DNA of 64,000 nt from NCBI GenBank assembly GCA_903932145.1, contig CAIZFE010000086.1:310001-374000 (forward strand). Direction: 5' to 3'. Positions 1 to 64,000 of the stretch are shown here, in pieces; the first letter of the stretch is position 1, and each line of letters begins with the position of its first letter. Made by a program: the position numbers and the translations under genes. The DNA is from an uncultured Rhodopila sp. (lineage in GTDB: Bacteria > Pseudomonadota > Alphaproteobacteria > Acetobacterales > Acetobacteraceae). The notes below the pieces were generated by a model. That model saw nothing but the letters and a program-made list of their open reading frames with translations, did not search any database and was not told the DNA's origin.

Positions 1-2
1 GC

Positions 3-386
3 ACAGTCGTGGAATCCGTCTGGTTCGACGACATCGCCAGCGGGCATTACGATCTGGCGATCGGCGCTGTGGTGTCCACGCTGCTCGATCCGTCCGACTA
101 CTTCAATGCGTGGTATAAAAGCACCGGCCCACAGAACTACTCGTCATGGGTCAGTCCCGACTTCGACACTCGGCAGCCGCTGATCGATCAGGAGGTCGAT
201 CCGGTCAAGCGCCTCGCGCTGGTGCGTGCCGATGAAGCATTGATGGAAGACAGTCCGCCCGTGTTCCCGGTAGCGTGGGAGAATATCAACGACATCTACT
301 ACAATTACGTAAAAGGCCATAACCCGAAGGACTACTTCGGTATCTACGATTGCGTCCGGTTCGACACGTTCTGGCTCGACAAGTAG
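3..386 (+). CDS. ABC transporter substrate-binding protein, family 5 (C-terminal part)
   Basis: The 5' part lies outside the window; the frame is open from base 3 and ends with TAG at 384-386. The visible 128 residues look like the C-terminal lobe of a periplasmic peptide/nickel-type (SBP family 5) binding protein: a segment on a DPSDYFNAWY theme, then a helix on a theme of RLALVRADEALMEDSPPVFPV, typical of the last lobe of DppA/OppA-like proteins. It delivers a substrate to the membrane permeases that follow at once, with stop and next start overlapping as TAGTG. Substrate cannot be told. Confidence comes mostly from the two permeases downstream. Confidence 0.8.
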   Translation, partial: TVVESVWFDDIASGHYDLAIGAVVSTLLDPSDYFNAWYKSTGPQNYSSWVSPDFDTRQPLIDQEVDPVKRLALVRADEALMEDSPPVFPVAWENINDIYYNYVKGHNPKDYFGIYDCVRFDTFWLDK

Positions 387-1342
387 TGCTCGCCTACATT
401 GTTCGCCGGCTGGTGTTCGGCGCGCTCACCATCGTGGGCGTGTCGATCGTGGTCTTCGTGGTGATGCGGGTGCTGCCGGGCGATCCGCTGGTGGCAATTT
501 TCGGAAGTGAGGGATTCACGAAACTGACGCCCGAACAGCGCGAAAACTACATGACCGCGCTGGGGCTCAGCGATCCGTTGTGGCTGCAATACTGGCACTG
601 GGTGGTCGATATCGCGCGCGGTCAGTTCGGCCATTCGTTCTTTCGGTCCGAAAGCGTCGCGGACACCATCTTGCGCCGGGGACCGATTACCGCCGAGATC
701 GCGCTCCTGTCCGTGGCATTGTCCTGGGTGGTCGGTGTTCCGGTGGCCGTGCTCAGCGCCCTGCGCCCCAACAGTGCCGTCGATAATATCGCTCGGTTTT
801 TCAGCATCCTGTTTCTGGCCATTCCCGGCTTCTGGTTCGGCATGCTGATCGTGCTCGCGTCGTTGTTCTGGTTTGGATACAAATCACCGATGGCCGGGGT
901 GTCGTTGTTCACCGACCCGTGGGGCAATTTCCAGATTATCATCGGCCCGGCGGTCGTTCTCGGCCTCGGGCAGGCCGCCTACATCACCCGCATGGCCCGA
1001 TCCTCCCTGCTGGAGGTGATCCGCGAGGATTTTGTCCGCACCGCGCGTGCGAAGGGGCTGACTGGACGGCTGGTCATTACCTTGCATGCGCTGCCCAACG
1101 CGTTGCTGCCGGTGATCACGTTGTCTGGCATCTTGCTGGGTTTCGTGCTGGCCGGCTCAATCCCCGTGGAGCGCGCCTTTGGCACACCCGGACTCGGATC
1201 GTCGATGTTCAGCGCGGTGTCGGAACGCGATATCTTCGTCATGCAGAATCTGGTGTTCCTCTATGCCGTCGTATTCGTGATGCTGAATATCATTGTCGAT
1301 GTGATCATTGCGTGGCTGGACCCGAGGATTCATTATCAATGA
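386..1342 (+). CDS. ABC transporter permease, DppB/OppB type
   Basis: Inner-membrane permease of a peptide/nickel-type ABC importer, 318 aa from the GTG at 386. I chose this start because it overlaps the upstream stop (TAGTG) and the protein then begins right before the first membrane helix (AYIVRRLVFGALTIVGVSIV). The family hallmark MRVLPGDP follows at about residue 30. The cytoplasmic EAA loop for ATPase contact is visible as EVIREDFVRTARAKGL. About six hydrophobic segments are present, and the length is normal. It overlaps the next permease by ATGA, so the two are translationally coupled. No ATPase gene follows in this window; it must lie upstream or elsewhere. Confidence 0.92.
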   Translation: MLAYIVRRLVFGALTIVGVSIVVFVVMRVLPGDPLVAIFGSEGFTKLTPEQRENYMTALGLSDPLWLQYWHWVVDIARGQFGHSFFRSESVADTILRRGPITAEIALLSVALSWVVGVPVAVLSALRPNSAVDNIARFFSILFLAIPGFWFGMLIVLASLFWFGYKSPMAGVSLFTDPWGNFQIIIGPAVVLGLGQAAYITRMARSSLLEVIREDFVRTARAKGLTGRLVITLHALPNALLPVITLSGILLGFVLAGSIPVERAFGTPGLGSSMFSAVSERDIFVMQNLVFLYAVVFVMLNIIVDVIIAWLDPRIHYQ

Positions 1343-2241
1343 GCATCAGCCAGACCAGCGAACTGCCGGCTCTCCGAAGGCGATCGTTGCCGCAACGGGT
1401 TGCGGCGGCGCTTTGGTATTTCGCCCGTCGTTCCCCCATGTCGGCGTTCTGGGGCGTGGTCGCTTTGACGATTGTCATCGTCGCCATCGCCGCCCCATGG
1501 ATCGCGCCGTTCGAACCGCTGCGCTCGGACTTCCGGCACATGACCAAGGCGCCGGACGCACTGCATATCTTCGGCACCGACCAGATCGGCCGCGATACGC
1601 TCACGCGGGTGATTTATGGAAGCCGAGCGTCGCTGCTGGTGGCGTTCGGGGCGGTGCTGCTGGGGACGACGACGGGGGCATTGTGGGGACTGGCCAGCGG
1701 TTTCTTCGGCGGCCGGTTCGATCTGATCAGCCAGCGGGTGATCGAGTTCCTACAGGCTTTCCCGGATCTGATCCTGGCGATGGCGATTGCCATGGCGCTG
1801 GGGGCAGGGACCGGGACGGTCATTGTCGCGATCGCCATCACCCGGATTCCGTTTGGCGGGCGCATCATCCGGGCCGTCGTGCTGTCGCTGAAGGAATTGG
1901 CCTATGTCGAGGCCGCCCGCGGCCTGGGCGCGTCGAACCTGCGGCTGATGGCGCGGCACATTCTGCCGCAATGCATCGCCCCCTATCTGATCCTGGCCAC
2001 CACGCATCTGGGGGTGGCGATCATCATCGAGGCATCCCTGGGATTCCTGGGCGTGGGCATTCCGCCGCCGATGCCGACCTGGGGCAATATGCTGGCGGAC
2101 GCTTTGAATTCCGGCCTCGTGCCGCCCTGGTGGCTGGTGTTGTTTCCGGGCGCTGCGATCACACTGACAGTGCTGGCGTTCAACCTGTTGGGCGATGGCA
2201 TTCGCGACGTATTGGATCCACGGCTGCGCGGCGCTTTGTAA
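1339..2241 (+). CDS. ABC transporter permease, DppC/OppC type
   Basis: Second permease of the same importer, 300 aa, ATG at 1339 inside the upstream stop (ATGA). It begins with a cytoplasmic N-terminus rich in Arg, a first helix (SAFWGVVALTIVIVAIAAPW), then the family signature HIFGTDQIGRDTLTRVIYG. The EAA-like loop appears as AYVEAARGLGASNLRLMARH. DppC-type proteins pair with DppB types to form the channel for oligopeptides, nickel or related solutes. It is the last gene of this operon in view; the next gene is convergent, ten bases away. Confidence 0.92.
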   Translation: MSISQTSELPALRRRSLPQRVAAALWYFARRSPMSAFWGVVALTIVIVAIAAPWIAPFEPLRSDFRHMTKAPDALHIFGTDQIGRDTLTRVIYGSRASLLVAFGAVLLGTTTGALWGLASGFFGGRFDLISQRVIEFLQAFPDLILAMAIAMALGAGTGTVIVAIAITRIPFGGRIIRAVVLSLKELAYVEAARGLGASNLRLMARHILPQCIAPYLILATTHLGVAIIIEASLGFLGVGIPPPMPTWGNMLADALNSGLVPPWWLVLFPGAAITLTVLAFNLLGDGIRDVLDPRLRGAL

Positions 2242-2251
2242 GCTGCGATGC

Positions 2252-3046
2252 CTATCTTACCAGGATAATCGCGCCAGCCACGATCAGCAGGGCACCAATC
2301 ACCCGGCTGACGCGCGGACCCGCCGGCAGCAATTTCTCCAGCGCCACCAGTACAGCCAAACCGGCGATCCACATGATGTTCATGATGCCGCCGACGAAAA
2401 GCAGCACCATGATCATCCAGCAGCAGCCCAGGCAGAACAACCCGTGCCGGACCCCCGCCAGCATCGGCCCGAATTGGCCACGGTTCCAGTATCGCGTCAT
2501 GAGCTCAAACGGCGAGCGGCATTGAGTCAGACACGCCCGCTTCCACGGGGTCCATTGATACAGGCCCGTCGCGATCAATAATCCGCCGGACAGGGCGACG
2601 CTCAGACTGGTCATCTCCGGTGACAACAGCCCGGCCTGATCGAGGCCCCATTGCATCAGGGTGGCGATCAGACTGAAACCGAACCAGATCGCCAGATAAC
2701 CCGCGACGAACAAGCCGGTCGGACCGAACGGGGTTGAACCGCCGCGCTGACGCATCAGCGCGGCGGCCAGCAACACCGCCGGCGCGGCGGAGGGCAGCAT
2801 CATCGCCACCATCATGATCGCCCACATCAGGAACATCATGATCGCATAGCCGAGGCTCCAGTGCGGCGGCATCATCGTCATCGAGTCCGCGGACCCGGCC
2901 ATGGCGCTCATATCCATGCCGGCCATATCGGAACCCGCCATAGGCATGCCGGCCCCGGCCAGCAGGTAGGTCCATGCCAGCAGCGTCGCCGCCAGCAGAG
3001 CCCCCAGGACAACCGCACGCTCGTGCCGGAGAATCGTGCTGAGCAT
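2252..3046 (-). CDS. DUF2182 integral membrane protein, Met-rich
   Basis: A 264-aa multi-span membrane protein that I recognise as the DUF2182 (predicted metal-binding integral membrane) type. After the first helix there is a Met-rich stretch with many M and D residues (AGSDMAGMDMSAMAGS and MTMMPP), then a helix on the theme MFLMWAIMMVAMMLPSAAP, characteristic of this family, and about five further hydrophobic segments. It lies 12 bases after the DUF1326 gene on the same strand, a pairing often seen. The Met clusters suggest binding of a soft metal such as copper, but no biochemical role is established by the sequence. Confidence 0.85.
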   Translation of the reverse strand: MLSTILRHERAVVLGALLAATLLAWTYLLAGAGMPMAGSDMAGMDMSAMAGSADSMTMMPPHWSLGYAIMMFLMWAIMMVAMMLPSAAPAVLLAAALMRQRGGSTPFGPTGLFVAGYLAIWFGFSLIATLMQWGLDQAGLLSPEMTSLSVALSGGLLIATGLYQWTPWKRACLTQCRSPFELMTRYWNRGQFGPMLAGVRHGLFCLGCCWMIMVLLFVGGIMNIMWIAGLAVLVALEKLLPAGPRVSRVIGALLIVAGAIILVR

Positions 3047-3058
3047 GGCCGTTTCCCG

Positions 3059-3697
3059 TTAGTTCAGCCGTCCCTTGTGGCTGAGATGGATATGCGCGAA
3101 CTGGCCGTAGGTGTCGTGCAGGTCCAGCGCCACCGGGCCGGAGGTCTTGCTGGTGCCGCTGCCGATCTCGGCCTGTGCGAATTCGAAGCTTTCCGGGAAA
3201 TCGATCCGCACGCGATGTTCGGCGCCGGTGACCGGATTCAGGATCGGATGTCCCTCCGCCTCGATCATGCCCGGAACCTCAAGCCGAGCCTCGCGGGCAT
3301 CGACATTGATCTCGAAATGGATGGGCTGGAAGCGCGGCGGATGCTTGTTCGGGCTCATGGTACCGAAAATCCACCACATCGTGGCCATGTCTTCGGTCTC
3401 CTGCCCTGACAGGATTGTCGCGAGCGCATCGCGTTGCTTGGGATCGGCCCGCTCATCGATCACGAGTTGCATGGTGCCGTTGCCCTCATGCACCGCGCCG
3501 GGCCATTTGTAGATCGCGGCAGCCCGCAGGCCGTCCAGGCACACATCGCCGAAATGCCCCTGGTCGATCTGATAGCCTGCGACAGCCTCGCAGAACCCTT
3601 TGTCCGGTAGTGCGTTGAACTGACACGGGCAGGCGTAGCCACAGTTGCAGTTCGTGAATTCCGTGCCTTTGATTTCCCATTGGACGGAAACGGTCAT
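3059..3697 (-). CDS. DUF1326 domain protein with N-terminal Cys cluster
   Basis: A 212-aa soluble protein of the DUF1326 family. The N-terminus carries a dense cysteine cluster (NCNCGYACPCQF, about residues 17-28), then a predicted alpha/beta body. No signal peptide or membrane segment is visible. It is the first gene of a two-gene operon with the DUF2182 membrane protein, 12 bases apart. The Cys cluster together with a Met-rich membrane partner suggests metal or redox handling; this is inference, as the family has no agreed function that I can state. Confidence 0.85.
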   Translation of the reverse strand: MTVSVQWEIKGTEFTNCNCGYACPCQFNALPDKGFCEAVAGYQIDQGHFGDVCLDGLRAAAIYKWPGAVHEGNGTMQLVIDERADPKQRDALATILSGQETEDMATMWWIFGTMSPNKHPPRFQPIHFEINVDAREARLEVPGMIEAEGHPILNPVTGAEHRVRIDFPESFEFAQAEIGSGTSKTSGPVALDLHDTYGQFAHIHLSHKGRLN

Positions 3698-3969
3698 GGT
3701 GTCCTCCGTTCTTGCGCTGAATGGGAGACGTCCTGTAGTTGCGTGCGTTATGGGCGTCAGCCACGCAGTCGCACTCTCTGTACGAGGCTATGCCCTTGAT
3801 CGGCGCGTTCGCAAGATCGAAGCAGCCACCGGATTCTCACTTGAAAGCGAGCGGCCATCCAAGGTGACGGCGTCACGAGGGTCGGAATACCGCCCGTCCC
3901 TGGTTGTAACCCGCACGGCCAGCCCGCACTATAGCGCATAATCAACCAGACGTCCCGGGGAGCAAACCT

Positions 3970-5646
3970 ATGACCGAACATGCGGCCAGCTACAGCCATG
4001 GGGCCTCCGATCAGCCGATGATCGGGGAGACGATCGGGGTCCATTTCGACCGCACCGTTGCCCGTTTCGGCGATCGCCCGGCGTTGATTGTGCATCAGCA
4101 AGGGATCAGTTGGACTTGGTCGGAACTCGCCGAACATGTCGAAACCTTCGCCGCGGGCCTCGTCGCTCTCGGCCTGCAACAAGGCGACCGGGTTGGGATA
4201 TGGTCTCCCAACAATGCCGAGTGGGTGATTACCCAGTTCGCCACGGCCAAAGCCGGGCTGATCCTGGTCAACATCAATCCGGCGTATCGCCTGACCGAAG
4301 TTGAGTACGCGCTGAACAAGGTGGGCTGCAAGGCGTTGATCACCGCGACGCGCTTCAAGACCAGCGATTATATCGGCATGATCAACACCCTGGCGCCGGA
4401 ACTGGCGATCTCCCATCCCGGCGAACTGCACGCCGCCAAACTGCCGACAGTGCGTTCGGTTATCCAGATCGGCGGTGATGCGCCCGGCACCTTCGCGTTC
4501 GGGAAGATCGCGCATCATGGCCGTGATGTGGACCGGCAGCACCTGAAGGATCTGGGGCCGCTGCTGCAATTCGACGATCCGATCAACATCCAGTTCACCT
4601 CCGGCACCACCGGCCTGCCGAAGGGTGCGACGTTGACGCATCACAACATCCTCAACAACGGCTTCTTCATCGGCGAGGTGATGCACTACACCGAACAGGA
4701 CAGGGTGTGCGTGCCGGTGCCGATGTATCACTGCTTCGGTATGGTGATCGGTGTGCTGGCCTGCATGACGCACGGCGCCGCCATCGTGTTTCCGGGTGAG
4801 GGGTTCGACCCGCTGGCTACGTTGCAGACGGTGGCGGAGTATCGCTGCACCTCGCTGTACGGCGTGCCCACGATGTTCATCGCCGAACTCGATCATCCAG
4901 ATTTCTCGAAGTACGACCTTACCAGTTTGCGCACGGGTGTGATGGCCGGCTCGCCGTGTCCAATTGAGGTCATGCGCCGGAGCATTCGCGATATGCACCT
5001 GACCGAAATAACGATCTGCTACGGCATGACCGAAACCAGCCCGGTCAGCACCCAGACCCGCATTGGCGATTCGCTGGAAAAGCAGGTCGGCAGCGTTGGC
5101 CGGCCGCATCCGCATGTCGAGATCAAGATCGTCGATACCGACGGGCGGATTGTCCCGCGCGGCACGACGGGTGAGCTCTGCACGCGGGGTTACGTGGTGA
5201 TGCGGGGCTATTGGGATGAGCCGGAGCAAACCGCCGATGCGATCGATCGCGCCGGCTGGATGCACACCGGCGATCTCGCGACGATGGACGATGACGGGTA
5301 TTGCGCCATTGTCGGGCGCATCAAGGACCTTGTGATCCGGGGCGGGGAAAACATCTATCCGCGTGAAATCGAGGAATTCCTCTACCGGCATCCCGCGATC
5401 GTCGATGTCCAGGTGTTCGGGGTCCCGGACAAGCGGTTCGGCGAGGAACTCTGTGCATGGGTGAAAGTGCGTGCCGGCGAAACGCTGACCGAGGATGATA
5501 TCAAGGCGTTCTGCAAAGATCAGATCGCCCATTACAAAGTCCCGCGTTACGTCCGGTTCGTCGAAGAATTTCCAATGACAGTCACCGGCAAAATGCAGAA
5601 ATACCTGATGCGGGCGACAATGTCGGAAGAACTGGGTTCGAACTGA
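3970..5646 (+). CDS. AMP-binding acyl-CoA synthetase
   Basis: A 558-aa adenylate-forming ligase that activates a carboxylic acid with ATP and joins it to coenzyme A. The P-loop-like motif [11 protein letters not shown] is near residue 211, the second motif YGMTETSP near 350, and the C-terminal hinge and lid ([20 protein letters not shown], then [10 protein letters not shown] with its catalytic Lys) are intact. Length and layout match the fatty-acyl/medium-chain FadD-like group. Substrate cannot be told. A purine-rich site (CGGGGAGCA) sits just before the ATG. It stands alone and converges on the PRISE-type reductase 10 bases downstream. Confidence 0.93.
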
Positions 5647-5655
5647 TCGGGGACG

Positions 5656-6735
5656 TCAGGGCGGCGGCAGCAAGCGCTGTGTCTGGAACACCTTGAACCA
5701 TTTTCGAAACATCAGTTCGGTGTCCATGACCTCATGGAAGCCGGCCTGCATGATCTTGATGGTGGACACGATCGCCGGCGGGCCGGGTTCGGTGTGACCG
5801 TAGCGCATCTGGTAGTCGGCATATTCCAGCGAAAGGCCGACAAACTCCGCCAGGGCAGGGGATACCAATCCGAACCGCCGACGGATGCGATCCCAGTCCG
5901 CACGACCCAGCGATTGCATCAGGAACGGCTCGTCAGGACCCGAACGCATGCCCACCGCATCGGCAATGGCCGGCCAGATATTGGGCCAGGAGAAGACGTC
6001 ACCGTTGGTGACGTTAAAGGTTTCGTTGCGGGCCGCCGGTGTTTCTCCCGCCCAGGCGATGGCCCGAGCCAGCAGATCGGCATCCACGGCCTGACTGACC
6101 CGTTCCGCTCCGCCCGGGTAGGGCAGGATCGGGCCTCTTTCCCGCATCACCGCGGCATGGGCGCCCAGAGCCGGTATCAGGTTCATGGCGCCGCCGATTG
6201 CCTCGCCGACGATCAGGACCGGACGCAGGATGGTAAAATGCCAGTTTTGTGCGATCTGGACACTGCGCAGGAAATCCTCTTGCGCCCAGTAGAAATTGGG
6301 TTGCTCGCGCATCTCCGACCGGCCTTCACGCGCGGGCACCGCCAATGGCCGGACGTGAACGCCGTAGGCTTTGGTCCCTTGCAGCAGCGTCACATGGCGC
6401 AACCTGGGCGCCGCACGCGTTAACGGTCCCAGCAGGTTCCGTAGCATCCGGTCGTTGGTGACGATCTGCTGGTCGTTGCGCCAGCCTTCGACCAGACCCG
6501 GTAGTTCGAACAGCGCCGCATAGACCAAATGGGTCACGTTACGCAGCGCATCCGACGCGGCCTGACATGCCGCCGCGTCCGTCAGGTCCAGCGCAAGGTG
6601 CCGGGCACCCGTTTTCGGGGGAGCACTGCGCGACACGGCAATCACGTCGGTGTCCGGCGCCCCGGCAAAATGCTTCAGCGCCGCATAGCCGACGAGACCG
6701 GTCGCCCCGGCCACCAACACAGTCTTGCGCGCCAT
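5656..6735 (-). CDS. PRISE-like NAD(P)-dependent short-chain reductase
   Basis: A 359-aa Rossmann-fold reductase of the atypical SDR group that includes progesterone 5-beta-reductase and iridoid synthase (PRISE). The nucleotide-binding motif GATGLVGYAAL is at residues 9-19. The family marks are a Lys/Tyr region LLQGTKAYGVHV and the motif NFYWAQEDFL, close to the plant NFYYxxED motif that holds the catalytic Tyr. Such enzymes reduce conjugated enones; the bacterial substrate is unknown. The gene converges on the acyl-CoA ligase and lies alone between it and the RES/Xre pair. Confidence 0.85.
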   Translation of the reverse strand: MARKTVLVAGATGLVGYAALKHFAGAPDTDVIAVSRSAPPKTGARHLALDLTDAAACQAASDALRNVTHLVYAALFELPGLVEGWRNDQQIVTNDRMLRNLLGPLTRAAPRLRHVTLLQGTKAYGVHVRPLAVPAREGRSEMREQPNFYWAQEDFLRSVQIAQNWHFTILRPVLIVGEAIGGAMNLIPALGAHAAVMRERGPILPYPGGAERVSQAVDADLLARAIAWAGETPAARNETFNVTNGDVFSWPNIWPAIADAVGMRSGPDEPFLMQSLGRADWDRIRRRFGLVSPALAEFVGLSLEYADYQMRYGHTEPGPPAIVSTIKIMQAGFHEVMDTELMFRKWFKVFQTQRLLPPP

Positions 6736-6762
6736 CGGCTCAACCCTCCGGCGGCTATGCTA

Positions 6763-7296
6763 TCACTTCTTGCGCCAGGAAGACCAATCGACCGGCCGGG
6801 TCTCGCGCACCGCCAACGCGTTGTCCTGACCCAGGTTGGTCAGGAATACCACCAGATTGGCGCAGGCCGCGCGCGCGCTCGGCACAATCAGGCCGTCGAA
6901 CTCAAGGAAATGCGCTGTTGAGGCGATGGCGCGCGTCGACGCGTAGTCGAAACCGAGCCATCTGGCGGGATCGACGCCCAGAGGTTCCAGCGCGGTGACG
7001 TCCAGAAATCGCAATGTGCGTTCGGTTGACGCCTCGATCCGATGAACTTCATGCATCAATCGGCTCGGCCAGATCGCCTCCAACGATAACCGGAAGCCGA
7101 TTTCAGCCAGCGCGCCATCGCGTTCAAGGCTGGTGTAGAGAACCGGGGCGTCCTCGCCCGGAGACCAACGTCCGGGCGCGGTGGACCCCATCAGCGCATC
7201 GCGTCCGGCGCGAGTGACACGCCAAACGGGGCCGAGGAAGACCTCGGTGGCCCGCGTCTCCAACGCATCGATCAAAGCGCTGTCGTGCGGGCGCAT
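6763..7296 (-). CDS. RES-domain toxin (NAD+-degrading)
   Basis: A 177-aa RES-domain protein. RES toxins are NAD+ phosphorylases/hydrolases named after conserved Arg, Glu and Ser; all three can be placed here: VWRVTR near residue 26, LYTSLERDGALAEIGF near residues 53-68, and LIVPSARA near residue 140. It starts three bases after the antitoxin stop, so the two are co-transcribed with antitoxin first, the usual order for RES-Xre modules. I expect it to be silenced by its partner in normal growth. Nothing looks truncated. Confidence 0.87.
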   Translation of the reverse strand: MRPHDSALIDALETRATEVFLGPVWRVTRAGRDALMGSTAPGRWSPGEDAPVLYTSLERDGALAEIGFRLSLEAIWPSRLMHEVHRIEASTERTLRFLDVTALEPLGVDPARWLGFDYASTRAIASTAHFLEFDGLIVPSARAACANLVVFLTNLGQDNALAVRETRPVDWSSWRKK

Positions 7297-7299
7297 CGG

Positions 7300-7638
7300 T
7301 CAGGTGTAGGTGGCCTGGTCGAGGCTTTCGATCACCCCGAGAACATCTTCCGACTGCCCGGCCTGGATCAGATCGATCGGCCGTTTGCCGTCCAGCAGCC
7401 GGTGGCGGGCATACAGCCACATCCGCGCTTCGTCCGGCGTATAGAATTCAGCCAGACGATCGATGACATACCGCAGGTCGGAGATTACCAATTGCGTCTT
7501 CGGATGCGGCAGCGCCTTGCCGGACATCCACCGCGACACCGTCGCCGGTGAGACGGCGGCGATATTCGCGACATCCGCCCCCCGCAAACCACCAGACGCT
7601 TTGATATTTTCCAGAACACTGACCATGGCGCTTTCCAT
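7300..7638 (-). CDS. Xre/MbcA/ParS-type antitoxin
   Basis: A 112-aa antitoxin with an N-terminal helix-turn-helix (GADVANIAAVSPATVSRWMSG, about residues 20-40) and a C-terminal DUF2384 (MbcA/ParS/Xre toxin-binding) region ending in IDLIQAGQSEDVLGVIESL, typical of partners of RES toxins. It probably both blocks the toxin active site and represses the operon. Two in-frame ATG codons (7638 and 7626) could start it. Upstream bases 7645-7715 are notably AT-rich and could hold the promoter and operator. Confidence 0.85.
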   Translation of the reverse strand: MESAMVSVLENIKASGGLRGADVANIAAVSPATVSRWMSGKALPHPKTQLVISDLRYVIDRLAEFYTPDEARMWLYARHRLLDGKRPIDLIQAGQSEDVLGVIESLDQATYT

Positions 7639-7721
7639 ACCGGAGAAGCCTTAATGAGAAGTTAACGCCACGAGTATAAAATGCGATTTCAGAAAAAACA
7701 ATATTGAAAGGAAAACGTCAA

Positions 7722-9080
7722 TCACACTTCCGCGGCAACGGGCAACTGCCAGGCACCCCGCTGTGGGACAGGCAGACCAAGGTTCTCCCGCAAAGTCGCG
7801 CCAGTGTATTCTTTGCGATACAGGCCGCGCCGCTGCAATTCCGGCACCACGAACCGCACGAAATCCTCGAAACTACCGGGCATGTGGGTGCCGGCGATCA
7901 CGTAGCCGTCGCAGGCGCGTTCGGTGAACCAATGCTCCAAACGATCCGCGATGTCCTTGCCGCTGCCGACGATCGCCTCGCGCGGGCGGCCGCGGCGGGT
8001 GACCTCCAGGAAATCGCGCACCGTCGGGTTGTGGCCAATCACCTGCATCACCCGGTCACGCATCGCCTGCATGCCGGACATGCCGCCGAGTTCCTCGGTG
8101 CTGAACGCCTCATCCATGCCTTTGGTCTTGAAGTCGAAGTTCAGCGCCTCGGACAAAAGCGACAGGCCATCGACCTCTTTATACAGCGAGTCGATCACTG
8201 CCATCTTGTCCTCGGCTTCCGATCGCGTTTCCGCCACCACCGGATAGGCGATCGTATTGACGGTCATCAGGTCGGGATCACGACCCAGGCGCGCGACCTC
8301 GGCCTTCAATTCGGCATATTGCCGCTTGCCCGCCGCCAGATCCGTGTAGGCGACGAACACCGTCTCCGCCCAACGCGCCGAGAACGTCTTACCCCGAGCG
8401 CTGGCACCGGCCTGGATGACGACCGGATGGCCCTGCGGGCTGCGCGGCACCGTGAAGGTTCCCGACGAATTGAGGAATTTGCCTTTGTATTCCAGCCGGT
8501 GGACCTTGGTTGGATCGGCGAACAGCCCGGATTTCTTGTCCACGATCAGCGCGCCGTCTTCCCAGCCGTCCCAGCAATTCAGAACGATTTCCATGAACTC
8601 ATCGGCACGGTCGTAGCGAAGATCGTGGTCCATGTGGACGGCGCGGCCCATGTTGTGCGCCTCGGCGTCGTTCACCGAGGTCACCACGTTCCACGCCGCA
8701 CGGCCGCCGATCATATGATCCACGGTTTGAAACCGGCGGGCGACATCGAACGGTTCGTAATAGGTGGTGGAGGCGGTCGATCCGATGCCGAGATACTTTG
8801 TCCCGAACCCCATCGCCATCATCGTCGCGACCGGATCGATCTTGACGACGCGGACCCCGTTGGCAACGACCTCGGCCGGATTGCCGCCGTAGATGTCCGG
8901 CATTGCCAACCTGTCGTCGAAGAAGGCGAGTTGGAACTTTCCCTCCTCCAGAATTTGGCCGATTTTCTGGTAATAGGCGGCTGAGGTGAAGTCGGAACGG
9001 GCGTCCGGATGCCGCCAGGCACTCGCCAGCGTGGTGCAGTTCTGCGCTTGCAGGAAACCCACCATGACCATTTGCCGCAT
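7722..9080 (-). CDS. LLM-class flavin-dependent monooxygenase, NtaA/SnaA/DszA family
   Basis: A 452-aa luciferase-like FMNH2-dependent monooxygenase of the nitrilotriacetate/pristinamycin/dibenzothiophene-sulfone group. Start taken at 9080 (MRQMVMVGFLQAQNC), which has GGAG about eight bases upstream; the frame extends further but without homology-like sequence. Family marks include the DPVATMMAMGFGTKYLGIGSTASTT-type segment, WNVVTSVNDAEAHN, and PVVIQAGASARGKTFSARWAE. Such enzymes need reduced flavin from a separate reductase; none is adjacent. It may oxidise a C-S or C-N substrate, which cannot be identified here. Confidence 0.92.
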   Translation of the reverse strand: MRQMVMVGFLQAQNCTTLASAWRHPDARSDFTSAAYYQKIGQILEEGKFQLAFFDDRLAMPDIYGGNPAEVVANGVRVVKIDPVATMMAMGFGTKYLGIGSTASTTYYEPFDVARRFQTVDHMIGGRAAWNVVTSVNDAEAHNMGRAVHMDHDLRYDRADEFMEIVLNCWDGWEDGALIVDKKSGLFADPTKVHRLEYKGKFLNSSGTFTVPRSPQGHPVVIQAGASARGKTFSARWAETVFVAYTDLAAGKRQYAELKAEVARLGRDPDLMTVNTIAYPVVAETRSEAEDKMAVIDSLYKEVDGLSLLSEALNFDFKTKGMDEAFSTEELGGMSGMQAMRDRVMQVIGHNPTVRDFLEVTRRGRPREAIVGSGKDIADRLEHWFTERACDGYVIAGTHMPGSFEDFVRFVVPELQRRGLYRKEYTGATLRENLGLPVPQRGAWQLPVAAEV

Positions 9081-9096
9081 CGTTCCGCTCCTATTT

Positions 9097-10623
9097 TTAT
9101 CCGCGCGGCAGGTCGTCAACCACGCGCTGTATGACCGTGGCCCAATCACCCGGGCGATTTTGCCGGTACAGCCGCATGGTGGGATACCAAGGGGTGTCGT
9201 TGCGATTAAGCTTCCAGCGATAGTCTGGACTGTATGGCAGCAATGTCCAGACCGGCAGACCCATGGCGCCGGCCAAATGAGCCACGGACGTATCGACCGA
9301 GATCACCAGGTCCAGCCCCGCCAACAGCGCGGCGGTGTCAGCGTAGTCAGTCAGCGCCGCGGCCGGGCAACGCAGCCTGTCGAAGGAGTCAAATGCCGCG
9401 CGGTCGGTCTCGCGGATGTCCGTCTGCACCAGCACGAACGACAGATGCGGACGATCCAGCAACAGCCTGAAGGCAGCCAGTGCGATGGACCGGGCGTGAT
9501 CGCGCGGATGGCGGGGATCGCCGCTACAGACCAGTCCGATTCTGCGGCCCGGGCCGGATCGGTCGAACCAGGCCGTCCAGCGCGGCAAGCGGGCAGATGG
9601 CGGGGTGACGTAAGGCGGCTGTAGCCCCGCATGCGGACCCAGCAAAAGCGGCAGGCTGAGCAACGGACAGGCAATGTCACAGCCGTGCCCGGGATCGTCC
9701 AGGGCGATGACGCGTTCGACTCCCGGCAAGTCCCGGAAAATTCCCATCAAACTCCATGGCATTTCCAGCACGACGGCCGCGGCGAACCGCGCCAGGGCGG
9801 GGGCGAATCGAGCGTATTGGGTCAGGTCGCCTAAGCCCTGTTCGCCGGTCAGCAGGACGCGCCTTCCGGACGGGTCGATGCCGGGATGCCATTGCGGCAA
9901 ATCCGGGCGGCGTTGGTGGTCGCGCCGCAGCGTCTCCACGTTGCGTCGCCGTTCGAATTGACGCCAGCCTTCCGCGTCATCTCCGGACAGCAGCAGGCAC
10001 AGACTGTAGGCAAAGCCGGTGTTGTCGTTGGTTGGATCGATCGCCAGCGCCGAACGATACGCGTCCAGCGCTTCCGGCAACCTGAGCTGTGCGGTCAGGG
10101 CATTGCCCAGGTTTTGATAGAGGGCGGCCAGATCGGCCCCGAAACCGATCGCTTCCCGATACAGTCGTTCGGCTTCCGGCATGTCATCGGCGCCGTACGC
10201 GACATTCCCCCGGGCGATCAACGCGCCAACCAGCGCAAGGCGGGTCTCCGACCCATCGGGCGGCAGTCGCAACGCCTGCCGCAGATAGGTCAGGGTTTCA
10301 TCGAACCGCCCATTGGTCAGCAGCAGTCCACCCAAAGTGAGCAACGCCGGACAATGATCGGGGTGTTCGGCCAACGCTCGCCGAAGATGCGGTTCGGCGT
10401 CCGCCCCGATCTCAATCAGGGCGGCGCCGAGATCGGTCAGCACATCCGGATCAGGGCCGGCTTCGATCGCGGCGGACAGCAGGGCGACCGCCTCGGCCGG
10501 ACGCTTGCGCCGGAACAGAACCCGTCCCAGGCCATGCAGCGCCGCTGCGTCGAACGGATCGCGCGCAAGGACGGCCCGCCAGGCCGCCTCCGGCTTAGAA
10601 CTGGTAACGCCGGAGTCCGCCAT
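9097..10623 (-). CDS. TPR-repeat protein with C-terminal glycosyltransferase-like domain
   Basis: A 508-aa soluble protein. The first ~220 residues are tetratricopeptide repeats (for example AALHGLGRVLFRRKRPAEAVALL and ADLAALYQNLGNALTAQLRLPEALDAY). The rest has features of a GT-B fold, heptosyltransferase-like domain: a VLLTGEQGLGDLTQYARF segment and a C-terminal ISVDTSVAHLAGAMGLPVWTLLPYSPDYRW segment, seen in bacterial TPR-glycosyltransferases. The start overlaps the SDR gene by 29 bases; a GTG at 10608 is an alternative. Target is unknown; protein or glycan modification is possible. Confidence 0.85.
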   Translation of the reverse strand: MADSGVTSSKPEAAWRAVLARDPFDAAALHGLGRVLFRRKRPAEAVALLSAAIEAGPDPDVLTDLGAALIEIGADAEPHLRRALAEHPDHCPALLTLGGLLLTNGRFDETLTYLRQALRLPPDGSETRLALVGALIARGNVAYGADDMPEAERLYREAIGFGADLAALYQNLGNALTAQLRLPEALDAYRSALAIDPTNDNTGFAYSLCLLLSGDDAEGWRQFERRRNVETLRRDHQRRPDLPQWHPGIDPSGRRVLLTGEQGLGDLTQYARFAPALARFAAAVVLEMPWSLMGIFRDLPGVERVIALDDPGHGCDIACPLLSLPLLLGPHAGLQPPYVTPPSARLPRWTAWFDRSGPGRRIGLVCSGDPRHPRDHARSIALAAFRLLLDRPHLSFVLVQTDIRETDRAAFDSFDRLRCPAAALTDYADTAALLAGLDLVISVDTSVAHLAGAMGLPVWTLLPYSPDYRWKLNRNDTPWYPTMRLYRQNRPGDWATVIQRVVDDLPRG

Positions 10624-11347
10624 CGACCGGAATCACCGTGCCGGTGATGTAACGGGCGAGCGGCGACGCCAACCAGACCGCCATGACCGCCAGATCCTCC
10701 GGCTCGCCCCAGAACTTCACGGGGATTTCCGTTTCGGCGAACGTCTTGCGATAATCGGGGGGATAGTTGCGCAGAATCTGCTCGCTCATGATGCGGCCGG
10801 GCGGGATCGAGTTGACGGTGATGCCGTATTGTCCGACCTCCCGCGACAGCCCCTTGGCCCAGGCGTGGATGCCGGCCTTGGCGGCAAAGGCGCCGTTCAG
10901 GTGTTCGGGTTCGCTCTTGCCGGTGATGTTGATAATGCGGCCCCATTTCTGCTCGATCATTTTCGGCAACAGAGCATGCGTAAGCTGACGCGGACGCGTG
11001 AAATTCAGCGTCATCGCCTCGGCCCAGAGTTCCTCCGGCGCATCGATCGGCAGCACCCGGCTACCGCCGGCGTTGTTGATCAGGATGTCGATGTGCCCGA
11101 CCGCCGCCAATGCTGAACCGCTGAGATGCGCGGCGGCGTCCTCGTCCATCACGTCCTGTTTGATCAGAATGGGGCGAGGATGCTGCGCGGCCTCAACCTC
11201 ATCCGCCATGGCTTCGAGCAGTTCGATCCGGCGGGCTGCCGCCACCACCTGCACGCCCTCGGCCGCAAGCGCCTTCGTAATCGCTCGGCCGATGCCCATG
11301 CTGGCGCCGGTGACCAGGGCGGTTTTGCCTTTGAGTTGTAGATCCAT
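10595..11347 (-). CDS. SDR-family protein lacking the catalytic Tyr
   Basis: A 250-aa classical-size short-chain dehydrogenase/reductase. The cofactor motif TGASMGIG (residues 14-21) and the structural NNAGG motif are present, so NAD(P) binding is likely. At the active site, however, the canonical Tyr-x-x-x-Lys reads Ala-Phe-Ala-Ala-Lys (within LNGAFAAKAGIH), and the residue expected to be Ser falls in the stretch INITGKS and is not Ser. I read these codons directly on the minus strand near 10890. Either a different acid takes over or the protein is not a standard oxidoreductase. It overlaps the TPR gene downstream and is divergent from the Rieske gene. Confidence 0.88.
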   Translation of the reverse strand: MDLQLKGKTALVTGASMGIGRAITKALAAEGVQVVAAARRIELLEAMADEVEAAQHPRPILIKQDVMDEDAAAHLSGSALAAVGHIDILINNAGGSRVLPIDAPEELWAEAMTLNFTRPRQLTHALLPKMIEQKWGRIINITGKSEPEHLNGAFAAKAGIHAWAKGLSREVGQYGITVNSIPPGRIMSEQILRNYPPDYRKTFAETEIPVKFWGEPEDLAVMAVWLASPLARYITGTVIPVDGGLRRYQF

Positions 11348-11449
11348 GTGACAGTTCCTCGCGCGTGATGGCGAGGGTCATAGCCCGGGGCGCCACGGTT
11401 GTCATCGAAACCGGCGGCATCGCAATGCGGGGGGCGGATTGTTCGTCCA

Positions 11450-11472
11450 ATTAGTATGTGTTACATACGAAT
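11450..11472. promoter_or_regulatory. 23-bp palindrome, candidate operator of the Rieske/MarR operon
   Basis: The arms ATTnGTATGT and ACATACnAAT are perfect complements except one position each and are separated by GTT. The site is 27 bases before the GTG of the oxygenase gene and in the divergent gap to the SDR gene. Size and symmetry fit the sites of MarR-family dimers, and a MarR gene is in this operon. Binding itself is inference. Confidence 0.5.
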
Positions 11473-11499
11473 AGTACGGCATAAAAATGGGAGGCTGGC

Positions 11500-12537
11500 G
11501 TGGAAGCGAATTGGGCCATCAATCAATGGTATGTCGCGGGCTGGGATTACGAGATCGACCGCAAGCCATTGGCGCGCACGATCTGTGGCCAACCGATCAT
11601 GCTGTACCGGCGTTTCGACCGCACCGTTGTCGCGATGCGCGATGCCTGTCCGCACCGCATGCTGCCGCTGTCGATGGGGATCAAGGAGGGCGACAATATC
11701 CGCTGCCGCTACCACGGCCTTCTGCTCGACAGTCACGGCCAGGGCGTGGAAATGCCGCTGAAAAGTGAGCCCGTGGTGCGAACCGCCTGTGTGCAGGTCT
11801 ATCCCGTCGTGGAGCGGCATCGGTTCGCCTGGATTTGGATCGGCGAGCCGGACAAAGCCGATGCGGACCTGATCCCGAATTTCTGGCCATGCTCCGATCC
11901 CGCCTGGACCTTCGACGGCGGGTATTACCGGATTGCCTGCGACTACCGCCTGATGATCGACAACCTGATGGACCTGACGCACGAAACCCACGTCCATGCC
12001 GGATCGATCGGTCAGCCGGAGTTGTTGGAAACGCCGATGGAAACCACCTCGGTCGGTAATGAGGTGTTCGTTAAGCGTTGGATGCCGGGGATCGATGCAC
12101 CGCCGCTTTGGCGCAATGCCCTGAAACAGGACGGCGCCGTGGATCGCTGGCAGATCTGCCAGTTCATGCCGCCATCCTCGGTTATCATCGATGTCGGGGT
12201 GGCGCCCGTCGGCGCCGGCGCGACGATCGAGCGGCACGACCAGGGCGTACGCGGGTTTGTCGTCGATGCGCTGACGCCGGAAAGCCCGACCTCCAGCCAC
12301 TACTTCTGGGGGATGGCGCGGAATTTCGACGTTGCCGACACAGGATTCACGGCGCGGCTCAAGACTCAGCAAGGTGGGGTCTTTCAGGAGGACCTGGAAA
12401 TACTGGAGGCGCAACAAAAATCCATCGAGCGCAATCCGGATCTGCGGTTGCGCGCCTACAGCATCGACGGCGGCGGGGTGCGGGCCAGGATGGTGATCGA
12501 ACGGCTGATCAAGGAACAGGTGGCCGCCGGTGCCTGA
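11500..12537 (+). CDS. Rieske non-haem iron oxygenase (VanA-like alpha subunit)
   Basis: A 345-aa ring-hydroxylating or O-demethylating oxygenase. The Rieske 2Fe-2S site is plain: CPH (residues ~49-51) and CRYH (~68-71). The mononuclear iron site follows in DNLMDLTHETHVH. Size and the N-terminus (INQWYVAGWDYEI) resemble vanillate/dicamba-type demethylase oxygenases. It starts at GTG with GGGAGG six bases upstream. A ferredoxin/reductase partner is not adjacent. The MarR gene overlaps its 3' end, so expression is probably induced by an aromatic substrate. Confidence 0.92.
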   Translation: MEANWAINQWYVAGWDYEIDRKPLARTICGQPIMLYRRFDRTVVAMRDACPHRMLPLSMGIKEGDNIRCRYHGLLLDSHGQGVEMPLKSEPVVRTACVQVYPVVERHRFAWIWIGEPDKADADLIPNFWPCSDPAWTFDGGYYRIACDYRLMIDNLMDLTHETHVHAGSIGQPELLETPMETTSVGNEVFVKRWMPGIDAPPLWRNALKQDGAVDRWQICQFMPPSSVIIDVGVAPVGAGATIERHDQGVRGFVVDALTPESPTSSHYFWGMARNFDVADTGFTARLKTQQGGVFQEDLEILEAQQKSIERNPDLRLRAYSIDGGGVRARMVIERLIKEQVAAGA

Positions 12538-12967
12538 ACCGGGGGGCTCGGTCCCTCCAGCCCTGGATGACATTCTGGGTTTTCACATCCGGCTGGCGCA
12601 CGGAGCGGTGTATCGGCACTTCAACGAAACGTTCGGCGGCATCGGGCTGACCCAAAAGCAGACATCGGTGCTGTGGCTGGTGAATGACGATCCCGGGATT
12701 TCGCAGGCGGACATCGCGCGCCGGCTACAGATGGACCGCGCAACGATGATGGCGATTACGAACAGCCTGACCGGACGGGGCTTGCTGGAACGGGCAGCAG
12801 CCACCGGCGACCGCCGCCGTCAGACGCTGCACCTGACGGACTCCGGGACGGCTGCCCTGACTGTGGCCCGAGCGGCGGTGGCAGCGCACGAAAGCTGGCT
12901 GAAGTCGCGCTTTACACCCGAAGAGGTGCGGCACCTGCTGGGACTACTCCGGCGAGTTCATGCATAG
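12530..12967 (+). CDS. MarR-family transcriptional regulator
   Basis: A 145-aa winged-helix regulator. The recognition region reads ISQADIARRLQMDRATMMAI followed by the wing ATGDRRRQTLHLTDSG, diagnostic of MarR. The GTG start overlaps the oxygenase stop by eight bases, so it is made from the same message. It most likely represses the operon until an aromatic ligand binds; the palindrome at 11450-11472 is the obvious target. The kinase gene converges on it. Confidence 0.9.
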   Translation: MPEPGGSVPPALDDILGFHIRLAHGAVYRHFNETFGGIGLTQKQTSVLWLVNDDPGISQADIARRLQMDRATMMAITNSLTGRGLLERAAATGDRRRQTLHLTDSGTAALTVARAAVAAHESWLKSRFTPEEVRHLLGLLRRVHA

Positions 12968-12977
12968 CGTCCCGTAG

Positions 12978-15900
12978 TCACCGCCTCGCGCCTTCCAGAC
13001 TGGCCTCGATCTGCGCCACCAGAGCTCGACCGCTTATCGGCTTACGCACAAGCGTGAACGCATTCGCCGACGACAATGCGGCGCGCTCTCCCACGTAACC
13101 AGTCATCAGGAAGCAGGGTAGCCCGGGACGCATCGCGCGCATTTTTTCGATGGCTGTTACCCCGTTCATACCGGGCATCGACAGATCGCTGACCATCGCA
13201 TCGATAACCTCACCCGCTTCGATCAGGGCGATTGCCTCGGGTCCGCTGGACGCCACCAGAGTCAGCAAGCCCTCTGCCTCGAGTTGCGCAGCCACCGTTT
13301 CGCGAACCAGATCGTCGTCGTCCACGATCAAAATCCGCGCGGACGGCCCGTGTCCCATGTTCAAATGGCTATCGGCGTCCGGTGACGAAACAACCGTGTC
13401 CGATGCCTGGCGTAGCCACAGCACCACCGTCGTCCCCGATCCGGGCGTGCTGGCTATCGAAAGGCCGCCGCCGGACTGTTCCGCAAATCCCTTGACCATC
13501 GGTACGCCAAGGCCGGTCCCCTGGCCTTGTGGCTTGGTAGTAAAAAACGGCTCGTTGACGCGCGCAAGAACGGCCGCATCCATCCCCATGCCGTTGTCGG
13601 CGATGGTCAGGCGCACATAGTCCCCCGCGGCCAGCGCGGCGGGATGAACCTGGCCATCCCGTACATGGTCCGCTTCGGCTGACAGAACCAGCGTGCCGCC
13701 GTCGGGCATGGCATCGCGGGCGTTGGTGCCCAGATTGATGATCGCCGTCTCCAACTGCGCCTGATCGGCGACCAGCGCCGGAATGTCGGCCGGAACCTCG
13801 GTTCGTATCGAGATCGTGGACCCCAGAGTGTGCGCGAGCACTTCGCACATGTTGTTCAGCAGGTCAGCGGTGGCAACCACTTCTGATCGCAGGTCGCCGC
13901 GACGGGCAAACGACAGCAGGCGCTGAGTGATTGACGTTCCGCGTGCAGAAGCCGTGATGATGGTCGCGGACAGGCGCCGAACCTTCTCCTGATTGTCCGG
14001 TCGAAGTTCGATCAGCGCGGCGGCCCCGGACACGGCCTGTAGAATATTGTTGAAATCGTGGGCGATACCTCCGGCAAGTTGGCCGAGCGCCTGGACTTTC
14101 TGGGCCTGAACGAGCTGGTTGGCGAGATTGCGGTTCTCGGTGAGATCGCGGCCTTCGGCGATGATCCACATGACCGCACCGGTCGCCGGGTCGCGCGAGG
14201 GCGTTAGCGAGAAATCGGTCCAGATCGACCGCCCCCCGGCGCCGTTGATTTCCAGCTCCCGCCGAACCGGTTCACCCTGTGCCGCCTGCGCGACCTCCCG
14301 TCGCAGTCGCTTGCGTTCCGCCGCCGGCCATAACCCGATGTCCCAGGCCGGCTGGCCAACGACGCCGCCTCGGGTCAATCCGCTTGCGTCCAGCGCGGTG
14401 CGGTTCATTTCCAGAATGGTGCCGTCCAGCGAGAGCAGGATGATGAACTGGAACTGTGAGTCGAAGATGCCGCGGAATCTGGCTTCCGCCTCGCCGAGGG
14501 CCGCCGTGCGTTCGGCGACACGGCGTTCCAGTTCCGCCGCATGGGACGCCAAAGCCTGGCGGGCTGCGACGATTTCGGTGATATCCTGCTGCGCACTGAT
14601 CAGCCTGTTCGGTTTTCCGTCCGGCCCGCGCAGGACTTCGAAACGCATCGTGATCCAGCGCATCGGTCTGTCGCGCGGCAGAATGCGAAACTCGGTGGTG
14701 AATACGCCCCCCTGATCCCAGGCAACCCGTGTCAGAGCTTCCACCGCTTCGCGGTCACCGGGATGGAACATGGCGAGGATATCCGTAGCCGCCATGCGGA
14801 TCTGGCCGGACGGCAGGCCGTATAGTTTGATGAACTCCCCGGAGATGAAAGCATCCAGGTCAGGCAACGTCCGGTCGCTATAGGCGATGCCGCCCGCTTG
14901 CTGAACCAGTCGCAGCCTTGCCTCGCTGTCGCGCAAAGCTGCTTCCGCCATTTTGCGGTCAGTGGTGCTTTCCGAGAACAGCAAGGCGCCGCCGATGGTT
15001 CCGTCCGCCAGCCGCCAGGGTACCATCTCCCATCGTACCCAATCGATGTAGCCGTCTTCGCGCGGGAACGGTTCCTCGTCCGACGATAACGTCTCGCCGC
15101 TCAACACACGGTTGTGGACGATCCGCCAGTTCTCGGGGATCTCTGGAAACACCTCGTAATGGCTGCGCCCCAGCAGGCTGGCCTGTGTCTCATTGCCGAT
15201 CTGGTAATCCGCGATGAAGCGCCGGCTGACCGCCAGGTACCGCATTTGGGTGTCGAACATCGCGATCGCCGCCGGCGCGCCATCGATGAACAGCCGCAGC
15301 TTCGTCTCACTGTCTCGCAGTGCCATCTCGGCCTGCTTGCGGGCGGTGGCGTCGCGGATGATCCCGGTGAGGGAGTGGTCGCCATTCGTGCCGAACGAGC
15401 TAACCGATAACTCGATCGGGAACTCCGACCCGTCGCGCCGGATCGCAAGCAGGTCACGCCCCGGCACGTCGATCGCCCGTGGCGGCGCCCCTGACCGATG
15501 CGCCCTGATGTAGCCGTCGTGTCTCGCCCCATCGGCGGCGGGCATCAGCATCGTGAGGTTGCCACCGATCAACTGATCCGCGCGCTCATAGCCGAACATA
15601 CGTAAAACGGCGCGGTTGACAGACTGGATACGGCCGTCGGCCTTGGCAATGATGAAGCCGTCCGCCGCGGTGTCCACCAGTGAGTGGAGTTGCGCCTCAC
15701 TGACCTTCAATTCCGCTTCGGCCTGACGCAAAGCGGTAACATCGGCCATTGTCGTGACGATCAGTTTCTCGGTGCCATCCTCGAAGTCACGGACGACCTT
15801 CGATGCAACGACAATGTCCTCGGCGCCGGACTGTGTCTTCTGGCGCAACTGGCCGTGCCATGACCCGGTCGTGTGAAGGGCTGTCTCTATCTCGGCCTGG

Positions 15901-16805
15901 GGACAGGGAAAGGTCGTTTGCAGCAGCTCATGGGCCAGTCTTCCGGTAGCTTGCTCGGACGTCCATCCATATAGTTGCGTGCACCCATCGGACCAATAAA
16001 TGATTTTGCCGCTGGCGTCCCGGAGTACCATCAACAGGGACACGCCGATCAAATCGAGCAGTTGTTGTCGCTCGGCCGCCGCTGCTCGTGCGTCGCGGTT
16101 CGCTGCCCTGACCAACAGCGCTCGGGCAACTATCACGAAGCTGACAAGCAAGCCGCAGATCGCGAGGATGCAAAGCGATACGACGATCCGCGTCGACCAG
16201 AGTTCGATCGAATCCACCTTTGCGTGCCGTTCGATCAGAAGGCGTTGTTCCTCGGCGATCATGTCGGTCGTGGTCAGCCGAATCGCGTTTACGGAGGCCT
16301 CGCCCTCACCGCCGCGCACCACATCGGCCGCCCGCTTGCTGTCCCCGCCGCGCGTGAGTTGGATCATTCGGGCGACCACCGCCAATTCGGCTGATATCTG
16401 GTTCGATAGTGTATTCAAGTGGTCCTGCTGGCGGGGATTGTCGGCCGTCAGGACCCGGACCTCGGCGAACCTGGCCCAGATCGTGTCGCTTTGAGTGGAT
16501 TGGCCGAGGAAATTCGGGTCATCGGTCAGCACGAAGCCACGCGCGTCCGCCAGGACGGCCTCGACGCTGGTCTGGAGGCGGCCGATGGCGGCGATGACCG
16601 TTTGGGTGTGCTCGACCCGGGCGGCGGCCGAGCGGGCTTCCTGGCTGAGCGGCAGCACATAGCCAAATACCGCGGCGGAGATCGCACCGACCGCAACCAA
16701 AAGGCTGGCGACGCCGAACAGCCAGCGGCCGATACGGTCCAGAGGCCGGCCGAGGGAGGGAATATTTTTTGAAAACGGATTATTTTGTTTGGTTCTGGGT
16801 GTCAT
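12978..16805 (-). CDS. Membrane hybrid histidine kinase: CHASE3-like, five PAS, HisKA, HATPase, REC
   Basis: About 1,275 aa. Order from the N-terminus: membrane helix (~28-51), CHASE3-like periplasmic region (~55-200), second helix (~205-228), five PAS units (~248-375, 376-500, 505-630, 630-760, 790-905), dimerisation domain with phospho-acceptor GGIAHDFNN (~930), ATPase domain with the G-box GQGTGLGVPM, and a C-terminal receiver (ILIVDDDDLVRE, phospho-Asp in VSDLSMPGMNG). It senses an unknown signal and passes phosphate on. I chose the ATG at 16805 (MTPRTKQN); the frame is open 19 codons further, through a 13-nt homopolymer (see that entry). No response regulator gene is adjacent. Confidence 0.93.
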   Translation of the reverse strand: MTPRTKQNNPFSKNIPSLGRPLDRIGRWLFGVASLLVAVGAISAAVFGYVLPLSQEARSAAARVEHTQTVIAAIGRLQTSVEAVLADARGFVLTDDPNFLGQSTQSDTIWARFAEVRVLTADNPRQQDHLNTLSNQISAELAVVARMIQLTRGGDSKRAADVVRGGEGEASVNAIRLTTTDMIAEEQRLLIERHAKVDSIELWSTRIVVSLCILAICGLLVSFVIVARALLVRAANRDARAAAAERQQLLDLIGVSLLMVLRDASGKIIYWSDGCTQLYGWTSEQATGRLAHELLQTTFPCPQAEIETALHTTGSWHGQLRQKTQSGAEDIVVASKVVRDFEDGTEKLIVTTMADVTALRQAEAELKVSEAQLHSLVDTAADGFIIAKADGRIQSVNRAVLRMFGYERADQLIGGNLTMLMPAADGARHDGYIRAHRSGAPPRAIDVPGRDLLAIRRDGSEFPIELSVSSFGTNGDHSLTGIIRDATARKQAEMALRDSETKLRLFIDGAPAAIAMFDTQMRYLAVSRRFIADYQIGNETQASLLGRSHYEVFPEIPENWRIVHNRVLSGETLSSDEEPFPREDGYIDWVRWEMVPWRLADGTIGGALLFSESTTDRKMAEAALRDSEARLRLVQQAGGIAYSDRTLPDLDAFISGEFIKLYGLPSGQIRMAATDILAMFHPGDREAVEALTRVAWDQGGVFTTEFRILPRDRPMRWITMRFEVLRGPDGKPNRLISAQQDITEIVAARQALASHAAELERRVAERTAALGEAEARFRGIFDSQFQFIILLSLDGTILEMNRTALDASGLTRGGVVGQPAWDIGLWPAAERKRLRREVAQAAQGEPVRRELEINGAGGRSIWTDFSLTPSRDPATGAVMWIIAEGRDLTENRNLANQLVQAQKVQALGQLAGGIAHDFNNILQAVSGAAALIELRPDNQEKVRRLSATIITASARGTSITQRLLSFARRGDLRSEVVATADLLNNMCEVLAHTLGSTISIRTEVPADIPALVADQAQLETAIINLGTNARDAMPDGGTLVLSAEADHVRDGQVHPAALAAGDYVRLTIADNGMGMDAAVLARVNEPFFTTKPQGQGTGLGVPMVKGFAEQSGGGLSIASTPGSGTTVVLWLRQASDTVVSSPDADSHLNMGHGPSARILIVDDDDLVRETVAAQLEAEGLLTLVASSGPEAIALIEAGEVIDAMVSDLSMPGMNGVTAIEKMRAMRPGLPCFLMTGYVGERAALSSANAFTLVRKPISGRALVAQIEASLEGARR

Positions 16806-16816
16806 TGGCAAAAGCC

Positions 16817-16829
16817 GGGGGGGGGGGGG
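16817..16829. repeat. Homopolymer tract G13 (C13 on the coding strand of the kinase)
   Basis: Thirteen consecutive G on the plus strand, 11 bases upstream of the chosen kinase ATG. It sits either in the leader, where it would alter spacing of the ribosome site, or inside the extended frame, where slippage would shift it. It could be a phase-variable tract or a sequencing length error. Confidence 0.9.
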
Positions 16830-18024
16830 ACACTCTGATCTCCAGAAATTTGCCAACTCCACTCAATATATGTGAGCGAGATCGGTTGTCGCCAGCACTG
16901 TGTAGTGCCTTTGGGCGAGAACCCGGCATCTGGTTTTATCCGGGAAGATGCAATGACTGGCCGCGAGACATTGGCGGTAGCCTTTCTGTGTCGTCTGAAC
17001 GTAATGTATCGTTATTGATCAGGTCTTCCCCTATGTTACCGGTTCACAACCATAAGCAGAATGGTTTCGGCGCCGGGATTCGAATGTTGGTAAATGTTTC
17101 GAAAAAGATTTGAAAATGTGATCGCGATTTTGCGATTCCAACAGCACCCGGTTGAAATCGCGCTTCGCACTCGAAGAGATACCACACTCTTTGGGACCTC
17201 ATCAGCGCGTGCAAGTGTGGAAGGTCCGGGGCCGAATACGGCCGGCCAGTTCGCGGCGTGCCGCGACTGCCGCCACCTCGTTTGCCGGCATAAAGCACGG
17301 TATCGGCCTGGGCGGTCTATTGGTCGGGTGTGGTTGGATACTAAGTGCGGCCCCGATACGGATATGACTGTGCTCGAAGCTCCCAGCGTCATACGGAATG
17401 CCCCACGCGCTGATGGTCGCATATATACGGGTCACCGTCTGTGATGCCCGAGCTGTGGTGCGGCGGGCAGGTCCGCGACACCTTATTGAAGGGGGGGCGG
17501 ATCGCCCATTAACGGGATGGCGACTCCGATGTCGATCATCTGCCCGCGGGATGATGCCGAACGCCTCTCCGCTGTAGGCACCGGGGCTGTGCATGGTGGC
17601 GGCGACGATCAACGGCCCGAACGCATCAACCGCGACGAGAGCGCCAAACCGGACCGGCGTTCGTTTCTTCGGCTCCGTTGCAAACCCGCCACCCGCGGAT
17701 CGTACTCATATCGTCACGGTGGCCGACCTCTGTCATCCATCCCTTTGTATAGACTAATATAAGGACGTGGATGCCCGGCTTCGCCGGCAGGACACGGGGG
17801 CCTGGCGGAGAGGCGGGGTCAACGCGGTTGGTCGTGCACCGACGGCGCCGGGTCTGACCGTTCCGGCCAATCCCGCCATCGCGGCTGCGACACCCGGCTG
17901 AAATGAATCATCCCGAAATAATTTGCAGTACAATGAGACGGCGCCGTCGTATTGCGTCTTTCCGGCTCCGCGTGTATCTGATCACGAATTGCTAATAATT
18001 TCGGATTGCTCGTGGGGTCGCGCT
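16830..18024. other. Intergenic region between the hybrid kinase and the porin-cytochrome
   Basis: About 1.2 kb with no reading frame that I can support on either strand; the open frames have no recognisable domain or ribosome site. It must hold the divergent promoters of the kinase and the cytochrome/cupredoxin operon. A short GC-rich hairpin (CCGGC TTC GCCGG) lies near 17774-17787, after an AT-rich stretch (17747-17763) that could carry a -10-like box. The stretch 17030-17130 is also AT-rich. A decayed gene cannot be ruled out. Confidence 0.4.
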
Positions 18025-19461
18025 ATGGACGTCAGACTGGTTGCCCGCCTCCGCGCCGTTGTGGAGCCATTACGCCCGAGCTTCGACGGGACCCGGTGCG
18101 CCGGGACCGGTGTGATCGCTGCCGGCAGGACTCTGCCACGCTCCGGGCGGCCCGTCCTGTGGTGCCTTCTCACTCTTCTGGCGCTGTATCCCTGGTCCGC
18201 CAACGCGGTGCCGTCGTTCGCGGAGCAGACCGGGCAACCCTGCGCGGCCTGTCACGTTGGGGCTTTCGGGCCGCAACTCAAGCAGTACGGACGCGATTTC
18301 AAGCTCAACGGCTATGTCGCGACCGATGGCAAGAACCATTTTCCGCCGCTGGCGGTAACCACGCAGCTTTCGTTCACCCACACCAACAACGCCCAGCCAT
18401 CGCCGCCGGCGCATAACTTTGCCGACAATGACAATTTCGCCATGGATCAGGCGTCGCTGTACTATGCCGGTAAGATCGCGCCGAATGTCGGCGGCTTCAT
18501 CCAGGTGACGTATGACGGAATAGGCAAGCAACTCCATATCGATAACACCGATATCCGCTACGCTCACGACACAGAACTGTTCGACCAGGATTTTGTTTAT
18601 GGCTTCACGGCCAATAACAGCCCGTCAGTGACCGATTTGTGGAATTCGACCCCGGTCTGGGCGTTCCCCTACAACCAATCTCCTCTGGCGCCGACTCCGC
18701 TCGCGTCCACGCTCATCGACGGTGGCCTGGGTCAGAAAGTCGCCGGGGCCGGCGCTTACGCGATGTGGAACGACCTCGTGTATGCCGAGTTCGATCTGTA
18801 TCGTGGACTCGGTTACGACGTCTTGAACGCGACCGGTATCCTGCCGGTCGCCGGCACCGACAAGACGCAGGGGGTCATTCCCTACTGGCGTCTGGCGCTG
18901 CAACAGAATTTCGGGCGCCACTATGTCCAGGTTGGCACTTATGGTTTGAACGCCAGCGTTTTGCCGGGCGGTGTCGAAATTCCCGGTCACGTCGATCAGT
19001 TCACCGATCTGGCGCTGGATGCGAACTATCAGTTCGAATTCAATCCAAAGGACGTGACCGGCGATATGATCTCCGCGCATGCCACCCTGATCCACGAGGA
19101 CGGTTGGCTTGGTGCGAGCCAGATCGTCGCCGGTTCGGTGCCGTTCCATGGCCTGGATACGTTTCGTGCCGACGTGTCATATAGTTTCGGCGCCACCATC
19201 ACGCCATCGATCCAGTATTTCTCGACTCACGGCACCGCCGACGCCGCCTATTTCGGAACCGCGAATGGCAGCCCCAACAGCAGTGGGATGATCGCGGAAA
19301 TCGCCTACGTGCCGTTCGGCAAGCCGGATTCGTTCATCTCATGGGGCAATATTCGTTTCGCTGTTCAATACGTCAGCTATTTCCGCTTCGACGGTATGAC
19401 CAACAACGCCTCCGCCAACAACGCCTTGTATTTCAGCGTTTGGGCCGCGGCACATTTCTGA
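18025..19461 (+). CDS. Outer-membrane monohaem porin-cytochrome (Cyc2-like)
   Basis: About 478 aa from the ATG at 18025. A hydrophobic signal (LWCLLTLLALYPWSANA) is followed within 12 residues by one haem c motif, CAACH (residues 73-77), then a segment QLKQYGRDFKLNGY that resembles Cyc2-type proteins. The remaining ~380 residues alternate polar and aromatic residues like a beta-barrel and end in Phe (VWAAAHF), the classic outer-membrane assembly signal. This layout (one haem in front of a barrel) is that of Cyc2, the outer-membrane iron oxidase, though related 'cytochrome c' porins of unknown role exist. A GTG at 18112, just before the signal, is an alternative start. A cupredoxin gene follows after 33 bases. 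Confidence 0.8.
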   Translation: MDVRLVARLRAVVEPLRPSFDGTRCAGTGVIAAGRTLPRSGRPVLWCLLTLLALYPWSANAVPSFAEQTGQPCAACHVGAFGPQLKQYGRDFKLNGYVATDGKNHFPPLAVTTQLSFTHTNNAQPSPPAHNFADNDNFAMDQASLYYAGKIAPNVGGFIQVTYDGIGKQLHIDNTDIRYAHDTELFDQDFVYGFTANNSPSVTDLWNSTPVWAFPYNQSPLAPTPLASTLIDGGLGQKVAGAGAYAMWNDLVYAEFDLYRGLGYDVLNATGILPVAGTDKTQGVIPYWRLALQQNFGRHYVQVGTYGLNASVLPGGVEIPGHVDQFTDLALDANYQFEFNPKDVTGDMISAHATLIHEDGWLGASQIVAGSVPFHGLDTFRADVSYSFGATITPSIQYFSTHGTADAAYFGTANGSPNSSGMIAEIAYVPFGKPDSFISWGNIRFAVQYVSYFRFDGMTNNASANNALYFSVWAAAHF

Positions 19462-19494
19462 ACATCCCTGCCAACCGAAATGGATGATTAAACA

Positions 19495-19827
19495 ATGCGT
19501 CGAGTAATCCTCATCTCCGCGGCGTCGGTGCTCATCGTGACCGGCATGGGGGCAGGCGTCAGGGCCGCCACGATTGCGATCGAGCAAACGGCCCTGCGTT
19601 TCAGCGAGAAAACGGTGGACCTGCACAAAGGCGATACCATGGTTTTCGCAAACAAGGACGATGTCACCCATAACGTCAACGTCATCAACGACGACGACGA
19701 TCTGGCGGCCGATCTGGGTGTGCAGAAGCCGGGTGAGGATCTCAAATACACGTTCGACAAGGCCGGACGCTTTAAGATTCGCTGCGCCATCCATCCCAGA
19801 ATGAAGATGATTATCAACGTCAATTAG
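19495..19827 (+). CDS. Periplasmic cupredoxin (plastocyanin/amicyanin-like)
   Basis: A 110-aa small blue copper-type protein with a cleavable signal (cut likely after VRA at residue 24). Type 1 copper ligands can be placed: His59 in VTHNV, then Cys97, His100 and Met103 in CAIHPRM. Such proteins carry single electrons in the periplasm. It follows the porin-cytochrome with 33 bases between and is very likely in the same operon, so it is the natural electron partner of that haem protein, much as rusticyanin partners Cyc2. The partnership is inference from position. Confidence 0.88.
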   Translation: MRRVILISAASVLIVTGMGAGVRAATIAIEQTALRFSEKTVDLHKGDTMVFANKDDVTHNVNVINDDDDLAADLGVQKPGEDLKYTFDKAGRFKIRCAIHPRMKMIINVN

Positions 19828-19924
19828 CGAAGGCGTGGACAGGAAGGGTGTAGGGTAAGCCGGCTGCCAGATAGCCCCCTGTGAAGTCGGGTGGGGGTTT
19901 GATCTCGATACAATCGCGCCTCTG

Positions 19925-21187
19925 TCAGCCGGGAACGACCGCGGCGACGGGCGAGACGGTGCGGCAGCGCCTGTCTTTTGGCGTTTCCGGGCACGACGGC
20001 GTTGGCGTTGCGGCGATACGCAGGCAGTTGCGTCCGGCGCGCTTCGCCGCATACAGGGCGGTGTCCGCGCGGGCCGTCAGTTGCTCCATGGTCGATTGCT
20101 GATCCGGCGAGACACTGGCCAGACCGATGCTGATCGTGACATGACGGAAGCTGCTGGCATCGTGCGGGATTTGGCGCGCGGCCACGGCGCCCAGAATGTC
20201 GGATGCCATTTTCGTGGCACCGGTCGCATCGATACCCTGTAAAATCACAACGAATTCCTCGCCACCGAAGCGGGCGACCATATCGCCCGGCCGATGCAGG
20301 CATGCGGCGATCGCGGCGGCAACGTCGCGCAGGCAGGCATCGCCCGCCTGATGACCATAGCAATCGTTGAAGGCCTTGAAGTGGTCCACGTCCAGCATGA
20401 GCAACGACAGCGGGGTCATATCCCGGCAGGCTCGGCGCCATTCGCGGGCGAAGGCGAGGTCGAAAGCGCGCCGGTTGGCGACGTCGGTCAGCGCGTCGGT
20501 GGCAGCCAGGGTTTCCAGATGCGTGTTGATGACTTCCAGTTCCTGCTTGGCTATTTCAAGACTATTGACGAGTTCTGTTTTCTCCTCGTCCTGGAGCAGG
20601 AGTTGCTTTGTTTGCTTGTGCAAGAACTTACTCAGTGCCAGGGCCGCGATGATGTTCATCACCACGAAGACCGCGAGCAAGCCCAGATAGGGATCGCCGG
20701 ACAACAGGCAGGCGATGGCCAACGGTGTTTGTGTCAGCAAAATCTGACCCACCGCGATGGCGCGTAACGCGCAATTGCGAACCGCGCCGCCCATCATGCA
20801 GGCCGTCTGCACCGCCAGGACAACGATAACCAGATTTCGCTCCGGTTCGAACAGAATCACCGCGCTCCACGCGCCCCAACCGGCGGCCGCGGCCCATGTG
20901 CTGACAAGGCCACGTTTGGCCCAGGTGACGGGTGACGCGGTTTGACGGGATATTTCGTAACGGCGAGCTTGCCAGATCCTCCAGGCGCCGGTGATGGCGG
21001 CCACGATCATGCCGCCCAGATACCAGATCGAGCCGGTGCCGATGAGACCTACGGCGCCCAGCATCATGAAGCCGCTCATGCTGATGATCACGATGCGAGT
21101 CTGCCGAAACAGCGTGTCCACCAGCTTCCGGGCAATCTCCGGAGAGACATCGTCCAATTCACGCAAGCGGTCTGTTAGCCGTAGCAT
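19925..21187 (-). CDS. Membrane-bound diguanylate cyclase (GGDEF)
   Basis: A 420-aa protein with about five to six hydrophobic helices in the first 190 residues, a short coiled-coil linker (DEEKTELVNSLEIAKQELEV), and a complete GGDEF domain. The active-site loop reads ARFGGEEF, so cyclase activity is expected, making cyclic di-GMP from GTP. An inhibitory site RxxD (RPGD) lies exactly five residues before GGEEF, so product feedback is likely. The membrane part may be a sensor of unknown type. It converges on the cupredoxin gene and the tRNA-Gly lies upstream. Confidence 0.92.
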   Translation of the reverse strand: MLRLTDRLRELDDVSPEIARKLVDTLFRQTRIVIISMSGFMMLGAVGLIGTGSIWYLGGMIVAAITGAWRIWQARRYEISRQTASPVTWAKRGLVSTWAAAAGWGAWSAVILFEPERNLVIVVLAVQTACMMGGAVRNCALRAIAVGQILLTQTPLAIACLLSGDPYLGLLAVFVVMNIIAALALSKFLHKQTKQLLLQDEEKTELVNSLEIAKQELEVINTHLETLAATDALTDVANRRAFDLAFAREWRRACRDMTPLSLLMLDVDHFKAFNDCYGHQAGDACLRDVAAAIAACLHRPGDMVARFGGEEFVVILQGIDATGATKMASDILGAVAARQIPHDASSFRHVTISIGLASVSPDQQSTMEQLTARADTALYAAKRAGRNCLRIAATPTPSCPETPKDRRCRTVSPVAAVVPG

Positions 21188-21442
21188 GGGGCCCCTGGCA
21201 GCGTGGTCACACCCATGGGCGACCGGAACGCCTCGTTGTTATGCCGTGAATGTCAGCGGCTTGTGAACGAAAAATGCACTTTGTTATCAACGAAGAAGTT
21301 CGCGTTTTCGTGATCGCGGGAGGGTGCGAGCCGGTTTGATGGCACGCCAGTTCGCTCCGGTGTTCGCCCACGACATGAAACGGGATCAAACGCGTGTCCA
21401 TCCGAACGGATGGCGGCCGGGCTGTCGTCAAAGAGTGAGGTC

Positions 21443-21516
21443 TGGAGCGGGTGAAGGGAATCGAACCCTCGTGTGCAGCTTGGGAAGCTGCCGTTCTACC
21501 ATTGAACTACACCCGC
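21443..21516 (-). tRNA. tRNA-Gly (anticodon CCC)
   Basis: Cloverleaf of 74 nt with encoded CCA on the minus strand. The acceptor stem GCGGGTG pairs with CACCCGC, the D arm begins TAGTTCAATGG, the anticodon arm is GCAGC TTCCCAA GCTGC, which puts CCC at the anticodon, and the T arm carries GGTTCGATTCC. Confidence 0.95.
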
Positions 21517-21788
21517 GCACCGGACGATCCCTTTAGGCGGTTTTCCCATTCGATGCAATTCGGTCTGTTCGGTTTGGGCGATCTTATTTGGGTCAGGCGG
21601 CTGGCCGTCGCCACAAGCCGTGACGCGGCGCGGCTATTCCGGCCGGCCTATTTAGATCGAAAGCTGCGCGTCCGAACCCGAACGGACCATCTTGGCCGCC
21701 ACAGGCGCCTTGCCCCGTTTTCTCGCGGCAAACCCATTGACGCGGCCGGATCGCTGGTTCTATCAGCCAAATGCCGGGAGCGTCCCGG

Positions 21789-21847
21789 CCCTCGTGATTT
21801 GTCCGGCCGGATTGCGGCGAGGTTAAACAAGCGCGCTAAAGAGGCCA
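21789..21847 (+). promoter_or_regulatory. SAM-II riboswitch upstream of metZ
   Basis: The stretch matches the SAM-II (metA) motif of alphaproteobacteria: helix P1 is CCTCG (21790-21794) with CGAGG (21818-21822), its loop starts TGATTTG and holds CCGGCCGG, and the 3' part reads GTTAAACAA then GCGCGCTAAAGAGG, the conserved 3' part that forms the pseudoknot. It ends about 72 bases before the metZ ATG. SAM-II folds when S-adenosylmethionine is high and lowers expression of methionine synthesis genes. The match is by eye. Confidence 0.85.
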
Positions 21848-21918
21848 GCTTTGGGTTTCGTTTTCCAGGACCCTGGCTGCTCGACGGTCGGCCCACTGCG
21901 TCCAAGGGGCCTCGACGA

Positions 21919-23127
21919 ATGACATCCGACACCAGAAAAATCGACCCATCCAGCCTGCGCACCGCCACCCGTCTGGTGCATGGCGGCGTTCAGCGCAGCC
22001 AGCACGGGGAAACCGCCGAAGCGCTGTTCCTGACGTCCGGCTACGTCTACGACGATGCCGAACAGGCCGAGGCCACGTTCGCCGGCACCGTGGAGCACTA
22101 CCAGTATTCGCGCTTCGCCAACCCGACGCTGGCGATGCTGGAACAGCGTCTGTGCCTGATCGAGGACGCGGAAGACTGCCGCACCACCGCCACCGGCATG
22201 GCCGCCGTCAACGCCGCGCTGCTGTCACACCTGAAGACCGGCGACCGTGTCGTCGCGGCGAGGGCGCTGTTCGGTTCCTGCCATTGGATCGTCTCCACCC
22301 TGTTGCCGAAATTCGGCATCGAGACCGAATTCGTCGATGGCGCCGATCTGGAACAATGGAAGCAGGCGCTGTCCCGTCCGGCGAACCTGGTGCTGCTGGA
22401 ATCGCCGTCCAACCCGATGCTGGAGATGGTCGATCTGCCGGCGGTCGCGGACCTCGCGCATGCGGCCGGGGCCATCGTCGTCGTGGACAACGTGTTCGCC
22501 ACGCCCTTGTTGCAGCAGCCGCTCAAACTCGGTGCTGACGTGGTGGTCTATTCCTGCACCAAACACATGGACGGGCAGGGCAGGGTGCTGGGTGGAGCGG
22601 TTCTCGGCAGCAAGAAATGGATCAACGACACATTGCAGCCGTTCATCCGCAACACCGGGCCGGCTCTGTCCGCGTTCAATGCCTGGGTGCTGCTGAAGGG
22701 CCTGGAAACCATGGCGCTGCGGGTCGATGCGGCCGGCCGGTCCGCCGCCGCGGTCGCCGACTTCCTGGCTGAACAACCGGGCGTGACGCGCGTCTGGTAT
22801 CCGACGCGCCCCGACCATCCGCAACAGGCGTTGGCCCTGAAGCAAATGACCGGCGGGGGCACCATCGTCACCTTCGAAGTCGCGGGCGGCAAGGACGGCG
22901 CGTTCCAGGTCATGAACGGTTTCCGTCTGATCGCGATTTCTAACAATCTCGGGGATTCCAAGTCGCTCGCGACTCACCCGGCAACCACCACCCATATGCG
23001 GATTGGAGAGGACGAACGCGCCCGTCTGGGCATAACCGACGGGGTCATTCGGGTATCGATCGGTCTGGAGGATGTGGAGGACATCAAGGACGACCTTGGT
23101 GCCGCCCTGAGGTGTCGTTTGGCTTAA
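21919..23127 (+). CDS. metZ: O-succinylhomoserine sulfhydrylase
   Basis: A 402-aa PLP enzyme of the Cys/Met metabolism family. It makes homocysteine from O-succinylhomoserine and sulfide, in the cytoplasm. The PLP lysine is in SCTKHMDGQGR; the sequence ESPSNPMLEMVDL and the C-terminal segment SLATHPATTTHMRIG are typical of MetZ and its relatives. Start is the ATG at 21919 (MTSDTRKIDPSS); the frame runs open upstream only by chance, through the riboswitch and the tRNA gene. The SAM-II riboswitch supports the methionine role and its control. Confidence 0.93.
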   Translation: MTSDTRKIDPSSLRTATRLVHGGVQRSQHGETAEALFLTSGYVYDDAEQAEATFAGTVEHYQYSRFANPTLAMLEQRLCLIEDAEDCRTTATGMAAVNAALLSHLKTGDRVVAARALFGSCHWIVSTLLPKFGIETEFVDGADLEQWKQALSRPANLVLLESPSNPMLEMVDLPAVADLAHAAGAIVVVDNVFATPLLQQPLKLGADVVVYSCTKHMDGQGRVLGGAVLGSKKWINDTLQPFIRNTGPALSAFNAWVLLKGLETMALRVDAAGRSAAAVADFLAEQPGVTRVWYPTRPDHPQQALALKQMTGGGTIVTFEVAGGKDGAFQVMNGFRLIAISNNLGDSKSLATHPATTTHMRIGEDERARLGITDGVIRVSIGLEDVEDIKDDLGAALRCRLA

Positions 23128-23454
23128 CGTCAGGCTGACCGTCTCATTCCAGGCCAGAAACGCGTTCGGTGCTTTTCCGACGCGATTCGTTCACAGCAGC
23201 CGGGGCAACGATGGCGCCGGCTGCCGGTGCGCTTTCGTTGCGGGTAAGACGTTTCCGGCAACCATGATTCACGATTGGGATCATTACGCACGGATCGGCA
23301 CGATCGTCGCCGCCGGTATTGACCCGCTGCTCAATCGGACGCGAAGCGAATGAAGGGCCTGAAAGCGCCGCTTCGACAGGTCTTGGCGCGCCATCCTGGA
23401 CAAGCGGGCCGGATTGGTCCTTGATTTCAGGTTCCGGGAAGGCAAAAAGGCGAC
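23128..23454. other. Intergenic region between metZ and apaG
   Basis: No supported gene in 327 bases. A hairpin with an eight-base stem (GCAGCCGG with CCGGCTGC, 23196-23224) could be the metZ terminator, but no T tract follows. The apaG promoter must lie in the second half. Confidence 0.4.
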
Positions 23455-23949
23455 ATGTCAATCGAGGACCCTAAATCCGGCCGGACCAAGCGTCCGGCCT
23501 CGCCCGCAGGGCAGCCGCAGCGGCCAGGCCGTTCAGCGGGAAATGCACGCGCCGATTATTCCCGCACCACGCACGAGGTCTGCGTGTCGGTCCGATCGTT
23601 TTTTCTGGCGGACCAGTCCCAGCCGGACGAAAGCCATTATGTGTGGGCCTACCGGGTGAAGATCGAGAACCAGGGCAACGAACCCATCCAACTGGTTCGT
23701 CGCACCTGGCAGATCACCGATGCGCGCGGCCGCACCCAGCATGTGCACGGCGCCGGCGTGGTGGGCGAGCAGCCGGTGCTCGAACCCGGCGAGAGCTTCG
23801 AGTACACATCCGGCACGCCGCTGGATACGCCTTCGGGATTCATGGTGGGCGCCTACCACATGGTGGTCCCGTCGTCGGGTGAGAGCTTCGACGTCGCCAT
23901 TCCGGCGTTCAGTCTGGACAGCCCGCATCAAAGCGGTAGGGTTCATTGA
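23455..23949 (+). CDS. apaG: ApaG domain protein
   Basis: A 164-aa protein whose residues ~38-160 form the ApaG domain (immunoglobulin-like fold), with HYVWAYRVKIENQGNEPIQL, RTWQITDARG and the glycine motif HGAGVVGEQP. ApaG is linked to Co2+/Mg2+ tolerance and diadenosine polyphosphate metabolism in enterobacteria; its biochemical role is unsettled. The N-terminal ~37 residues, rich in Pro, Arg and Ser, are longer than usual. The ATG at 23455 has AAGG five bases upstream and is the best start. It stands between metZ and folE on the same strand. Confidence 0.9.
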   Translation: MSIEDPKSGRTKRPASPAGQPQRPGRSAGNARADYSRTTHEVCVSVRSFFLADQSQPDESHYVWAYRVKIENQGNEPIQLVRRTWQITDARGRTQHVHGAGVVGEQPVLEPGESFEYTSGTPLDTPSGFMVGAYHMVVPSSGESFDVAIPAFSLDSPHQSGRVH

Positions 23950-24039
23950 TCTGACACAGTTCGGTTTGCGTAGCAGTGAACCGGTCCGCTATCGCCCGGA
24001 CTGGATCTGACCATTGAACAAGCCGGAGGACATGCCGCG

Positions 24040-24681
24040 GTGAATATTATTATGCCGACCCCGCCCCGAGAGAACCTCGTGGCCTCGGAAGGCCCGCCAA
24101 CCCGGGAGGAGGCGGAAGCGGCCATCCGTACGCTGCTGCGCTGGGCCGGTGACAACCCCGAACGCGAAGGCCTGCGCGATACGCCTGCCCGCGTGGCGCG
24201 TGCCTACAAGGAGTTCTTTGTCGGCTATGCCACCGACCCCGTCGCGGTGCTGGAACGTACGTTCGAGGAAACCGACGGCTACGACGAAATCGTCCTGTTG
24301 CGCGACATCCGGCTGGAGAGCACCTGTGAACACCACATGGCGCCGATCATAGGCCGTGTGCATGTGGCGTACCTGCCGCATCGCCGCGTCGTCGGGATCA
24401 GCAAGCTGGCCCGGGTCGTCGATGCCTATGCCAAGCGCCTGCAAATTCAGGAAAAGTTGACCGCCCAGATCGCCAACACGATTCAGGATGTCCTGGAGCC
24501 GCGCGGCGTTGCCGTGGTGATCGAGGCTGCCCACCAGTGCATGACCACGCGCGGCGTCCACAAACCCGGTGTGACCATGGTAACCAGCCGGATGCTGGGC
24601 GCCTTCCGCGACGACCCGACGACACGGCGGGAACTGCTGGCGATGATCGGCAACCGGGGGTCCACGATCCTCTGCGAGTAG
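24040..24681 (+). CDS. folE: GTP cyclohydrolase I
   Basis: A 213-aa GTP cyclohydrolase I, first step of folate (and pterin) synthesis: GTP to 7,8-dihydroneopterin triphosphate. The zinc ligands are visible in STCEHHMAP and in AHQCMTTRG, so it is the zinc-dependent type IA. GREGL-like and [20 protein letters not shown] segments are normal. The GTG at 24040 is preferred to the ATG at 24052 because GGAGG lies ten bases before it. It converges on the lipoprotein gene. Confidence 0.95.
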
Positions 24682-24710
24682 GCGCTGGGACCATCAGGCG
24701 AGTTGCCGCC

Positions 24711-25403
24711 TTACCGCGGCAACTCCTGGTCCCGTGGCGCTGGCTCCACCGGCATTTGTCCCAGCGATCCCTGCGTCAGCGGCGCCTGCTCGGCCGGCGC
24801 GGGAATATCTGGTGTCTGGGGGCCCGGTCCCTGATCCAGCGGCGCCTGTTCGACCGGAGCCGGTGCGGCGGAACCGCCGGTCAGCCATTCCTTCAGACTG
24901 TGCCGGATCTGATACTCGAACTCGACATTCATGTCGGCCATCATGGCCTTGGTCATGTCGTAGAGCACCGGCTGGATGTGATCGATCCGCCCGCTGTGGC
25001 GGTTGCGCACCCGCGCCTCGGCAAATCCCAGTTGTGTCCCGTTGTCGTCCATGATCGACAGCGATACCGCCATCGAGCCGGTCACCACGTCGTTTTCCCG
25101 CGTCAGGGATGCATCAAGGATCGCGAAAACCGCCTTCTTTCCTGTCCCAAATGCCTGCAACCGGTCCAGCGCCATGGTCTTCAGCGCCTCGATCGGCGGC
25201 ACCGGGTCAAGATTGCTGACATCCGGTGCCACGCCGGCCGGGAAGAATCGCTGCTCGATATCGATCGACGCCACGTTCAACTGGATCGAGGGCAGGTAGT
25301 TGTAGCGCAACGGTTCATAAGTCGGCTCCGGCTCGCTGCCGCAGGCAGCCAGGGCAAACGTCGTCAGCAGCGCCAAGCGGCGGGTCAGGTATCCGTGTTG
25401 CAT
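24711..25403 (-). CDS. Putative lipoprotein of unknown function
   Basis: A 230-aa protein starting MQHGYLTRRLALLTTFALAAC, a clear lipoprotein signal with lipobox LAAC (Cys21). A further upstream frame is open but the lipobox decides the start. The mature part has a globular region (~25-180) and ends in a low-complexity tail of repeated PAPVEQAPLDQGPG-like units rich in Pro, Gln and Ala. No domain recognised. The gene lies 25 bases after hslO on the same strand and may be co-transcribed. Pro/Gln tails of this type often span the periplasm. Confidence 0.8.
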   Translation of the reverse strand: MQHGYLTRRLALLTTFALAACGSEPEPTYEPLRYNYLPSIQLNVASIDIEQRFFPAGVAPDVSNLDPVPPIEALKTMALDRLQAFGTGKKAVFAILDASLTRENDVVTGSMAVSLSIMDDNGTQLGFAEARVRNRHSGRIDHIQPVLYDMTKAMMADMNVEFEYQIRHSLKEWLTGGSAAPAPVEQAPLDQGPGPQTPDIPAPAEQAPLTQGSLGQMPVEPAPRDQELPR

Positions 25404-25428
25404 GAAGGCGCTCGGTCCTTGTGTTGGC

Positions 25429-26424
25429 TTATTCCGGCGTTGCGGTATCGGACGGCAGCCCGTGAACGTCATGGCGGGGGAAGCGAAAGTCATAATTGCA
25501 GAATTCACAGGTCATGACGATATCCGTCCCGATCACCATGTCATCCAGGTCTTCCGCCGGGAATCCCTCCAGAATGCCGGCCAGCCGGGCACGCGAACAG
25601 CGGCACCCGTAGGAGAGGGCGCGCGCCAGGTCGGTCGCAACGCCCTCGGTATGAAACAGCCGGTACAGCACCGTTTCGGGCGACAGATCGTCGTCCAGCA
25701 ATTCGGCGTCGGTCAGAGTCGCGGCCAGGATGGACGCGGTGATCCAGCTTTCGTGCTGCTCGACCTCGGCCGGGTCCGGTTCGCCTTCGTCGCTATCGAG
25801 GCGCTGAATGCCGCCTACATCGGCGATTTTCTCCAGAATCAGCGCGCCGGCCCGCCAGCCGGCCGGGGTTTTCTCGCAGGCCAGTTGCACCTGACAGCGG
25901 AGCTGTTCGCTGGTGTCGAAGTAATGCAGGGCCATTTCGGCCAGCGAATCGCCCTCGATCGAAACAATGCCCTGGTGGCGATCCTGGTCGTTGCCGGGAA
26001 TGACCGTGAACGCCAGATACCCGTTGCCGAGTAAGTCTTTGGCTGAGGGCGCCGGATTGCGAGCGAGCAGGGCGTCCAATGCCTCGGGCTTCGTGATCGC
26101 GTGACCACGCAACTCTCCGGTATCGGTGCAATCGGCCAAGAGCATCGAAACGGGTCCATCGCCCTTGGCCTGCAGACTGAACGATCCGCGGAATTTCAGG
26201 GCCGTGCACAGCGCTGCCACCAGCGCCAAAGCCTGGCCCACCAGGGCGGTGACGACCGGATGGTTGTCGTGCCGGGTCAGCAGCGCGTCGGCCAAGGGTC
26301 CGAGCCGCACCAACCGTCCGCGCACCGGACGATCCGGCAGATAAAACGGCAGCGCGCCGCGCGGAATGACAAGATTCGGGACTGGCGGGCGGCCAGCATC
26401 AAGGAATGCGGGTGTGTTGAGCAT
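25429..26424 (-). CDS. hslO: Redox-regulated chaperone Hsp33
   Basis: A 331-aa Hsp33. The zinc/redox switch is at the C-terminus as CRCSR and CEFC, four cysteines that bind zinc when reduced and form disulfides under oxidative stress, which turns on the holdase. The N-terminal domain has the usual features (RGRLVRLGPLADALLTRH, HPVVTALVGQALAL, SLQAKGDGPVSMLLADC). The ATG at 26424 (MLNTPAF) was chosen; the frame is open 16 codons upstream without homology. Somewhat longer than E. coli Hsp33 owing to small insertions. Confidence 0.94.
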   Translation of the reverse strand: MLNTPAFLDAGRPPVPNLVIPRGALPFYLPDRPVRGRLVRLGPLADALLTRHDNHPVVTALVGQALALVAALCTALKFRGSFSLQAKGDGPVSMLLADCTDTGELRGHAITKPEALDALLARNPAPSAKDLLGNGYLAFTVIPGNDQDRHQGIVSIEGDSLAEMALHYFDTSEQLRCQVQLACEKTPAGWRAGALILEKIADVGGIQRLDSDEGEPDPAEVEQHESWITASILAATLTDAELLDDDLSPETVLYRLFHTEGVATDLARALSYGCRCSRARLAGILEGFPAEDLDDMVIGTDIVMTCEFCNYDFRFPRHDVHGLPSDTATPE

Positions 26425-26649
26425 GCACCTAAGATAGTCACGTCCGCCCCTCGCTGCTACCGGCTTCCACACAATCGTTGGCCATTAGGTGGAAAACGCC
26501 GGTTGCCAGCCGTTGGATCCATGAAAATGCGGGCGGCGGCAGCCCCATCGCCGCGACCGCTTCGCGGAAGCGGGGTATCCAGTCAGCCCTTCGCTGGATA
26601 GGGTCGCGCCCAATCCGGCGGTGGACCGGTGTGGCTTCTGAGGAAACGA

Positions 26650-27819
26650 ATGCACGTCCGGTCGTGGATTATTCTCGCATCCCTGGCGCTGGCCCGGATC
26701 GCGTTCGGCTACCAGTTCCAGACCGTCGCCACCCTGGGCCCCGAACTGGTGGCCCGATTCGGCCTGAGCTACGCCCAGTTGGGCGGCCTGATCGGCACCT
26801 ACATGCTTCTCGGTACCTTCGTCGCCCTGCCGCTGGGTCTGCTCGGACGCAGGTTCGGTGACCGTTGGGTGCTGGGCACCGGCTTGGCGCTGATGACAAT
26901 CGGTGCTTGTGTCAGCGCCGGGGCGGACGCTGCGGCCGGGATCGCCGTGGGGCGCACGTTGGCGGGCGTTGGGGCGGTCGCAATGATCGTGCTGCAGGGC
27001 AAGATCATCGCCGATTGGTTTGTCGGGCCGCGCTTTATGATCGGCATCAGCGTCTCGGTTTGCGCCTTTCCGATCGGCATGGGACTCGCCCAGCTTGTTT
27101 TGCCGCCAGTGCTGACCGGGTTCGGGTTGCATGCGGCCTTCCTGACGGACGCTGTCCCGGCCGGCCTGGCGTTGGTGCTGTTCCTGGTCAGTCATCGCGT
27201 CCCGCCGCACGCGGTGCCGGTGCCACGCCGATTCTCGCTGCCGAGTGGCCGGGAGTGTGGATTGTTGCTGATCGCGGGCGGAATCTGGACGGTGTACACG
27301 TCCGGATTTGCCTCGTTCGCGTCATATCTGCCCAGCAGTTTGTCGCTGCAGGGTTACGGGGCGGGGGTCATCGCCCTGGTCATGACCATCGTCGCCTGGG
27401 GCAACGTTCCCGGAACCCTGGCCGGAGGCGGTCTTGCCGCGCGATTCGGCGGCTTCAACATTTTTCTGGTTGGCACTCTGTTTCTGACGGCCGGGATGGT
27501 GGGGGCCGCGTTGACGGGCGGTCCGGTTGTCTGGGCGGTCTTCGTGGGCGTGCTCGGTTCGATCCAGCCCGGGGTGATGATGGCGGTCGGCACGCTGTCG
27601 GCCCGGCCGGAAAACCGAGCGGTGGGGATGGGACTGTTTTATACGCTGTATTATCTGGGCGGCACGTTCGCCCCGGGGCTGTGCGGACTGGCGGCGGATT
27701 ATGCCGGGCGGCCGGAAGCGGGCTTGCTGGCGGCGGCGTTCATCTCAGCGTTGGCGGTGCCGCTGTTTATGCTGCACCGTGCGCTGGCCTCTCATGAAAC
27801 GATGCTGGCCAGGGCGTGA
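26650..27819 (+). CDS. MFS transporter (NNP/CynX-like)
   Basis: A 389-aa inner-membrane carrier with about 12 hydrophobic helices. The inter-helix motif PLGLLGRRFGDRW sits after helix 2, as in the major facilitator superfamily. Start at ATG 26650 with GAGG about eight bases before it. The general outline (short loops, single compact protein) resembles the CynX/NarK-like carriers; substrate is unknown. It ends one base before the stop of the convergent GT2 gene. Confidence 0.88.
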   Translation: MHVRSWIILASLALARIAFGYQFQTVATLGPELVARFGLSYAQLGGLIGTYMLLGTFVALPLGLLGRRFGDRWVLGTGLALMTIGACVSAGADAAAGIAVGRTLAGVGAVAMIVLQGKIIADWFVGPRFMIGISVSVCAFPIGMGLAQLVLPPVLTGFGLHAAFLTDAVPAGLALVLFLVSHRVPPHAVPVPRRFSLPSGRECGLLLIAGGIWTVYTSGFASFASYLPSSLSLQGYGAGVIALVMTIVAWGNVPGTLAGGGLAARFGGFNIFLVGTLFLTAGMVGAALTGGPVVWAVFVGVLGSIQPGVMMAVGTLSARPENRAVGMGLFYTLYYLGGTFAPGLCGLAADYAGRPEAGLLAAAFISALAVPLFMLHRALASHETMLARA

Positions 27820-27820
27820 T

Positions 27821-28510
27821 TTATCGCGGTTGCGACGCGACCCTGACGAAGGTCGATACGATTTTGGACCCCGCGCGTACTGTGCCGCGGAGCGATCCGG
27901 CGACTTTGGACTCCCCGCCCATGCGGCAACGATACGGGACGGGAATTTCCAGAGTGCGTAGCTCGGCGCGGGCGGCTTTCATTTGCATCTCGATGTTCCA
28001 GCCGTAGGTCATTTCCTGCATGTTCAGCCGGTTGAGGGCGTCGCGACTGATGGCGCGGAAAGCACACATGTCGCTGTAGGGCGTGCCGTACAGCGCGCCC
28101 ATGCCCCAGCCGGCGATGCGGCCGGCCAACACCTGGTGCCATTGCATGGAGCCGGGGTCTCGTTGTCCGCGTGTTCGCGATGCCAGGACGAAATCATGCG
28201 TGCCCGCCAGGACCGGGCCGGCGATGTTGGCCAGCAGGTCGCCGCGGTCGGCACCGTCACCGTCGAGGAAGACAATGACCGAGGTTTGGGCGGCATTGGC
28301 CCCGGTCTGGCAGGCGCGACCGTAGCCTCGGCCGGCGTCGATGACGGTGGCGCCAGCGGATCGCGCGATTGCTTGCGTGCCGTCGGTGCTGCCGCCGTCG
28401 GAAACGATGACGTCTTGCACGAGGTCGCGGGGCAGTTCGCGAATGACGCTGGCAATGGAGGCGGCTTCGTTAAAGGTCGGGATGACGACGGATACACTTG
28501 GGTTCGTCAT
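27821..28510 (-). CDS. Family 2 glycosyltransferase
   Basis: A 229-aa GT-A enzyme that moves a sugar from a nucleotide donor. The family marks are SVVIPTFNEAASIASVI at the N-terminus, SDGGSTDGT, and FLDGDGADRG as the metal-binding DxD region. It lacks membrane helices, so it is like DPMS-type or the small 'transferase 2' partners of radical SAM clusters. It is 162 bases after the radical SAM gene, same strand, and may belong to that cluster. Start MTNPSVS at 28510. Confidence 0.88.
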   Translation of the reverse strand: MTNPSVSVVIPTFNEAASIASVIRELPRDLVQDVIVSDGGSTDGTQAIARSAGATVIDAGRGYGRACQTGANAAQTSVIVFLDGDGADRGDLLANIAGPVLAGTHDFVLASRTRGQRDPGSMQWHQVLAGRIAGWGMGALYGTPYSDMCAFRAISRDALNRLNMQEMTYGWNIEMQMKAARAELRTLEIPVPYRCRMGGESKVAGSLRGTVRAGSKIVSTFVRVASQPR

Positions 28511-28672
28511 GGTTTGGTGGGGCCTGAAGGAAGCTTTTTTGAAGGCAGATGAGCGCGGCTGAACACGGATAAGGCGTGATGGCTTTGCGGCTCGGGGGCG
28601 GGTGTTGGCCATGACGACGAGAACAGTATGGCCGCCGATTCACCTGTCATTATTGGACGTCGCCTTACTGTT

Positions 28673-29728
28673 CTACAAACTCCACCGCAGCCCACAGTTC
28701 TGACAGGGTGCCGGCGGGGTTTCGCCCAGCAGCGACGTGCGGAAGCCGCGATATGCCGGGCTGTTCCACATATCGCGGAGGCTTTCCTGGGTCGCGTCGC
28801 CCAAAGTGTAATTCTCATATCCCCGTGCCGAGAACGGAGCGATGCAGCACGGCAATGCCCGGCCATGGGCGGTGAAATACATCAACGACCAGGGGCGGCG
28901 GCAGGTCGCCCACGGCTTGTCATCGGCCGCGCGCTTCAGGCTCAGGCCGGGTTCGGTGGCGCCGGAGGCATCCAGTGTCACGCCGAGTTCAGCGCCGATC
29001 GCCCGGGCGGCCTCGATCGCCGACTGCTCGTCGTCGCGGGTTTGTTCAAATAACGAAAATTCTGACCGGGCCTTGCCGAAGCCGGCTTCGTCGAACACCA
29101 GCCGTTGCAGATGCACCTCCTTCACGCCCATCGAGGCGGACAGGCGGACGAATTCCGGCAACTGGTCAACGGTTTCCTTCAACCCTGTCAGCCAGAGCGA
29201 CACACGGGGATGGGTCACGCCCATCTGCTGCTGGTAGGCGGTGAATTTCCCGACGTCGCGAACGATGCGCGGGAAGAAATCCTTGCCGCGGATCGCCGCG
29301 TAGCTTTTACGGTCGGCGGCATCCAGTGATACGCGCAGTTCGTCCAGGCCGGTATCGATAATCTCCTGGAATTTCTTTGGGTTCAGCAATGTGCCGTTGG
29401 TGTTGAACAACACATAGGTGCCGCGATCCTTTAGATAGCGGATCATCTTCGGCAAATTTTTCACCAACATCGGTTCGCCTACGCCGTGTAAAACGACGCG
29501 GGCGACGTTGGGGACCTGATCGACGATCTTGGTGAACAACTCCCAGCTCATATCGGCTGGCGGTTCCAGATCCTCGAATGTGCGGGGGCACGTCTCACAT
29601 AACAGGTTACACCGGTTGGTGACCTCCAGATAGAGGCAAACCGGCGGTGCCTCGGCGATATCGTTCCGCTCCGCCGCAATGGCTTCGAAGTAACGGCGGG
29701 GGTCCTGCAGGGTTGTAGTGGACATCAA
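28673..29728 (-). CDS. Radical SAM protein with SPASM-like C-terminal Cys
   Basis: A 351-aa radical SAM enzyme. The cluster motif CNLLCETC (Cys-x3-Cys-x2-Cys) is at residues ~40-47 with GVGEPML downstream, the usual SAM-binding layout. The C-terminal part has further cysteines (ATCRRPW, LPCCIAP, APCQNCG), fitting an auxiliary-cluster SPASM/twitch domain. Such enzymes modify peptides, proteins or sugars; no small peptide substrate is seen next to it. The start overlaps the GT87-like gene by ATGA, so they are coupled. Confidence 0.9.
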   Translation of the reverse strand: MMSTTTLQDPRRYFEAIAAERNDIAEAPPVCLYLEVTNRCNLLCETCPRTFEDLEPPADMSWELFTKIVDQVPNVARVVLHGVGEPMLVKNLPKMIRYLKDRGTYVLFNTNGTLLNPKKFQEIIDTGLDELRVSLDAADRKSYAAIRGKDFFPRIVRDVGKFTAYQQQMGVTHPRVSLWLTGLKETVDQLPEFVRLSASMGVKEVHLQRLVFDEAGFGKARSEFSLFEQTRDDEQSAIEAARAIGAELGVTLDASGATEPGLSLKRAADDKPWATCRRPWSLMYFTAHGRALPCCIAPFSARGYENYTLGDATQESLRDMWNSPAYRGFRTSLLGETPPAPCQNCGLRWSL

Positions 29729-31035
29729 ACGGTTCCCTCAATCGGAGCGGGGGTTGGGCGATAATATCGAGCCAGCGCCAGCAATAGTGCCGGCACATAG
29801 ATAACGGACGGCCAGACGAAACGATCGCCATAGGTATCGAGGTACATCAGCACCGGTGCGGTCCCCAGCCACAAAATGGCGGGGTTGGGCGACAACACGC
29901 AGGGCACGATGAGCCAGGCAAAGTACCACGGGTAATGCGGGCTGATCCCGAATGTGAGGACAGCCATCATGACGCCGGCGGCGGCACAGATCGCCAGCGG
30001 ACCGTCGGGTCGCCGCACAAACGCGAACCAGATGCCTAACGCCGAGAGCAGCACGGCCAGCCCGGCCAAATAGAGGCTGGCGGCAAAACCGGGCAGCGGC
30101 GCGATCCGGCTCAGACCGGCGAGCAGCCAAATGCCGGAGCCGGTGTTGAGCCCTTCCTCGGAACCGTAGCTGTTCAAGAAGCCGAAGACCCGCCAGCCGA
30201 CGCCGCTGTAGAGGGCGTACAGTCCGATGACTGTTGCGCCTGCGACGGTCGCCAACCGCCAGCCGCCACCGCGTCGCCACAGCACAGGGGCGATCACCGC
30301 CGGCAGGAACTTCGTCAAGGCCGCCAGACCGAGCGCCAAACCGGCCCAGCCGTCCCGGTGACGGGTTCGTAGCAACAGTGCCAGTGAAACGAACCCGACA
30401 ACTGCCGCGTCGATATGGCCGTTGCCAGCGAATGCCCATATTGGCAGCGGGTTCCAGGCATAGATCAGCACCCGTTCGGCGGGGAGATTGGCCAGGGCCA
30501 GCAGGCGCATCAGGCAAAACACAGCCAGCGTCTCGAATCCGACCATCGCCAATTTGACCCCGGTGACGCTGGACCACACTTGGCCAACAAGGGCGAAGAC
30601 GACCTGTGCCGCTGGCGGGTAGATTGTGGGTGCGTAGTCCGCTCGGTTGATATGCGGATAGATGGCGTCGTCGCGCAGTGGGGCCAGGGCGGGATCGTTG
30701 GGGATGTAACGGTATGGATTGATGCCGGCTGCCTGAACCCGCCCGTCCCAAACGTAGCGGAAAACGTCGCTCGACAGGAACGGCGGCGACACAATCAGCG
30801 GTAACCGGATCGCGGCGGCGAATAACAGGACGATCCACACCGCTTTGTGCGCCATTGGCCGCTGCAAGGTTGTCGCCACGGCAAGAAAATACACCGCCGC
30901 GCTGACGCACAGGATGACGACGAGCGCGATTTTGGCCTCAGGCGTCCCGACGGTGCCGGACCCCGTTGTGTGCAGGGACAAACCGCCCAGTGTAAGCGCC
31001 AGCAGAACGGCGCCGAAGAGTCCCAGCCGGATCAT
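29725..31035 (-). CDS. Membrane mannosyltransferase-like protein (GT87/DUF2029 type)
   Basis: A 436-aa integral membrane protein with about 11-12 hydrophobic helices. The first periplasmic loop reads SSDVFRYVWDGRVQAAGINP, the pattern of polyprenol-phosphate-dependent mannosyltransferases of family GT87/GT-C. It probably adds a sugar from a lipid carrier on the periplasmic side. It overlaps by four bases both with the TIGR04282-type gene upstream and the radical SAM gene downstream. Confidence 0.85.
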   Translation of the reverse strand: MIRLGLFGAVLLALTLGGLSLHTTGSGTVGTPEAKIALVVILCVSAAVYFLAVATTLQRPMAHKAVWIVLLFAAAIRLPLIVSPPFLSSDVFRYVWDGRVQAAGINPYRYIPNDPALAPLRDDAIYPHINRADYAPTIYPPAAQVVFALVGQVWSSVTGVKLAMVGFETLAVFCLMRLLALANLPAERVLIYAWNPLPIWAFAGNGHIDAAVVGFVSLALLLRTRHRDGWAGLALGLAALTKFLPAVIAPVLWRRGGGWRLATVAGATVIGLYALYSGVGWRVFGFLNSYGSEEGLNTGSGIWLLAGLSRIAPLPGFAASLYLAGLAVLLSALGIWFAFVRRPDGPLAICAAAGVMMAVLTFGISPHYPWYFAWLIVPCVLSPNPAILWLGTAPVLMYLDTYGDRFVWPSVIYVPALLLALARYYRPTPAPIEGTV

Positions 31036-32021
31036 TCTGCCGCGAGATCCAGAGCCGCCACGTACAGTCCCATCGCCGCGAGCGCCCGGGCGGTGAAAGC
31101 GGCCGGGTAAGGGATGAGGTTTGAGGTCTGGTGGGTGGAATCGTCCCTCGCGTCATGGCCGGGCGCGGCCCCATGGGCATCAGGGTAGGGCGTCTGGTGG
31201 GCTGGATTTGCCCATTCGTCATGACCGGGCCTGGCCCGGCCACCGGGGACGTCCTGTGCGGCTGCCAGCAAAGTCCCGGGTGGCTTGGCCAAGCCTTGCC
31301 GTGATCCGGGCGGGGAGGGTGGTCGCCCAACATTAGGGATTCCACCAAATCTCGCCGTCTCCTCCAACAGCCGGATCAGCGCCGTTTCATCGTCCACGTC
31401 GTACCACATCGATAACTCGACGAGTTCCAGCCCCAACGCCGCGGCCCGCCGGCGGGTTGTTTCGGCGACCGCGTCCGTGCTCCACGCGATATCGGCGAAC
31501 AGATGGGCATGCGCCGCCTTCATGCCGAGAAGGTAATATCCGCCGTCTTCGGCCGGACCCAGAACGACCCGATCGCCCTCGGCCTGTAGCAAAGCAGCCG
31601 TTCGCACCAGCACCGAGGTTGGCAATGTCGGGGAATCCGAGTTCAGCACCACCGCCGCCTGATGACCGCGCGCGAACATCGCCAGGATCGCATGCAGCAA
31701 ACAACGGCCGAACCCCTGCACATCCGGCGGCATCGGCGGCGACCCGTCCGCCAGCAATAAGTCCGTACCGGCGGCGAGATGACCGTCGAACAACGCCTCT
31801 TGCCCGGCCGGTGCATAGGCGATGTAGCCCGCGATCGGACTGAACTGCGCCGCGGAGGCGATATTCTCGGTAATATCCCGCAGAAAAGCGGCGCTTAACG
31901 CGGCGGCCTGGACAGGATCGAGCGGCGGGCAAAGCCTGGTTTTGGAAAAGCCCGGCCGGGGCGCCTTGGCCATGACGCCAATCGCGCACGCCGCGCGGTC
32001 GATATCGGAGGTACACCCCAT
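31032..32021 (-). CDS. TIGR04282/DUF2064-type transferase with in-frame repeat insertion
   Basis: A 329-aa protein of the CofC-like 'transferase 1, rSAM/selenodomain-associated' family, also named arsenosugar glycosyltransferase in some databases. The nucleotide-binding start is CAIGVMAKAPRPGFSKTRL, and later VVLNSDSPTLP and GPAEDGGYYLLGM are family marks. The usual length is about 200-240; here residues ~230-305 are a Gly/Pro/His-rich insertion, low in family character, that coincides with a palindromic repeat. The short remaining C-terminus (FTARALAAMGLYVAALDLAAE) follows. Overlaps the GT87-like gene by four bases and is three bases after the molybdoenzyme. Confidence 0.82.
   Translation of the reverse strand: MGCTSDIDRAACAIGVMAKAPRPGFSKTRLCPPLDPVQAAALSAAFLRDITENIASAAQFSPIAGYIAYAPAGQEALFDGHLAAGTDLLLADGSPPMPPDVQGFGRCLLHAILAMFARGHQAAVVLNSDSPTLPTSVLVRTAALLQAEGDRVVLGPAEDGGYYLLGMKAAHAHLFADIAWSTDAVAETTRRRAAALGLELVELSMWYDVDDETALIRLLEETARFGGIPNVGRPPSPPGSRQGLAKPPGTLLAAAQDVPGGRARPGHDEWANPAHQTPYPDAHGAAPGHDARDDSTHQTSNLIPYPAAFTARALAAMGLYVAALDLAAE
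31152..31320. repeat. Palindromic GTCATGGCCGGG repeat cluster inside a CDS
   Basis: The core GTCATGRCCGGGC...GGCC occurs at about 31152 and 31218 on the plus strand, and a degenerate inverted copy with GGTGGCTTGGCCAAGCC at about 31278. The same core occurs at 40918 and 56301-56360. Here it is read through in frame, giving GGRARPGHDEW and GAAPGHDARDD. Confidence 0.75.
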
Positions 32022-32024
32022 GCG

Positions 32025-32729
32025 CTAAATCCCGCTGAACCAGTTATAGCCGCGATCTGTCCAGAACCCTTTCGGCTGCTGGTTGGTGACGTAAATGGTC
32101 GTAACGAATTTTGGGTTCTTGAATCCCAGTTTGGTCGGGATTCGCAGCTTGAAAGGGTAACCATGGCGTGTCGGCAGAATGTTATCCGACAATTTGAATG
32201 CCATCAGCGTCTGCGGATGCATCGCGGTGGCCATATCGATGCCTTCGTAATACCCATCGGCACACTCGAACCCGACGTATTTGGCTGTCGTGTCGGCACC
32301 GATCTGGTTCAGGAAGACACCGAGTGGCGTGCCGGTCCATTTGCCGATCATGTTCCAGCCCTCGACACAGACATGCCGGGTGATCTGGGTCACCTGAGGC
32401 AGGCTATACAGTTTTTCGACAGTCCATGGCGTCTTGTCCTTGATCTGTCCGGCCAGCATCAGCCGGTAATCGGCTGATGTGAGAACCGGCGATTTCTCTG
32501 GTCCGTACCAGGCGTTATAGCGGAAATCCTTGACCGCCTCGGCTTCCGAAAACGTCGGCGCCAGTTTGTTGGGGCCGAAAATGGCGGCCTGCACGCGATC
32601 GTTGAAGCGCGACACCAGCGCCAGTGCCCGCTGCACACTGTCATGGTCGCTGATGTCGCAGCCGGTCAGCATGGTCAGTGCGCCAAGGGAGAGTCCGCCG
32701 CCGAACAGGCGCCTGCGTTCCAGGTCCAT
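32025..32729 (-). CDS. Molybdopterin-dependent oxidoreductase, sulfite-oxidase fold, Tat lipoprotein
   Basis: A 234-aa protein of the YedY/MsrP-like molybdopterin family. The Mo-binding Cys is in RHVCVEGWNMIGKWTG; the C-terminal half includes RHGYPFKLRIP. The N-terminus is a twin-Arg signal (ERRRLFGGGLSLG) that runs into a lipobox (MLTGC), so it is likely exported folded by Tat and lipid-anchored. Asp follows the Cys, which in enterobacteria keeps lipoproteins in the inner membrane. It overlaps the cytochrome b gene by one base, its probable electron partner. Substrate unknown. Confidence 0.88.
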   Translation of the reverse strand: MDLERRRLFGGGLSLGALTMLTGCDISDHDSVQRALALVSRFNDRVQAAIFGPNKLAPTFSEAEAVKDFRYNAWYGPEKSPVLTSADYRLMLAGQIKDKTPWTVEKLYSLPQVTQITRHVCVEGWNMIGKWTGTPLGVFLNQIGADTTAKYVGFECADGYYEGIDMATAMHPQTLMAFKLSDNILPTRHGYPFKLRIPTKLGFKNPKFVTTIYVTNQQPKGFWTDRGYNWFSGI

Positions 32730-33394
32730 CAGACGTCTCCCTTATGTGATTTCGCGGTGGCTCGTCCCAGAGTCATGGCGACGAAGGTTTTCGGCACCAG
32801 AATGACCAGTGCGACATGGATCACGATGAACAGCGCGATCGCCGTCATAAAAATGAAATGGACAATGCGGGCGCCCTGGAATCCGCCAAACAGGGTTTCC
32901 AGCGGGTAGGTTTGCACCGGTTTCCAAATCGCGATGCCGGACAGCAACATCATCGCAACGGCACCGAGCGCGCCCCAATAGGCGACGCGCTGGACGACAT
33001 TATACTCACCGAGCCGGTGCTGAAGTTTGAACGTGGCCGCCGCGACGAAATCGCGCCAGAACGAAACCGGGCCGACCGGCAGGAAGTCGCGCCAGAAATG
33101 GCCGGAAAAAATGTTCCACAGCATGAAGCCGAGATAACTGAATGCCAGCAGCCACATCGCGGCAAAATGCCAGCCAATGGCGCTGGCGACACCGGGATCG
33201 TTATGCAGCGCCAGCGCCTGTTCGACATCGCCGCCCAGGGTGATGGCCTCGGGGAAGGTAAAGCCAAAGATCGGGCTCGCATTATAGATGCGCCAGCCGC
33301 TGCCGATCAGGATCACGATCGACAGCGCCATCAGCCAATGGGTGATGCGGGTGGCGATCGGGTGGGTTTGAACCTCGAGTTCCGGGGTGCTCAT
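32729..33394 (-). CDS. Cytochrome b561-type membrane haem subunit
   Basis: A 221-aa four-helix integral membrane cytochrome b, similar to the cytochrome b/b6 family seen with Ni/Fe hydrogenases and thiosulfate reductases. Candidate haem His are in helix 1 (ATRITHWLMAL), helix 2 (AIGWHFAAMW), and helix 4 (IVHFIF, FIVIHVAL). It would pass electrons between the quinone pool and the periplasmic molybdoenzyme encoded right after it (one-base overlap). This takes the place of the unrelated MsrQ partner of classic MsrP. Confidence 0.88.
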   Translation of the reverse strand: MSTPELEVQTHPIATRITHWLMALSIVILIGSGWRIYNASPIFGFTFPEAITLGGDVEQALALHNDPGVASAIGWHFAAMWLLAFSYLGFMLWNIFSGHFWRDFLPVGPVSFWRDFVAAATFKLQHRLGEYNVVQRVAYWGALGAVAMMLLSGIAIWKPVQTYPLETLFGGFQGARIVHFIFMTAIALFIVIHVALVILVPKTFVAMTLGRATAKSHKGDV

Positions 33395-34119
33395 GGGGCT
33401 GCCTCCAATCCGGCTGCATGCAAGGCCGCCTGTCCGTCCGCACTACCGAGAAAAGCCAGGAATGCGGCGGGATCGCCGCGGCGGGCGAGTTTGGTGACGA
33501 CGGCTTGATACAGGATTGGCGGCCAGACATCGTCCGGCACCGGCGCGATGGCGTGCAACCGGTCATCGGCGGCGATTTCGGTCGCGTGCAGCAGGCCCTG
33601 GCGAGCACCGCCGTTGGTCAGCGTCCAGGCCACCGCGCCGGTGTCGATCACGCCGATAACCGTGGCCGGTGGCGCCCCCAGGCGTTGCAGGATCGCGACG
33701 CCGTCAATGTCGGAGGCGGGCGATGGGTCGGGCACCGCGAAGGACCCTTCCGAACCGGCGGGATCGTTCGCGGCAGCCGTTATCAACCGGTTCCGCCATG
33801 GGCCGGTACGAGCGCCGGGGGCGACCAACCCTTCTTTTTCAGCCTGGTCGATCACGGCAATGCGCGTGACGATTATATCGTTCTGAATCTCCCGTTCGAT
33901 TTGCGGCAGCAGCAGACCGGGCGCCGTTGGAAACACGCGCACCCGTATGCCGGCCTTCGCGCGAAAGGCTTTCGCGGCGGCGATTAACGCCGGGGCCGCG
34001 GCGGCATCGCACGACACGGCAAGATCGGTCGTCGTCGCGGCGATCACCGTCGACGCGGAAGCGGTTGCCAGTAGTGCCGCCGGTGCAACGGCCAGCAGCC
34101 GGCGCCGTGAAAAAACCAT
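33391..34119 (-). CDS. Exported ModA-like substrate-binding protein
   Basis: A 242-aa protein with an N-terminal export signal containing RRR (SRRRLLAVAPAALLATA), perhaps Tat. The mature part resembles the molybdate/sulfate-binding (ModA-like) fold: LAVSCDAAAAPALIAAAKAF near the start, VPDPSPASDIDG in the middle and GSADGQAALHAAG at the C-terminus. No permease or ATPase is linked; instead it begins the molybdoenzyme operon and overlaps the cytochrome b gene by ATGA. It may act as a Mo-related or partner sensor protein; this is inference. Confidence 0.78.
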   Translation of the reverse strand: MVFSRRRLLAVAPAALLATASASTVIAATTTDLAVSCDAAAAPALIAAAKAFRAKAGIRVRVFPTAPGLLLPQIEREIQNDIIVTRIAVIDQAEKEGLVAPGARTGPWRNRLITAAANDPAGSEGSFAVPDPSPASDIDGVAILQRLGAPPATVIGVIDTGAVAWTLTNGGARQGLLHATEIAADDRLHAIAPVPDDVWPPILYQAVVTKLARRGDPAAFLAFLGSADGQAALHAAGLEAAP

Positions 34120-34247
34120 CCTGTTGAGCCCCCTGTATCGCCTATGGAATACTATCGTTTGCCAAATTTGGGTGTGAAATCTTCTTCACATTGCGGAACA
34201 GCGTAACGGCGGGTACCCTCCGGTGCAAACGCCAAGAGGATCGCCCC

Positions 34248-35156
34248 ATGACCAATGCCCTTCCCGCCATCGCCCTTGTCGCCGTCCCGGGGCGGCGGCG
34301 CCGCACCGTCGAGATCGCGCAGGAGATCGAGCGCCGGGGCTTCGCCGGCATCTATTCTCCCAGCATGTTCGGCAACATGTCGTTCTGTGAGGCGCTGGCG
34401 TGGAACACCACCAGCATCCCGTTCGGCACCGCCATCGCGCCGATCTATCAGCGCACCATCGGCGATTTCGCGCAGAGTGCCGCCGTGATGCACGAAGTCT
34501 CGGGCGGCCGGTTCCGCCTGGGAATCGGCGTCGCGCATCATCCGTCGCATATCCGGATGGGCGTGACGCCCGGCAAGCCGTTGGGTGACATCCGCGCGTT
34601 CGTGGAGAAATTCCGGGCGCAAGACGGACTTGGGGAATTGCCGCCAATCATCGTCGCGGCGCTGCGCAAGAAGATGGTGGCGCTGGCCGGGGAGATCGCC
34701 GAGGGCGTGGTGTTCGCCAATGCCTCCCGTTCCCACATGGCGGTCTCGCTGGCCGCGCTGCCGGATGCGAAGCGAACCGATCCCGGGTTTTTCATCGGCA
34801 ACATGATCCCGACCTGCATCAGCGACGATGTCGAGGCGGCGAAAGCGGTCTGCTGCCGGACGCTGACCAGTTACGGATTCCTGCCGAATTACCGCAACTA
34901 TTGGCGGGAGGCGGGCTACCACGATGAAATGAACGCCATTGAAACCGCCATCGCCGAGGGCCGCAAGGACGATGTGCCGGGATGCTTCTCTGACACATGG
35001 CTGGCCGACAACACGTTGTTCGGATCCGCCGCGAAAGTGCGAGAGGGCGTCGAAGCCTGGCGTGACGCGGGCGTCCGCGACCTGATTATCGTGCCGTCGT
35101 CGGCTGCCGGCAATCAGGTCAAGGCGCTGGAGGAGGTTTTCGCGGCGTTTGCCTGA
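34248..35156 (+). CDS. LLM-class flavin-dependent oxidoreductase
   Basis: A 302-aa luciferase-like oxidoreductase with a TIM-barrel layout: AQEIERRGFAGIYSPS, IAPIYQRTIGDFAQSAAVMHEVSGGRFRLGIG, and a late FGSAAKVREGVEAWRDAGVRDLIIVP. Cofactor may be F420 or FMN. The start is ATG 34248 with AGAGGA nine bases upstream; the frame is open upstream for another 19 codons without support. It is divergent from the molybdoenzyme operon with about 130 bases between. Confidence 0.88.
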   Translation: MTNALPAIALVAVPGRRRRTVEIAQEIERRGFAGIYSPSMFGNMSFCEALAWNTTSIPFGTAIAPIYQRTIGDFAQSAAVMHEVSGGRFRLGIGVAHHPSHIRMGVTPGKPLGDIRAFVEKFRAQDGLGELPPIIVAALRKKMVALAGEIAEGVVFANASRSHMAVSLAALPDAKRTDPGFFIGNMIPTCISDDVEAAKAVCCRTLTSYGFLPNYRNYWREAGYHDEMNAIETAIAEGRKDDVPGCFSDTWLADNTLFGSAAKVREGVEAWRDAGVRDLIIVPSSAAGNQVKALEEVFAAFA

Positions 35157-35393
35157 TGCGGATCGGCAATCACTTTACAGTGATGGGAAAGATCGTCATT
35201 TAGTCTTCAAACACGATGCATCTCGGGGGAAACTACCCGTTACTGACGCGCAGGCCGTTCCGGGTCAACCTGATCCGGACGCCTGAAGTCTAGCGTTCCA
35301 ATCGAACAGACGAGTCCCGCGACAGGCGATCATTTACGCTAGATCATACAATACCATCGAGTGTTCGCCCTCACCCAGTCATGAGGCCCATCC

Positions 35394-36494
35394 ATGATCC
35401 AGCATGCCGGAATCAGGCACGATCGTCTTATGCTGGCATGCGACAAGATCGATGAGGCAGCTATGCTTGGTGAGGGGTGGTCCTCCGCGCTGGAGGCACT
35501 CGCGCTCGCAGCCGGATCACGCGGCGTCATGATCATGCACAACAGGGACAGAAAGCTGGTTTCTTACGTATCTGACCCGAACATCCGCGAGCCGGTGGAC
35601 CTTTATCTCGCCGGCAAGGCGCCTCCCAATGTGCGGCAAAGCAAAATCCGTCATGATTTCGACCCCGGTTTCCGACTGGATTTTGACGATTTCGATCCAA
35701 ATTTCATTTCGAGAGACCCATATTACCAGGATTTTCTGCGGCCAATCGGGATGCATTGGCATGCCAACGCCCGACTGATGATGAATGGCACCAGCGAGAT
35801 CGCCATCAGCTTCAAACGTGAACTGCGTCATGGTCATTATGATTCGGCCGATCAGACCATGCTCGACCGAATACTGCCCCGTTTAAGGGCTTCGGCCTAT
35901 CTCGCCGAATGTGTCCTGGATGCGGAAACTCGCGGCATGGTCAGGGCGCTGCATCAGCGCGGCCGAGCGGTTTTGGAGTTCGATGCTCGGGGGCGGGTGA
36001 GGCGCCAACACGGCCGGTTCGATGGTGCCTATGGACCGATTATCGTGCATCGAGATCAGGCCCTCACGGTTGACCCGCGTGCCCAGAATGCCATGGCCAA
36101 GGCAATCGACAAAGCGATCAAGCCACCGCAACGAGATGCGCGCGTACTCCTCAGTGATCATGCAGGGCAGCGCTACTTGTTTCAGATCGTACCGGTCCAG
36201 GGGCGCGCCCGCGACGTATTTTTCGCGACCTCGGCCGTCGGTGTCGTGATCGGCAAGCCAAAGGCAGGCTCGTTGCGGTTTGATATGGACATTGCGCGGG
36301 AACTATTCAGTTTCACGGTGCGCGAGGCTCAAATTGTCGCGCTTCTGTGCGAAGGTTATTCAACCACGGCGATCGCCAGCCGGCTGAACGTGGTTCCTGA
36401 TACAGTACGATTTCATCTGAAAACTATATTTGATAAGAACGGCGGCCGCCGGCGCGCCGAAGTGGTCGCCCTGATCGCACAACTTGTTGAATAG
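35394..36494 (+). CDS. LuxR-family transcriptional regulator
   Basis: A 366-aa regulator with a C-terminal helix-turn-helix of the LuxR/NarL type: FTVREAQIVALLCEGYSTTA, IASRLNVVPDTVRFHLKTIF. The first ~290 residues form an unidentified sensory region without His-kinase or receiver motifs. It is followed after 130 bases by a small exported protein and lrgAB, which it may control. An imperfect hairpin after its stop (36558-36590) may end transcription. Confidence 0.88.
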   Translation: MIQHAGIRHDRLMLACDKIDEAAMLGEGWSSALEALALAAGSRGVMIMHNRDRKLVSYVSDPNIREPVDLYLAGKAPPNVRQSKIRHDFDPGFRLDFDDFDPNFISRDPYYQDFLRPIGMHWHANARLMMNGTSEIAISFKRELRHGHYDSADQTMLDRILPRLRASAYLAECVLDAETRGMVRALHQRGRAVLEFDARGRVRRQHGRFDGAYGPIIVHRDQALTVDPRAQNAMAKAIDKAIKPPQRDARVLLSDHAGQRYLFQIVPVQGRARDVFFATSAVGVVIGKPKAGSLRFDMDIARELFSFTVREAQIVALLCEGYSTTAIASRLNVVPDTVRFHLKTIFDKNGGRRRAEVVALIAQLVE

Positions 36495-36624
36495 GGGCCG
36501 ATCCTACCCAAACGGGTAAAGGCCGCCTGAACAAGTTCGCTGTAACGGAGTGCACCTCACCTTGATCCGGAAACGAAACCGGTGAAGGTCCTGCTCCGAA
36601 ATATGTCCATAGGGGGTTTCTTCA

Positions 36625-36816
36625 ATGAATGCCCGTTCGCCGGATGGATTGGTCTATTGCGCGCTGGTTTTGGCGCTTACCGTTGCAATTGTATCTACGC
36701 GTGCGTGGCCCATTGCCGCGAACCCCGAAAGTGCTTTCACGCCCGGAATGTCATTTGAGGCCGCGGCGCTGATGATGACCAATATCGACAACACTCAGGT
36801 AGCGGTCGGGCCGTAA
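36625..36816 (+). CDS. Small putative exported protein
   Basis: A 63-aa frame with ATG at 36625 and a G-rich site (GGGGG) upstream. Residues 8-28 are hydrophobic (GLVYCALVLALTVAIVS), then a short polar tail. Compatible with a one-helix membrane or secreted small protein. No family recognised. It lies just before lrgA on the same strand, with 46 bases to the preferred lrgA start. Confidence 0.45.
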   Translation: MNARSPDGLVYCALVLALTVAIVSTRAWPIAANPESAFTPGMSFEAAALMMTNIDNTQVAVGP

Positions 36817-36862
36817 CCGGATTTTGGTTGGAACTCCAGACGCAACGGAGTGGGCCGCCGTC

Positions 36863-37255
36863 ATGTTGATGTCGTTTTCGATATTATTGGGCTGCGCGGC
36901 CGCGGGGGAAGCCCTGCGTGCCGCCACCGGGTTGCCCGTCCCGGGGACTGTCATCGGCATCGCCTTGTTGTTTGGCGGCTTATGCCTCATCGGCCGCAAA
37001 GATGGCGCCATCCCGCCGATGCCAGCGGCGGACGGTTTGCTGTCCTATATATCTCTGTTCTTTGTGCCCGCCGGCGTCGGGGCCGGCTTACGGCTGGCCG
37101 CCCTGGGACCGTATTGGCCGGCCATCGTGTTCGGAATCCTTGGTTCCAGCATTCTGGCCATCGCAATCACCGGGCGTCTGGTGCAAGTTCTGTTGGCTTG
37201 GCAGGATCGCCGTATCGTCATGCCCGCCAGCACACAACCGGGACCCGCGGAATGA
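36863..37255 (+). CDS. CidA/LrgA-family holin-like protein
   Basis: A 130-aa membrane protein of the CidA/LrgA family. With the ATG at 36863 (MLMSFSILLG) the first helix precedes the family motif LPVPGTVIGIALLF, as usual; a TTG at 36824 gives a longer form but no ribosome site is visible there. ACGGAG lies 13 bases before the ATG. Four hydrophobic segments are seen, with LSYISLFFVPAGVG typical. LrgA/CidA proteins work with LrgB/CidB to move small metabolites (such as pyruvate) or affect autolysis. It overlaps lrgB by ATGA. Confidence 0.82.
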   Translation: MLMSFSILLGCAAAGEALRAATGLPVPGTVIGIALLFGGLCLIGRKDGAIPPMPAADGLLSYISLFFVPAGVGAGLRLAALGPYWPAIVFGILGSSILAIAITGRLVQVLLAWQDRRIVMPASTQPGPAE

Positions 37256-37944
37256 GCGGACCGTTATTACTTGCCTGCACCCTGCTTGCATTCGAGGGTG
37301 GTTTGCGGTTGCAACGGCGGCTGAACGGATCGGCGTTAGCCAATCCTGTGTTGATCGCTGTCATGACAATGATCCTGTTGCTGCAAGCGACCGGAACCTC
37401 CGCCGACGCCTATTTCGCTTCCGTACAGCCCCTGAACCTGTTGTTGGGGCCCGCGACCGTCGCACTCGGTCTCCCCCTGTATCGCAGCGCATCGAGCATC
37501 CGACAGGCGATTGTGCCAATCCTGATCGGCGTCCTGGTGGGTGGAACCGTCGCGGCCGTGTCCGTTGTTGCGATTGCGTCGGTCCTGGGGGCGTCCGTGC
37601 CGCTGCTCTATATGATCGCATCGAAGTCGGTCACCGCGGCGATTTCGATGGGTATCGCCAGGGAGATTGGTGGCGATCCGCAATTGGCGGCCGCGCTGAG
37701 CGTGATAACAGGCATCAGCGGTGCGGTGATCTGCGTGCGCGTGCTGGATTTGGCCGGTGTCAACGATCCGCGCGCGCGTGGGCTGGCGGCCGGTGTCGCC
37801 GCCCATGGCATCGGGACTGCCAGGATGTTGGCCGAAAGCCCGCAAGCCGGTGCGTTTGCCGGTCTGGCGATGGGATTGACCGGGTTTGCCGGCGGAGTCC
37901 TGATGCCGTTGGTGGTCGAGATCGTGAGGGGCGCGGGCCACTAA
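37252..37944 (+). CDS. LrgB-family protein
   Basis: A 230-aa integral membrane protein of the LrgB/CidB family, partner of the gene before it (ATGA overlap). Typical motifs: LNLLLGPATVALGLPLY, SKSVTAAISMGIAREIGG, and the end ARGLAAGVAAHGIGTARML. Seven or so hydrophobic segments. The pair is thought to export or import central metabolites or to control murein hydrolase activity in other bacteria; the role here is not known. Confidence 0.9.
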   Translation: MSGPLLLACTLLAFEGGLRLQRRLNGSALANPVLIAVMTMILLLQATGTSADAYFASVQPLNLLLGPATVALGLPLYRSASSIRQAIVPILIGVLVGGTVAAVSVVAIASVLGASVPLLYMIASKSVTAAISMGIAREIGGDPQLAAALSVITGISGAVICVRVLDLAGVNDPRARGLAAGVAAHGIGTARMLAESPQAGAFAGLAMGLTGFAGGVLMPLVVEIVRGAGH

Positions 37945-38070
37945 ACAGGCGATGGGATTCTTTGAATGCACGCCGCGTCCTTGTGGATGGCGGGGCACCA
38001 GGACCTCGCTCTCTTGACCATTGGCCCTGTGTTGGCCACGGTCGCCCATCAAATCTGAAAGGACATCCGC

Positions 38071-39273
38071 ATGGCAACCCATGAGGGCCTGCGTTTCGGC
38101 ATCTTCCTCGCCCCGTTTCATCGCGTCGGCGACAATCCCACCCTCGCACTCGGCCGGGACATGGAGCTGATCCAGTGGCTCGACCACCTCGGCTACGATG
38201 AAGCCTGGATCGGCGAGCATCACTCGGCCGGCTGGGAAATCATTGCCTCGCCGGAGATCTTCATCGGTGTCGCGGCGGAAAAGACCCGCAACATCATGCT
38301 GGGCTCGGGCGTCACCAGCCTGCCGTATCACCACCCGCTGCTGGTGGCGCAACGGTTCGTGCAGCTCGATCATATGACGCGCGGCCGGGCGATGCTGGGC
38401 TGCGGGCCGGGCGCGCTGGTGTCGGATGCTTACATGATGGGCATCGATGCCGAACGCCAACGCGGCATGATGGACGAGTCGCTGACCGCGATCATGGCAC
38501 TACTGGCATGCAAGGAACCGGTCACCATGAAGACCGACTGGTTCGAGTTGCGCGAAGCCCGGTTGCACCTGAAACCCTACACCAAGGGCGGCTTTCCGAT
38601 TGCCGTCGCCAGCGCAACGACTCCGTCGGGGGTGCTGGCCGCCGGCAAGCATGGAGTCGGCCTGCTGTCGCTGGGCGCCGGCCTGCCGGGCGGATCGGCT
38701 AACCTCGCCAATTACTGGAAGATGGGCGAGGCAGAGGCCGCGAAGCACGGCAAGACCATGAACCGCGACAACTGGCGGCTGGTCATCAACATGCACTGCG
38801 CCGAGACCGACGAACTCGCCATGGAAGAGGTCCGCCGCGGCGAGCGGATCGAAACGTTATCGTATTTCAGTGAGACGCTCGGTCGCCCGCCGATGCGCAG
38901 TGAGAACCCGCTGGGCGAGGGGCTGGCAGCCGGATCGACGCTGGTCGGCTCTCCTGAAACCCTGATTGCCGGGATTGAGCGGCTGCTCGGTTTCACCGGC
39001 GGCGGGGCAGGGGCGGTGCTGTTCCGAGCGCATGAATGGGCGAACCGGGAGCAGACGTTGCGCAGCTATGAACTGTTCGCGCGCTGGGTGATGCCGCGGT
39101 TCCAGGGCAGCCTGGATACCACGATCGCGTCGCGCGAATGGGCCAGCGAAAACCGCGCCGGGATTTTCGGACCGTCGATGAAGGCGCTGGCGAAGGCGTT
39201 CACCGATGTCGGGCAGGAAGTGCCGGATCACATGCGGATGAAGCTGCACACCGGGAAGACGGAGGGGGCGTAA
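38071..39273 (+). CDS. LLM-class flavin-dependent oxidoreductase (limonene monooxygenase-like)
   Basis: A 400-aa luciferase-like monooxygenase. Family marks: FGIFLAPFHRVGDNP near the N-terminus, AWIGEHHSAGWEIIASPEIF, RTRNIMLGSG-like KTRNIMLGSGVTSLPYHHPL, and the LDHMTRGRAMLGCGPG loop. It resembles limonene-1,2-monooxygenase/alkanal-type enzymes that use FMNH2 from a reductase. Substrate unknown. AAAGGA about eight bases upstream supports the ATG. It converges on rho, with a strong hairpin between them. Confidence 0.9.
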   Translation: MATHEGLRFGIFLAPFHRVGDNPTLALGRDMELIQWLDHLGYDEAWIGEHHSAGWEIIASPEIFIGVAAEKTRNIMLGSGVTSLPYHHPLLVAQRFVQLDHMTRGRAMLGCGPGALVSDAYMMGIDAERQRGMMDESLTAIMALLACKEPVTMKTDWFELREARLHLKPYTKGGFPIAVASATTPSGVLAAGKHGVGLLSLGAGLPGGSANLANYWKMGEAEAAKHGKTMNRDNWRLVINMHCAETDELAMEEVRRGERIETLSYFSETLGRPPMRSENPLGEGLAAGSTLVGSPETLIAGIERLLGFTGGGAGAVLFRAHEWANREQTLRSYELFARWVMPRFQGSLDTTIASREWASENRAGIFGPSMKALAKAFTDVGQEVPDHMRMKLHTGKTEGA

Positions 39274-39357
39274 CCAGCGGTAGTCACACGTCCGGATGGC
39301 TCGCCTCGGATCACCGAACGCTCGGCCCAATGGCGGACCAATCCGGCAAACATAAAC

Positions 39358-39395
39358 ACTCTCAGATAGAGCGACAATGTCGCCTATCTGAGAGT
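39358..39395. terminator. Bidirectional hairpin terminator between LLM gene and rho
   Basis: ACTCTCAGATAG pairs perfectly with CTATCTGAGAGT and the inner GCGAC with GTCGC around an AAT loop (one A bulge), a stem of 17 base pairs. It sits between two converging stop codons. No long T tract is seen on either side, so it may act as a transcript 3' end stabiliser. Confidence 0.75.
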
Positions 39396-39413
39396 ACCAG
39401 ACGCTTCAATAAA

Positions 39414-40688
39414 TCAGGTATTCATCGCGTCGAAGAAATCGTTATTCGTCTTGCTGTACTTCAGCTTGTCCAACAGGAACTCCATCGCATCCACCGTCCC
39501 CATCGGGTTCAGGATACGCCGCAGCACCCACATCTTCGTCAGCACGCCGCGCTCGACCAGCAGCTCTTCCTTACGCGTGCCGGACTTGGTGATGTCGATT
39601 GCCGGGAACGACCGCTTATCGGACAGCTTGCGATCCAGGATGATTTCCGAGTTACCCGTGCCCTTGAACTCTTCGAAAATCACTTCGTCCATGCGGCTGC
39701 CGGTATCGATCAGCGCGGTGGCGATGATGGTCAGCGAGCCACCTTCCTCGATATTACGCGCCGCACCGAAGAACCGCTTCGGGCGTTGCAGCGCGTTGGC
39801 ATCGACACCGCCCGTCAGCACCTTGCCGGAGGACGGCACGACGGTGTTGTAGGCTCGTGCCAGCCGGGTAATGCTGTCCAGCAGGATCACCACATCGCGC
39901 TTGTGCTCGACCAGCCGCTTGGCCTTCTCCAGCACCATCTCGGTAACCTGAACATGGCGCGTCGCCGGCTCATCGAAGGTGGAGCTGATGACCTCGCCCT
40001 TCACGCTGCGGGCCATGTCGGTCACTTCTTCCGGCCGCTCATCGATCAGCAGCACGATCAGGAAGACTTCCGGGTGGTTCGCGGCGATGGCGGCGGCGAT
40101 GTTCTGCAGCATCACGGTCTTACCGGTGCGCGGCGGCGCCACGATCAGCGCGCGCTGACCTTTACCGACCGGCGAGATCAGATCGATCACGCGAGGGGTG
40201 AAATCCTTCGAGGGTCCCTTGGCGACGGACTCGAACTTCTCCATCTCCATCTTCAGGCGTTCTTCAGGGTACAGCGGCGTCAGGTTGTCGAAGTTGACGC
40301 GATGGCGCACCGCATCGGGCGGCTCGAAGTTGACGGTATCCACCTTCAACAGCGCGAAGTAGCGCTCCCCATCCCTGGGCGCGCGGATCTGGCCGTCCAC
40401 GGTGTCGCCTGTACGCAGTCCGAAGCGGCGGACCTGACTGGGACTGACGTAGATATCGTCCGGGCCGGCGAGGTAATTCGCCTCCGGGCTACGCAAGAAG
40501 CCGAACCCATCGGAGAGAATTTCCAGCGTGCCGTCGCCTTGGATCGCCTGGTCGTTATCCGCGAGATTTTTCAGGATCGCGAACATGATGTCCTGCTTGC
40601 GCAGCGACGATGCGTTCTCAATCTGCAAGGATTCCGCGAAATTCACCAGTTCGGCCGGTGTTTTCTTCTTCAGTTCAGCAAGATGCAT
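39414..40688 (-). CDS. rho: Transcription termination factor Rho
   Basis: A 424-aa hexameric RNA helicase that ends transcription. Start [17 protein letters not shown] at 40688 is the family N-terminus; the frame is open upstream by 43 codons without homology. The RNA-binding OSB motif appears as [16 protein letters not shown]; Walker A as [13 protein letters not shown] loops ([35 protein letters not shown]-like region) are normal. Length typical for alphaproteobacteria. The ~130-base leader is long and may bear autoregulation, which is a general feature of rho genes. Confidence 0.96.
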
Positions 40689-40917
40689 AGGGGATGCCTG
40701 GACGTGAGGGGGTTGGATCGGCCTGAACGGATTTCGGGCGCAAATGCACACCGCGGTTCGTGGCCAGCCTAAATTTCTTTGGTTCAGAGCGTGGTGTGCG
40801 ACGGCACAGGCGCCCAATAGTCAGGAAGGACCTCCATAATAGGAAGGTCCTCCCGAAACGTCAATAGCTTAGGCAACGCCGAAATATATGCCAATCGGTC
40901 ATCCGGACGGCTGGTTC

Positions 40918-40993
40918 GTCATGGCCCGGCTTGTCCGGGCCACCTATCCCCGCTCCTGCCGCCACAGGTGGCCCGGACAAGCCAGGCCATGAC
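40918..40993. repeat. Large inverted repeat of the GTCATGGC family
   Basis: Left arm 40918-40945 and right arm 40966-40993 are complementary over 28 bases except about one, spaced by 20 bases. The arms begin GTCATGGCCCGGCTTGTCC. Intergenic, between rho and valS, 23 bases after valS stop; it could act as a terminator or RNA-stabilising element. Related cores are at 31152-31320 and 56301-56360. Confidence 0.85.
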
Positions 40994-41015
40994 GCGATGG
41001 GCAATGACAAGCCGC

Positions 41016-43715
41016 CTAACTGAGCCGGTCGAGTGCGGCCTGTAACCGGGCGATCTCGGACTCGGCGGTCGCCAGACGCTCCCGGTTTTCCGCCACGACT
41101 TCTTCCTTCGCGCGGCTGACGAAATCGGCGTTATCCAGCTTCTGGCGCGTCTTTTTCGCATCGACGATCAGCTTGTCGCGCTCTTTGGCCAACCGCGTCC
41201 GCTCCGCCGCGACGTCGATCAGACCCTGGAGCGGCAATACAATGGTGATCTCATCCAGCACCGCCTGAGCCGACTCCTTGGGCACGTCGCCGGTTAGCAC
41301 GGAGACATCGGACGCCCGCGCCAGCCGGCGAATCGCGTCCATCCAGCGACCGACCCGGCCCATTGCCTCGTCCGACGCGCCTTGCAGCAGCACGGGGGAG
41401 GGTTTGGATGGGGGCACGTTCATCTCGGAGCGCACCGACCGGACCTGACCGATCAGCCGCACGACCCAGTCGAGTTCATCCCTGGCCTGTTGAGCGTCGG
41501 GGACGATGAGCGGTTCGGGCCAGGAGGTCCCGATCAGGCTGCACGGCTCGCCATAGCCGAAGCGGTCCCATAGTTCCTCGGTGACGAACGGGATCACCGG
41601 ATGCAGCAGGCGCAGGATCTGCCCGAGGACATGGGCGCCAACCGAACGGATTTCAGCGGCACCGGCGGGGTCGGCGCCCTCGGCCAACAAGGGCTTGGAG
41701 AGTTCCAGGAACCAGTCGCAGAAATTGTTCCACACGAAACGGTACCCGGCGGCGGCGTATTCGTCGAAACGGTACGCCTCCAACGCCGCTGTGGCTTCCT
41801 GGATGGCCGTGTTCGTTTCTGTCAGTAGCCAACGCGACAGCGGCAGCTTGACGCTCGCCGGATCGAAGGCAGCTTCCGGCTGCATCCCGTTCATTTCGCA
41901 GAAGCGGGCGGCGTTCCACAGCTTCGTTACGAAACCACGGTAGTCCTGCACGCGCGCGGCGCTGAGCTTCACGTCGCGTCCTGGGCCGGTCAGCGCGCAG
42001 ATGGTAAAGCGCAACGCATCGGCGCCGTAATTGTCGATAAGCTCCAGCGGATCGATGACGTTGCCTTTCGACTTCGACATCTTCTGGCCTTTTTCGTCCC
42101 GCACCAAACCGTGGATGTAGATCGTTCGGAACGGCACCTCACCCATCATGTGCAGGCCCATCATCATCATCCGGGCAACCCAGAAGAAGATGATGTCGAA
42201 GCCGGTGACCAGAACATCACCAGGATAGTAACGAGCAACCTCCGGCGTCTGTTCCGGCCAGCCCAGCGTCGAGAACGGCCACAGCGCCGAACTGAACCAG
42301 GTGTCGAGAACGTCTTCGTCCTGCGCCAAGACTTCCGCATGGCCGTAATGAGCCAGCGCCTGTTCGGCGGCACCGGCAGCATCCTTGGCGACAAAAACCG
42401 TCCCGTCGGGACCGTACCAGGCCGGAATCCGATGCCCCCACCAAAGCTGGCGAGAAATGCACCACGGCTGGATATCGCGCATCCAGGCGAAGAACGTGTT
42501 CTCCCACTGCTTCGGATAAAACACAGTCTTACCGGTTTCCACCGCCTCGATCGCCGGCTTCGCCAGCACGCCGGCATTGCAATACCATTGTGTGGTCAGA
42601 CGCGGCTCGACCGGCACGCCGCCACGATCGCCGTGCGGGATCTGATTGGTGTGCGGCTCGATCTTGTCCAGCAGGTCCAGTCGTTCCAATTCGGTCACGA
42701 TGGCGGCGCGGGCGGCGAAGCGGGCCTGGCCTTCCAGCATGCGCACGAACGCCGGGTCCGCCACACCGGGAACCAAAATCATGACGTCCTCGATTTCCGC
42801 CAGCGTCACCATCGCCTGACGGTCCAGCACGGATGGCATCGGCAGGTCGTGGCGGCGGCCGACCTCGAAGTCGTTGAAATCGTGCGCGGGGGTGATCTTG
42901 ACCGCGCCGGTGCCTTTTTCAGGATCGGCGTAGTCGTCGCCGACGATCGGGATGGACCGGCCGACCAACGGCAGGATCGCCCGTTTGCCGATCAGCGCGC
43001 CATACACCGGATGATCCGGATGCACCGCAACGGCGGTGTCGCCCAACATGGTCTCCGGGCGCGTGGTTGCCACGATGATGAACTGGCCGGGTTCGCCCTC
43101 GATCGGATAACGCAGATACCACAGCGAGCCTTTAACCTCGCGGTTCTCCACTTCCAGGTCGGAGATCGCGGTCTGTAGCTTCGGGTCCCAGTTGACCAGC
43201 CGGCGGTCACGGTAGATCAGGCCTTCGCTGTGCAGCTTAACGAATGTCTCCTTCACCGCGGCGGACAGGCCGTCGTCCATGGTGAAGCGTTCACGCGGCC
43301 AGTCCAAAGACGCACCCAGACGGCGAAGCTGCGTGGTGATCGTGCCGCCTGATTCGGCCTTCCACTGCCAGACGCGCTCCAGGAACGCATCGCGTCCCAT
43401 CTCGCGGCGATCCTTGCCCTCGGTGGCCAGCAGCCGTTCGACCACCATTTGCGTCGCGATGCCCGCATGATCGGTGCCGGGTTGCCACAGTGTGTCCCGG
43501 CCCTGCATGCGGCGCCAGCGGACCAGTGTATCCTGGATCGTGAACGTCAGCGCGTGCCCCATGTGCAGGCTGCCGGTGACGTTCGGCGGCGGGATCATGA
43601 TGGTGAAGGGCGGCGCGTTGGAGGCCGGGTCGCAGGCGAAACCGCCCGCTTTTTCCCAGCCCTCATACAGCCGGGGTTCGGCATCGGCCGGAGCAAATCT
43701 GTTATCGAGTGTCAT
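41016..43715 (-). CDS. valS: Valyl-tRNA synthetase
   Basis: An 899-aa class I aminoacyl-tRNA synthetase. HIGH-like motif GSLHMGHALTF is near residue 50; the KMSKS motif reads KMSKSKGNVIDP near residue 530. The editing domain and a C-terminal coiled coil (LAKERDKLIVDAKKTRQKL) are present. Start MTLDNRFAPADAE at 43715 with GGGAGA before it. It follows popZ and tolC on the same strand, the common alphaproteobacterial order. Confidence 0.97.
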   Translation of the reverse strand: MTLDNRFAPADAEPRLYEGWEKAGGFACDPASNAPPFTIMIPPPNVTGSLHMGHALTFTIQDTLVRWRRMQGRDTLWQPGTDHAGIATQMVVERLLATEGKDRREMGRDAFLERVWQWKAESGGTITTQLRRLGASLDWPRERFTMDDGLSAAVKETFVKLHSEGLIYRDRRLVNWDPKLQTAISDLEVENREVKGSLWYLRYPIEGEPGQFIIVATTRPETMLGDTAVAVHPDHPVYGALIGKRAILPLVGRSIPIVGDDYADPEKGTGAVKITPAHDFNDFEVGRRHDLPMPSVLDRQAMVTLAEIEDVMILVPGVADPAFVRMLEGQARFAARAAIVTELERLDLLDKIEPHTNQIPHGDRGGVPVEPRLTTQWYCNAGVLAKPAIEAVETGKTVFYPKQWENTFFAWMRDIQPWCISRQLWWGHRIPAWYGPDGTVFVAKDAAGAAEQALAHYGHAEVLAQDEDVLDTWFSSALWPFSTLGWPEQTPEVARYYPGDVLVTGFDIIFFWVARMMMMGLHMMGEVPFRTIYIHGLVRDEKGQKMSKSKGNVIDPLELIDNYGADALRFTICALTGPGRDVKLSAARVQDYRGFVTKLWNAARFCEMNGMQPEAAFDPASVKLPLSRWLLTETNTAIQEATAALEAYRFDEYAAAGYRFVWNNFCDWFLELSKPLLAEGADPAGAAEIRSVGAHVLGQILRLLHPVIPFVTEELWDRFGYGEPCSLIGTSWPEPLIVPDAQQARDELDWVVRLIGQVRSVRSEMNVPPSKPSPVLLQGASDEAMGRVGRWMDAIRRLARASDVSVLTGDVPKESAQAVLDEITIVLPLQGLIDVAAERTRLAKERDKLIVDAKKTRQKLDNADFVSRAKEEVVAENRERLATAESEIARLQAALDRLS

Positions 43716-43808
43716 TATTCTCTCCCGCGCCCCGGCGGATCGGCTGTCCGGGTCTGCGATACAAATCAAAATGCCAAAATGGCTGCCGGCAAATCGTCGC
43801 GCCCCTTA

Positions 43809-44351
43809 TCAGGGAACCGCTCGGCCGACGACTCTCTCGATCTCGGCACGGACCAAACGCTCCACAACCGGCGGCAGGTTCACGTCCAACCATTCCTTTA
43901 GCAGCGGCCGCAGTTCGGCCCGCACCATATCCTCGAGGGTCGGCCCGCCTGCATATACCTGCGTTGCTCGGCCGGCGGCCAAACTGCGCATCAGAGTGCC
44001 GACCGACGATGCGGCGGCCGCGGCAGCTTCAGGGGCGACCAGATCGGCGTTGGGGCCCGGTTGGTCACGGGGGGCGTCTTGCGGGGTTGGCGTGATAGCC
44101 TCCATCTCCTGGTGCGAGACCGGATCGGGTGATGCGGCAACCGGTGCGGGTTCGCTTGTATCAGGAACCGGTGCAACGGTCGCGACCATCATCGATTGGT
44201 CCAGCACCAGCACGTCGTCGTCGGTTGGCGACAAACCCTCAGGATCGGCGGATGCCGCCGGGGCATCGTCCTCATTCAGGATACGGCGAATGGAGGCGAG
44301 AATCTCCTCCATTGACGGATCTGTGCCGTCAGGTGGCGAGGCGGTAGTCAC
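43809..44351 (-). CDS. popZ: PopZ-like polar organising protein (DUF2497)
   Basis: About 180 aa from the GTG at 44351. The N-terminal helix MEEILASIRRILNEDD is the DUF2497/PopZ signature, followed by a long Pro/Asp-rich acidic disordered middle and the C-terminal oligomerisation helices (LEDMVRAELRPLLKEWLD, NLPPVVERLVRAEIERVV). PopZ forms a hub at the cell pole that anchors the chromosome origin in Caulobacter. A longer frame starts at 44450 but would overlap tolC by 83 bases, so I prefer the GTG. The neighbours tolC and valS match the usual order. Confidence 0.85.
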   Translation of the reverse strand: MTTASPPDGTDPSMEEILASIRRILNEDDAPAASADPEGLSPTDDDVLVLDQSMMVATVAPVPDTSEPAPVAASPDPVSHQEMEAITPTPQDAPRDQPGPNADLVAPEAAAAAASSVGTLMRSLAAGRATQVYAGGPTLEDMVRAELRPLLKEWLDVNLPPVVERLVRAEIERVVGRAVP

Positions 44352-44367
44352 CGGCGTCCCATCAATG

Positions 44368-45891
44368 TCACCGGCCGGGCTGGCTGGTGGCGTAGTCACC
44401 CAGTCCAACCCATTTGTCTTTGACGGCTTCATAGTAGGATGTCTCGTCATACAACGGCACAGGAAGATGCATATCCCGTGCGGTCAGACGGCCAATCGCC
44501 ACGGCGACCGAATAAGACGCGGTGACGACTTGCGACAGATTTTGGACCAGCGTCGTCCGCGACTGGAGCAGAAGCTGTGTCGCATTCAGTACGTCCAATG
44601 TCGTCCGGCTGCCGACGATCGCTTCGCGCTCGACCCCTTCCAAAGCGATCTGGTTGGCCCGTATCTGGGCGCGGGTGCTGTCGGCGGATGCCTTGGCGGC
44701 CACCAGCGTGTCCCACGCCTGCACGGCGTTCTGTACTGCGGTTCGCCTGGCGTCGTCGATCAGTCGGTTGGTCTGTTGTTGCGCCTGCCGAGCCTGGCGG
44801 ACGGCGGAGTACTCCGAACCGCCCTGATAAATCGGCACAGAAAGCTGCGCGGTGACCTGATATCCATTCACCGTCGTGCTCCGGCCGCCGCTGTTGTTCT
44901 GTTGGAACGTCTGACCTTGCAGACTGACCTGTGGCAACAGCGCCGCAAATGCGACGTCGATGGCATCCTTGGCGGCGGCATCGTTGAATAATGTGCTGAT
45001 CACATTGGGGTTGTTAGCGGCCGCCATCGCGGACGCTTCCTGCTCGCTTTTGACCGGCAGATCTAATGGTTGAGGCTCCAGCAGATCGTCCGGCGGAAAC
45101 ACCCCTACGATCTGTTGGAACGTGCCACGTGCGGTCTGCAAATTGCCGACCGCGGTTTCGCGCGTGGCCGTGGCTCCGGACAGCGCGGCCTCGGCTTGTG
45201 CAACGTCGGTTCGGGTGATTTCACCAACGCGGAAACGGTCATTCGTGGCCTGAAGTTGCTTGGCCAGAACCTGCTCGTTGTTAATCTGAAGATCCAGAAG
45301 TTCCTTGGCCTGGATAACCCCAACGTAGGCGCTGACGGCATTATTAAAGCTGGTTTGTTCCTGGGCGATCAGCAATGCGCGTTCCGCCATCACCTGATTT
45401 TTGGCGCGATTGACGTTGCCCTGCGTCTTCCCGCCATTATAAACGTTTTGTGTCACCGTCGCCTGCGCAGTGCCGAGCAGCCGATCCGCCTGGACGTTGA
45501 GGACCCTCCCGACCTGATTGGAGTAGGCGCGAGACACACCATCGCCATAGCCGGTGGTACCCGCCAGAACCACCGTCGGCCGCCACCCGGCAAGCGCCGC
45601 CGGCACGTTTTCGTCTGTCGCGCGCAGCTTGGCTCGTTCGGCCTGCAATGCCGGCTGATTGGAATAGGTGGCCGCAAGCGCCTCGGCCAATGTATGCGGA
45701 AGGTTCGCCTGATCACGGACTTTAGTGCTCGCGGCCGGTGCGGCTTTGGATTTCGGTTCGGGCTTAGCCGCCGCTTGGGCCAGTTTCCCGGGCCGAACAT
45801 TCGGAGAAGCCTGAGGCAGCGTCTGCGCGCCCGCGGAAGCCACAAGGGCGACCACACTGAAGCTCGCTAGTAAACCGTGACGCAAACCCAT
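44368..45891 (-). CDS. tolC: TolC-family outer-membrane efflux protein
   Basis: A 507-aa outer-membrane channel protein of type I secretion or efflux systems. Signal peptide (LLASFSVVALVASAGAQ), then a Pro/Ala/Lys-rich linker, and two internal OEP repeats with long helices (LAEALAATYSNQPALQAERAKLRATDENVPAAL and a second about residue 300). NNPNVISTLF and DVLNATQLLLQSRT are typical. Position before popZ and after pcm is conserved. A TolC channel could serve the secretion of the giant repeat protein, but no linkage is visible. Confidence 0.94.
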   Translation of the reverse strand: MGLRHGLLASFSVVALVASAGAQTLPQASPNVRPGKLAQAAAKPEPKSKAAPAASTKVRDQANLPHTLAEALAATYSNQPALQAERAKLRATDENVPAALAGWRPTVVLAGTTGYGDGVSRAYSNQVGRVLNVQADRLLGTAQATVTQNVYNGGKTQGNVNRAKNQVMAERALLIAQEQTSFNNAVSAYVGVIQAKELLDLQINNEQVLAKQLQATNDRFRVGEITRTDVAQAEAALSGATATRETAVGNLQTARGTFQQIVGVFPPDDLLEPQPLDLPVKSEQEASAMAAANNPNVISTLFNDAAAKDAIDVAFAALLPQVSLQGQTFQQNNSGGRSTTVNGYQVTAQLSVPIYQGGSEYSAVRQARQAQQQTNRLIDDARRTAVQNAVQAWDTLVAAKASADSTRAQIRANQIALEGVEREAIVGSRTTLDVLNATQLLLQSRTTLVQNLSQVVTASYSVAVAIGRLTARDMHLPVPLYDETSYYEAVKDKWVGLGDYATSQPGR

Positions 45892-46037
45892 TTGGAACCC
45901 TTCTCAGAAAACCGCCGCCTGAATGACCGGCTTATCGGATCGTCACATTAACATTTCGTCGTAGGTCATGGCGCGGCTGGCTCTAAATCTCCCGCAACAA
46001 CGGCGATCTGTCCAGCTTCGCCGTTGCGAGACCTCTT

Positions 46038-46709
46038 TCAGAAGGCGAACGAAGCGTCTGTGCGGAAACAAGGAACAGGTGGCGTGGCGCAATCGAACAG
46101 AACGGACAAACCTGTGCCGGCCGCGGTGACTTCGGCGATGACCGCTTGCGTGACGCGACCGGGCGCACAGATCGCCGCCAGGATTCGGCCGGTTTCGCGA
46201 TGGATCTGATTGACCAGCACGGCGGGAATCTCCGGCACCGCCCCCTCGATCAGGATCAGGTCGTAGGGCGCGTTGGCTGACCATCCGGCGGTCAAAGGAC
46301 CTGACACGAGGGTGACGCCGGGTGCTTCGGCCGGAAGCACCGATTCAGCCAATGCCAATAACGCCGGGTCTTCCTCCAGCGCGGTGACCCGGCAGCCGCA
46401 GGCCGCCACGACCGCGGCACCATAGCCCGAACCGGCGCCAACAATCAGAACCCGCTCGTTCTGGCGCAGCGCGGCAGCCTGGAGCAACCGGGCGAATACC
46501 ATCGGTTCCATCAGAAAACGACCATTGCCCAGCGGCACATCATCGTCGGCATAGGCGCGCGATGCCAGGTTCGGAGGCAGGAAACGCTCCCGCGGCAGGC
46601 GCCGCATCGCGGCCAGGACGCGTGGATCGGTTACCCTGTTGGGCCGTATCTGGCTGTCCACCATGCAGGTGCGGGCGTCAGCGAAAAGGTCGGCATGGGT
46701 TGGCATCAT
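46038..46709 (-). CDS. pcm: Protein-L-isoaspartate O-methyltransferase family protein
   Basis: A 223-aa SAM-dependent methyltransferase of the PCMT group. The N-terminus MVDSQIRPNRVTDPRVLAAM and the cofactor loop VLIVGAGSGYGAAVVA are those of the short alphaproteobacterial Pcm proteins that lie upstream of tolC. Canonical PCMT repairs isoaspartyl residues; this subgroup may do other methylations. It is separate from tolC by about 150 bases. Confidence 0.88.
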   Translation of the reverse strand: MMPTHADLFADARTCMVDSQIRPNRVTDPRVLAAMRRLPRERFLPPNLASRAYADDDVPLGNGRFLMEPMVFARLLQAAALRQNERVLIVGAGSGYGAAVVAACGCRVTALEEDPALLALAESVLPAEAPGVTLVSGPLTAGWSANAPYDLILIEGAVPEIPAVLVNQIHRETGRILAAICAPGRVTQAVIAEVTAAGTGLSVLFDCATPPVPCFRTDASFAF

Positions 46710-47020
46710 GTAACTCAGCTTTAAGGTCGGCGGTCCTTATAGACGGGCCAAGCCGTGCCGCAAAGCCATCGTCGTCCGCGCGCCGACGGATGGAGCAGGA
46801 TAGGTCCACATTCCAGCGTTTCGACGATACGACGTTGGTGCCCAATGCTCTGGGTTCGGCAATGCCGCCTGTCGTTTAAGCCGCGCCGGCCGGTCTTTGG
46901 CACCTGAACGCCAAAATCGGACGACCGGCCCGGGTATGGGTCGTTCCTCCGACTCCGCCGTCGGTGCCTTCGTTAGTGGTTCAGTATAACTGTGGAACGA
47001 GAGCCTCGAAGGACCATCCT
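46710..47020. other. Intergenic region between pcm and gcrA
   Basis: No supported gene in 311 bases. It must carry the gcrA 3' end and the pcm promoter. One prominent two-part hairpin is at 46886-46933: CCGGTC with GACCGG and inside it TTTGGC with GCCAAA, a plausible terminator of gcrA, although without a T tract. Confidence 0.4.
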
Positions 47021-47638
47021 TTAAGCGGCGTCATCCTTGCGGTCTCGTATCCTGACGTAGGCCAGCTTGGCGTGCTCGTCGCAATACGGCTTTCCCGGAA
47101 GCGAGGCATCGTCGCAAAAGCGAAACGCCTTGGTCCCCGGCTCACCGATGGGCCAGCAACAGGAGGGGGTGGAGCGTCTTGCCTGTATGGGCATGGAAGG
47201 CATGATCACGCGCGGACTCGCGGTGATCACCGGAGCCGGCGGCAAGGCTGCCGGCCGCATCACGATAGCGGGCGCCGGGCGCAAGGGTTGAACATTCGAG
47301 GACAAAACCTCGACCGCCTCAAGAACAGCCGGAGTAACGACCGGCGGTGGGGAGACGGCTGGTTGTTCCATGGCGGGAGGGCGATAAACCTCAACGCCCG
47401 AACTGGCCAACGGCGGCAAAGTCGGTCCGGCCATGCGGGGCAGGGGAGCAGCCCGTTCAGTTGCCGGTTTGGCGGCATCACGGCGGATTGGCGACGGCCG
47501 AGCATCCAGATCCAAGCGGTGGGCCTTGCCGACGATAGCATTCTTGGAAACGCCAAGGCGGCGTCCGATCTCCGCCGTCGAGAGTCCTTGGGCCCAGAGA
47601 TCCCGTAAACTGCGGATCGTTTCCTCGTCCCATACCAT
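47021..47638 (-). CDS. gcrA: Cell-cycle regulator GcrA
   Basis: A 205-aa GcrA. The N-terminal HTH reads WDEETIRSLRDLWAQGLSTAE, GRRLGVSKNAIVGKAHRL, diagnostic of the family. A Pro/Ala-rich linker follows, then the C-terminal domain CCWPIGEPGTKAFRFCDD... CDEHAKLAY. GcrA works with sigma-70 at promoters with methylated GANTC in alphaproteobacteria. Start MVWDEE at 47638 with GAGGGA before it; the frame is open further without homology. Confidence 0.95.
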   Translation of the reverse strand: MVWDEETIRSLRDLWAQGLSTAEIGRRLGVSKNAIVGKAHRLDLDARPSPIRRDAAKPATERAAPLPRMAGPTLPPLASSGVEVYRPPAMEQPAVSPPPVVTPAVLEAVEVLSSNVQPLRPAPAIVMRPAALPPAPVITASPRVIMPSMPIQARRSTPSCCWPIGEPGTKAFRFCDDASLPGKPYCDEHAKLAYVRIRDRKDDAA

Positions 47639-48113
47639 ATTCTGGTCCCTCGAAAGGTGTTGCCTACTAAATACAGTATGAGCCAGAGCAACCGGTGGCA
47701 ACGATTGAATCGGGTATGGTGAGAGAATCCTGTGGACAACCCGGGACTCCGGCCTGCTTCCCGCGTTTGCCCGGTGCCTACCGGCCGGTCAGAATGCTGA
47801 GCCATGACAAGGAAGGCCCGCCCGGCACGATGCGAATCGGATGGCAAGCTTGGTTCGAAGGGTAACTGAATATACCAACGAACTGATGGATCGCGCTATA
47901 CGGCAATCGATTTCGACCATTCTGACCTGGTCGCTTAGCACATTGACAATCGACGGCCAGTCCGAACTGGCAGGGATTTTGATGCGCTGGGTTGGCGAAC
48001 GCGGACTCTGGCGTTCGCATTCGCCGAGGCGTTTCCTGATCGGGCTGACGCTTACCCTGCGAACGCATCCGCTGTCCGTACAGTATTGCTATGCCATGGG
48101 TAACCTGCGGGGC
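47639..48113. other. Intergenic region between gcrA and tRNA-Cys
   Basis: No supported gene in 475 bases. Two GAATC sites (47707-47711 and 47725-47729), that is GANTC, lie 70-90 bases upstream of gcrA and could be CcrM methylation sites at its promoter. I see no clear terminator or other element in the remainder. Confidence 0.4.
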
Positions 48114-48187
48114 TGGAGGTCCGACCCGGAATCGAACCGGGATTCACGGATTTGCAATCCGTTGCATCACCACTCTGCCATCGGACC
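48114..48187 (-). tRNA. tRNA-Cys (anticodon GCA)
   Basis: 74 nt with encoded CCA on the minus strand. The acceptor GGTCCGA pairs with TCGGACC; the anticodon arm is ACGGATTGCAAATCCGT, which puts GCA at the anticodon; the T arm has GGTTCGATTCC. Confidence 0.94.
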
Positions 48188-48292
48188 CCCGGGTGCAGAG
48201 CCGGGTATATGGTTCGGGAGAGGCATCGGGGTCAAGAGTGGACTTTCCAATTTCTCTCATCCGCCGACATCGGCTGAATCGGCGATGGGCCG

Positions 48293-48814
48293 TCAGGCGG
48301 GTGATAAATCGGAATATCCCCACAGCGCGGCCTCGACCGCCGCGGGATCGTTGTCGATCGCGCGCAGATAGCTTTGCGCCGCGGTATCCGGCTTGCGGCG
48401 GCCGTGTTCCCAATTGCGGACGGCGTCGAGTTCCAGGCCGTAGTGCAAGGCGAATTGTTCCTGCGTCAGGTCGAGCCGCTCGCGGATGGCTTTCACATCG
48501 ACCGTGTCGCGCGCGATGCTGCTGACCCTGACGCCCGCGGCAGCCAGTTCGCCGGCCAGCGACTCGAAGGATTCGAGCTTCGGGATCAACACAAAGGCGC
48601 GCTTGTGTTCGAGCATGGCTTCCACGGCCCGCTTGGCGCGCAGCAGTGGGACACAGCGATTGGAGATCGCGAGGATGGCCGAGATCGTCTTGATGTCCTG
48701 GATATCACCAGCCCATTCGATCAGAACGGCCGCGGGTGAACCGTCGCTCACGCGGGGTTCGCCCGGGGTTCGCGCCAGTCGTTCGAAGCCCTCCGGCAAC
48801 CACGAGTTCGTCAA
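48293..48814 (-). CDS. HTH protein, likely antitoxin-type regulator
   Basis: Up to 173 aa. The C-terminal ~75 residues hold a Cro/C1-type helix-turn-helix: RERLDLTQEQFALHYGLELDAVRNWEHGRRKPD, then AAQSYLRAIDNDPAAVEAAL, typical of HigA/antitoxin-like regulators. The middle (~40-95) has an unidentified fold. The start is unsure: the ATG at 48814 causes a 110-base overlap with the next gene upstream; a GTG at 48751 reduces it. Possible partner of the 117-aa protein; inference. Confidence 0.75.
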   Translation of the reverse strand: MTNSWLPEGFERLARTPGEPRVSDGSPAAVLIEWAGDIQDIKTISAILAISNRCVPLLRAKRAVEAMLEHKRAFVLIPKLESFESLAGELAAAGVRVSSIARDTVDVKAIRERLDLTQEQFALHYGLELDAVRNWEHGRRKPDTAAQSYLRAIDNDPAAVEAALWGYSDLSPA

Positions 48815-49058
48815 GGTCCATCACCTCCATAAATACGCGAACCAGGAAACTCACGTTCGCGGCTCCGATCGTATTGGGGCCAACGGATTCACTTTGGACA
48901 TGAAGCCCCCGCACGATCAGCGAGCGGCCACATCGAATCGCCTCCGCCATAACCAACAGCCGCCCGGCCGGTGTGTCGATCGTTAAGGTTGCGACCGGAT
49001 GCTGAGTGCCGGGGTGGTAAAGTTCGAACCAAAGCTGGTTCCGTCGCCAACGCGCCAT
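48705..49058 (-). CDS. Small protein of unknown function, possible toxin partner
   Basis: A 117-aa protein, soluble. The first ~95 residues look folded (QLWFELYHPGTQHPVATLTID, SFLVRVFMEVMDLDELVV), and the C-terminus turns basic (RTTGANPGRTPRERRF). No known domain recognised. Its 3' end overlaps the HTH gene, a layout seen in some toxin-antitoxin pairs, but neither toxin activity nor the overlap extent is proven. Confidence 0.55.
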   Translation of the reverse strand: MARWRRNQLWFELYHPGTQHPVATLTIDTPAGRLLVMAEAIRCGRSLIVRGLHVQSESVGPNTIGAANVSFLVRVFMEVMDLDELVVAGGLRTTGANPGRTPRERRFTRGRSDRMGW

Positions 49059-49183
49059 TGTTATATGCCATTGACTTATTAGTTTGCAAGCCCCGATGTG
49101 GGCTCATGCCGACACCGCGCCGCATGGTCGCAGCAAATAGTTACCAAATGGTTTACGGCGGCGGTGAAGGGGCCTCTGAAGCG

Positions 49184-50341
49184 CTAATCCTCGCCTTTCC
49201 GAAATGGCGACTCCTCCGCCAGCGCCACCATTTCCGCCTCTACACCAGCCCGTTCCTCGATCAGGAAACTGGCCACCGCACGGCGCAGCCCGGTGTGGGC
49301 GATCCAATGGGCCGAGTAGGTATGGCGCGGCATGTAGCCGCGCTGGATCTTGTGCCGCCCCTGGGCTCCCGCCTCGACTCGCTTCAGCCCATGCTCGATC
49401 GCCCAGTCAATCGCCCGGTAATAACACAGTTCAAAATGCAGAAACGGCCAGTCGCCGCGGCAACCCCAGTTGCGGCCGTACAGCGCCTCGTCGCCCACCA
49501 GGTTCAGTGCGCCGGCGACCGGTTTGCCACCGCTCTCGGCATACATCATTACGACTTTGTCGCCGAGTCGCTCGCCCAGCATGGAGAAGAACGAGCGGGT
49601 GAGGTAAGCTGACCCCCACTTGCGATCGACTGTGGACTGGTAAAACGCATAGAATGCGTCCCAGTGCCGTTCAGTAATCTCAGCACCTGACAGCGCATGG
49701 AACGTCAGCCCGGCGGCGTTGGCGTCCCGGCGTTCCCGGCGCAGCACCTTGCGCTTGCGCGATGACAACGCGGCCAGGAAGCCGTCGAAATCGGCATAAC
49801 CGTCGTTCTCCCAATGGAACTGCATGCCGATGCGCTGCAACCATCCGGCATCGCCCAAACCGTCCCATTCGTCCTTGGTGCAGAACGTCACATGGACCGA
49901 TGACACGCCGAGCGACTTGCTGGCCTGTTGCAGTGCGTTCGCCATGGTGGCAATTGGCACCCCACTGTCCGGACGGCGTAGCAGCCGTGGACCCGGGACC
50001 GGACTGAACGGCACGGCGGCCTGGAGCTTGGGGTAGTAGTTCCCTCCGGCCCGCTCCAGCGCGTTGGCCCATCCGTGATCGAAGACGTATTCGCCGTAGC
50101 TGTGGGATTTCGCGTACATCGGCACGATACCGACGATCCGGCTGTCCTCGCCGCGCAGCACGGCGTGTTGAGGCAACCATCCCGTCTGCGAGCCGGCGGA
50201 CCCGCTGTCCTCCATCGCGCTCAGAAAGGCGTGCGTGACGAACGGGTTGCCGGCGCCGGCACAGGCATCCCAGTCGGCGGCGTCGATATCCGCGATCCGG
50301 GTGTGCAGCGTCAGAGTTAGGGTAGCCGATCCATCGGGCAT
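49184..50341 (-). CDS. GNAT-like protein (DUF482, peptidoglycan/FemX-like)
   Basis: A 385-aa protein of the DUF482 family, related to the N-acyltransferase superfamily (FemABX/GNAT-like). Family marks: NPFVTHAFLSAMEDSGSA near the N-terminus, SYGEYVFDHGWANALERAG, and the C-terminal RVEAGAQGRHKIQRGYMPRHTYSAH. No signal sequence. Function not established; a role in amino-acyl transfer is inferred from family. It lies 10 bases after the RidA gene and may be in the same operon. Confidence 0.86.
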   Translation of the reverse strand: MPDGSATLTLTLHTRIADIDAADWDACAGAGNPFVTHAFLSAMEDSGSAGSQTGWLPQHAVLRGEDSRIVGIVPMYAKSHSYGEYVFDHGWANALERAGGNYYPKLQAAVPFSPVPGPRLLRRPDSGVPIATMANALQQASKSLGVSSVHVTFCTKDEWDGLGDAGWLQRIGMQFHWENDGYADFDGFLAALSSRKRKVLRRERRDANAAGLTFHALSGAEITERHWDAFYAFYQSTVDRKWGSAYLTRSFFSMLGERLGDKVVMMYAESGGKPVAGALNLVGDEALYGRNWGCRGDWPFLHFELCYYRAIDWAIEHGLKRVEAGAQGRHKIQRGYMPRHTYSAHWIAHTGLRRAVASFLIEERAGVEAEMVALAEESPFRKGED

Positions 50342-50351
50342 GTCGGGCAGC

Positions 50352-50819
50352 CTAAGCGATTTCGAAGAGTCCCTCTACCTCGACGGCCGCATCGACGGGC
50401 AGAGACGGCACGCCGATCGTGCTGCGCGCGTGGCGGCCGGCCTCACCGAACACCGCCACAGCAAGGTCGGACGCACCGTTCATCACCGTGGCGTGCTGGG
50501 TAAATTCGGACGGAGCAGAGATAAACCCACCCAGGCGGACAACGCGTGTCACGCGGTCCAGGTCGCCATCGCAGGCTGCCTTCAGATGCACCAGGACATT
50601 AATAAAGCACAGGCGGGCCGCTTCTTTCGCCTGATCGACGGAAACGCCCCAACCAACTTTTCCGCTCATGGCGACTTTGCCGTTGATCGTGGGCAGTTGG
50701 CCTGACACGACGACGAGGTTGCCGGTCACCACATAGGGGACGTAGTTCGCAAGCGGCGGCATCGGACGCGGCAGGGTGATGCCGAGTTCCGCCAGTTTCG
50801 CTTCGATTTGTCCCGCCAT
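50352..50819 (-). CDS. RidA/YjgF family protein
   Basis: A 155-aa protein of the RidA (YjgF/YER057c/UK114) family, which clears reactive enamine/imine intermediates from PLP enzymes. Length is typical of the longer alphaproteobacterial subgroup. Family features include VVSGQLPTINGKVAMSGKVG, AARLCFINVLVHLKAACDGDLDRVTRVVRL and a C-terminal RSTIGVPSLPVDAAVEVEGLFEI. It is followed after 10 bases by the GNAT-like gene. Confidence 0.92.
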   Translation of the reverse strand: MAGQIEAKLAELGITLPRPMPPLANYVPYVVTGNLVVVSGQLPTINGKVAMSGKVGWGVSVDQAKEAARLCFINVLVHLKAACDGDLDRVTRVVRLGGFISAPSEFTQHATVMNGASDLAVAVFGEAGRHARSTIGVPSLPVDAAVEVEGLFEIA

Positions 50820-50861
50820 CGTGCTGCTCCTCGTTTTAACGAGAGTAGCGTAACGCGGCGA

Positions 50862-52388
50862 TCAGCGCGACACCACCCGCAACCCGCGGCGACGCGCCCG
50901 CGGCGACGCCTCATCCGGCAATTCCAGCGGCAACAGTGGCGATTGGTCGCGGGCGCCATGACCGACAGTGTCGGAGTCCTCGATTTCCGCTTCCGGAATG
51001 TCGTGGCGCCCCAGATAGTTGGCGGCCAAATTCCGGAATGTGTAATCGAGCAGGGAGGTCGCGGCGTGCACGGCGGGGTCGCCCTCGACCAGACCGGCGG
51101 GACCGAAGCGCGTGAAGGTGAACGCCTCGACGAAGCGCTCAAGCGGCACCCCGTGTTGCAGGCCCAGGCTGACCGCATGGGCAAAATTGTCCATCAGGCC
51201 GCGGAATGCCGCGCCTTCCTTGTGCAGGGCGACAAAAATCTCTCCCAGTCCGCCGTCTTCGTATTCGCCGGTGCGCACGAACAGCTTGTGTCCGCCGACC
51301 GATGCCTTCTGCGTGTAGCCGCTCCGACGCCCTGGCAGTTCCCGTCGATGGGCTGCCGCGGACTGCACCACCAGCGGCGCCGGACGCGGCGGCATGGCAT
51401 GCATGAACGGGGCGACCGCATCATGCATCGCGGCGTGCGCAACCGAACCATAAGCGGGGATCGGACTGCCGCCCGATAACGCGGTGGCAAGCGCTTCCTC
51501 AGCAGTGATTCCGCTCACCGCCAGCCAGGCGCGCGCGGAACGGGTCAAACCTCCGGCATGTCCAACCGAGGAGAACGCTGGCGCAATGCCGCCGGTTTCG
51601 CAGCCGAGCAGCGCCTCGGGCAAGCCGGGCCGGGTGATCGCGGTGGTTGCGCGATGCCGCGACCCCTCGGACGCCGCGGCGGCTTGGCGGGCAGCGCGGG
51701 CCGCTTCCGGCAATCCGCGCACGACCGCGTGTGTTGGCGGGGTCGGCCAATCGAACGCGGCGGATCGCATCGGGCCGCCCAACCGGCCGATGCGTCCGGA
51801 CGCCGCATCGGCCCGGCCGCGCACAACGGCGGCCAGGCAACGGGCAACATCGCGCCCGGCTTCCGATGCGTAGTCGATCCCCAGTGCCGCCAGCAGACCC
51901 GCGAGATCCGCGATTCCCACATCGATGTCGCGCACCTGCGGGGCAGCGAAACTCAGCGCGATGACCGCCGTCTCCACCGCCTCGGCGAAGTCGGCGAAAT
52001 CGAAGTGACCGTCACTGTCCAGGAACGCCGGAAGGTTGAGCACGAAGCCGGGTTCGCCCTCTGGCTCCAGGCGCCAAACCGCCTCGGTGGGCGCACCGCG
52101 CCGGAGCAACAGCATCCGGTGCAGTCGATCCGCCAACGGACACTCGAACCCGGCCTTCGTTGCGGCGGCTTCTATCGGACCGATCCAACTGTGTGCGGCA
52201 CCCGCAAGCGTCACGGGACCCTTGCCCGGCGCCAGAGCGGCCAGCGCCGAGGCCGCCGAATCGTCCCAGGACGCCGGCAGGGTGACCGAACGCGGCGCGG
52301 TATCAGGATCGGATGACGCCTCTGTGCGCCGCATCCGTACGCCATGCCAGGTCCGATGGGGGGAGATCCGAGAGGTCTTCATGCCCAT
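50862..52388 (-). CDS. TSCPD-domain protein related to B12-dependent ribonucleotide reductase
   Basis: A 508-aa protein from ATG 52388 ([17 protein letters not shown]). The last ~180 residues match the C-terminal TSCPD-type region of NrdJ (class II ribonucleotide reductase): [29 protein letters not shown], then [19 protein letters not shown] and [21 protein letters not shown]. The N-terminal part resembles short paralogues of NrdJ. The barrel catalytic region with its radical/thiol cysteines is absent; only three scattered Cys remain. It may regulate or assist nucleotide reduction, or do something else. Frame is open upstream to 52601 without support. Confidence 0.85.
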
Positions 52389-52566
52389 GATCGTATGAGA
52401 CGGCGCGCCCACGGGGTAGCCTATTTTGTGGCCAAACCGCCAAGTGGACGCAAAATGTTGTGGATAACTTGCAGCCCTGAAAAAATCATAAACGAACCGA
52501 ACCTCCGACCGCGGATCGCGTTTCGATGGCTGGACCAAACCGCGAGGTCTGCGTATATGTTGCGCC

Positions 52567-52920
52567 ATGAATATCGGTACATGGCTGTTCACACGGTTCA
52601 AAGGTCGTCAGATCGGCAGCGATGCCACTGGCAACATATATTATGAGGAAAAGCGTCAGGTTCCAGGGAGCCTGCGCAATCGGCGCTGGGTTGCCTATGC
52701 CGGCGCCCCGGAAGCCAGCTCTGTTCCGCCGGAGTGGCACTCATGGTTGCATTACACCACCGACGCCCCGCTGCCGGATACCGGCCGCAAGGTGTGGCAG
52801 AAGCCGCATCTGGCAAACGCCACCGGCACGCCCGCCAGCTACCGCCCGCCCGGCCATGACTACGAGGGCGGCAACCGCGCTCGGGCCACGGGCGACTACG
52901 AAGCCTGGACCCCGAGCTAG
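52567..52920 (+). CDS. NDUFA12-type accessory subunit of complex I
   Basis: A 117-aa homologue of NDUFA12 (17.2 kDa subunit of NADH:ubiquinone oxidoreductase), found in alphaproteobacteria. Recognised by N-terminal [25 protein letters not shown], and [16 protein letters not shown], and the [18 protein letters not shown] tail. It sits on the peripheral arm of respiratory complex I. Next gene mlaD follows after seven bases, so both are probably co-transcribed. Confidence 0.93.
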
Positions 52921-52927
52921 TATCGCT

Positions 52928-53473
52928 ATGGGACGTCATGGTGTCGCGGAGACCCTGACCGGCGCGCTCGTGCTGGCAGTGGCGGTTGCGTTTCTGGCTT
53001 ATGCCGTGGCGCATTCGGGGCGAACCGCCGGGGCCGGCTATACGCTGCAAGCCCGGTTTGATCACATCGACGGTCTGGCCGTCGGCGGCGACGTTCGCAT
53101 CGCCGGGGTCAAGATCGGCACGGTGACGGACGAGCGGATTGACCCAAAGACGTTCGACGCGATCGTGTCGATGTCAGTGCGCGATGATATCCAACTGCCC
53201 AAGGATACCGGTGCCTCCATCACCAGTGAGAGCCTGCTGGGTGGTAAGTACATCTCGCTGTCACCCGGTGGGGACGACACGAACTTGAAGCCGGGCCAGA
53301 TGATCACGGTCACGCAGTCGTCTGTCAGTCTGGAAGAACTGCTTGGAAAGTTCATCTTCAGCGTCACCAGCCTGAACGGGTCGAAGGACGGCAAATCGGG
53401 CGATCAAACGCAGGATAGCGGTGCCAAGGCTGGCGCTCCCGGCAGTGCCGGACTGCCTCCGCTATCGAAATGA
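52928..53473 (+). CDS. MlaD-family lipid transport protein
   Basis: A 181-aa protein with one N-terminal helix (LTGALVLAVAVAFLAYAVAH) and a periplasmic MCE domain (YTLQARFDHIDGLAVGGDVRIAGVKIGTV, TGASITSESLLGGKYISLSPGG). MlaD forms a hexamer with MlaEF for phospholipid transport between inner and outer membrane. MlaE/MlaF genes are not in this window. Gly/Ser/Lys-rich tail at the end. It overlaps the next gene by ATGA. Confidence 0.9.
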   Translation: MGRHGVAETLTGALVLAVAVAFLAYAVAHSGRTAGAGYTLQARFDHIDGLAVGGDVRIAGVKIGTVTDERIDPKTFDAIVSMSVRDDIQLPKDTGASITSESLLGGKYISLSPGGDDTNLKPGQMITVTQSSVSLEELLGKFIFSVTSLNGSKDGKSGDQTQDSGAKAGAPGSAGLPPLSK

Positions 53474-53691
53474 TACCCCCGGTTCCCACGGCTTGGCCGG
53501 GTCTGGATGGCAACGCGGTCGGGTGCCGGGAAAAGCTGAAGATGCTGGCTGAGAACTATGCGGAAGTGTCGCAGGTTCTCCAGGACGCATTCGAGGACGC
53601 GGTCCTGATGGGCGTGGACGAGGCAGCCATGCGCAAGATCTTCGCGGATATCGTGGCCGGTTTGCACTCGCCGAAGCGGCCGGTCGCATGA
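53470..53691 (+). CDS. Small helical protein of unknown function
   Basis: A 73-aa protein. ATG overlaps the mlaD stop (ATGA) and its own stop overlaps the DUF2155 start, so it sits tightly in the operon, which supports it being real. Residues 20-65 (REKLKMLAENYAEVSQVL and VDEAAMRKIFADIVAGL) are strongly helical and acidic. Soluble. No family recognised. Confidence 0.7.
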   Translation: MIPPVPTAWPGLDGNAVGCREKLKMLAENYAEVSQVLQDAFEDAVLMGVDEAAMRKIFADIVAGLHSPKRPVA

Positions 53692-54245
53692 GGCTACCTC
53701 CGATCGCCGCTCGGAACATCAAAGTGAGAACTGTCGGCATCAGACCGCTTCTGTTCGCCCTTGTTTGCCTGGGCGTCCCCTTTGCGGCCGGGGCGCAAAC
53801 GCTGCCGACGATTCAGACACCATCGATTCAGGCGCAGCCTTTGCCTCCACTGCAAGAGCAGCGCCTGGACGCGCCACGCGACGGGGGACCTGTCGCGCCG
53901 CCGTCCCTGACACCGAAGGCCACCCCGCCAGTCACGTTCGACCGCCCGGATATTTGGCTGCCAGCCGGGACCGCCAAACTTCAGGCACTGGATAAGGTCA
54001 ACGCTCAAGCGACGGCTTTGACGATCAAAGTCGGCCAATCCGCGACGTTCGGATCGCTGACCATTGAGGTTAAAGCCTGCGTCGTGCGCCCGGCCGATCA
54101 ACCCGTGGATGCGGCGGCTTATCTGAATGTGACGGATAGCCATCCGGATTCCCCCGGTTTCGCCGGCTGGATGTTGGAACAGGAGCCAGCGGCATCGATG
54201 ATGCAACACCCGATCTATGATCTCCGTGTCACCGGTTGCGCCTGA
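53688..54245 (+). CDS. DUF2155 protein, exported
   Basis: A 185-aa protein with a signal peptide (VGIRPLLFALVCLGVPFAAGAQ), a Pro/Gln-rich linker (~38-75), and a DUF2155 domain from ~85: TAKLQALDKVNAQATALTIKVG, FGSLTIEVKACVVRP, and SHPDSPGFAGWMLEQEPA ending in IYDLRVTGCA. DUF2155 is alphaproteobacterial, usually near mlaD; the role is unknown, probably in the envelope. Two bases separate it from otsB. Confidence 0.88.
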   Translation: MRLPPIAARNIKVRTVGIRPLLFALVCLGVPFAAGAQTLPTIQTPSIQAQPLPPLQEQRLDAPRDGGPVAPPSLTPKATPPVTFDRPDIWLPAGTAKLQALDKVNAQATALTIKVGQSATFGSLTIEVKACVVRPADQPVDAAAYLNVTDSHPDSPGFAGWMLEQEPAASMMQHPIYDLRVTGCA

Positions 54246-54247
54246 CC

Positions 54248-54973
54248 ATGGACGCACTGCCCCCGTTCCATCGCGCCGCGTTGCTGTTGGATATGGACGG
54301 AACCCTGATCGATCTGGCGCCGACGCCTGACTCCGTGGTGGTGCCCGATGGGTTGCCGGCCGTTCTGCGAACGCTGCGCGACGCGCTGGGCGGTGCGTTG
54401 GCCATCGTGACCGGCCGCCCGATTGAAACCGTTGACCGGTTGCTCGGTGACTCGCCCGGGGCGATTGCGGGAGAACACGGCGGCGCCATTCGGCATGCCC
54501 CGGAGGCACCGATCGAGCGGCCGAACCTGCCGTCACCACCCGAAGCCTGGCTGGACGCCGGCGAAGCGCTGGTTCGCGCATTCCCCGGCGCTTTGCTGGA
54601 GCGGAAGGCGAGGGGGTTCGGATTGCATTTTCGACAGGCCCCGCACGCCAGGGAGCCGTTCCATGCGGCATTGACGTCCCTGTTGGCGACCGCGCCCGGA
54701 TTCGAACTGCATCCCGCCCATATGTTGTGGGAGGTGCGTCCGATCGGGGCCGACAAGGGCGGCGCGGTCGTGGCGTTGATGCAGCGCGCGCCGTTCGCCG
54801 GCCGCCTGCCAATTTTCATTGGCGATGACGTGACCGATGAGGACGGCATGCGCGAAGCGCGCCGGCTCGGCGGGGCGGGATACCGCGTTGACGCTGTCTT
54901 CCGCGATCCGGACGGTGTCCGAGCGTGGTTGCGGCGTTCGGCTGAGTTGGGGGACTGGGCGGAATTGGGATGA
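54248..54973 (+). CDS. otsB: Trehalose-6-phosphate phosphatase
   Basis: A 241-aa HAD-superfamily phosphatase with motif I as LLLDMDGTLIDLAPTPD, motif II around AIVTGRPIETVDR, and motif IV as FIGDDVTDEDGM. The pattern GEHGG and LLERKARGFGLHFRQ are typical of OtsB. It removes phosphate from trehalose-6-phosphate to give trehalose for stress protection. The matching synthase otsA is not in this window. ATG at 54248, overlapping the HAD gene at its end by ATGA. Confidence 0.9.
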   Translation: MDALPPFHRAALLLDMDGTLIDLAPTPDSVVVPDGLPAVLRTLRDALGGALAIVTGRPIETVDRLLGDSPGAIAGEHGGAIRHAPEAPIERPNLPSPPEAWLDAGEALVRAFPGALLERKARGFGLHFRQAPHAREPFHAALTSLLATAPGFELHPAHMLWEVRPIGADKGGAVVALMQRAPFAGRLPIFIGDDVTDEDGMREARRLGGAGYRVDAVFRDPDGVRAWLRRSAELGDWAELG

Positions 54974-55698
54974 ATCTGTCGGATTTCGATGTCCTCAGCT
55001 TCGATTGCTACGGGACCCTGATCGACTGGGAGAGCGGACTGTACGCGGCGTTGGCGCCGTTGCTGTCGCGGGTTGGGACCGGACTTTCGCGCGATGCCGT
55101 CCTGGAAGCGTTTGCATTACGGGAGTCTCGCCAGCAGGCGTTGACGCCGGAGATGCCGTATTCGGATCTGCTGGCTGAAGTGCACGGGCAATTGGCCGCC
55201 GGCTGGGGCGTGACGCCTGATCCGGCCGAGGATGCTCGGTTTGGTCAGTCGGTCGGGGACTGGCCGCCGTTTCCCGATACGGTGGAAGCGCTGCGATATT
55301 TGAAACGGCATTTTCGTCTGGTGATCCTGTCCAACGTGGATCGCGCGTCGTTTCAGGCGACCGGCCAGCGCCTCGGGGTGGCGTTCGACGCGATCTATAC
55401 CGCGCAGGATATCGGGTCGTACAAGCCCGACCCGCGGAATTTCGCCTATCTGCTGGCGCGACAGGCGGAGCAGGGCCTGGCGCGCGGGACAATTCTGCAC
55501 GTCGCGCAAAGCCTGTTCCACGATCATGTGCCGGCCAACGCGGCCGGATTGGCCTCGGCCTGGATCGACCGGCGGCATGACGTGGGCGGTTCGGGTGCGA
55601 CGGCGCCGGTTGCGGCGGATGTCCGTTACGATTTCCGGTTCACCAGTCTGGGCGGGCTGGTGGAGGCGCATCAGGCGGAAACGCGTTCGCCGCGGTAA
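54970..55698 (+). CDS. HAD-superfamily hydrolase (haloacid dehalogenase type II-like)
   Basis: A 242-aa HAD enzyme. Motif I is VLSFDCYGTLIDWESG, where the nucleophile Asp and the Tyr-Gly-Thr match 2-haloacid dehalogenase-like proteins; motif II is LVILSNVDRASF; motif III/IV region GSYKPDPRNFAYLL has the catalytic Lys. The ATG overlaps the otsB stop. Substrate unknown; most such enzymes are small-molecule phosphatases. Confidence 0.88.
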   Translation: MNLSDFDVLSFDCYGTLIDWESGLYAALAPLLSRVGTGLSRDAVLEAFALRESRQQALTPEMPYSDLLAEVHGQLAAGWGVTPDPAEDARFGQSVGDWPPFPDTVEALRYLKRHFRLVILSNVDRASFQATGQRLGVAFDAIYTAQDIGSYKPDPRNFAYLLARQAEQGLARGTILHVAQSLFHDHVPANAAGLASAWIDRRHDVGGSGATAPVAADVRYDFRFTSLGGLVEAHQAETRSPR

Positions 55699-55877
55699 TC
55701 GTTACTTGATGACAGTGCGGCTTGGGTCTCTGGCGCGCCGCCGAGAGAGTGCATGAACCGCCCGGAGAGACGGCGGCGCCCCGGTCACGGCGTCCACCGG
55801 CGACGAAATCGGGCCGATCGGCGCGCGAAAGCGCCCCCGGACTCGGAGGGTTCCACGCCTATCGGGGATGCCGGGAC

Positions 55878-56747
55878 TCAGGGAGGAGCGGTGGCCAGAA
55901 ACGGATCGAACGGGTCAAAAATGGGCACCTCGCCGATCATGTACCCCAGCACCCGGCGAACGATCTCCGGTCCCGGATGTCTCCAGGCAAAGTTCCAGGT
56001 GTCCGGCTTCTTGTCGCGCTCTTTCTGAAACGATGTCTCGCGGTATTCGCGTATTTTGAACAGCGTCGTGAAGCTGCCACCGTAGTTCTGGAGCGAGTCG
56101 GATATCCGGTTCCAAAAGTCGCCGGTACAGAAACTCGGGATGACCGCGAGGTCCATGCAGATAGCGAGAATGGTGCGCCCCAACGGACGGCGGCGCACCT
56201 CGGCGTCAAGTTCCTCGGGCCCGGGGATACGGAGATCGTCCGGATCGAATGCGGGGCGCTTGCGCGTGCGTTCCTCATCGCCGGGCTCGGGCGCCATTCC
56301 GTCATGGCCGGGCTCGGGCGTGCACTCACTCTCGTCATGGCCGGGCTTGGCCCGGCCACCCGGGACTTCGCCTGCTGCCTCCCCGTCTTGCGGTTCCGCT
56401 GCCGGCTTGGCCGGCTGACGTTCGCGCGGGTACACGAACCCAATCTCGCGGCCCTTCGCGGCGCGAGCGAGCAAGTAACGCTCCAACGCCATCGCCCGCA
56501 AAATACCGCGCTGCAACCGGGCAAGGATGGTCGGCAGAGCGTAGGTGCCGCAAACCCCGGCCAAAGCGGCGAATTCCAAATTGGCGGCGCGCTCCGGCAC
56601 CGTCTCAACAAGCCGGCGCCCGTGCCTGAGCAAGACCCGGACGCCATGCAGCAGGGCGGCGAGGCGCTGCGGCATGGTGCGGCCGGCCTGATCCTGTGTC
56701 GGATCGGGCGTCGCAGGCCGGGTCATGGTTGGCGCCGTATGCTCCAT
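55878..56747 (-). CDS. Conserved-looking protein of unknown function with repeat-derived segment
   Basis: A 289-aa soluble protein. The N-terminal ~110 residues are helical (QRLAALLHGVRVLLRHGRRLVET) and the C-terminal ~120 have a compact, non-random pattern (GRTILAICMDLAVIPSFC, YGGSFTTLFKIREYRET, PDTWNFAWRHPGPEIVRRVLGYMIGE). Between them residues ~130-165 are a Gly/Pro/Asp/His stretch read from a palindromic repeat (GGRAKPGHDE). I do not recognise a named domain. Confidence 0.7.
   Translation of the reverse strand: MEHTAPTMTRPATPDPTQDQAGRTMPQRLAALLHGVRVLLRHGRRLVETVPERAANLEFAALAGVCGTYALPTILARLQRGILRAMALERYLLARAAKGREIGFVYPRERQPAKPAAEPQDGEAAGEVPGGRAKPGHDESECTPEPGHDGMAPEPGDEERTRKRPAFDPDDLRIPGPEELDAEVRRRPLGRTILAICMDLAVIPSFCTGDFWNRISDSLQNYGGSFTTLFKIREYRETSFQKERDKKPDTWNFAWRHPGPEIVRRVLGYMIGEVPIFDPFDPFLATAPP
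56279..56366. repeat. Tandem partial copies of the GTCATGGCCGGG repeat inside a CDS
   Basis: Three staggered units, at about 56279, 56301 and 56334, each with CCGGGCTCGGGCG or CCGGGCTTGGCCCGG. They are in frame within the unknown protein and encode EPGHDGMAPEPGDE and GGRAKPGHDE. Confidence 0.8.
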
Positions 56748-57036
56748 GTTTGTGGACTAACATAAAAGTTAGAATATGTCAACACTGACGTGCATGCCCC
56801 GCGGTCGCGCCACCTTCCTTTTAGAACCGCAACATGTCAGACTGACCGCAACAGACGGCGCGGGAGCCTCGTGACCAAACGGTTTCGTGCCGCGGCGAGC
56901 ACGAGTTTGGACAGGTTCGGAAAGAGCTGCGTCATGACTTTGCCACGCACGGAATCGACACCACGATCCGGGAGGAACTCAACCACCTCACAGGTGCCCC
57001 CACACTGTTGGAACTGCTCGACAACCACATCCGCGA

Positions 57037-57183
57037 ATGAAAGGCGGTCGTCCGCGTCATCGGCCGTCGCACCGGTGGCGGGTCCCTGACGGAGGTCAAC
57101 TCGCGGCGATGGGGAAAAGCCAGGGCGAGATCGCCGCAACGATCCAGGGCAAGGCCGAGGCGGCTGGTGCCAGCCCGGGCTGA
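57037..57183 (+). pseudogene. Possible short gene or remnant, 48 aa
   Basis: ATG at 57037 overlaps the stop of the preceding short frame (ATGA), and the last ~30 residues (LAAMGKSQGEIAATIQGKAE) look like a helical protein end. A related motif (GAMGKDQDELLPTIVGM) appears again from 57420. No family recognised; could be the end of a decayed gene or chance. Confidence 0.25.
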
Positions 57184-57220
57184 CCGGCGGTCTCCGCGCG
57201 GGTGGCCCCAAAGCAAAAAG

Positions 57221-57327
57221 TGTCAATGATTTAGGGGATGAATGGGATGCCCGGCAGGCGCGTTGATACGTCACGGGAGGCTCCGGCAGCCCAGCAGCAA
57301 TCCCCTTTATCCCCTAAATCGTTGACA
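57221..57327. repeat. 28-bp inverted repeat pair, 51-bp spacer
   Basis: Left arm 57221-57248 (starts TGTCAATGATTTAGGGG) and right arm 57300-57327 match as inverted copies at 25 of 28 positions. The 107-bp unit resembles a small non-autonomous element or a large terminator. No target duplication seen. Confidence 0.75.
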
Positions 57328-57764
57328 ATTCCTTCCTTGCTGTGCCGCCCCGCACACCAGCGCCGCCGCTGTAGCACCAACGTTAAAGCTCACGGCGATC
57401 GGGAACGACGAAGCCTGCCGGGGCGATGGGGAAAGACCAGGACGAGCTCCTCCCGACGATCGTGGGCATGTGCCAACCGGACGATTGCCCCGATGGGCGC
57501 TTGCGCCCCAGCTTCTCAGCGGCCTCGGATAATCCCCATCTTTCTCTGTGCAAAAAATCTTGTTTAATACTGTTCCGTAATGCGCGGCGCTCGCCAAAGC
57601 AGCCGGCCAGCACGGGGGATCGTAGCGTTCGAACCGTGTTCCCTTCGCTATCATGGCCAATGCGATTGTCCCGGTCAGGTTCATTGGGTTGCTCCCGGTC
57701 GGATCGTCCCCAAACTTGCGCCATTCCGGCAACCTCCGCAGGATAAGCGCGGAGGCAAAAACCG

Positions 57765-58655
57765 ATGTCCCTGGAAACCCGAGAGCTGCACCCTGGCCTG
57801 GCCGCCGAGGCCGGTTTCCTGGATCTGTCGCAACCGCTGGACCCAGACACGATCGCCGCGATCCAGACGGCCATCGACGCTTACCCCGTCCTGGTTTTTC
57901 GCAGCCAGAGCCTGACCGATGCGCAACTGCGCGATTTCGCCGCCCGCTTTGGCCCGCTGGAGATCGGCCGCTCCGCCGCACGGCCCGGCCGCAGGCGCCT
58001 CGCCATCCCGCAGATCGGTGACATCTCCAACCTCGACGTGGACAACAAAGTCCGAGCGCTGGATGACCGGCGGCGGCTGGACGGGTTGGGAAACCGGCTG
58101 TGGCACACCGACGCATCCTACATGCCGGTCCCCGTCGTGCTCGGCATGCTGCACGCGGTCACGCTGCCGCCGGCCAGCCCCTTCGGCAACGGCGAAACCG
58201 AGTTCGCCGACATGCGCGCCGCCTATGACGCCTTACCGGCCGAAACGAAAGCCGCGATCGATCCCCTGATCGCCGAACACGATGTCTTCTGGTCGCGCGC
58301 CCAGATCGGTTTCACCGACTTTCCGCAACCGGAACGAGACCAGTATCCGCCGTCGCCGCAACGACTGGTGCGGCGGCATCCGGTGACCGGGCAGAAAAGC
58401 CTGTATCTGTCGGCGCATGCCTCGCACATCAAAGGATGGCCGATCGCCGATGGGCGCCTGCTGCTGGTGGATCTGAACGCGCACGCGACGCAGACTCGTT
58501 TCATCTACAGTCATACATGGCGTTTGGGCGATCTGGTGATCTGGGACAATCGGTGGACGATGCATCGTGGCCGTCCGCACGATGAACACAAGCCGCGCGA
58601 TCTGCGGCGGGCGACAACGCTCGATACGGGATCGACGCTGAACGAAGCGGCATAA
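57765..58655 (+). CDS. TauD/TfdA-family Fe(II)/2-oxoglutarate dioxygenase
   Basis: A 296-aa dioxygenase. The iron facial triad is visible as WHTDASY (His and Asp) and the distal His in RWTMHRGRP; the 2-oxoglutarate Arg in RDLRRATT. Size is that of TauD/TfdA enzymes, which hydroxylate taurine, herbicide or other acid substrates and split them. Substrate unknown. It is 11 bases before the CoA-transferase gene, so both may act on one acid. Confidence 0.92.
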   Translation: MSLETRELHPGLAAEAGFLDLSQPLDPDTIAAIQTAIDAYPVLVFRSQSLTDAQLRDFAARFGPLEIGRSAARPGRRRLAIPQIGDISNLDVDNKVRALDDRRRLDGLGNRLWHTDASYMPVPVVLGMLHAVTLPPASPFGNGETEFADMRAAYDALPAETKAAIDPLIAEHDVFWSRAQIGFTDFPQPERDQYPPSPQRLVRRHPVTGQKSLYLSAHASHIKGWPIADGRLLLVDLNAHATQTRFIYSHTWRLGDLVIWDNRWTMHRGRPHDEHKPRDLRRATTLDTGSTLNEAA

Positions 58656-58666
58656 GGGGAAACAGG

Positions 58667-59863
58667 ATGAGTCAGGCCCTAAAGGGTATTCGCATTATCG
58701 ATATGACGCACAATCAGGCCGGCCCGGCCTGCGCGCAGATACTCGGCTTCCTGGGTGCGGACGTGATCAAGCTGGAGGAACCGACAGGCGGCGACGTCGC
58801 GCGCACCAACATGCGCGATAAACCCGACAGCGACAGCCTGTTTTTCTTAATTCTCAACGCCAACAAACGCAGCGTCACGCTGAACCTGAAGACCGAGGAC
58901 GGTAAAGCCCTGTTCCGCCGCCTGATCGCGGAATCCGATGTCCTGCTGGAGAATTTCGGTCCCGGCGCACTGGACCGGCTGGGTCTCGGTTACGATTCAC
59001 TATCCAAACTGAACCCGAAACTGATCTACGCAACGATCAAGGGCTTCGGAACCTACGGCCCCTACAGCGGCTACAAAAGCTTCGAGCCGATCGCCCAGGC
59101 GATGGGCGGCGCCATGGCCGTGACCGGCTTTCCGGAGAACCCGCCGACCTACGTCTTTCCCGCCATTGGCGATTCCGGCACCGGCATGCACATGGCGATC
59201 GGTATTCTCGCCGCCCTGCAGCAGCGCCACGCAAGCGGAAAAGGCCAGCACGTCGAGGTGTCGATGCAAGACGCCGTGGTCAACCTGATCCGGGTCAGCC
59301 TGCGCGACCACCAGCGCTACGGCCATCCGCCGCCGCGCGTCGGCAATCAACTCGGGCAAACGGTGCCCGGAACGACATACCCCTGCGCGCCCGGCGGTCC
59401 CAACGACTACGTCTATATCTTTGCCCAGCCGCAGATGTGGAAGCCGTTTCTCGGGGCGATCGGCCAACCGGAACTGGCGGACGACCCGCGTTTCGCAACA
59501 CCCGGCGCCCGCTGGGAACATCGCGACGTGCTGAACGGGATCGTCGAAGCCTGGACCCGCCAGCGCACGAAACATCAGGTGATGGACATCCTGGGAGAGG
59601 CCGGCGTCCCCAGCGGCGCCTGTCAGGACACGGGCGAAGTGCTCGCCGACTCGCATCTGCGCGCCCGCGAGATGATCGTCGATGTCGATTTCCCGACGCG
59701 CGGTACGTATCAGACGGTTGGTTGTCCGATCAAGCTGTCCGACTCACCCGCCGAGATAACCCGTCCGCCGCTGCTCGGGGAGCACACCGACGATGTGCTG
59801 GCCTCCTTGCTGGGCGTGGCGCCTGACGAGTTGAAGCGTCTGCACGCAACCGGCGTCGTCTGA
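58667..59863 (+). CDS. Class III CoA-transferase (CaiB/Frc family)
   Basis: A 398-aa CoA-transferase with the usual N-terminus IRIIDMTHNQAGPACAQILGFLGADVIKLEEPTGGD-like pattern, LLENFGPGALDRLGLGYD, and the catalytic Asp in PAIGDSGTGMHMAIG. It moves CoA between carboxylic acids, as in formyl-CoA:oxalate CoA-transferase and carnitine CoA-transferase. It follows the dioxygenase closely. A strong hairpin terminates it. Confidence 0.92.
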   Translation: MSQALKGIRIIDMTHNQAGPACAQILGFLGADVIKLEEPTGGDVARTNMRDKPDSDSLFFLILNANKRSVTLNLKTEDGKALFRRLIAESDVLLENFGPGALDRLGLGYDSLSKLNPKLIYATIKGFGTYGPYSGYKSFEPIAQAMGGAMAVTGFPENPPTYVFPAIGDSGTGMHMAIGILAALQQRHASGKGQHVEVSMQDAVVNLIRVSLRDHQRYGHPPPRVGNQLGQTVPGTTYPCAPGGPNDYVYIFAQPQMWKPFLGAIGQPELADDPRFATPGARWEHRDVLNGIVEAWTRQRTKHQVMDILGEAGVPSGACQDTGEVLADSHLRAREMIVDVDFPTRGTYQTVGCPIKLSDSPAEITRPPLLGEHTDDVLASLLGVAPDELKRLHATGVV

Positions 59864-59872
59864 TCCACAGTC

Positions 59873-59904
59873 GCGCGTTGTCATACGGAAGTATGCCAAC
59901 GCGC
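59873..59904 (+). terminator. Hairpin terminator after CoA-transferase
   Basis: A stem of 13 base pairs with one mismatch (GCGCGTTG-T-CATAC with GTATG-C-CAACGCGC) closed by GGAA, a stable GNRA tetraloop; it is followed by TTTACA. It lies ten bases after the CoA-transferase stop. Confidence 0.75.
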
Positions 59905-60080
59905 TTTACAATAACCAACGCCGCATGCCAATGTATGATAAAGATGGTGTGAAATAGGATGCAATAAGACTGAAATAAAATATTACTGCCAACCCGTGGC
60001 TGCATACAATTTTTCTATATATCTGGGAAACCGGCAACAGCGGACCTCACCACTCCGCGGTAGCACGCCGGGAGCCTGTG

Positions 60081-63000
60081 ATGACCAGCACCACGATCAA
60101 GCCCGTTTCACAGTTAGTCGTGGCTGCCACCGACCTCTATACTTGGTCGAACCCCTATGGCGGCACCTGGGGGACCGGATCGAACTGGTTCGATACCACG
60201 GTCGGCTCGCCTGTCATCGCCGCCCCCGGATCTGCCAGCACGGTCAGCATCACCGGCGGCGCCGGCAACATGTTCACCAACATCCTCGGCAGCGGGGCGG
60301 CGGCGCAGCTTTCCATCACCAATGACGTGCTGGTCTGGGGCACCATCGCCGTCGGCGGCACGCTGTCACTGACCGGCTCCTCCACCGAGTTGGACCTCGA
60401 CGGCGGGGCCAGCGTTGCGGCCGCCAGTCTAACTCTGGGCACAAGCGCGACCCTGGAGGTTGCGGCCGCCAGCAAACTCAAGGTCAGCGGGATCACGACG
60501 TTGACCGATGGTTTCCTGCTGGCGGTCAACACCGGCACGATCCAACTCGGCGGCCTGATCGCCAACGCCTTCGTTGGGCCGAGCGGGCTGACCTACGGCA
60601 CCATCGCGGTCGATGACAGCGCGTCGGTGGAGATCGGAACGCAGGGAGGCGCCGCCGCCGGTGCGATCACCATTGATCAGGGCATCTCCGCCACGGTCTG
60701 CGGCATGATCGACGGCACTGTCGTGCTGAACGGCATTCTGGGCGTGCAGGCCGGTGCCTCGCTCTACATCGACATCGGCGACCCGTTCGGGAACGGGCAG
60801 ACGATCCACGGAACCGGCACTTTGGTCATCGGCGAGAACAGTCTGATCGCACTCGGTGTCGCCGACAGCGCGGCGGTGACGTTCGCCGGGCCAAACGGCA
60901 AGCTGACGCTGTATGCGCTGCCGACGGGCACGATCAGAGGGTTCGCGGCTGGCGATACGTTCGTGCTGATTGGCCTGGCGACGGGCATGACCTATGCGCA
61001 GACCTCGGCCACTGTGGCGACGCTGACCCTGACGAAGGGGACAACGGTTGTTGGCACACTAAGCCTCGCGGGCAATTACGCCGGTAGCCTGTTTCACATG
61101 CTGATCGACGGCCATGGCAATGAGTTCATCACGCTGCAAACGGTGGGCACCGCGCCCGTGCAGCCGACCCTGATCACGGGGACGGCCGGATACGACAGCC
61201 TGAGCGCGACGGCCAACAATCAAACTCTCACCGGCCTTGGAGGTAATGACAGCCTGAGCGCCGGCAGCTTCACCGGCATCGATTTCAAGGACACCAGTGC
61301 CGATCTGAACGGCTGTACCATCACATCGTTCTCGCCCTACGACGTGATTGACCTGACCGACATGAAACTGAGTTCGGTCACCGGGACCTATACGCCGTCC
61401 GTCATCACCGCCGGTGCGACGATTGTTCCCGCCAATCTGTTGGTCAGGGACGGGACCCACACCGCCACGATCCTGTTCTCACCGTCCACGCCGCTGGCGT
61501 TCGGATACTGGTCGGTCGCCTCGGACGGCGCGTCCGGCACCGATCTGCGCTACACTCTTATCAGCACGGACCCCTACACCTTCAACAATCCACTCGGCGG
61601 CGCCCTGGGGACTCTGGCCAATTGGCAGGATGCCACCACGTCGGCGGCCGCGACGGTGCAACCAGGCTTTGGCAACGCCCTGACATTCAGTGGGGGCGCC
61701 ACATTCATGGATATAACCGGTTCGGCGTCGGTCGCCAGCCTGACGACCAGCGGCGATGTGCTGTTGCTGGGAACCCTGAATGCGGGAACCGCCATCCAGG
61801 GTTTTTCCGGCGCGCTGTCACAGACCGGCACTTTGGCCCTGGATAGCGGCGCAAGCCTGGTTCTCGCTGGCGGGGCTGCCATCGGCGGTCTGGTCGAGGT
61901 TGGCGGTGCCGGCAAGCTGACCGCCGCGGGCACCGCGACGTTCACCACGCCCAATGCCGAACTTCTGGCGATCAACGGTGGCACGATGCAATTCGCCAGC
62001 GTGAACACTACGACCGGCATCACCTATGTTCCGGTCTTGTATTCTCCATCCGTCGTCGCGGACGACCCAAAATCGTCCATCGACTTCGGTACCGCCGGCA
62101 ACGCCGTGGTTGGAGCTCTGACCATCGATAGCGGCATCACGGCGAATTTCAGCGGCACGATCGATGGCAACGTCGTGGTCAACGGCACTCTGGCCGTCAC
62201 CAACGCCGCACTGACCATCGCTCCGTTTGGATCGGCCGCCCCATCCGTCAGCGGGTCGGGAACGTTGCTCATCGGAGGCGGCGGTATATTGACGCTGACC
62301 GGATCGGATAGCGCCGCGATCCAATTCGGAGGCGGGACCCTGGCCTTGGGCAGTACCCTGCCCGCCGCCACGATCTCGGGTTTCGCGGCCGGGGATGCGA
62401 TTACCCTGACGAGGCTGGTGACCGGTCTGACCTACATGCAGACCGGCGCCGCCAACGGCACGCTGACCCTGCTCAGCGGAACCACCACGATCGGCACCCT
62501 GAATTTGGCCGGCGCCTATACCGCGCAACAGTTTCGGGTGCAGTTCTCCGGCATCGGGACGTCAAGCAGCATCACCTATGCGGCAACGCCCGGCACCGGG
62601 CAGGGGGGCCAGGTCAGCAGCACCGCGGATAGCTATGCTTGGACCAACGCCAGTGGCGGCAACTGGAACAGCCCCGGCAACTGGACCGATACGACGGCCG
62701 GCGGCGCGGCTGTGACCGTGCCGGGGGCAGGCAACGCGGTTGTCATCCAGGACAACCCCGGCCCCGCAACGTCCCAGATCATCGCCGGCTCCGGTGCGGC
62801 GACCTCGTTGTCGGTGTATGGTTCGGCCAGTTCGGTTTTCACCGGCACGATCGCGGTACTCCGCCAGTTTTATCTGGGCACCAATCCGTCGGCCGGGATT
62901 GCTCTGACCGGCGGCGCCCGGTTCAGCGTCGGCACTCTGGCCGATTACGCCGCCCTGATCGTCTCGGCCGGCAGCGCATTGACCGAAACCGGACTGTCCG

Positions 63001-64000
63001 GCGGATCGGAAATTGTCGGCAGCCTGAGTGTGATCGCCGCCAGCACTGTCAAGGCCGCCGGCAGCTTCGACATCGGTGGCGGCATCGTCGCCGTGGATGC
63101 GGCGTCGGTGCTGGAACTCGGGGCGGCCGGCGGTGCGGCAACCGGCGCTTTGACGATCGACAACGGACAGGCGGTGTCGCTGGAAGAGAACGGGATCATC
63201 GAGGCTAAACTGACGGTGAACGGCATTTTGGCCGTCAGCAACGGGATACTGGAAGGCTTCGGCGGCACCGCCGGCTCGATCGGCGGCAGCGGCACGGTCC
63301 AGATCGGAGCCGGCCGGTTGACCTTGAACGCCACCGACAGCGCCGCCCTGGCATTCAGTCCGTCCGGCGTTGGCACCCTGGAAGTGCGCGGCCCGCTGCC
63401 GTCCGGCACGATCGGCGGTTTTGCAGCCGGCGACACGATTCAGATCGATCAGACCGTCACGGGCGCCAGCTTCATCCAGACCACAGCCACAACCGGCAGG
63501 CTGACGCTGACGGACGGCGCGGTGACGGTCGGGACGTTGGCGTTCGCGGGCAGCTTCGCCGGCGGCCTGTTTCAGGTGGACCCGGGCGCATCCAGCGGCG
63601 TGGCGACGATCTCCCTGCAAAGCGCGGCCACCGGCGCCGCAACCGCCACCACCAGCAGCAGCAGCCGGGACGCCTACACCTGGACCGGCGCCAGCGGTGG
63701 AAGCTGGTCCACAGCGTCGAACTGGACCGATGCGACCACCAACATCGTCGCGGCAACTCTGCCCGGCACCCTCGACCCGGTCACCATCAACGGCGGCAAC
63801 AGCCAATACATGACGATCGGAGGCACCGGACTCTGTGCCAGTCTGGCTGTCACAGGCTTGATTTTGCTGACCGGTCAGGTCACCTCGGCCGGGCAACTCG
63901 CACAAACGGGCCAAACCGCGTCGCTGGCGTTGGAGGCCGGAGCGAAAGTCACCGCCGCTTCAGCCACCCTGGCCGGCATTTGGGAGGTCGGGGGCGGCAG
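60081..64000 (+). CDS. Giant repeat-built, probably secreted protein (5' part, runs off the window)
   Basis: The frame from ATG 60081 is open to the window end: at least 1,306 codons without a stop, with GGAG seven bases before the start and an AT-rich leader. It has no N-terminal signal. Modules of about 350 residues repeat: each starts with a (Y)x(W/F)xNxxGGxWxxxxNW motif (Tyr at residues 20, 499, 852, 1199) and has a later GFAAGDxxxL motif (Phe at 288, 768, 1114), between which Gly/Ala/Ser/Thr beta-strand repeats run. The first is longer by about 130 residues and holds an RTX-like GGNDSL (~387). Composition points to a beta-solenoid adhesin secreted by type I route. Confidence 0.9.
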   Translation, partial: MTSTTIKPVSQLVVAATDLYTWSNPYGGTWGTGSNWFDTTVGSPVIAAPGSASTVSITGGAGNMFTNILGSGAAAQLSITNDVLVWGTIAVGGTLSLTGSSTELDLDGGASVAAASLTLGTSATLEVAAASKLKVSGITTLTDGFLLAVNTGTIQLGGLIANAFVGPSGLTYGTIAVDDSASVEIGTQGGAAAGAITIDQGISATVCGMIDGTVVLNGILGVQAGASLYIDIGDPFGNGQTIHGTGTLVIGENSLIALGVADSAAVTFAGPNGKLTLYALPTGTIRGFAAGDTFVLIGLATGMTYAQTSATVATLTLTKGTTVVGTLSLAGNYAGSLFHMLIDGHGNEFITLQTVGTAPVQPTLITGTAGYDSLSATANNQTLTGLGGNDSLSAGSFTGIDFKDTSADLNGCTITSFSPYDVIDLTDMKLSSVTGTYTPSVITAGATIVPANLLVRDGTHTATILFSPSTPLAFGYWSVASDGASGTDLRYTLISTDPYTFNNPLGGALGTLANWQDATTSAAATVQPGFGNALTFSGGATFMDITGSASVASLTTSGDVLLLGTLNAGTAIQGFSGALSQTGTLALDSGASLVLAGGAAIGGLVEVGGAGKLTAAGTATFTTPNAELLAINGGTMQFASVNTTTGITYVPVLYSPSVVADDPKSSIDFGTAGNAVVGALTIDSGITANFSGTIDGNVVVNGTLAVTNAALTIAPFGSAAPSVSGSGTLLIGGGGILTLTGSDSAAIQFGGGTLALGSTLPAATISGFAAGDAITLTRLVTGLTYMQTGAANGTLTLLSGTTTIGTLNLAGAYTAQQFRVQFSGIGTSSSITYAATPGTGQGGQVSSTADSYAWTNASGGNWNSPGNWTDTTAGGAAVTVPGAGNAVVIQDNPGPATSQIIAGSGAATSLSVYGSASSVFTGTIAVLRQFYLGTNPSAGIALTGGARFSVGTLADYAALIVSAGSALTETGLSGGSEIVGSLSVIAASTVKAAGSFDIGGGIVAVDAASVLELGAAGGAATGALTIDNGQAVSLEENGIIEAKLTVNGILAVSNGILEGFGGTAGSIGGSGTVQIGAGRLTLNATDSAALAFSPSGVGTLEVRGPLPSGTIGGFAAGDTIQIDQTVTGASFIQTTATTGRLTLTDGAVTVGTLAFAGSFAGGLFQVDPGASSGVATISLQSAATGAATATTSSSSRDAYTWTGASGGSWSTASNWTDATTNIVAATLPGTLDPVTINGGNSQYMTIGGTGLCASLAVTGLILLTGQVTSAGQLAQTGQTASLALEAGAKVTAASATLAGIWEVGGG

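Follow-up and report, generated by a model that had tools for sequence, protein, structure and literature searches.

The locus raises two questions: whether a cytochrome-porin and the small copper protein encoded directly behind it form an electron-transfer pair at the outer membrane, and what such a pair would do for a Rhodopila relative. Both genes lie on the forward strand of the window, the 64,000-nucleotide stretch that was analysed as a whole (Table 1). The original prediction described a signal-bearing protein with one haem motif and a β-strand-rich body, followed by a cupredoxin, and likened the two to Cyc2 and rusticyanin. The ORF list and translations reproduce both reading frames and their 33-base spacing, the CAACH at residues 73-77 and the C-terminal Phe of the porin, and His59, Cys97, His100 and Met103 of the cupredoxin. 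A hydrophobic stretch that ends in Ala-Asn-Ala before residue 62 is the putative signal peptide of the porin. Most alignments of relatives begin near residue 45-52, and translation may accordingly start further downstream than 18025. A terminator scan by consensus matching returned 5 sites in the scanned region, with 2.7 expected by chance, and a promoter scan of 17400-20000 returned none, with a chance expectation of 1.4. The gene pair is confirmed as real, and what was found goes beyond what that prediction stated. A chance neighbourhood is rejected, because relatives of both proteins occur in other bacteria, the barrel is modelled with high confidence and the adjacency is conserved.

Table 1. 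Window coordinates of the gene pair, its domains and its cofactor ligands
Feature	Position	Strand	Description and basis
Cytochrome-porin ORF	18025-19461	+	478 aa
N-terminal region, residues 1-61	18025..18207	+	hydrophobic signal-like stretch ending Ala-Asn-Ala; sequence
Haem domain, mature residues 1-47	18208..18348	+	(A)VPSFAEQT - CAACH - PQL, three short helices; relatives' motifs, model, published signature
Single CXXCH haem c motif, CAACH, residues 73-77	18241..18255	+	sequence
16-strand outer-membrane barrel	18349..19458	+	AlphaFold2 model; Foldseek, VIA-align
Intergenic gap, 33 bases from stop to start	19462..19494	+	no terminator-like site in the scan
Cupredoxin ORF	19495-19827	+	110 aa, signal-like start, Copper-bind family PF00127
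Copper ligand His59	19669..19671	+	alignment
Copper ligands Cys97, His100, Met103 (C-x2-H-x2-M loop)	19783..19803	+	alignment
Weak terminator-like hairpin downstream of the pair	19876..19897	+	consensus match only

The AlphaFold2 model of the cytochrome-porin, computed from alignment A2 (52 sequences: the window protein and 51 of the 80 named loci), consists of an N-terminal haem domain and a barrel of 16 main strands, with a mean pLDDT of 93.2 and a pTM of 0.90. The nearest solved structures by fold, according to Foldseek and VIA-align, are OmpC, OmpF, chitoporin and OprO. The barrel on which the original prediction depended is therefore present in the model and in the fold matches, and a soluble C-terminal half is rejected. 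By sequence, the protein matches no family of Pfam or NCBIfam up to E=1, and the PDB yields three weak matches to DNA ligases. The published model of Cyc2 itself is likewise a 16-strand porin of OprO/OprP type, plugged at its periplasmic side by the cytochrome (Keffer et al. 2021, PMC8406198).

Cyc2 proteins are recognised here by one CXXCH near the N-terminus, an AXPXFAR[Q/K][T/Y] motif before it, a PXL after it, and a 16-strand porin fused to the cytochrome domain in at least 365 aa. In the window protein CAACH is the sole CXXCH and lies near the N-terminus, a PQL follows with its Pro as the sixth residue after the His, and the modelled fusion spans 478 aa. The first motif reads AVPSFAEQT; it agrees at 6 of the 7 fixed positions and carries Glu for Arg, so the full motif is absent. 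The signature as published consists of AXPXFAR[Q/K][T/Y], CXXCH and PXL, the last set at 4 residues downstream of the haem motif in PMC8406198. All 21 Ferrovaceae-family proteins share the PXL spacing of the window protein; the strict signature is found in 15 of them, and in all 21 if Tyr is allowed for Phe.

A profile built from these 21 Cyc2-type proteins, which come from the family of the 'Ferrovum sp.' records, taken here as Ferrovaceae, and whose own Cyc2-like identity is presumptive, finds the window porin at E=5.2e-55 as its sole match among 579 window ORFs. After removal of the haem domain, the barrel alone is still matched at E=4.6e-38. Porin profile matches occur in 29 of the 32 genomes of that family, and the Ferrovaceae are iron oxidisers, for which a cluster 2 Cyc2-like protein is reported in every MAG studied (PMC13390463). 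This profile of Cyc2-type proteins serves as a proxy for the curated Cyc2 profiles that had been proposed as a check, and the sequence comparisons place the window protein within the wider Cyc2-like family over both halves. We label it Cyc2-like and not Cyc2, since the signature Arg is Glu. The full first motif is seen in 34 of 80 named relatives (the best 80 of 560 confirmed matches); within the same 80, the full signature is carried by none of the 19 named proteins of the window porin's clade, described below, versus 34 of the 61 outside it. The absence of the Arg from all 19 could reflect a shift in haem potential or in partner, and iron oxidation may have been abandoned in the clade.

The description of a Cyc2-like, one-haem fused cytochrome-porin with a conserved cupredoxin partner has therefore held, and so has the caution that iron use is unproven. 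The accompanying remark that the organism was not known for such electron transfer was too strong, as Cyc2 homologues are already reported in Acetobacteraceae, often beside a mono- or dihaem cytochrome gene (PMC10715153). A text search of that source for cupredoxin returned no match.

The downstream protein falls in the plastocyanin/azurin family (PF00127, E=3.3e-10, 40.7 bits vs a cut-off of 21.2). Its AlphaFold2 model (pLDDT 97.8) adopts the plastocyanin/amicyanin fold, and the solved structures closest to it are those of amicyanins and plastocyanins, together with a multicopper oxidase's cupredoxin domain (9cck). The four ligands His59, Cys97, His100 and Met103 are invariant in the 19 aligned cupredoxins, the window's included, and the C-x2-H-x2-M loop is kept in every one. 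Amicyanin has a C-x2-H-x2-M copper loop, rusticyanin a C-x4-H-x4-M loop. On this ground the identification as rusticyanin is rejected, and the parallel first drawn with rusticyanin fails at the family level. No entry named rusticyanin stands among the solved-structure matches listed (60 of 65, and 50 in a second list), an absence that by itself excludes nothing. The protein also differs from amicyanin and plastocyanin proper, lying far below both equivalog cut-offs (21.6 bits vs 110.2 for amicyanin TIGR02657; 27.5 vs 87.85 for plastocyanin).

In a tree of 132 rows, from which 9 truncated or motif-lacking ORFs and loci judged duplicates were left out, the window porin falls in a group of 25 rows with an SH-aLRT support of 96; a careful tree of 60 of these 132 rows keeps the group (support 94/90). 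Within it a cupredoxin lies directly downstream of the porin in 20 rows, the arrangement is different in 2, there is none in 2, and 1 is cut off. Linkage within 4.5 kb of the porin was counted over 85 loci: the window, the 80 named loci (the best 80 of 560 confirmed matches), L120, L121, L125 and L126. Further unnamed loci, including L128 and L129, stand outside this count. The 85 loci include near-identical MAGs and two loci from a single genome, so that p-values overstate their independence. Over this set a cupredoxin is near the porin at 20 of 23 clade loci vs 4 of 62 outside, a chemoreceptor at 18 of 23 vs 0 of 62, and a multicopper oxidase at 12 of 23 vs 1 of 62, the latter two being detected with profiles trained on clade members. 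Restricting the set to loci with 4.5 kb on both sides gives 10/10 vs 3/38 for the cupredoxin, 8/10 vs 0/38 for the chemoreceptor and 6/10 vs 1/38 for the oxidase. A receptor-hairpin motif, sought anywhere in the locus, occurs in 9 of the 23 clade loci and in none of the 62 others, and Pfam confirmed all three receptors and five oxidases submitted from these loci.

Porin and cupredoxin thus form the core of a cassette that is conserved and also includes a chemoreceptor and a multicopper oxidase; the window copy is this core alone, without chemoreceptor or oxidase nearby. The receptors belong to more than one type: PilZ-bearing in the window's genome (L120, L178), with alignable relatives in other Acetobacteraceae-type loci, and of a four-helix-bundle type in the Ferrovum-titled loci. 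Because they differ in this way, the link to the receptor was perhaps made more than once. Three of the four cupredoxins outside the clade (L046, L088, L089) are encoded upstream of the porin and are unlike the clade type in sequence. A clade-type cupredoxin adjoins a porin outside the clade at L105 and also at L018/L128, which is not among the 85. In two clade loci, L051 and L054, a small single-CXXCH protein stands downstream of the porin in the cupredoxin's place, perhaps a carrier swap; that of L051 is cytochrome c-550-like, below the cut-off.

The cupredoxin may act as a hub. At E up to 1e-15 it is found in 6 of 59 genomes, the window's own included, and these are exactly the genomes with clade porins; the cupredoxin beside L018 falls just short of this cut-off. 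Among the 16 cupredoxin genes of the six genomes, 15 lie no more than 1.5 kb from a gene for a clade porin, a chemoreceptor or an oxidase, and the sole exception is at a contig end. Four copies belong to the host genome (6.66 Mb): the window copy with its porin, one on C24 with a porin, a PilZ receptor and an oxidase, one on C65 with a receptor only, and one on C22 with an oxidase only. A porin copy 77% identical to that of the window belongs to a complete four-gene cassette in the same genome. The third porin copy (C54:35777-40529; L121:7778-12530) is accompanied by a c-type cytochrome and lacks a cupredoxin. Behind it follow, on the same strand, a 191-aa unknown protein, the c-type cytochrome, two small proteins and a multicopper oxidase, apparently as one operon.

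We favour an inward electron relay, with a probability of roughly one half, in which electrons from an extracellular donor would pass through the cytochrome-porin to the cupredoxin and, in full cassettes, also to the oxidase and a taxis receptor. A reduced small solute, most likely dissolved Fe(II), would enter the 16-strand pore, and the single haem c, predicted at the periplasmic mouth of the pore, would hand the electron to the cupredoxin of the adjacent gene, located in the periplasm, as the conserved adjacency suggests; from there it would go to one of several sinks. In a full cassette, the linked multicopper oxidase would carry electrons on to O2, and the methyl-accepting chemoreceptor would sense how reduced the relay is and thereby direct the cell towards the donor. 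The window copy would represent the bare core of this relay. Fe(II) as the donor is a best guess drawn from the kinship to Cyc2 and from the host's other iron-type conduit, and the missing signature Arg of the named clade proteins calls for caution here. The carrier appears not to be fixed, since the C54 copy is found with a c-type cytochrome instead of a cupredoxin and a one-haem protein replaces the cupredoxin in two clade members.

The cassette could further be a redox-taxis device, in which the porin draws electrons from Fe(II) or another donor, the cupredoxin signals to the chemoreceptor, and the oxidase resets the system with O2, the cell steering by its electron donor. We put this forward tentatively and consider it somewhat doubtful; the main weakness in extending it to the window copy is that this copy holds the relay core only. 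If true, the chemotaxis machinery would have a route of its own from an electron donor outside the cell, with the window pair as an uncoupled core. The host has chemotaxis genes, with eight CheW-domain matches on three contigs.

The relay could also serve plain iron oxidation for energy or photosynthesis, with Fe(II) electrons going to a reaction-centre cytochrome or a terminal oxidase and with chemoreceptors that share no more than inheritance or regulation with the pair. For three diverse Cyc2 representatives, biochemical evidence of Fe(II) oxidation exists (PMC8406198). The host encodes a reaction centre (two PF00124, pufL/M-type genes and a four-haem PufC-like ORF) and, in an MtrAB/PioAB-type cluster, an MtrB/PioB porin above the cut-off, with a ten-CXXCH ORF and a NapC/NirT-type cytochrome as its neighbours; the window copy, being an electron-transfer core only, would also fit. 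The chemoreceptors at 18 of 23 clade loci vs 0 of 62 others (the best 80 of 560 plus five), of more than one type, argue against this explanation, as does a clade that lacks the full Cyc2 signature, and we regard it as unlikely. The host's match to the RuBisCO large chain is weak (64.8 bits) and is probably to a RuBisCO-like protein, because of this weakness and because the family also matches in Bacillus subtilis; iron photoautotrophy in the host was considered and is unsupported. The MtrB/PioB cluster itself (C22:58056-63247; L177:57-5248) groups the porin and the ten-CXXCH cytochrome with a one-CXXCH ethylbenzene-dehydrogenase-type protein and the NapC/NirT cytochrome, and lies about 11 kb from the cupredoxin-multicopper oxidase pair.

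Handling of copper or another metal, in which porin and haem would reduce or admit copper, the cupredoxin bind it, a CueO-like oxidase detoxify it and the receptor steer the cell away, is quite improbable. A cupredoxin with a CueO/laccase-like multicopper oxidase is a common theme of copper resistance, and both are present in the cassettes. The five oxidases tested nevertheless score far below the CueO and copper_res_A cut-offs, no copper-export family appears among the minority of neighbours that were family-searched, and the protein paired with the cupredoxin is a Cyc2-like porin. Met-ligated type 1 copper sites are usually of high potential and poor at reducing an external acceptor. The reverse flow, with the cupredoxin reducing the haem and the haem dumping electrons on an extracellular acceptor, is therefore the least probable reading, ill suited to a Met-ligated site and to a linked oxidase that suggests an O2 sink, even though acidithiobacilli are described as having Cyc2 isoforms for the reduction of ferric iron (PMC10715153).

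Compared with known systems, the window protein shares with Cyc2, as characterised in PMC8406198, one N-terminal CXXCH, AxPxFA-x-QT before it, PxL after it, a 16-strand barrel and a similar length; it differs in the Glu for the signature Arg and in belonging to a clade of its own, linked to cupredoxin, chemoreceptor and oxidase. The rus operon of Acidithiobacillus, given as cyc2-cyc1-cup-cox-rus, likewise encodes a Cyc2-type outer-membrane protein with small copper proteins (PMC10654088). In contrast to that operon, no other haem-motif ORF lies at 9100-30981 of the window (ORF calls, haem motifs only), the cupredoxin lacks the rusticyanin loop, and at other loci the pair is joined by a chemoreceptor and a multicopper oxidase. 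One iron oxidiser, Ferrovum myxofaciens, also has both a Cyc2-like protein and a cupredoxin, its iron oxidation being tabulated as a Cyc2-like protein and then cupredoxin and cytochromes c (PMC4725956); chemotaxis has no text matches in that source. Four loci of 'Ferrovum sp.'-family genomes (L048, L057, L060, L142) carry a clade porin with a cupredoxin. The PioAB and MtoAB systems also move electrons across the outer membrane, and a cluster of that type is present elsewhere in the host genome; MtrAB, PioAB and MtoAB consist of a separate porin and a decahaem or multihaem cytochrome, whereas the window protein is fused and has one haem.

Iron oxidisers position themselves in narrow gradients of Fe(II) and O2. 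Two freshwater iron-oxidiser strains are described as seemingly tactic to O2 and/or Fe(II), specific chemotaxis assays not then having been done (PMC3770913), and iron sensing has been raised as a possible role of Cyc2 (PMC12016527). Within the open-licence PMC literature, we found no paper that combines Cyc2, cupredoxin and methyl-accepting chemotaxis, and no description of the four-gene cassette in the texts consulted there, both being weak absences; papers on cupredoxin and chemoreceptors there concern other subjects, by title and abstract start. The window holds a Cyc2-like porin with a conserved cupredoxin partner, from a clade that is linked to chemoreceptors and multicopper oxidases, and with a putative role in electron transfer. 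By connecting such a porin to a chemoreceptor through a cupredoxin, the cassette offers a concrete, testable candidate for a link to Fe(II) taxis. Dissolved iron, or another electron donor outside the cell, may thus be both consumed and followed by cells with the cassette. For a Rhodopila relative with a reaction centre, the pair would be a second possible inlet for extracellular electrons.

Two loci of the 'Ferrovum sp.' family, L138 and L139 (genomes G059 and G060), show a different arrangement: behind a divergent Cyc2-like gene come a Cys-rich protein of 126 aa without a Pfam match and then PufC (PF02276, E=1.9e-118, in L139:3-3015, minus strand), which hints at electron flow from Cyc2 to the reaction centre. 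By contrast, thiosulfate is favoured as the donor for several phototrophic Ferrovaceae (PMC13390463), possibly other species than those of L138 and L139. The pair in the window is itself flanked by a GGDEF diguanylate cyclase (19925-21187, minus) and a PAS-rich hybrid histidine kinase (12978-16862, minus); both were considered as partners, and both are encoded on the opposite strand. Together with the PilZ domain of the receptor in the sister cassette, the flanking GGDEF protein points to a possible c-di-GMP link.
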